Notes under the pieces: model-generated
Databases searched by the model: none
What the model saw: only the letters and a program-made list of their open reading frames with translations
What the model was told of the DNA's origin: nothing
Shown here: positions 1 through 22,643 of the stretch, one piece after another
Position numbering within the stretch: position 1 is the stretch's first letter
How the letters are laid out: each line of letters opens with the position of its first letter
Translations under genes and position numbers: made by a program
Virus record (IMG/VR): IMGVR_UViG_3300048125_000013
Coordinates: 1 to 22,643 of that record
Origin: a virus
Length of the DNA: 22,643 nt
Strand: one strand, 5' to 3'

Positions 1-1
1 T

Positions 2-109
2 GCAGCATCAACGAGAAAGAAAAGAGCCGATACCAAGAAAGGTAAACAGTTCTCTAAACAACCAAAACGAATTGCTAAAAAAACAAGAAAGTACAGAAAG
101 ACCAGTTAA
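2..109 (+). CDS. C-terminal end of an unidentified basic protein (5' truncated)
   Basis: Reading from base 2, 35 codons run open to a TAA at 107-109, and the gene enters from the left of the window. The visible tail is very rich in Lys and Arg (for example TRKKRAD, KQPKRIAKK) and ends RKYRKTS. Such a tail suggests nucleic-acid binding or a disordered end, but no family can be named. I prefer this frame because its stop lies four bases before the ATG at 114, matching the tight spacing elsewhere. The frame starting at base 3 is also open into the next gene, and the frame starting at base 1 stops at 43-45. The choice of frame is an inference. Confidence 0.5.
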   Translation, partial: AASTRKKRADTKKGKQFSKQPKRIAKKTRKYRKTS

Positions 110-113
110 GGAT

Positions 114-383
114 ATGAAGTTAGTTCCGGACGATTACAAAAGACGTACCTCATCTACAGTGCCTTTTGGCTATGAAGATGATGGACTAATAGATGGTTAT
201 TTAAAAGCTATCCCACAAGAAATATCAGTGCTGAAAGAAGTAGCTGAATCAGTTTATTTAGGTGAGATTAGTTTAGGTGTAGGTGTTGATTGGTTAGAAG
301 CAGAAACCGGTAGGTCTATGTCTAAGATGGGTTTAAAAAAATACGTAGATAAGAAGTATGGAAGACTGGGAAAAAAATCCTGA
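114..383 (+). CDS. Small helix-turn-helix-like protein, candidate small terminase
   Basis: An 89-residue protein directly upstream of the large terminase and overlapping it by 26 bases. The N-terminal part (MKLVPDDYKRRTSSTVPFGY) resembles a small protein often seen before terL in marine podoviruses, by recollection. Residues about 41-82 are predicted helical with a turn at ETGRSMS, in the style of a resolvase-type helix-turn-helix, so DNA binding is plausible. Position and size fit a small terminase subunit that recognises the packaging site, but no sequence motif proves it. The frame is open upstream to the window edge and a TTG at 72 would give 103 residues. I chose ATG 114 because it follows the TAA of the previous gene by four bases and has AAGG just upstream, although that spacing is very short. 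Confidence 0.7.
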   Translation: MKLVPDDYKRRTSSTVPFGYEDDGLIDGYLKAIPQEISVLKEVAESVYLGEISLGVGVDWLEAETGRSMSKMGLKKYVDKKYGRLGKKS

Positions 384-2004
384 AAAGTACTTGACAAACC
401 CAGACGGGAGCTATATACTTAATAAAGAAGGTAAACCACGTAAGAAAGGTGGTAGACCAAAGAACTCAGAACTTTCTGATGTACAACTTGCTATAAAAGC
501 TCAAAAGCAATTAGTAAGTAAAAATAAGAAAGTTAAAAAGCTAACGAGACATTTAGCTAAGATAAAAAGAGAAACTGAAGCTGAAGAAAAAGCTTTAACA
601 TCTAATGTTTTATCAAAGGAAGATACTAAAGCTCTTCCAGAAGAAATACAAAAGCATTTAGATGATACTGGTTCGCATGTGGCATTTATGCCTAATGATG
701 GACCACAAACAGATTTCTTAGCTGCATCCGAAAAAGATGTTTTATACGGTGGTGCAGCAGGTGGGGGAAAGAGCTTTGCAATGGTTATCGACCCACTAAG
801 GTATTGCCACATTGGTGCTCATAGAGCATTAATACTAAGAAGGTCAATGCCAGAGCTTAGGGAGCTTATAGATAAATCTCGTGAACTGTACCCAAAAGCA
901 TTTAAGGGTGCTAAGTTCAAAGAAGTAGAGAAGCTATGGCAATTCCCTAGCGGAGCTAAGATAGAGTTTGGATTTTTAGAAAGAGATGCAGACGTATATC
1001 GTTATCAAGGTCAAGCATATAGTTGGATTGGTTTTGATGAGATTACGCATTTACCAACAGAGTTTGGTTGGAATTATCTAGCATCTAGGTTAAGAACAAC
1101 AGACCCAGAGCTACCAACATTTTTGCGATGTACAGCAAACCCCGGAGGAGTTGGAGCACAATGGGTTAAAAAGAGATACGTTGACCCGTCTGATGAAAAT
1201 AAAACTTTCGTTGGTACAGACGGTTTAACAAGGAAGTTTATTCCAGCAAGATTACAGGATAACCCGTTTCTTGCAGAGGATGGCGAGTATGAACGCATGT
1301 TACTTTCTTTACCTCCAGTACAGCGTAAGCAGTTACTTGAGGGTAATTGGAATATAAGTGAAGGTGCAGCGTTTGCAGAATTTGAACCCGACATCCATGT
1401 TATAACACCTTTTGAAATACCTACATGGTGGGAAAGATTAAAAGGCATTGACTACGGATACGCTTCTGAGAGTTGTTGCTTATGGGCTGCGATTGACCCC
1501 GAAGACAAGACCATCATCATATATAGAGAGTTATACGAAAAAGGTCTTACAGGGGAAGCTCTCGGTGATAAGATAACAGACTTAGAAATGAGTGAAGTTA
1601 AGTCAATAGGTGGTGTATTAGATACAGCAGCATGGTCTAGAACTGGTTATACTGGTCCAACGATAGGTGAAATACTTATCCAAAAAGGACACAAGTTAAG
1701 ACGAGCAGACAAAAATAGATTAGCTGGTAAGATTCAAATACACGAACATTTGCGACAAGATAGGAGTACCGGTAGACCTAGATTGCAAATATTAAGTACA
1801 TGTACGAATTTAATAAAAGAATTACAAAGTCTGCCTTTATCGAAGAGTAATCCTGAGGATGTGGATACTCATTCATCTGACCATGCTTACGATGCATTGC
1901 GTTACATGATTATGAGTAGACCTAAATTAGACCATCCATATGACAGGATGCTGCAGATTAAAACAAGGATGTACCAACCATCTGACGAAACATTTGGGTA
2001 TTAA
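358..2004 (+). CDS. terL: Terminase large subunit (packaging ATPase and nuclease)
   Basis: 548 residues. This is the motor that pumps DNA into the procapsid through the portal and cuts the concatemer. The ATPase part shows Walker A GGAAGGGKS at residues 131-139, Walker B YSWIGFDE at 221-228 and a coupling motif CTAN at 258-261. The RNase-H-like nuclease part shows acidic residues at D365 (GIDYGY), D422 (VLDTAA) and the D508/H509/D512 cluster (SSDHAYDALRY). Ahead of the ATPase lies an extension of about 110 residues with a basic AT-hook-like stretch KKGGRPKNS (about 29-37) and a Lys/Arg-rich helix (about 45-80). ATG 358 lies inside the end of the preceding gene, suggesting translational coupling. 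The stop overlaps the portal start by one base. Confidence 0.97.
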   Translation: MEDWEKNPEKYLTNPDGSYILNKEGKPRKKGGRPKNSELSDVQLAIKAQKQLVSKNKKVKKLTRHLAKIKRETEAEEKALTSNVLSKEDTKALPEEIQKHLDDTGSHVAFMPNDGPQTDFLAASEKDVLYGGAAGGGKSFAMVIDPLRYCHIGAHRALILRRSMPELRELIDKSRELYPKAFKGAKFKEVEKLWQFPSGAKIEFGFLERDADVYRYQGQAYSWIGFDEITHLPTEFGWNYLASRLRTTDPELPTFLRCTANPGGVGAQWVKKRYVDPSDENKTFVGTDGLTRKFIPARLQDNPFLAEDGEYERMLLSLPPVQRKQLLEGNWNISEGAAFAEFEPDIHVITPFEIPTWWERLKGIDYGYASESCCLWAAIDPEDKTIIIYRELYEKGLTGEALGDKITDLEMSEVKSIGGVLDTAAWSRTGYTGPTIGEILIQKGHKLRRADKNRLAGKIQIHEHLRQDRSTGRPRLQILSTCTNLIKELQSLPLSKSNPEDVDTHSSDHAYDALRYMIMSRPKLDHPYDRMLQIKTRMYQPSDETFGY

Positions 2005-4205
2005 TGGCAGAAAACGACAATACATTTTTAAGTGCTGATAACATCTACGAAGAAGTAGAAGGTGAAGCAGGTAAAACTTTAAATCTTGAAGATGACCAAC
2101 GTATTAATTTAGTTGGTATTGTTCAATCACGTTTTGCTCAAGCTGAAACAGCTAGAGACTCAGATGAAAGACGTTGGCTTAGAGCATACGAAAACTATCG
2201 TGGTTTGTATGCAAAATCCATAAAGTTTAGAGAATCAGAAAAGTCTAGAATATTTGTTAAGATAACTAAGACAAAAGTTCTAGCAGCTTTTGGACAATTA
2301 GTAGATGTTATCTTTGGTACCGGTAAATTTCCAATAGGCATAGCAGAAACTAAAATCCCAGAAGGCGAAAAAGAACACGCATACTTAGATACCCAGAATC
2401 CTAATCCCGGTTTAGAAACAACCATGCCTGATAATATAGGCAATAGATTAGAAGATGAACCAGTAGAAAGTATTTATGATGTTGGTTTTGAGGGTGATGG
2501 TAAAGTATTAAAAGCAGGAGCTACTTTAGGCACAGGCATGTTTGAAGATAGCTTAGAAGAACAAGCAGAACAATTAGGGTTAAAAGAAGGTTTAAGTCCT
2601 ATTCCACAAAACTTAGAATTATCTCCAGCACAAAAGTCTGCGAGAAGAATGGAAAAACTTATCCATGACCAAATAGAAGAATCTAATGGGTCATCAGAGA
2701 TAAGAAGTGCATTACTAGAGTCTGCACTATTAGGAACAGGTATTGTTAAAGGTCCATTTAATTTTAATAAAAGATTAAATAACTGGTCAATGAATGAAGA
2801 AGGTGAAAGAGAATATTCACCATTAGATGTTAGAGTTCCTAGAATAGAGTTTGTTAGTTGTTGGGATTTTTACCCAGACCCTGCAGGTACAAGTATAGAG
2901 GAATGTGAATACGTAGTTCATCGTCATAAAATGAACAAAAGTCAATTAAGGCAACTAAGAAATATGCCTTACTTTGATAAAGATGCTATTCGTGAATGTA
3001 TCCGTATGGGTGCTAATTACGAAGAAAAAGATTTTGAATATCAGTTAAAAGATGATGCACAGATAGAGGATTACTCTTCTAACTTTGAAGTCTTAGAATA
3101 CTGGGGAATCATGGATGCTGAATATGCTCGTGAAGTGGGCATGGATTTAGATGATAGTATTGATGATTTAGATGAGGTACAAATCAATGCATGGATATGT
3201 GGTGATAAATTACTAAGAGCAGTAATTAATCCATTTACTCCATACAGAATACCTTACAACGCTTTTCCATACGAAAGAAACCCTTATAATTTCTTTGGTA
3301 TAGGAGTAGCAGAGAATATGGATGATTCTCAACAGATTATGAACGGTCATGCAAGAATGGCTATTGATAATCTAGCCTTAGCAGGTTCATTAGTATTTGA
3401 TGTTGATGAGTCTGCTCTTGTCGGTGGACAGAATATGGAAATATATCCCGGCAAGATATTTAGGAGACAAGCAGGAATGCCCGGTCAATCTATTTACGGA
3501 TTGAAGTTTCCAAACACTGCACCTGAAAACATGATGATGTTTGATAGATTTAGGCAGTTAGCGGATGAACAAACAGGTATTCCTAGCTACTCTCACGGAC
3601 AAACCGGTGTACAAAGTATGACGAGAACTGCATCAGGTATGTCTATGTTACTAGGAGCTTCAAGTTTAAATATTAAAACAGTCGTTAAGAATCTTGATGA
3701 CTTTTTATTAAAGCCACTAGGTGAATCTTACTTTCAATGGAACATGCAGTTCTTTGAAGGTAGCATTGATGTGGCTGGTGATTTAGAAGTTAAAGCTACT
3801 GGTACGAATAGCTTGATGCAGAAAGAAGTTAGAAGTCAAAGACTTACTATGTTCTTACAAACTGCACAAAGTCCAGCTATCGCACCATTTGTTAAAATAT
3901 CTAAATTGGTTAGTGAACTTGCCTATAGCTTAGACTTAGACCCAGAGGAAATATTAAATGACCCTGAAGAAGCAGCTATCATGGCACAGATAATAGGAAT
4001 GCAGAATGCTGGACAAACAACAGGCGAAGAGACTGAACCCGATAGTCAACAGCCCCCAATGGGAGGACTTCAAGGAGTACCTCAAGGACCGCAAGAACTT
4101 GGAGTTACAGGCACTGGCGGTGGCAACATCGGAATCGGAAATGTTCCGGTTGCAGGGGAGGATAACTTCTCTGGGAATGTTGGAGGAGCTGCCGGAGAAG
4201 GTTAA
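2004..4205 (+). CDS. Portal protein (head-tail connector ring)
   Basis: 733 residues. It forms the ring at the capsid vertex through which terminase packages DNA. Recognised by length, by position right after terL, and by portal-like segments: ESALLGTGIVKGPF in the first third, a WDFYPDP block, NPYNFFGIGVAENMDDSQ near residues 424-442, and a central-helix region around 530-560 (QTGVQSMTRTASGMSMLLGA). An acidic, loop-like stretch between about 115 and 210 looks like an insertion. The last 66 residues are low-complexity (Gly, Gln and Pro rich). They are encoded by the same DNA as the first part of the next gene in another frame, so the portal fold probably ends before about residue 668. Start codon ATG 2004 uses the TAATG overlap with terL. 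Confidence 0.93.
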   Translation: MAENDNTFLSADNIYEEVEGEAGKTLNLEDDQRINLVGIVQSRFAQAETARDSDERRWLRAYENYRGLYAKSIKFRESEKSRIFVKITKTKVLAAFGQLVDVIFGTGKFPIGIAETKIPEGEKEHAYLDTQNPNPGLETTMPDNIGNRLEDEPVESIYDVGFEGDGKVLKAGATLGTGMFEDSLEEQAEQLGLKEGLSPIPQNLELSPAQKSARRMEKLIHDQIEESNGSSEIRSALLESALLGTGIVKGPFNFNKRLNNWSMNEEGEREYSPLDVRVPRIEFVSCWDFYPDPAGTSIEECEYVVHRHKMNKSQLRQLRNMPYFDKDAIRECIRMGANYEEKDFEYQLKDDAQIEDYSSNFEVLEYWGIMDAEYAREVGMDLDDSIDDLDEVQINAWICGDKLLRAVINPFTPYRIPYNAFPYERNPYNFFGIGVAENMDDSQQIMNGHARMAIDNLALAGSLVFDVDESALVGGQNMEIYPGKIFRRQAGMPGQSIYGLKFPNTAPENMMMFDRFRQLADEQTGIPSYSHGQTGVQSMTRTASGMSMLLGASSLNIKTVVKNLDDFLLKPLGESYFQWNMQFFEGSIDVAGDLEVKATGTNSLMQKEVRSQRLTMFLQTAQSPAIAPFVKISKLVSELAYSLDLDPEEILNDPEEAAIMAQIIGMQNAGQTTGEETEPDSQQPPMGGLQGVPQGPQELGVTGTGGGNIGIGNVPVAGEDNFSGNVGGAAGEG

Positions 4206-4233
4206 AGAAGCACTAACTAGGATAGAGGAATAA
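4006..4233 (+). CDS. Small helical protein encoded out of frame inside the portal 3' end
   Basis: 75 residues, of which 200 bases overlap the portal gene in the +1 frame. The sequence reads like a genuine compact helical protein (NSPQWEDFKEYLKDR, then a long amphipathic helix with FRLQGRITSLGMLEEL), while the portal frame over the same DNA is low-complexity. By recollection, podovirus genomes often carry a small protein after the portal with the pattern 'P-W-F-Y, long helix, YR-QG'; this fits. A Shine-Dalgarno-like AGGA lies about nine bases before ATG 4006. The stop (4231-4233) is one base before the next start, as in neighbouring genes. Function unknown; a head-completion or assembly helper is possible. 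An alternative is a frameshifted extension of the portal. Confidence 0.75.
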   Translation: MLDKQQAKRLNPIVNSPQWEDFKEYLKDRKNLELQALAVATSESEMFRLQGRITSLGMLEELPEKVKEALTRIEE

Positions 4234-4234
4234 T

Positions 4235-4972
4235 ATGAAAAGTATGTTAAGAGATGACCCAGATAGAATGGCTATGCTAACAGGTGGTCAAACTAAACTT
4301 GATGCTAATAAAGATGGTGATATTAGTGCTGAAGATTTCAAAATGCTTAGAGAAGAAAATAAAGAAGAAAGAGAAGAAATGCAAGAAGGCGGCATGATGA
4401 TGATGATGGAAGAAATACCACAAGAAATGCCACAAGAAATGCCACAAGAGATGCCACAAGAAATGGATGAGCAAATGAAAAAAATGCTCATGGAAGAAGA
4501 ACAAGTTCCTGATGATGAAATGGAAGAGGACTATTTAGACTTCATAATTAATGAAGCTCTAACACCACAAGAAGAAGATTTTTTAGTAGACCAGTTAAGA
4601 AACAACGATGAACTTAGCGAAATATTTGATAAAGTTATTGAAGTTGCTTCAGAGTTTACAGGCTCAGGTCCAGTAGAAGGACCGGGCACAGAGGTTTCTG
4701 ATTCGATACCTGCAAGGTTATCGGATGGAGAGTTTGTCTTTACTGCAAAAGCTACAGAGCAAATCGGAGTAGATAAATTAATGTCTATGATGAAAGAAGC
4801 TGAAGCTGCTGCAGACGAAAGACAAGGAATGCAGGAAGGGGGAGTACTAAGTGAGACTACGACTACAACTCGTAGATTCTCTGACCCAACTCAAGTTGAG
4901 GATGAGGAAGAAGTCATGCAAGACGAAAAAACCATCCAAGACATGAGAGGTACTAACCCAAGAATGCAATAG
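4235..4972 (+). CDS. Acidic protein with EF-hand-like loop and PQEM repeat
   Basis: 245 residues, very rich in Glu, Asp and Met, preceded by AGAGGA. Residues 23-34 (DANKDGDISAED) match a calcium-binding EF-hand loop: D23, N25, D27, G28, I30 and an acidic residue at position 12. Then come a run of five Met (54-58) and four PQEM repeats (62-77). A conserved-looking segment at about 146-187 (GPGTEVSDSIPARLSDGEFV) is, by recollection, a motif shared by many phage structural or internal proteins. The short motif MQEGG occurs twice (about 49 and 199). Its location between portal and scaffold suggests an accessory head-assembly or internal head protein. Calcium binding is inferred from the loop only, since just one loop is present. 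The function is unknown. Confidence 0.85.
   Translation: MKSMLRDDPDRMAMLTGGQTKLDANKDGDISAEDFKMLREENKEEREEMQEGGMMMMMEEIPQEMPQEMPQEMPQEMDEQMKKMLMEEEQVPDDEMEEDYLDFIINEALTPQEEDFLVDQLRNNDELSEIFDKVIEVASEFTGSGPVEGPGTEVSDSIPARLSDGEFVFTAKATEQIGVDKLMSMMKEAEAAADERQGMQEGGVLSETTTTTRRFSDPTQVEDEEEVMQDEKTIQDMRGTNPRMQ
4394..4408 (+). repeat. Five tandem ATG codons
   Basis: Five in-frame ATG codons in a row encode Met54-58 of the acidic EF-hand-like protein, immediately before the PQEM repeat. Such a triplet run is prone to slippage and could vary between relatives. Confidence 0.95.
4418..4465 (+). repeat. Four tandem copies of a 12-base repeat (PQEM codons)
   Basis: The unit CCACAAGAAATG occurs at 4418-4429, 4430-4441, 4442-4453 (one base different, GAG for GAA) and 4454-4465, encoding PQEM four times. 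The near identity of the copies indicates recent expansion by slippage or unequal exchange. Confidence 0.97.
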
Positions 4973-5102
4973 GAGTAAAGCTACCCGAGTAATCGGCACT
5001 TTACATTAAATCAACTTTGAAAGGCTACCTTTACAAGACAAGCCCTGCAAGTGCACACCGCAGCTACCTTGTTAAACGAAGCCCTGAGTAGGAGGTAAGA
5101 AA
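4973..5102 (+). promoter_or_regulatory. Structured 5' leader of the scaffold/capsid genes
   Basis: A 130-base untranslated gap, by far the longest in this packed region. It contains a hairpin with outer stem GTAAAG (4975-4980) pairing with CTTTAC (4999-5004) and inner stem CCGA (4985-4988) pairing with TCGG (4993-4996), closed by a GTAA loop of the stable GNRA type. A second hairpin AAAGG (5020-5024) / CCTTT (5028-5032) has loop CTA. GCTACC occurs at 4980, 5024 and 5063, and AAGCCCTG twice. The strong ribosome binding site AGGAGG (5090-5095) can pair through GAGGTA (5092-5097) with TACCTT at 5065-5070, or with the copy at 5026-5031. This suggests translational control of scaffold and coat synthesis. 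No open reading frame or classical promoter was seen. The structure was read by eye and not folded. Confidence 0.5.
5024..5086 (+). repeat. Imperfect 24-base direct repeat in the leader
   Basis: The stretches 5024-5047 and 5063-5086 both begin GCTACCTT and end AAGCCCTG, with 18 of 24 positions identical by my count. A shorter third match (GCTACC) begins at 4980. The fixed ends and variable middle suggest that the ends are functional, for example as pairing partners or protein-binding sites. Confidence 0.8.
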
Positions 5103-5981
5103 ATGACTGAAGAAGTCTTAAAAGAAGGACAGCCAAATCCTTATAATTTACAAAAATCTTGGCATACTGGAGAGGATAAACCTTTTCAATCGGCTGAACA
5201 GCTTTACTTTGAAGACCCGTCTGAGAAGAATAAATTATTCAAATCAAGCGATGTTAACGAAGCAGAGCAAGAAGGCAACGTAGAAGTTAATAGTTTGGAT
5301 GCACCTAAGGATGAACCTTATAAAAAACCAGACTATAAGAAACGCTACGATGACTTGAAAAGACATTATGATAGCAAACTCAATGAGTTTAAACAGAGAG
5401 AAGAAGAGTTAATTAAACAGGCAGTGCCTGAATATAGAGCTCCGAAAACTCCAGAAGAACTTGAAGAGTTTAAAAAAAGTTATCCTGATGTTTTTGAAGT
5501 TGTAGAGACAGTTGCTCACATGCAAAGCGAATCTAAGGCAAAAGTTCTAGAAGAACGTCTTAGTAAACTCCAAGAAAGAGAGCAAGAAATATCTCAACAA
5601 GAAGCTGAAAAAAGGTTAAGAGAAAGACATCCTGATTTTGATGATATTAGAAACAGTGATGATTTTCACAAATGGGCAAAAGAACAGCCTTCATCTATCC
5701 AAGGCTGGATATATGATAACGCTGACGATGCCGACCTAGCCAGTAGAGCTATTGATTTATTTAAACGTGATTTGGGAATTGATGTTCCTGAGAAGATAAC
5801 TAAGTCATCTTCTAAGACTAAATCGGCTGCTGATATGGTATCTACAAAAACAACTGCTGTAGAACCTAAATCAGAAAAGATTTGGTCGGAAAAGGAGATT
5901 GCTGCTATGAGCATAGATGAGTTTGATAAATACGAAAGTGAAATCAGCGAAGCTATGCAACAAGGCAGAATCGTTAAATAA
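5103..5981 (+). CDS. Capsid scaffolding protein
   Basis: 292 residues, highly charged and largely helical, immediately before the major capsid gene, with a perfect AGGAGG seven bases from ATG 5103. The N-terminal 70 residues look disordered. Helical, coiled-coil-like stretches lie at about 75-110 (KKRYDDLKRHYDSKLNEF) and 130-180 (KVLEERLSKLQEREQEI). A Ser/Thr/Lys linker follows, and the last 35 residues form a charged helix (IWSEKEIAAMSIDEF) of the kind that binds coat protein in other scaffolds. It would organise coat subunits into the procapsid and leave before or during packaging. No protease domain was seen. The call rests on composition and gene order plus recalled similarity to marine podovirus scaffolds. 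Confidence 0.82.
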   Translation: MTEEVLKEGQPNPYNLQKSWHTGEDKPFQSAEQLYFEDPSEKNKLFKSSDVNEAEQEGNVEVNSLDAPKDEPYKKPDYKKRYDDLKRHYDSKLNEFKQREEELIKQAVPEYRAPKTPEELEEFKKSYPDVFEVVETVAHMQSESKAKVLEERLSKLQEREQEISQQEAEKRLRERHPDFDDIRNSDDFHKWAKEQPSSIQGWIYDNADDADLASRAIDLFKRDLGIDVPEKITKSSSKTKSAADMVSTKTTAVEPKSEKIWSEKEIAAMSIDEFDKYESEISEAMQQGRIVK

Positions 5982-6006
5982 ACTATAAACACAAAGGAGT
6001 ATTATC

Positions 6007-6990
6007 ATGGCTCAATTTTTTGAACCAAGTACTGATACTGATGCTAACTTTGCAAACTCCGTAAGTGGACAAACTAATAGTTTTTTCCTACCTAAGATTT
6101 ACTCGAAAAAGGTATTAAACTTTTTCAGAAAAGCCTCGGTAGTTGAAGCTATTACTAACACCGACTATGCCGGTGAGATTTCTGCTTTCGGAGACTCAGT
6201 TAGGATTATTAAAGAACCTGTTATTTCAGTTTCTGATTACACAAGAGGTTCTGACACTACGCAAACAAAGTTAACCGACCAAGAGATATCTTTGGTTGTA
6301 GATAGTGCAAAGGCTTTCAAATTCATCGTAGATGATATTGAAACTAATATGTCACACGTTAACTTCAAAGAAGTTGCTACTTCATCTGCTGCATATGCAT
6401 TGAGAGATTCATATGATGCTGCTGTAATTGCAACTATGTTCTCTGGAGTTTCTACATCTTCACCTGACCACGTTCTAGGTGCTGATGCATCTGCTGCTAC
6501 TCAAACTATGGGTCAGCATCAAGGTGGTTCTAACGCTATCGACCTTACAGGTTCTGATGGTACTGGAACTGACCCATTAGACGTGATGTCATTTATGGCT
6601 AAGCTACTAGATGAGCAAAGCATACCTGAAGAAGGAAGATGGTTCGTTGCACCGCCTTCATTCTACAATGAACTTGCACAATCTGGTTCTAAGCTTTTAA
6701 GCGTAGACTTTAACGCAGGTCAAGGCTCTATAAGAAATGGTCTTGTGTCTAGTGGTAAACTAAGAGGATTTGACATGTACAAATCTAATAATGTTGCTGC
6801 TGCTAGTACAGCTACTGGCAAAATTATGGCTGGTCACATTTCTTCTACTGCAACTGCTCAAACTATCATCTCAACTGAGGTCTTAAGAGACCCTAGTTCT
6901 TTCGGTGATATCGTAAGAGGATTGCATGTATACGGAGCTAAGGTTTTAAGACCTGAAGCTTTAGTATCAGCTTTCTACACAGTAGACTAA
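6007..6990 (+). CDS. Major capsid protein
   Basis: 327 residues, preceded by AAAGGAG (5993-5999). It builds the icosahedral shell. The sequence has the style of T7/marine-podovirus coat proteins: an N-terminal part with FLPKIYSKKVLNFF, the segment AFGDSVRIIKEPVISVSDYT near residues 60-80, KLTDQEISLVVDSAKAFKF after it, and a C-terminal GDIVRGLHVYGAKVLRPEA. An HK97-like fold is expected for this class. A Gly/Ser/Asp-rich insertion at about 155-190 is a likely surface loop. It follows the scaffold gene by 25 bases and is closed by a strong terminator, as expected for the most abundant virion protein. Confidence 0.93.
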   Translation: MAQFFEPSTDTDANFANSVSGQTNSFFLPKIYSKKVLNFFRKASVVEAITNTDYAGEISAFGDSVRIIKEPVISVSDYTRGSDTTQTKLTDQEISLVVDSAKAFKFIVDDIETNMSHVNFKEVATSSAAYALRDSYDAAVIATMFSGVSTSSPDHVLGADASAATQTMGQHQGGSNAIDLTGSDGTGTDPLDVMSFMAKLLDEQSIPEEGRWFVAPPSFYNELAQSGSKLLSVDFNAGQGSIRNGLVSSGKLRGFDMYKSNNVAAASTATGKIMAGHISSTATAQTIISTEVLRDPSSFGDIVRGLHVYGAKVLRPEALVSAFYTVD

Positions 6991-6997
6991 TAAAACT

Positions 6998-7026
6998 GGG
7001 GGAGTCTTCGGACTCCTCCTTTTTTT
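6998..7026 (+). terminator. Rho-independent terminator after the major capsid gene
   Basis: A nine-base-pair stem, GGGGGAGTC (6998-7006) against GACTCCTCC (7011-7019) with one G-T pair, is closed by a TTCG loop between C and G, the extra-stable tetraloop type. It is followed by seven T (7020-7026). It begins eight bases after the coat stop codon. It should end or reduce transcription downstream of the capsid gene and may stabilise its message. Because the next gene follows at once with no visible promoter, partial read-through is likely. Confidence 0.95.
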
Positions 7027-7037
7027 AAGGAGAGATT

Positions 7038-7193
7038 ATGAAACACAACGAACAAAACTTACAAGGTAATCCAAAGCCTAGTGGTAACATTTCTTATTAC
7101 GATTCTATTCATTCAAAAGAAGAGATGTGTAAAGAAATGGTAGGTTACAACACTATGAAATTCAAATACGAAGAAAACAAAGGAGAAAAATAA
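7038..7193 (+). CDS. Small hydrophilic protein of unknown function
   Basis: 51 residues starting MKHNEQNLQGNPKPSGN and ending KFKYEENKGEK, with AAGGAGAG (7027-7034) at good distance before ATG 7038. It lies right after the capsid terminator, and its stop overlaps the next start (TAATG at 7191-7195). No membrane segment or recognised motif. It is the first of three very small consecutive genes between coat and neck genes. The good ribosome binding site and the coupled layout argue that it is translated. Confidence 0.7.
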   Translation: MKHNEQNLQGNPKPSGNISYYDSIHSKEEMCKEMVGYNTMKFKYEENKGEK

Positions 7194-7339
7194 TGGCTGG
7201 ACACAAACCAATGGAAAAGAAAAGAAAAAAAATGATGTACGGTAGAACACCTATGAAAAAAGGTAAGATGATGAGATATGGATTGAATGACGGTGGACCT
7301 GCTGTAATGGCATCAATGGAAAATCAAAAACCTAACTAA
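7193..7339 (+). CDS. Small Lys/Met-rich basic protein
   Basis: 48 residues, strongly basic and Met-rich in its first 28 positions (KKRKKMMYGRTPMKKGKMM), then a short Gly/Pro stretch. ATG 7193 overlaps the stop of the previous gene by one base, so translation is probably coupled. The composition suggests DNA or RNA binding or a packaged internal peptide, but this is inference. Similar Lys/Met/Gly-rich mini-proteins occur, by recollection, near capsid genes of marine phages. Confidence 0.65.
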   Translation: MAGHKPMEKKRKKMMYGRTPMKKGKMMRYGLNDGGPAVMASMENQKPN

Positions 7340-7341
7340 AC

Positions 7342-7488
7342 ATGAAAGTAGATGCACCAAAAGGTTATCATTGGATGAAGTCTGGTAAAAGCTACAAACT
7401 AATGAAAGACCCTAAAGGCGGTTACAAAGCTCACAAAGGAGCTAGTAAAAAAGCTTCTTTTGAGATTCAAAAAATACATAGTAAATAA
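7342..7488 (+). CDS. Small basic protein, GYHWMK type
   Basis: 48 residues with MKVDAPKGYHWMKSGKSYKL followed by a Lys/Gly/His-rich half. The pattern 'APKGYHWMK...YKLMK...GYKAHKGAS' looks like a compact conserved small protein, and I recall related sequences in marine podoviruses without an assigned role. It starts two bases after the previous stop, and its stop overlaps the connector gene start (TAATG at 7486-7490). A decoration, DNA-binding or head-completion role is possible but not shown. Confidence 0.7.
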   Translation: MKVDAPKGYHWMKSGKSYKLMKDPKGGYKAHKGASKKASFEIQKIHSK

Positions 7489-8255
7489 TGGCTAAAACAT
7501 TCTTAACTCTGACGAATGAAGTCCTCAGAGAGTTGAATGAAGTTGTATTGACTTCATCAAACTTTGGAGACGCTACAGGCATACAAGCGTTTGTCAAAAA
7601 TTCTATTAACAAATCTATAAACGATATTGCTAATGAAGAACCACAGTTACCTTTCTTTTCGGCAGGTGCTAGTGGTGAGACAGACCCTTTTTATGGTAAT
7701 ACAACTGTAGCAACTACTGCAGGTACTAGATGGTATCTGTTAAAAGATGGTAGTAGTGACATTACTTCAGACTTTGCATCAATAGATTGGGATGATTTTT
7801 ACATCACAACTATTAGTGTCTCTGGAGAATCAGCACCGTTTGTTTCAAAAGGGTTAAGATTTTTAACATTAGATGAGTGGACTAGGTATTACAGAGATAG
7901 TGAGAATAGTGATGATGCATCAACTCAAGCTTATGGAGAGCCTGTTTATGTAATACGTAGTCCAGACCATAGAAAGTTTGGGCTAAGTCCTATACCTGAC
8001 AAAGTTTACAACGTACATTTTTATGGCTACAACAAGCCTACAGAACTATCAGCGTTTAGTGACACTATAGTTCTACCAGACCAATATGCAAATGTAATAA
8101 CAGCTAGAGCTAGATATTATGTTTGGCAGTTTAAAGAAAGTCCTCAACAAGCTGCTTTTGCATTAGAAGATTATAAAAAAGGCATGAAGCAAATGAAGTC
8201 TAATCTGATAAATCCACAACCAAAATATATGTCAGATGATAGAACATATTTTTAG
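7488..8255 (+). CDS. Head-tail connector / neck adaptor protein
   Basis: 255 residues. The N-terminal helical part (LTNEVLRELNEVVLTSSNF, then GIQAFVKNSINKSINDI) is typical of a phage adaptor family that sits below the portal, the functional counterpart of P22 gp4 or T7 gp11. The middle is beta-rich with aromatic residues (IDWDDFYITTISV, LTLDEWTRYYRD, FGLSPIPDKVYNVHFYGY). The C-terminal helix YYVWQFKESPQQAAFALEDY resembles the end of the same family. It would extend the portal channel and give the docking site for the tail nozzle and fibres. Family membership is by recalled similarity and gene order. Confidence 0.7.
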   Translation: MAKTFLTLTNEVLRELNEVVLTSSNFGDATGIQAFVKNSINKSINDIANEEPQLPFFSAGASGETDPFYGNTTVATTAGTRWYLLKDGSSDITSDFASIDWDDFYITTISVSGESAPFVSKGLRFLTLDEWTRYYRDSENSDDASTQAYGEPVYVIRSPDHRKFGLSPIPDKVYNVHFYGYNKPTELSAFSDTIVLPDQYANVITARARYYVWQFKESPQQAAFALEDYKKGMKQMKSNLINPQPKYMSDDRTYF

Positions 8256-8264
8256 GAGATATAA

Positions 8265-8960
8265 ATGACAACTAAAATACCTGCAGAATTATCAAGTACA
8301 CCAAGCATTGTCGATAATGGCAATAGCACAGCCGTTACCATTGACTCATCAGAAAGAGTAGGAATTTTACAAGGTTCTCCTACTTCTAATTTACATATAG
8401 GAGCATCAGGAAACGATGCAAAAAGAGAATTAAGAATAGACGGAACTAATGGCTCTGGTCAAACTTTTGGATTTATTACTGAAGCTGATGGAGAAAATGG
8501 CAGAGTGTCTTTTAAAGTTGGTCAATCTAATGCTACTCCTGCACAAAAATTAATGATACATCCTGATGGTGGTATTTGTTTTGGCTCTGACACAGCAGCC
8601 GCAAATGCCTTAGATGATTATGAAGAAGGCGATTGGCAAGCAACGCATGGCGGTAATAATATGACTGGTGATGGTAAATATGTAAAAGTTGGCGGTTTAG
8701 TTTTTGTACAAGGTGACTGGACTTCTGCAACAGGTTCTTCATCAACTTTTAGAATAGGTGGGTTACCATTTACAGTTAATAGCACTTTACATAGTGCTTG
8801 GCATGTTGGTTATGAAACTTCTAGTAATAGTATTACAGGCGGTTATATGGCTTCTGGTCAATCTTATTTTGATAGTGTACAAGCAGGTGGTACTGGATTT
8901 GTAAATTTAAATGCAGGGGAAAGAATTATTATGTTTGGAACTTATTTTACAACTCAATAA
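8265..8960 (+). CDS. Small fibre or appendage protein, possible receptor-binding tip
   Basis: 231 residues, beta-rich and Gly/Ser/Thr-rich, preceded by AGGAGA. The N-terminal third (STPSIVDNGNSTAVTIDSSE, then RVGILQGSPTSNL at 31-43) matches a module also present in the two large fibres of this window. Next comes an AQKLMIHPDGG segment. After a LDDYEEGDWQ junction the C-terminal domain (KYVKVGGLVFVQGDW to FGTYFTTQ) looks like a beta-sandwich often found at the tips of marine phage fibres. There is no S74 chaperone domain. It lies between the connector and nozzle genes, apart from the main fibre locus. A host-recognition role is inferred. Confidence 0.65.
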   Translation: MTTKIPAELSSTPSIVDNGNSTAVTIDSSERVGILQGSPTSNLHIGASGNDAKRELRIDGTNGSGQTFGFITEADGENGRVSFKVGQSNATPAQKLMIHPDGGICFGSDTAAANALDDYEEGDWQATHGGNNMTGDGKYVKVGGLVFVQGDWTSATGSSSTFRIGGLPFTVNSTLHSAWHVGYETSSNSITGGYMASGQSYFDSVQAGGTGFVNLNAGERIIMFGTYFTTQ

Positions 8961-8972
8961 AAGGAAATAATT

Positions 8973-9251
8973 ATGGCAATAACAAAAGAAACAGTAGTAG
9001 ATAAAATTGAAGTTCTTGAAATGGGGGAACTAGGTATTAGAACTGCTACAGTAATAAAAGAAGATGGCACAGAACTTAACAGAAGTTTTCATCGTCATGT
9101 CTTAGCACCTAGAATTAAATCAGGTGATACTTGGGGTGATACTGACATATCTGGTGAAGATGCTAGAGTACAAGCGATTGCAAATGCAACTTGGACTGAT
9201 GATGTTAAGTCAGCGTATGAAACATTTATTGATTCTCAAGAAACTTTATAA
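8973..9251 (+). CDS. Small fibre-associated protein of unknown function
   Basis: 92 residues beginning MAITKETVVDKIEVLEMGEL, with AAGGAAA before the start. The first half reads as two or three beta strands (IRTATVIKEDGTELNRSFH), and the second ends in an acidic, Ala-rich helix. I recall similar short proteins next to tail-fibre genes in marine phages and plasmid-like elements, with no known activity. Its position right after a fibre gene parallels the 117-residue gene that follows the two large fibres, so an adaptor or fibre-assembly role is possible. Confidence 0.75.
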   Translation: MAITKETVVDKIEVLEMGELGIRTATVIKEDGTELNRSFHRHVLAPRIKSGDTWGDTDISGEDARVQAIANATWTDDVKSAYETFIDSQETL

Positions 9252-9256
9252 AATAA

Positions 9257-10870
9257 ATGGCTAGAAGTCAACCATACGGTTTTGCATGTTCAGGAGGATT
9301 AGTAGATAGTGCTAATCGTTTTGATTTGTTTAAAGCTCCCGGAGTAGCAACTACACTAAGAAACTTTGAAGTTGCTGTAGAGGGTGGTTATAGAAGAATA
9401 AATGGTTATAGTTTATTTGGTGGTGGTAGTTCTGCTAGACCTAACTCTTCTAATCAGATATATGGATTGTTTGTTTATGCTGATGGAGTAATAGCTGCAG
9501 GTGGTAGTAATATTTATTTTAGTCAAACTGGAACTAGTTGGTTACAAATAAATAAAGCAAGTGTAGCAAGTAGTGGTGATAATCATACTGCATTTACAGG
9601 TAGAAGTGCACTTAGTTTAACATCACCAGCTCAGTATAGTTTTGCATTATATGAAGGTACATCTATTTATGGTGACTTAGTTATGACAGATTCAAGTGGT
9701 AGTAATAAACCATTTTTATTTAAGATGACTGGTACAGATTCAGATATTACCAACAGAACATTTTTTGCTAGTCAGATAACAATAAGCGGTAGTACAACTG
9801 CAAAGTTTTGTACAATACACGGAAGACGCTTAGTAGTTGCAGGAGACCCGTCAACACCAAACACAGTTTACATAAGTGCTGTTAATGACATAGATGATTT
9901 TACTGGTGGAGTCTCAATAACATTAGAAGACCAAATAGTAGGTCTAAAAAGTTTCCGTAACGAATTATTTATATTTTGTAAAAACTCTATCTTTAAATTA
10001 CAAAATGTTGACAACTCATCAGCTCTACAAGTTGTACCAGTTACTAAAAACGTGGGTTGTTTAGATGGACAGAGTATTCAGGAATTTGGCGGTGACCTAA
10101 TCTTTTTAGCTCCAGATGGATTAAGAACAGTTGCCGGTACAGCAAGAATTGGAGATGTGGAGCTAGGCACAATAAGTAAAGCTATTCAGCCACAAATAAA
10201 ACAGATAGCAGATAACATTGACACTTTTACAATTAGTAGTGTCGTATTAAGAGATAAGTCACAGTACAGATTATATTACGGTAAGTCTAGTCAAAGTGAC
10301 TTAATACAAGAAGGAATTATAGGAACACTAAGACCTGAAGGTTGGCAGTGGTCAGAAACAAGAGGTATCGAAGCTCCGGCAGTTGCTTCTGGTTTTACAA
10401 ACACTGGAGTTGAGAAAGCATTTCATGGTGACTTTGCAGGGTATGTTTACAACCATGATACAGGTAACTCATTTAACCCTGCAGGAACTGAAAGCGATAT
10501 AGATGCTCAGTATACAACACCTGACATTGATTACGGTGATTTAGGTATGCTAAAAACTTTACAGTATCTAAAAATATCTTTTAGTCCAGAGAATGATGCT
10601 ACACCAACAATTAGGGTTAGATACGATTTTGAAAGTACAGATACACCACAACCTGCTGATATTAGTTTAGGAACTGTACCGTTACCATCACTTTTTGGTA
10701 GTGCTGTACTTAATAGTAATACTTTTGGTGCAGGAGAACATCCAACAGTAAGAACAGCATTAACAGGAAGTGGACATAGTAATAATTTTAGTATTTTTAC
10801 AAAGAACACAAATCAACCGTACATTATAAACGGTTTGTACATAGACTACGTACCGTCAGGAAGGAGATAA
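9257..10870 (+). CDS. Tail nozzle / packaged-DNA stabilisation protein (P22 gp10-like)
   Basis: 537 residues, beta-rich throughout. The N-terminal motif (GLVDSANRFDLFKAPGVATT, then LRNFEV and GGYRRINGY) fits the family of tail-nozzle proteins that close the channel below the adaptor, such as P22 gp10 or the T7 gp12 counterpart. Repeated strand pairs such as RRLVVAGDPSTPNTVYISAV, LFIFCKNSIFKL and GDLIFLAPDGLRTVAG suggest a beta-propeller. The last part (YIDYVPSGRR) ends in a strand. The start has no good Shine-Dalgarno (gap of five bases, TAAAATAA), so coupling to the upstream gene is likely. Its own last codons carry the AAGGAG used by the next gene. Assigned by pattern and gene order. Confidence 0.68.
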   Translation: MARSQPYGFACSGGLVDSANRFDLFKAPGVATTLRNFEVAVEGGYRRINGYSLFGGGSSARPNSSNQIYGLFVYADGVIAAGGSNIYFSQTGTSWLQINKASVASSGDNHTAFTGRSALSLTSPAQYSFALYEGTSIYGDLVMTDSSGSNKPFLFKMTGTDSDITNRTFFASQITISGSTTAKFCTIHGRRLVVAGDPSTPNTVYISAVNDIDDFTGGVSITLEDQIVGLKSFRNELFIFCKNSIFKLQNVDNSSALQVVPVTKNVGCLDGQSIQEFGGDLIFLAPDGLRTVAGTARIGDVELGTISKAIQPQIKQIADNIDTFTISSVVLRDKSQYRLYYGKSSQSDLIQEGIIGTLRPEGWQWSETRGIEAPAVASGFTNTGVEKAFHGDFAGYVYNHDTGNSFNPAGTESDIDAQYTTPDIDYGDLGMLKTLQYLKISFSPENDATPTIRVRYDFESTDTPQPADISLGTVPLPSLFGSAVLNSNTFGAGEHPTVRTALTGSGHSNNFSIFTKNTNQPYIINGLYIDYVPSGRR

Positions 10871-10873
10871 TAA

Positions 10874-13800
10874 ATGGCTCAAAACTACACTAGACAAAGT
10901 TCATTCAGTGATGGGGATACTATTACTGCTGCGTTATTTAATAACGAGTACAATCAATTAGTAAACGCATTTGCCTACTCATCCAGTAGTGCAAGTTCTA
11001 CAGGTCACAGACACGATGGTAGTGCTGGACAAGGTGGTAACATATTTAAGATTGGTGACTTAGACTTTTTAAACAAAATAGAAGTTGACAGTACAAATAA
11101 TAGATTAGGATTTTATGTAGAAGTTTCATCTTCAGCAGTAGAACAAATAAGAGTACAAGATGGTGCTTTAGTACCTGTTACAGATAGTGATGTTGATATA
11201 GGTACAAGTTCTTTATACTTTAAAGATGCATTTATAGATAGCATAACTACAACAGGTAATGTATCTGTAGGTGGTAATTTAGATGTTACAGGAACAATAG
11301 ACTTTAGTGATTCTGCAATTACTAATGTGGGCAGTATTCAATTAGACAGTATCGCAGGTGATGCTGATTCTAATACTTCAATAACTTTTAGTGGCTCTGA
11401 TGTTATAACCATAGCTGCTGGAGGAGATAATCAAGTTACCTTTACTAATGGAGCTATTGTACCTTCTACAGATAATGATATAGATTTAGGTACAAGTTCA
11501 GTAGAATTTAAAGATGCTTTCTTTGATGGCACAGTAACTACTGATGCCTTAGTAGCTGATACTGCAGATATAAATGGTGGTACTGTAGATGGTGCTATTA
11601 TAGGTGGTTCAAGTGCAGCAGCTATTACAGGTACAGCAATTACAGGTACAAGTTTTGTTATAGGTTCTGCAGATATTAGTGAAGCAGAATTAGAAACTAT
11701 AGATGGTGTTACTGCTGGTACAGTTGCAGCTAGTAAAGCTGTAGTTGTTGATAGTAATAAAGATATTGGTAGCTTTAGAAATGTAACACTAACTGGTGAG
11801 TTAGATGCAGCTACTTTAGATATATCTGGTGATGTAGACATTGATGGTACTTTAGAAACTGATGCACTTTCTATAAACGGTACAGCAGTCACAAGTACTG
11901 CAGCCGAACTAAACATTCTTGATGGTGTTACATCAACTGCAGCAGAAATAAATGCACTTGATGGAATTACATCAACAGTTGCAGAATTAAATATTGTAGA
12001 TGGTGATACATCTGCTACATCTACTACACTTGCAGATGCTGATAGAGTAGTAGTAAATGACAACGGTACTATGGTACAAGTTGCCTTGACAGACTTTGAA
12101 ACTTACTTTGAGTCTGCCCTTGATACACTTTCTAATGTTACAACTGTAGGAGCACTAAACGCAGGTAGCATTACAAGTGGCTTTGGAGCTATAAACAATG
12201 GCTCATCTGCTATTACAACTACAGGTACAATTACTTACGGTTCTTTATCAGATGGTACAATAACTGTTACAGCTTTTGTAGATGAAGATGACATGTCTTC
12301 AAACTCTGCAACGCTTATACCAACTCAACAATCTGTTAAAGCTTATGTAGATACACAACTAACTGCAGAAGACTTAGATGTAACAACTGATAGCGGAACT
12401 ATTGCGATTGACTTAGATAGTGAAACTTTAACTATTGGTGGTACATCTAATGAAATAGAAACATCTGCTACAGGTAATGCAGTAACTATAGGTATACCGG
12501 CTGCTGCTCAGATTACAACTTCACTAGGAGTTGGTGGTGGTTCTACTAATGGAGTACAGATTTCTCAAGGTGCTATCTCTATTAAGAATGGTGGTGCACA
12601 GTCATACATAGATTTTTATTGTGAGTCTTCAAATGCTCACTACACAAGATTACAAGCTGCAGCACACTCAGCTTACTCTGGAAATGTTACTGTAACTTTA
12701 CCTGCAACAGCAGGAACACTTGCTTTAACTTCAAGTAGCATTACAGGTAATGCAGCAACTGCTACAGCATTAGCAAGTGCAAGAACTATTCATGGTGTAT
12801 CTTTTGATGGAACAGCTAATATAGACTTAACAGAAGTTGTTCAAGATACAGTAGGAGCTATGTTTTCAAGTAATACTGAAACAGGTATTGCAGCTACTTA
12901 CGAAGATGGTGATGGTACTATAGACTTAGTTATAGGTTCTGGTGTTATTACTAATGCTATGTTAGATGGTTCTATAGCTAATGCAAAACTAGCTAACTCT
13001 AGCATAACAGTAACTGATGGTTCTAATTCAACAGCTACTGCATTAGGCGGTACAATTACATTCTCAGGAACTTCTAATGAAGTCGATGTTGCAGAAAGTT
13101 CTGGAACAATTACAATAGGATTACCTAATGATGTAACAGTTGGTAATAATTTAACAGTCTCTGGAAACTTAACAGTTTCTGGTACAACTACACAGACTGG
13201 TCCAATAGTATCTGATGATAACTTCACAGGGCTTTTAAATTCTAACTCGGCTAACTCAAGTGACTTTGGATTCTTTGGTAAGTATGTAGAGTCAAGCACT
13301 ACTAAGTATGCAGGATTATTCTTTGATGCTTCTACAGATAATACTTTTAGATTATTTACCGATACACAAACAGAACCGGCTGCTACAGTAAATACAAGTG
13401 CTACTGGTTATGCTGCTGCTAATTTAATTACTGCAGGAATAACAGCTACTACAGGTACATTCTCAGGTGCTGTTTCAGGTACTACAGGTACATTCTCAGG
13501 TGCTGTTTCAGGTACAACAGGTACATTCTCTGGAGACCTAGCAGTAGATACTAATGTTTTAAAAGTTGATACTTCTAATAATAGAATTGGTGTTAATCAA
13601 TCTTCACCAACAGTTTCAATAGATGCTGGTTCAAATACAGATGCAATTTTAATTCCTGTAGGAACGACTGCACAAAGACCAACTGGAGCAGCAGGACAAT
13701 TTAGATATAACTCAACTACTGGTGGTTTTGAAGGTTATACAGATTCATGGGGTGCTATTGCCGGTAGTGGTGGTAGCGGTGGTAGTTCTTCTACTTTTGC

Positions 13801-15112
13801 TAAGAATACTTTTGCAGGAGATGGCTCTACTACAGCCTTTACTTTAACTACAAGCATGACTAACGAAGATGGTCTTATTGTATTTATAGACGGTGTTTAT
13901 CAGGCAGATAATGTTTATACAGTTTCAGGAACTACCCTTACTTTTGCAACTGCACCTGTCAACGGTAGAGTCATAGAAGTCTTTCAATTAGAGGGCGGTA
14001 TTGTTGGAGTTGCTCCAGTAATTGCTACTATGACTGGTGATGGCTCAGATACTACTTTAGCTTTAGGTACTAGCCCTAGTTCAGAAAATCAAACATTTGT
14101 AACTATTGATGGTGTTGTTCAACATAAAGACACTTATTCAATCTCAGGTAGCACACTAACATTTAGTGCTGCTCCTCCTAATGGTACTTCAGTAGAAGCT
14201 GTTATATTTAACAATGTAAGTGTTGCAACTTTCCAAGATGCAGATGGTGACACTAAGATTCAGTTAGAAGAAAGCACTGACGAAGATAAGATTAGGTTTG
14301 ATACTGGCGGTACTGAACGCATGATTATTGATGGTGTGAATATTGGAATAGGAACTTCAAGTCCTGCAAGCAATCAAGGTTTTGCAAAAACAGTAGAAAT
14401 AAGTGACGCAGGGGCAACAACTGGTCCTGATTTGATGCTTACAAACCCAACAGCAGGAACAGATGAATTTTTAGGGCAGCTTTCATTTAATCATGCTAAC
14501 GATGCTTTAGCAGCAATTAACGCTAAAACTGATGGAGCAACTGATTCTGGACATATACAATTTCAAACCCAAGCAGCAAGTGGAGCTATAACAGAAAGAA
14601 TGCGTATTCAATCTGGTGGTAATGTTTTATTGAATCAAACAGCTACAGCAGACTCAGGCGTTTCCGATGGAAGATTAGAAATTACCAGAGGTAGTCAGCA
14701 TTGCATTAACTGTCATGTTGCTGGTACTGGTAATTCTACTTTAGTTGCTTTTATAAATGATAATGGTTTTGTTGGTGGTATAAACACTAATGGCTCTGCT
14801 ACTGTTTTTAACACATCATCAGATGCAAGATTAAAAAATGTTTTAGGAGAAGCTAAAGGTTTAGAAGTTATTAATGCTTTAAATCCAGTAAATTTTGAAT
14901 GGAAAAAAGATAACAAAATACAAGACGGACTTATAGCACAAGAGGTAGAAAAAATATTTCCTGAAGCTGTTTCAGAACCAGAATTAAAGGGAGAGTGGTA
15001 TTCAGTAGATTATTCTAAACTGGTAACACCTCTTATAAAAGGTATGCAAGAACAACAAACCATAATAGAAGACTTAAAAGCCCGAATAGAAACTTTAGAG
15101 GGAGGAGAATAA
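10874..15112 (+). CDS. Large tail fibre with C-terminal self-cleaving S74 chaperone domain
   Basis: 1412 residues, rich in Ser, Thr, Gly, Asp and Ala; a trimeric fibre for host recognition. Residues 6-32 (RQSSFSDGDTITAALFNNEY) and the TGHRHDG motif at 43-49 look like the virion-attachment end. The shaft contains two copies of a 23-residue DIDLGTSS/FKDAF module, three 13-residue TSTAAELNILDGV units (340-378) and TTGTFSGAVSG units near 859-886. Two adjacent GDGSTTAFTL-type beta domains lie at about 974-1115. Then come GIG..SP and ERMRI modules (904-912, 1148-1164, 1241-1250). From about 1314 to the end is a Peptidase_S74 domain with Ser1316-Asp1317 and Lys1321 (SSDARLKN), DGLIAQEV and a terminal coiled coil. 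In this family the chaperone cuts itself off before the Ser after trimer folding. Confidence 0.92.
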   Translation: MAQNYTRQSSFSDGDTITAALFNNEYNQLVNAFAYSSSSASSTGHRHDGSAGQGGNIFKIGDLDFLNKIEVDSTNNRLGFYVEVSSSAVEQIRVQDGALVPVTDSDVDIGTSSLYFKDAFIDSITTTGNVSVGGNLDVTGTIDFSDSAITNVGSIQLDSIAGDADSNTSITFSGSDVITIAAGGDNQVTFTNGAIVPSTDNDIDLGTSSVEFKDAFFDGTVTTDALVADTADINGGTVDGAIIGGSSAAAITGTAITGTSFVIGSADISEAELETIDGVTAGTVAASKAVVVDSNKDIGSFRNVTLTGELDAATLDISGDVDIDGTLETDALSINGTAVTSTAAELNILDGVTSTAAEINALDGITSTVAELNIVDGDTSATSTTLADADRVVVNDNGTMVQVALTDFETYFESALDTLSNVTTVGALNAGSITSGFGAINNGSSAITTTGTITYGSLSDGTITVTAFVDEDDMSSNSATLIPTQQSVKAYVDTQLTAEDLDVTTDSGTIAIDLDSETLTIGGTSNEIETSATGNAVTIGIPAAAQITTSLGVGGGSTNGVQISQGAISIKNGGAQSYIDFYCESSNAHYTRLQAAAHSAYSGNVTVTLPATAGTLALTSSSITGNAATATALASARTIHGVSFDGTANIDLTEVVQDTVGAMFSSNTETGIAATYEDGDGTIDLVIGSGVITNAMLDGSIANAKLANSSITVTDGSNSTATALGGTITFSGTSNEVDVAESSGTITIGLPNDVTVGNNLTVSGNLTVSGTTTQTGPIVSDDNFTGLLNSNSANSSDFGFFGKYVESSTTKYAGLFFDASTDNTFRLFTDTQTEPAATVNTSATGYAAANLITAGITATTGTFSGAVSGTTGTFSGAVSGTTGTFSGDLAVDTNVLKVDTSNNRIGVNQSSPTVSIDAGSNTDAILIPVGTTAQRPTGAAGQFRYNSTTGGFEGYTDSWGAIAGSGGSGGSSSTFAKNTFAGDGSTTAFTLTTSMTNEDGLIVFIDGVYQADNVYTVSGTTLTFATAPVNGRVIEVFQLEGGIVGVAPVIATMTGDGSDTTLALGTSPSSENQTFVTIDGVVQHKDTYSISGSTLTFSAAPPNGTSVEAVIFNNVSVATFQDADGDTKIQLEESTDEDKIRFDTGGTERMIIDGVNIGIGTSSPASNQGFAKTVEISDAGATTGPDLMLTNPTAGTDEFLGQLSFNHANDALAAINAKTDGATDSGHIQFQTQAASGAITERMRIQSGGNVLLNQTATADSGVSDGRLEITRGSQHCINCHVAGTGNSTLVAFINDNGFVGGINTNGSATVFNTSSDARLKNVLGEAKGLEVINALNPVNFEWKKDNKIQDGLIAQEVEKIFPEAVSEPELKGEWYSVDYSKLVTPLIKGMQEQQTIIEDLKARIETLEGGE
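11171..11527 (+). repeat. Two copies of a 69-base fibre-shaft module
   Basis: Bases 11171-11239 and 11459-11527 encode related 23-residue units: VPVTDSDVDIGTSSLYFKDA and VPSTDNDIDLGTSSVEFKDA, each followed by F[IF]D. The DNA is also similar, so they arose by duplication. They flank the beta region at residues about 120-195 and are a common building block of phage fibre shafts. Confidence 0.85.
11891..12007 (+). repeat. Three tandem 39-base units in the fibre shaft
   Basis: Units at 11891-11929, 11930-11968 and 11969-12007 encode TSTAAELNILDGV, TSTAAEINALDGI and TSTVAELNIVDGD (residues 340-378). This TAAELNILDGVTS motif is widespread in phage fibres as a tandem shaft repeat. Copies have diverged at many third positions, so expansion is not recent. 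Confidence 0.95.
13448..13534 (+). repeat. Tandem 33-base repeat in the fibre gene
   Basis: Two identical 33-base units at 13448-13480 and 13481-13513, then a partial third copy at 13514-13534, encode TTGTFSGAVSG twice and TTGTFSG. Identical DNA in the first two copies indicates very recent duplication, in contrast to the diverged shaft units upstream. Confidence 0.95.
14816..15112 (+). other. Peptidase S74 (intramolecular chaperone) domain of the large fibre
   Basis: Encodes residues 1315-1412 of the large fibre. The SSDARLKN motif supplies the catalytic Ser1316 and Lys1321. GLIAQEVEKIFPEAV is the typical middle of the family, and the end QEQQTIIEDLKARIETLEGG is a coiled coil. Cleavage is expected just before Ser1316, leaving a mature fibre of about 1315 residues. 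Confidence 0.9.
15101..15107 (+). promoter_or_regulatory. Ribosome binding site inside the last codons of the large fibre
   Basis: GGAGGAG forms the codons of the C-terminal Gly-Gly-Glu region and lies at good distance before ATG 15114 of the second fibre. The stop and the next start are separated by one base. Translation of the second fibre is therefore likely to be coupled to the first. Confidence 0.8.
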
Positions 15113-15113
15113 T

Positions 15114-16421
15114 ATGGCACTTACAAAAGCTTCATTAATTGATTTAAACGGACAAGAGCTTATCTTAGATGCCGATGCAGATACTAGTATTACGGCTGAT
15201 ACTGATGACCAGATAGACATAAAAGTTGGTGGTACTGATACAGTCGTGATTACAGGAGGAGCAATAGCTCTTAAAGGAGCTACTCCAACTCTAACAATAG
15301 GTGACGCAGGTGCAGAAGATACTAAGATAGTTTTTGACGGTAATGCACAAGATTACTACATAGGTCTTGATGATTCTGCTGATGATTTAATAATTGGTAA
15401 AGGTTCTACAGTTGGTACAACAGCAGCTTTAGTTATTGATGAAGATTTAAATGTTGGAATTGCAAACACAAGCCCAGTAAGCAAATTAGATGTTACACAC
15501 ACAATAACAGCTAATAATGGTGATTCAATAGCAAGCTTTGGAACTAGTGGTTCAGGCGGTTGGGCAAACTCAGCTCACCAAGTAATTATTGGTGGTCCAA
15601 GTCTTTCAACTTATACAGGGCTTATTATTTTTTCAGATTCTACTTCTGGAAATGGTCAAATATCTTTTGCAGATGGTAAGGGAGCTAGTGATTCTTGGAG
15701 AGGTTCTGTTTCTTATAACCATGCTAATGATTATTTAGCTTTTGCTACAGATGCGGCAGAAAGGATGCGTATTCTTTCTGATGGCAAGGTTGGTATCGGA
15801 AAAACTGACCCTAACTATCCTTTAGTTGTAGCAGGTACTAATCCAAAAATACAAATATACGATAGCGATGGTAACGGACAAACAAACTTATATTTTGGAG
15901 ACTCAGGTAGTAACTTAGCAGGATTTGTAATTTATCAACATAGCGATAATAAAATGAGGTTTGGTACAAACGCAACGGATGCATGGGAAATAAACTCAGA
16001 CGGATATTTTCTTCCTGACGGAAATAATAGTAAAAATATAGGTAGCACTTCGGAAAGAGTATCGGTTTTATTCACATCAAATGCAGTAAGTGTATCGGAC
16101 CGAACCTTAAAAACAAATATACAAGATTGTGATTTAGGTCTTGATTTTATAAATACTTTACAACCTAAATCTTATAAAAATTTACTAGATACAGACACAC
16201 CTTTGCCCACAGACCATATAGATTACAATAAGAAACACTATGGCTTAATTGCACAAGATTTAAAAGACGGTTCACTAAGTGATTCAGTTTGTGGCACTAA
16301 AGACGGTGAATACAGTCTTGCTTATAATGATTTGATTGCTCCAATCATAAAAGCATTACAAGAGGCAGATGACAAAATAGAAGCTCTTACTGCCCGAATA
16401 ACAACTTTAGAAGGAGAATAA
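15114..16421 (+). CDS. Second tail fibre / tailspike-like protein with S74 chaperone domain
   Basis: 435 residues. The N-terminal part (LIDLNGQELILDADADTSIT, then DDQIDIKVGGTDTVVIT) is a beta-rich module I recall from marine phage fibres. Two VGI..(S/T)(S/D)P modules lie at 113-121 and 225-233, the second preceded by AAERMRILSDGK (214-225), both shared with the large fibre. The end from about 326 is a Peptidase_S74 chaperone: Ser328-Asp329 and Lys333 (VSDRTLKTN), HYGLIAQDL and a terminal coiled coil (ALQEADDKIEALTARITTLE). After self-cleavage the mature protein would have about 327 residues. It begins one base after the large fibre stop. It may form a second, shorter fibre or a tip subunit; which one cannot be read from sequence. 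Confidence 0.9.
   Translation: MALTKASLIDLNGQELILDADADTSITADTDDQIDIKVGGTDTVVITGGAIALKGATPTLTIGDAGAEDTKIVFDGNAQDYYIGLDDSADDLIIGKGSTVGTTAALVIDEDLNVGIANTSPVSKLDVTHTITANNGDSIASFGTSGSGGWANSAHQVIIGGPSLSTYTGLIIFSDSTSGNGQISFADGKGASDSWRGSVSYNHANDYLAFATDAAERMRILSDGKVGIGKTDPNYPLVVAGTNPKIQIYDSDGNGQTNLYFGDSGSNLAGFVIYQHSDNKMRFGTNATDAWEINSDGYFLPDGNNSKNIGSTSERVSVLFTSNAVSVSDRTLKTNIQDCDLGLDFINTLQPKSYKNLLDTDTPLPTDHIDYNKKHYGLIAQDLKDGSLSDSVCGTKDGEYSLAYNDLIAPIIKALQEADDKIEALTARITTLEGE
16411..16416 (+). promoter_or_regulatory. Ribosome binding site inside the last codons of the second fibre
   Basis: AAGGAG spans the last Glu-Gly-Glu codons of the 435-residue fibre and sits six bases before ATG 16423. Together with 15101-15107 it shows that the Gly/Glu C-terminal end of both S74 domains also encodes the next gene's ribosome binding site. 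Confidence 0.8.
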
Positions 16422-16422
16422 A

Positions 16423-16776
16423 ATGGCAATATCATACACATGGGATGTAAGTACAGTTGACACTTACCCTACAAAAGATTCTAAGTCCGATGTAGTGCAT
16501 AATGTTCACTGGCGATTAAAAGCGACTGATGACACTAACAAAGAAACTATTGATGGAGTAGAAGTCAATATCACATCGGAAGTTTACGGTAGTCAATCAG
16601 TAGACACTTCAGACTTATCAAGCTTCAAAGCCTTTGCAGACTTAGCAGCAAGCGATGTGCAAGGTTGGGTTGAAGCAGCTTTAGGAGCTGATGAAGTTAC
16701 TGCAATGAAAGCTAGTCTTGATGCTAACATAGCTGCAAAGATTACACCTACATCTGTCACTAAAACTATAGGATAA
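16423..16776 (+). CDS. Small fibre-neighbour protein (DUF7936-like)
   Basis: 117 residues beginning MAISYTWDVSTVDTYPT. The first part reads as a beta sandwich (VVHNVHWRLKATDD, IDGVEVNITSEVYGSQS). The second is a helix with WVEAALGADEVTAMKASLD, and the end is a short Thr-rich tail. I recall a small protein family of this pattern (TYTW..., VHWRL, ..A.VIGWV...LG) next to tail-fibre genes in many phages, with no known function. It follows the fibre stop by one base and is likely translationally coupled. A fibre cap or assembly factor is possible. Confidence 0.75.
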   Translation: MAISYTWDVSTVDTYPTKDSKSDVVHNVHWRLKATDDTNKETIDGVEVNITSEVYGSQSVDTSDLSSFKAFADLAASDVQGWVEAALGADEVTAMKASLDANIAAKITPTSVTKTIG

Positions 16777-16780
16777 GTAA

Positions 16781-17023
16781 ATGGAGTTTACTCCTGATAT
16801 ATTTTGGAATATAATAATCACTCTAGTATTAGCTCCAATATTATATAGTATTAGACAGAACACAACTGAAGCTAAACGTTTAGACATCCTATTAAATAAA
16901 ACTCGTGAGGAACTTGCGAGAGACTATGTTACTAAAAATGAACTAAGAGATGACATGGAAAATCTTATGATTAGACTCGAAAAACTTGATGAGAAGATAG
17001 ATAAACTATTTGAACTAAGGTAA
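16781..17023 (+). CDS. Small membrane protein with one N-terminal helix and a coiled-coil tail
   Basis: 80 residues. Residues about 8-24 (FWNIIITLVLAPILYSI) form one transmembrane helix. The rest is charged and helical, with heptad-like leucines (LDILLNKTREEL, then LMIRLEKLDEKIDKLF). AGGATAAG precedes the start. The topology fits a small holin or inner-membrane spanin, and similar proteins sit after fibre genes in T7-like phages. No partner endolysin or outer-membrane spanin is visible in the window, so a lysis role is only inferred. A virion or ejection role for a small membrane-anchored coiled coil cannot be excluded. Confidence 0.75.
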   Translation: MEFTPDIFWNIIITLVLAPILYSIRQNTTEAKRLDILLNKTREELARDYVTKNELRDDMENLMIRLEKLDEKIDKLFELR

Positions 17024-17027
17024 TACA

Positions 17028-19088
17028 ATGGCAAAGAAAAAGAAGACTAGAAAAAAAGCTAGAACTGCAAATCGTTTGGATTATACCAAAGGCGGTAGAG
17101 TAGGTTATCGACCCGGAGGTAGAGTTCCCGGAGAACCAACTGAAGAAGAGATACAAAGAAATATAGAGGAACGTGAAGAAGGAGGCACTAGTTCTTCTTT
17201 TTTAAATCAAGTTGCCGATACTGTTCAAGACTCTGTAACATCTCAAGACTCTGAAACACCTACACCAACAGTTCAAACTTCTGCAGATGTAGAGACTCGT
17301 AGACAAGAACTAGCTGAACAAGCTATGCAACCAGTTGAATCTTTTAAACCTCAAACTATAGGAGAAGTTGTTGGTCAAGAGGCTATGGAAGCTGCAGTCC
17401 TAAAAGGTGAAGGAACTCAAATAGCTGAAGAAGATGTTACAAAAGTTTCTGGTACTCTTATAGATACTCCAGAAAAACAAGCAGTAAGTTTAATAGATGA
17501 AGCTCCACAAATAGCTGCACCAGAACAGATTCAAGCTCCAACTGTAGAAGCTGTTCAAGCTGGAGTAGCTGAGGTAGATGCTGCTACTGGTGAAGTCAGA
17601 CCAGAGGCTTTGGTTGAAAAAACAGATGTTACTAGAGTTGAGCCTATTGAAGGTGCTGAAGTTGAAATTAAAGAAGGAGCTATAGCTGAAAGATTAGAAG
17701 CTCAAATGAGTCCTGAAGCTATTGCAGAAGCTGCAGAAGTAAGTGGACTAGATGTTAGAAGAGTTACTAGAGCTAAAGAAGAATTAAGAAATGCAGGTAT
17801 AGATGATTTAACTATTTCTCAGTTAGGTAATGACCCTAAAGCTCTTGAAGAAGCTTTAATGGAACTAACTGATGAAGAAAGAGGTTTAGTAGCTGGATTA
17901 CCTGAAGAAGCCTTAGTTAGTAATCAAATGGATACTTTACTAAAAGGTATTGAAGAGGGTGAGATTCCTGCATGGGCTAGACCTGCTGTAGCTGCTGTAG
18001 AAGCAACATTAGCTGCTAGAGGATTGAGTGCTTCTAGTGTTGGTAGAGATGCTTTACTTAATACTATTATTCAATCTGCAATACCTATAGCTCAAAGTAA
18101 TGCTACTGCTATTCAAAGGTCTATACAACAAGAAAGAGGCATAGAAGCTCAAGTAGCTATAGAAGATGCTAAATTTAGACAACAAACTGCCTTAACTAAT
18201 GCTAATAATGTATTTAGATTAGACTTAGCTCAGTTTAGTGCAGACCAGCAAACTAATTTAACAAACAGTAGATTTTTACAAACTGTAAGTATTACTGAAA
18301 CAAATAACGAACAACAAGCTACATTACAAAATGCTGCTTTATTATCTCAAGCTAACTTAGCAGAGGCTAATTTAGACCAACAAAGATTAATTAAGAATGC
18401 TCAAGCTTTTATGCAAATGGATTTAGCTAATCTTAATAATGAACAACAAGCAAGTATTATAAAAGCACAAAATGAACAACAAGCATTGTTAAGTAATCAA
18501 GCTGCTGAAAATGCAACTAGACAAATTAATGCTAGAAATGAACTACAAGTACAAGAATTTATGGCTAGTTTAGCTGTCGATATAGATAAAGTTAATGCTG
18601 TAAACATGTTAGCTATGAAAGAGTTTAATGCTAATGCTCTAAACGTAGCTGCATCTAGAGATGCTGATAGAGAATTAGAGGTTGCTAAATACAATGCAAT
18701 GACTCGTAATCAGATAGAACAATTTAATGCTGCAGTAGATAATAATAGATTAGAGTTTAATAAAAAGAATAGTTTACTTATAGAACAATCTAATGTTGAG
18801 TGGCAAAGACAAATTAATACTGCTGAGACTGCTGCTACTAATGCCTCAGTTGAAATGGAAGCTAAGATGAACTTTGATTTAACTGCTCAAGCACAAGCTA
18901 GTTACTGGCAAGATATGAGAGACCAAGCTAGTTTTGTATTTGACAAACAATTAGCTGACCAAAGTATAGCTGCTAAATTAACTTCAGAGTTCTTAGCAGG
19001 ACAATACAATGATAAAGAGGCTATGAATAAAGCACACGAGATTATGAAAAATATGATAAATAAATTAACAGAAATAGAGGTTACATAA
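17028..19088 (+). CDS. Large helical virion protein with 11/22-residue repeat array, probable ejection protein
   Basis: 686 residues. The start is very basic and Gly-rich (KKKKTRKKARTANR, then KGGRVGYRPGGRV), suited to DNA contact. Residues about 40-240 are acidic, Pro/Val/Ala-rich and probably extended. A compact segment at about 311-345 (IPAWARPAVAAVEATLAARG) recalls a motif seen in many marine phage internal proteins. From about 385 to 598 the chain is one long helix with 11- and 22-residue periodicity: QQ pairs at 385, 407, 429, 451, 473 and 484, then F/Y/V positions at 511, 522, 533, 555, 566 and 577. Its location after the fibres and before a membrane-active protein suggests a core or ejection role. 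No transglycosylase motif was seen. Confidence 0.8.
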   Translation: MAKKKKTRKKARTANRLDYTKGGRVGYRPGGRVPGEPTEEEIQRNIEEREEGGTSSSFLNQVADTVQDSVTSQDSETPTPTVQTSADVETRRQELAEQAMQPVESFKPQTIGEVVGQEAMEAAVLKGEGTQIAEEDVTKVSGTLIDTPEKQAVSLIDEAPQIAAPEQIQAPTVEAVQAGVAEVDAATGEVRPEALVEKTDVTRVEPIEGAEVEIKEGAIAERLEAQMSPEAIAEAAEVSGLDVRRVTRAKEELRNAGIDDLTISQLGNDPKALEEALMELTDEERGLVAGLPEEALVSNQMDTLLKGIEEGEIPAWARPAVAAVEATLAARGLSASSVGRDALLNTIIQSAIPIAQSNATAIQRSIQQERGIEAQVAIEDAKFRQQTALTNANNVFRLDLAQFSADQQTNLTNSRFLQTVSITETNNEQQATLQNAALLSQANLAEANLDQQRLIKNAQAFMQMDLANLNNEQQASIIKAQNEQQALLSNQAAENATRQINARNELQVQEFMASLAVDIDKVNAVNMLAMKEFNANALNVAASRDADRELEVAKYNAMTRNQIEQFNAAVDNNRLEFNKKNSLLIEQSNVEWQRQINTAETAATNASVEMEAKMNFDLTAQAQASYWQDMRDQASFVFDKQLADQSIAAKLTSEFLAGQYNDKEAMNKAHEIMKNMINKLTEIEVT
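18180..18821 (+). repeat. Protein-level 11/22-residue helical repeat array
   Basis: Four consecutive 22-residue units begin with Gln-Gln at residues 385, 407, 429 and 451, and half-unit spacing (11) follows at 473 to 484. A second stretch has 11-residue units with an aromatic or Val followed by Asn at 522 (VNAVN), 533 (FNANA), 555 (YNAMT), 566 (FNAAV) and 577 (FNKKN). Units differ at the DNA level, so this is a protein-structural repeat rather than a recent DNA duplication. Confidence 0.8.
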
Positions 19089-20023
19089 TGTTTTCTAGTT
19101 TATTTAAAGGAGTAGGTAAAGCTGTAAAAGGTGTTGTAAAAGGTGTTAAAAAAGTTGTTAAGAAAACAGCAGACTTCACCAAGAAAGCTTTGAAGAATAA
19201 ATATGTAAGAGCAGGTCTTTTGATAACTGCTGCGGTAATGTTACCGGGAGCCATAGCAGCAATAGGTCCCGCATCAGGAGCTTTAGCTATGGGTACTTTA
19301 GGAAGTGGTGCATTAGTTGGTGGAATAATAGGTGCAGGAACTGGAGTTTTAGCAGGTAAAAAACCTAAAGAATGGTTAGCCTCTGGAGCCATAGGTGCTG
19401 CTACAGGTGCTGCTTTTGCTAAGATTAGCCAATCAGTAAAAGGTATTTCTAATCTTGAGGCAATGGAAAGGGGGCAAGTTGCTAGAGTAAAAACTTTAAC
19501 TACAGCAATAGAGGAAGGTAAAAAGATTCCGGGAATACAAGATTTAAACGAAGCTTTACAAAATCAACAAGATGTTGCTGCTTCTTTTACAGAAAATGTT
19601 AAAGTTGCTGATGTTATAAAAGAACAAGCAAAAAATTCATTATCTAATGTAACTTCAGGTTCTGAAAATACTGACAATCCTTTTGATTGGAAAGAAGCTG
19701 CTACACAAGCAGGTATTACTGCTGGAGTACAAACAGGAGTTGGGGTTGTCCAACAACAAATAGCTGATGCTACTACTGATGAACCTGTTACTTTTGGAAG
19801 CAGAGGAGTAAATAATATGTTTGATAGTTACCGTAGAGGAGTTGCTCAACTTACCGGTAACTACTTAGCTTCTGGAATGTCTTCTGGAAGTAACACTGCT
19901 CAGATTTATGGAGACTTAGTAAACAGTTTAGCTTATGGAAACGGAACAGCAGACTACGGACAAATGGCAGGAGTAAGTTTACTTAATGGTGTTGAAGTTC
20001 CGGGTCTACAATATACGGTGTAA
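19088..20023 (+). CDS. Probable membrane-active internal (ejection) protein
   Basis: 311 residues, with start ATG 19088 overlapping the previous stop by one base. Residues 1-38 form a cationic amphipathic helix with repeated KGV/KKV steps (KGVGKAVKGVVKGVKKVVKK). Residues about 41-111 are hydrophobic and very Gly/Ala-rich (LLITAAVMLPGAIAAIG, LVGGIIGAGTGVLAG), long enough for two membrane-inserting helices, interrupted by KKPKEW. The middle is helical and polar; the end is Gly/Ser-rich without a clear fold. Cationic helix plus Gly-zipper-like segment is typical of proteins that insert into membranes. With its place in the internal-protein cluster, it is a good candidate for part of the DNA-ejection channel. 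A small holin-like toxin effect is an alternative reading. Confidence 0.75.
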   Translation: MFSSLFKGVGKAVKGVVKGVKKVVKKTADFTKKALKNKYVRAGLLITAAVMLPGAIAAIGPASGALAMGTLGSGALVGGIIGAGTGVLAGKKPKEWLASGAIGAATGAAFAKISQSVKGISNLEAMERGQVARVKTLTTAIEEGKKIPGIQDLNEALQNQQDVAASFTENVKVADVIKEQAKNSLSNVTSGSENTDNPFDWKEAATQAGITAGVQTGVGVVQQQIADATTDEPVTFGSRGVNNMFDSYRRGVAQLTGNYLASGMSSGSNTAQIYGDLVNSLAYGNGTADYGQMAGVSLLNGVEVPGLQYTV

Positions 20024-20026
20024 TAA

Positions 20027-20788
20027 ATGTCAAAGAGAATAAAGCCTATAGTAAGTTCATCTCCTAGTGGTGCTGCACTACAATTAGTAGATGAATTAGA
20101 AAATAAAAATATAACGCTTGAAGAATTTTTAGGAGATTCTTTAGGTAAAACTTTAGATGAGGAGCCAGTTCCTTTAGTTAATGAAGCTGACCCTATTAAT
20201 GAAGCTGATAACTACGATGCTATAGCTAAACATCTAACAGAAACTCAAAAGATTCCGGGAGCTTCTTTAGTAAGAAGTCCTGATAAACCTAGACCTTTTG
20301 AAAGACCTCCTAAATATGTAAACCCTAACGATGCTAAGGATGCTTTGTTTGCAACTATGTCAGAACCAGAGGTAGCTAAGTCTATTGTTGACTTATTAGG
20401 CATGGGAGTACCTGCAGTAGAGATTGGTAGTTTAATGACTTTCAAAGGCTTTTTAGATGGTGCTTATAATCCTAATGTTGCTTTACTTATAGCAGAACCT
20501 GCAACATTTTTTGTGATGGCTTTAGGAAACAAAGCAAACATAGAATATAAAATAGAACAAGATGACTCTGATTTAGAAGAGGGTGATAATTTAGACAAAA
20601 TGTTCTTTGATGAAGTAAATAGAAATGGTGGTATAGAAAAACTTCAAAGTATGATAGCTAAAAAAGAAGTTAGTGAAAAACCAATACCACAAGAAATCTT
20701 AAAAGAGGTTGAAGAAAGAGTAGAGCCTTCTAGTTTGTTAGCTAGGCAAGAACAACCAAACCCTGATAGTTTATTAAGTAGAGGATAA
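20027..20788 (+). CDS. Conserved marine-phage virion-associated protein, function unknown
   Basis: 253 residues. The core at about 76-174 has the pattern IPGASLVRSPDKPRPFERPP, then a helical region with GVPAVEIGSLMTFKGFLDG and AEPATFFVMALGNKANIEY. By recollection, a protein with this core occurs in cyanophages and pelagiphages of quite different morphotypes, among virion genes. The N-terminal 75 residues and residues 175-225 are acidic and probably flexible. The C-terminus carries two short SLL.R motifs (SSLLAR, DSLLSRG). There is no catalytic motif. The neighbours suggest an internal or tail-associated structural role. The starting ATG has no strong Shine-Dalgarno (TAATAA before it). Confidence 0.78.
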   Translation: MSKRIKPIVSSSPSGAALQLVDELENKNITLEEFLGDSLGKTLDEEPVPLVNEADPINEADNYDAIAKHLTETQKIPGASLVRSPDKPRPFERPPKYVNPNDAKDALFATMSEPEVAKSIVDLLGMGVPAVEIGSLMTFKGFLDGAYNPNVALLIAEPATFFVMALGNKANIEYKIEQDDSDLEEGDNLDKMFFDEVNRNGGIEKLQSMIAKKEVSEKPIPQEILKEVEERVEPSSLLARQEQPNPDSLLSRG

Positions 20789-20789
20789 T

Positions 20790-22607
20790 ATGGCAAAGAA
20801 AATTGATTTAGGTTCAAGCCTTCTTGATTATAAAGGAAGTGTTTTTGGTAGTGATTTAAAACAACAAGACAGAAATAAATTTGTTGGTTTTGCAAATCAG
20901 TTTTTAGATAAATTTATGAGTGACTTTTTAATAAATATTCCTGCTACTCAAAAGAAAGAGTACATAACAACTAATCTTAATAATGAAACATTTAACAATA
21001 AAATGTATGAGGCTAATCAGGAACAAAAATTAAGAAATGTAACTCAAAGACAAAAAGAAATAGACCTTATTAATTCTTCTGAAAATAGAACAGAAGGTGT
21101 TGAAAAAATAGTATTAAATAATTTTTACAATACTGATGTAGGGCAAAAGTTTAAAGATTTAGGAGGCATTGAAGCTTTCGAAAAAAATCCAGTAGCTAAA
21201 AATAAAACTATTGTAGAAGCTTATCAAAACTTTGTTAACTCTGAAGTTGAAAGATTAACTCCTTTTTATGACAAGCTTATTGATGAAAATGTTATATCTG
21301 ATATTCCTATTAGCGTAGCTAGATTAAGTAATGATAGAAGAAATGCTGTTTTTGCTTCTGTATATGACAAAGCAGATTTATCTTTTGGATTAGAAGGTTT
21401 AATTAATTCATCTACAAGAACTAATGCAGGTACTGTAGGTAAATACGAATATTTAGTAGACAAAGCTGAAGAAGAGTTTAATAAATATATTAACAGTGTT
21501 AATGAAGTAACAAACTTTGAAACTCTTAAAAACATTGACGAGTTTAAAGAATCTTTATTAGATACTCCATATGTCCCTAATATAATTAGATATAATCCTT
21601 TTAAAACAGGAATAGTTAAACGAGAAGCTAATAATAAACTTAGTGATGCTCAAGAGGCTGTTTTTACTGTTACACCAAACTTACAATTAATTAAATTATC
21701 AAAAGATGACAAAAATGTTTCTCCAAGTTTGTTAAGTCAGTCTGAATTACAAACACTAAGAGATGACGGTAAGTTTGAAACAGAACTCTTTAACGTAATA
21801 GAAGGTTATAATGTTGGTTATTTTTCAGGAAAAATTAAACCCACAGGAGAGTTTCGTGAAAAATATTATGCTGAAATACCCGGACTTGAACAACGTAGTA
21901 TAGATGAGCCACAAAAAAGAGGTGAAGGCTATGTTGTTAGAAAGAAAATATCAGACAATCAAGGTAATGTTAGTTTTCAAGGAGAAAACATATCTATAGA
22001 AAGTGCTTTTGCAAATGATTTACCTATCATAGCAGAGTTTTATAGGCAAAGAGATATAAACCCTACAACTAATAGAGCTCGTAATGAAGGGGTACTTTTT
22101 TTCTATGAAAAGATTGCTGCTGACCATTTAATTAAATCAGGAAACATTTATATTAAAGATAATCTTTTATACTATGACAGACCTATGGATGCTTTAGATT
22201 TATCAAATGTAAAAGACTTTTCATCAGGTGTTAATGAGTCAGATTATATTAAGTCTTCTATAGGTAAAGCTAAAAATAAAAGCAATGATGTTTTATCTAG
22301 TAATGAGTTTTTAAACTCTAGTATTGGATTTAAGATTAATAGTTTAAAACAACAAGTTGGCACTGAAGATAAAATTACAGAACTAGATACGCTAGAAACT
22401 CCACAAGAAATAAGTAGAGAGTTTTTAATTAATTTATCTATGCCTCCACAAGAACTAAAAAATAAAATAGTTACTTACGGTAACATGGATTACATGGCTG
22501 GTGACCTTAGTGATGACGATAGAGACATGTTGTATGATTCTTATATAAATCAATTTAATCAAGGTCGTGATGATATGTTCTTAAAAACTATTATGTTTAG
22601 AAGATAA
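20790..22607 (+). CDS. Large hydrophilic protein of unknown function in the ejection-protein cluster
   Basis: 605 residues, Asn/Lys/Asp/Glu-rich, with GAGGA before ATG 20790 one base after the previous stop. The first 90 residues are helical (RNKFVGFANQFLDKFMSDF). The rest mixes helical and beta segments, for example EAVFTVTPNLQLIKLSKDD, KYYAEIPGLEQRSIDEPQ and EGVLFFYEKIAADHLIK. I recognise no enzyme motif, signal peptide or membrane segment. Size, position between internal proteins and lack of a known domain fit a virion core or ejection protein. This is the least familiar large gene of the window. Confidence 0.75.
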   Translation: MAKKIDLGSSLLDYKGSVFGSDLKQQDRNKFVGFANQFLDKFMSDFLINIPATQKKEYITTNLNNETFNNKMYEANQEQKLRNVTQRQKEIDLINSSENRTEGVEKIVLNNFYNTDVGQKFKDLGGIEAFEKNPVAKNKTIVEAYQNFVNSEVERLTPFYDKLIDENVISDIPISVARLSNDRRNAVFASVYDKADLSFGLEGLINSSTRTNAGTVGKYEYLVDKAEEEFNKYINSVNEVTNFETLKNIDEFKESLLDTPYVPNIIRYNPFKTGIVKREANNKLSDAQEAVFTVTPNLQLIKLSKDDKNVSPSLLSQSELQTLRDDGKFETELFNVIEGYNVGYFSGKIKPTGEFREKYYAEIPGLEQRSIDEPQKRGEGYVVRKKISDNQGNVSFQGENISIESAFANDLPIIAEFYRQRDINPTTNRARNEGVLFFYEKIAADHLIKSGNIYIKDNLLYYDRPMDALDLSNVKDFSSGVNESDYIKSSIGKAKNKSNDVLSSNEFLNSSIGFKINSLKQQVGTEDKITELDTLETPQEISREFLINLSMPPQELKNKIVTYGNMDYMAGDLSDDDRDMLYDSYINQFNQGRDDMFLKTIMFRR

Positions 22608-22609
22608 AT

Positions 22610-22643
22610 ATGACAGACTATACAGTACCTAATTTTACTTTCC
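22610..22643 (+). CDS. Start of the next gene (3' truncated by the window)
   Basis: ATG at 22610, two bases after the previous stop, opens a frame reading MTDYTVPNFTF to the window edge. The spacing and frame match the pattern of the preceding genes, so it is probably the next member of the same late operon. Too short to assign. Confidence 0.55.
   Translation, partial: MTDYTVPNFTF

Follow-up and report, generated by a model that had tools for sequence, protein, structure and literature searches.

Tailed phages must balance the supply of scaffold protein against that of coat protein. In phage P22 the scaffolding protein (gene 8) is said, from the work of King and Casjens, to regulate its own synthesis post-transcriptionally, with free scaffold feeding back on a gene that lies immediately before the capsid gene. 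Regulation by a protein that binds a structured RNA has precedents: the coat protein of MS2 and R17 binds a hairpin at the ribosome binding site of the replicase gene and represses its translation, and ribosomal-protein genes have autogenous leaders, structured parts of the mRNA to which the gene product itself binds. Structured cis-acting RNAs have also been described in marine cyanophages, in which the manA and wcaG RNA motifs accompany metabolic genes (PMC2864571). A literature search found no RNA target for scaffold feedback of the P22 kind, and no paper on the RNA described here.

The locus that we analyzed lies in a 22.6-kb virus record (the window, by which we mean the whole stretch of DNA) that carries a terminase, a portal, an acidic gene, a probable scaffold, the capsid protein and tail genes; from its sequence, the phage is of the HMO-2011/pelagiphage HTVC115P type. 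As in P22, the scaffold gene immediately precedes the capsid gene, and we propose feedback by free scaffold here as well, so that P22 scaffold autoregulation would, by analogy, be the nearest functional parallel. Unlike P22, which has 13 nt between genes 1 and 8 and no comparable leader, the window has a scaffold of a different family (phrog_13678) and a leader RNA. Our proposal resembles MS2 and R17 in placing an assembly protein on a small hairpin at a ribosome binding site, but in those phages the start codon lies within the hairpin and it is a different gene that the regulator controls, whereas here the element is a repeated 4x2 internal loop, in one to three copies, in a dsDNA phage. The own-leader logic is that of the ribosomal-protein genes, but none of their Rfam families matches the window leader. 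The manA and wcaG motifs are, like this leader, structured RNAs in marine phage DNA; unlike it they are linked to metabolic genes, and they give no Rfam match to it.

Organization of the scaffold leader

A 130-nt gap (4973-5102) separates the acidic gene, with its stop codon at 4970-4972, from the probable scaffold gene, with its ATG at 5103. All reading frames through the gap are interrupted, which rules out a coding reading and agrees with its description as untranslated in a first-pass annotation of the sequence. The product of 5103-5981 is probably the scaffold, as judged from gene order ahead of the capsid gene and a mostly helical structure prediction; a PDB fold search and Foldseek found no relatives of this protein. 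The capsid gene begins 25 nt past the scaffold stop. On the other side of the leader, the acidic gene (4235-4972) is highly variable among relatives, and its only matches are to short segments of tape-measure profiles. The stretch 6991-7487, 3' of the capsid gene, contains three small in-line ORFs (51, 48 and 48 aa) positioned like the small genes annotated past the capsid gene of HTVC103P.

The gap contains three copies of a module, M, which consists of a 4x2 internal loop flanked by two short helices, with strand A (5'-G[CYAC]Y-3') opposite strand B (5'-R[CM]C-3'; core letters in square brackets). One copy lies in a hairpin, P0, and the others in a nested pair of helices, P1 and P2, that ends beside the Shine-Dalgarno (SD) sequence. 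The features are:

4975-5004, + strand: P0 hairpin with module M1, GUAAAG[CUAC]CCGA-GUAA-UCGG[CA]CUUUAC
5023-5032, + strand: P1 5' strand and strand A of module M2, GG[CUAC]CUUU; pairs with 5078-5085
5038-5048, + strand: P2 5' strand and strand B of module M3, ACAAG[CC]CUGC
5049-5059, + strand: P2 apical loop AAGUGCACACC, which holds the self-complementary GUGCAC (see the loop census below)
5060-5072, + strand: P2 3' strand and strand A of module M3, GCAG[CUAC]CUUGU
5078-5085, + strand: P1 3' strand and strand B of module M2, GAAG[CC]CU; P1 encloses P2
5090-5095, + strand: SD AGGAGG of the scaffold gene, a few nt 3' of P1
5103-5981, + strand: probable scaffold protein, phrog_13678, for which PHROGs lists no function
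Residues 79-88 of the 5103-5981 product, + strand: scaffold basic motif KKRYDDLKRH, in which K86 is the position of the K/R-to-Q change
6007-6990, + strand: major capsid protein, phrog_267, Phage_capsid_4

The strings on which the first-pass annotation was built are all present in the window: the hairpin GTAAAG..CTTTAC at 4975-5004, GCTACC at 4980, 5024 and 5063, a 24-nt repeat (5024-5047 and 5063-5086, 75% identical), TACCTT at 5026-5031 and 5065-5070, GAGGTA at 5092-5097, and AGGAGG. The repeat and the three GCTACC copies are strands of M modules.

Compensatory changes among homologous leaders

Folded as a single sequence, as the first-pass annotation had suggested, the window leader gave no signal: its minimum free energy was -29 kcal/mol compared to -30.3 for shuffled sequences (z = 0.35), showing no excess stability, and the structural case consequently depends on comparison. 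Capsid-protein searches of IMG/VR and phage records provided more than a hundred related loci. In a plain MAFFT alignment of 52 leaders made without structure input, the two strongest covarying pairs fell in P0 (E about 0.02) and further P0 pairs ranked high; the third-ranked pair joined columns around the P2 loop that differ by clade and may reflect misalignment. In motif-anchored alignments, for which the anchoring script picks among candidate cores by pairing, every significant pair lay inside the proposed helices (8 of 8 at E<0.05 with 69 distinct rows, 6 of 6 with 90 rows), and the majority of significant pairs were in P0. Significance was assessed against a tree-aware null written for this analysis, a simplified version of that used by R-scape.

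Across about 90 distinct leaders, almost all pairs of the named helices were 90-100% canonical, many of them with three or four pair types. Several automatic parses of leaders chose wrong alternative helices, and those were checked by eye. P0 is kept in most pelagiphage leaders, with outer pairs 95-100% and inner pairs 90-100% canonical and several pair types. In P2 the inner helix (P2x) is 97-100% canonical, and its pairs covary at E<=0.04. No pair within P1 reaches significance, but the four inner pairs and the first two outer ones are 92-100% canonical (90 leaders), and the P1 sequence differs greatly by clade (UAAGG/CCUUA, ACGG/CCGU, UUUAG/CUAAA and CCUUUAG/CUAAGG), with extra pair types in clades L073, L092, L161 and L162. 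The outer helix of P1 is weak in the window clade. On this comparative evidence, the leader at 4973-5102 is a conserved, structured RNA with helices backed by compensatory changes across homologues, and significant covariation among homologous leaders, for which the first-pass annotation had proposed a check, lies in the P0 and P2 helices.

Comparison with Rfam, also proposed at first pass, gave no family that matches the leader. With the Rfam 15 covariance models there was no match at the gathering threshold in the whole window; at a relaxed threshold the best leader match had E=4, far below threshold, and five related loci gave none. We file the M leader, which is absent from Rfam, as a new RNA family.

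The same leaders bear on the model of the first-pass annotation, in which the TACCTT segments compete for GAGGTA at the ribosome binding site through mutually exclusive pairings. Such complementarity is present in the window and its closest relatives, but GAGGTA occurs near the start in only 12 of 197 leaders and both TACCTT copies sit in strands conserved for P1 and P2 pairing, and we regard a switch of this kind as extremely improbable. The two hairpins of that model fared differently. The stem at 4975-5004 covaries strongly, but conservation does not extend to the GTAA loop that caps it. The other hairpin (5020-5032, AAAGG-CUA-CCUUU) is a clade-specific string found in 40 of 197 leaders, and elsewhere the same bases take part in other, conserved pairing. 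What the homologous leaders conserve is not a choice between exclusive hairpins but the repeated internal-loop module.

Module architecture and position relative to the SD

Both the number of M copies (one to three per leader) and their connectivity (serial or nested) vary. Most pelagiphages have three modules, CRP-3 and CRP-212 a nested pair, HTVC103P two serial hairpins, and CRP-235, CRP-2 and HTVC033P one hairpin. This variability suggests that the ligand is a protein that reads single modules. The single aptamer fold and fixed connectivity of a riboswitch were not seen in these leaders, with their one to three copies in serial or nested arrangement.

Across the clades compared, the SD-proximal M abuts or includes the SD, within a few nt, which puts RNA structure at the ribosome binding site of the candidate regulated gene, as in an autogenous operator. 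In several clades P1 pairs at its base with the SD directly (CCUUUAG/CUAAGG; CCUUU/AAAGG). In other clades, including that of the window, the SD is unpaired and lies just 3' of P1, so that any block there would be steric. Direct pairing of the SD by P1, considered as a general mechanism, was rejected because it is real in some clades only. The earlier idea of a regulatory leader is upheld in outline, since a conserved cis-acting RNA abuts the scaffold SD, but conserved complementarity to the ribosome binding site is not general. The position of M also bears on an alternative to a translational operator, namely that the leader serves RNA processing, stability or antitermination in the late transcript. 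An RNA structure can govern the stability of individual mRNA segments or act on RNA polymerase, and P0 lies away from the SD; the SD-proximal M nevertheless always abuts or includes the SD, and none is found elsewhere in the window, which makes this second possibility very unlikely.

A census of P2 apical loops in the window clade showed mostly a self-complementary hexamer (GUGCAC, GUCGAC or UGUACA), with a likeness to retroviral kissing loops. Judging from these hexamers, dimer formation through the palindromic P2 loop may be possible in the window clade; an HIV-DIS-like kissing dimer as a general feature was rejected, being possible only within that clade. In most other pelagiphage clades (L073, L092-L136 and L161-L276), P2 is capped by a hairpin, P3, with a stem that varies widely (AAGAA/UUCUU, GUCU/AGAC, GUUU/AAAC) and a loop that is constantly GACG. 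The constant loop is perhaps a second contact.

Association of the module with capsid-assembly genes

To a strict scan, M occurs in the window solely in the scaffold leader, with no further copies. The same holds for HTVC103P, and HMO-2011 gave the leader match and one weaker, chance-like match on the other strand. A blind scan of IMG/VR with the DNA pattern AGGCTACCTTG-N-CAAGCCC led to 118 viral loci that were examined, in the great majority of which the same capsid gene follows at a distance of 0.9-1.0 kb; of the exceptions without that capsid gene, most show no M or end too early. A pattern scan of a genome collection (hosts) returned 88 matches over unrelated organisms, which we took as chance and set aside; one host-genome match, L333, has two weak helices.

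M lies beside the scaffold start in pelagiphages, HTVC033P, HTVC115P, HMO-2011, roseophages, and Rhizobium and Sinorhizobium phages. Variant forms are present in the Vibrio phage CHOED (UUAG[AUAC]CGUAC..GUACG[AC]CUAA) and the Aeromonas phages MQM1 and 1233 (UAG[ACAC]CGUACA..UGUACG[CC]CUA). Among held-out leaders fetched after the motif had been defined (L378-L539), 49 of 80 had M beside the start compared to a mean of 1.6 in shuffles (maximum 4), a count that is low because the loop rule rejected palindromic inner helices. Roseophages and Rhizobium phages have a scaffold-capsid gap of 150-400 nt in which M-like helices are also present; such helices were found in 30 of 92 distinct scaffold-capsid gaps compared to 4.0 in shuffles. 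In gamma phages, CHOED and MQM1 among them, the scaffold-capsid gap is short and has no such sites. In HMO-2011 and roseophages (for example L085, L370 and L087), a sigma-70-like element, TTGACA...TATAACT, is found between the scaffold and capsid genes and precedes a long leader, which in several roseophages and Rhizobium phages holds M-like helices.

This distribution can be set against recognition of M by a host factor, whether a ribosomal protein, another RNA-binding regulator or a small molecule, which would make the RNA a leader of the ribosomal-protein kind or a riboswitch. Cis leaders under host factors or metabolites are common, and repeated simple modules can act cooperatively. Against this, M was found only near capsid-assembly genes, its varying connectivity is ill-suited to an aptamer, and its core differs between close relatives in one roseophage lineage yet is constant across alphaproteobacterial phages with different hosts. 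We therefore consider recognition by a host factor or metabolite improbable.

A scaffold residue changes with the module core

The scaffold family was found in 27 phage records, which are exactly the M-bearing phage group. The N-terminal half of the protein is variable except for the motif KRYxDL(K/R)RH, whose K80, R81 and D84 do not vary across 40 diverse members, and AlphaFold places this motif at the start of a confidently predicted helix (78-107) that follows a disordered tail. CRP-738 and its relatives combine the motif KRYQDIQRH with the module core AUAC/AC; in CHOED, MQM1 and 1233 the motif is KRYxDLQSH and the cores are AUAC/AC or ACAC/CC. K or R was accompanied by a C-type core in 289 of 289 loci and Q by an A-type core in 17 of 17, a tally that includes many near-identical loci and for which the cores of isolates were read by eye. 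On the capsid-protein tree, K/R-to-Q in the scaffold and C-to-A in the core each change twice, in the same two lineages. In gamma-phage relatives of Q or H type (Slicky01, which is L366, and L464-L467), M is variant or unrecognisable. In the Pseudoalteromonas phage Slicky01, the upstream stop codon is spanned by a hairpin, AUAG[UAC]UUCAU-GGUA-AUGAA[A]CUAU, that may be a shortened 3x1 version of M.

We scanned 221 usable scaffold columns and 313 capsid columns for convergence with the state of the core, and this scaffold residue, in a motif that had been spotted by eye ahead of the scan, was the sole convergent column. As a control, 214 other distant clade pairs averaged 0.09 convergent scaffold columns, and 4 of the 214 also have a convergent column at a conserved position. 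The link between residue and core comprises two independent switches, and a sign test on two events cannot reach significance. In two lineages, then, the core of M and a single position in the protein encoded after it have changed together.

The sites in the scaffold-capsid gap follow the same pairing of residue and core. When any core letter was allowed, R-type phages had C/C in 21 of their 24 strong gap helices, and roseophages of the CRP-738 (Q) clade have gap cores of A type (GGUAGGG[AC]ACUC..GGGU[ACAC]CCCUACC and UAGAG[AC]ACC..GGU[AUAC]CUCUA). Several sites of one lineage have thus switched along with the scaffold residue, as expected for a changed trans-acting reader.

Such a reader might instead be a different product of the phage, for instance the capsid protein or a late regulator, with the scaffold residue having changed for some other reason. 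The capsid protein is an equally conserved partner that is encoded next, and the gap copies of M in roseophages and Rhizobium phages would also suit this explanation. However, convergent change was detected in none of the 313 capsid columns compared to one scaffold column, and on this evidence we think a different phage protein unlikely. The first-pass annotation had named the scaffold or coat protein, or another factor, as the control input; of these, sequence convergence makes the scaffold the best-supported candidate.

Proposed autogenous control by the scaffold protein

The best explanation for these observations, to which we assign a probability of about 0.65, is autogenous translational repression by the scaffold protein through binding to M. 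The leader at 4973-5102 would then be a translational operator, with the M modules as putative binding sites for the scaffold protein of the next gene. As free scaffold accumulates, its basic motif KKRYDDLKRH would grip M, and M-bound scaffold would stabilise P1 and P2 beside or around the SD and so block ribosome entry. Scaffold synthesis would fall as a result, such that unassembled scaffold limits its own production, and the capsid gene 25 nt downstream may follow the level of scaffold by coupling. Uptake of scaffold into procapsids would free the operator again. These steps, from direct binding through repression and feedback to any coupling with the capsid gene, are what we infer here; feedback of this kind would keep capsid parts in the right amounts.

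A broader form of this proposal, for which we judge the odds to be even, is that the scaffold reads M as a mobile internal-loop module by means of its conserved basic helix, with one to three copies ahead of the scaffold gene, joined in roseophages and Rhizobium phages by others in the scaffold-capsid gap, tying the synthesis of capsid parts to assembly. Specificity would have been rewired at least twice, through K/R-to-Q in the protein together with C-to-A in the core, and at several sites at once in one roseophage clade.

This leader provides both a defined RNA and a defined candidate binding motif, as well as a compensatory test that is ready to apply (K/R with C, Q with A), and M could serve as a new orthogonal RNA-protein pair for laboratory use. 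HMO-2011-type phages and their relatives have been described as dominant and widely distributed in the sea (PMC9038755), and this element may consequently rank among the commoner cis-regulatory RNAs of marine viruses. If our proposal is true, M and the scaffold would constitute a new RNA-protein recognition module in a globally abundant group of phages.
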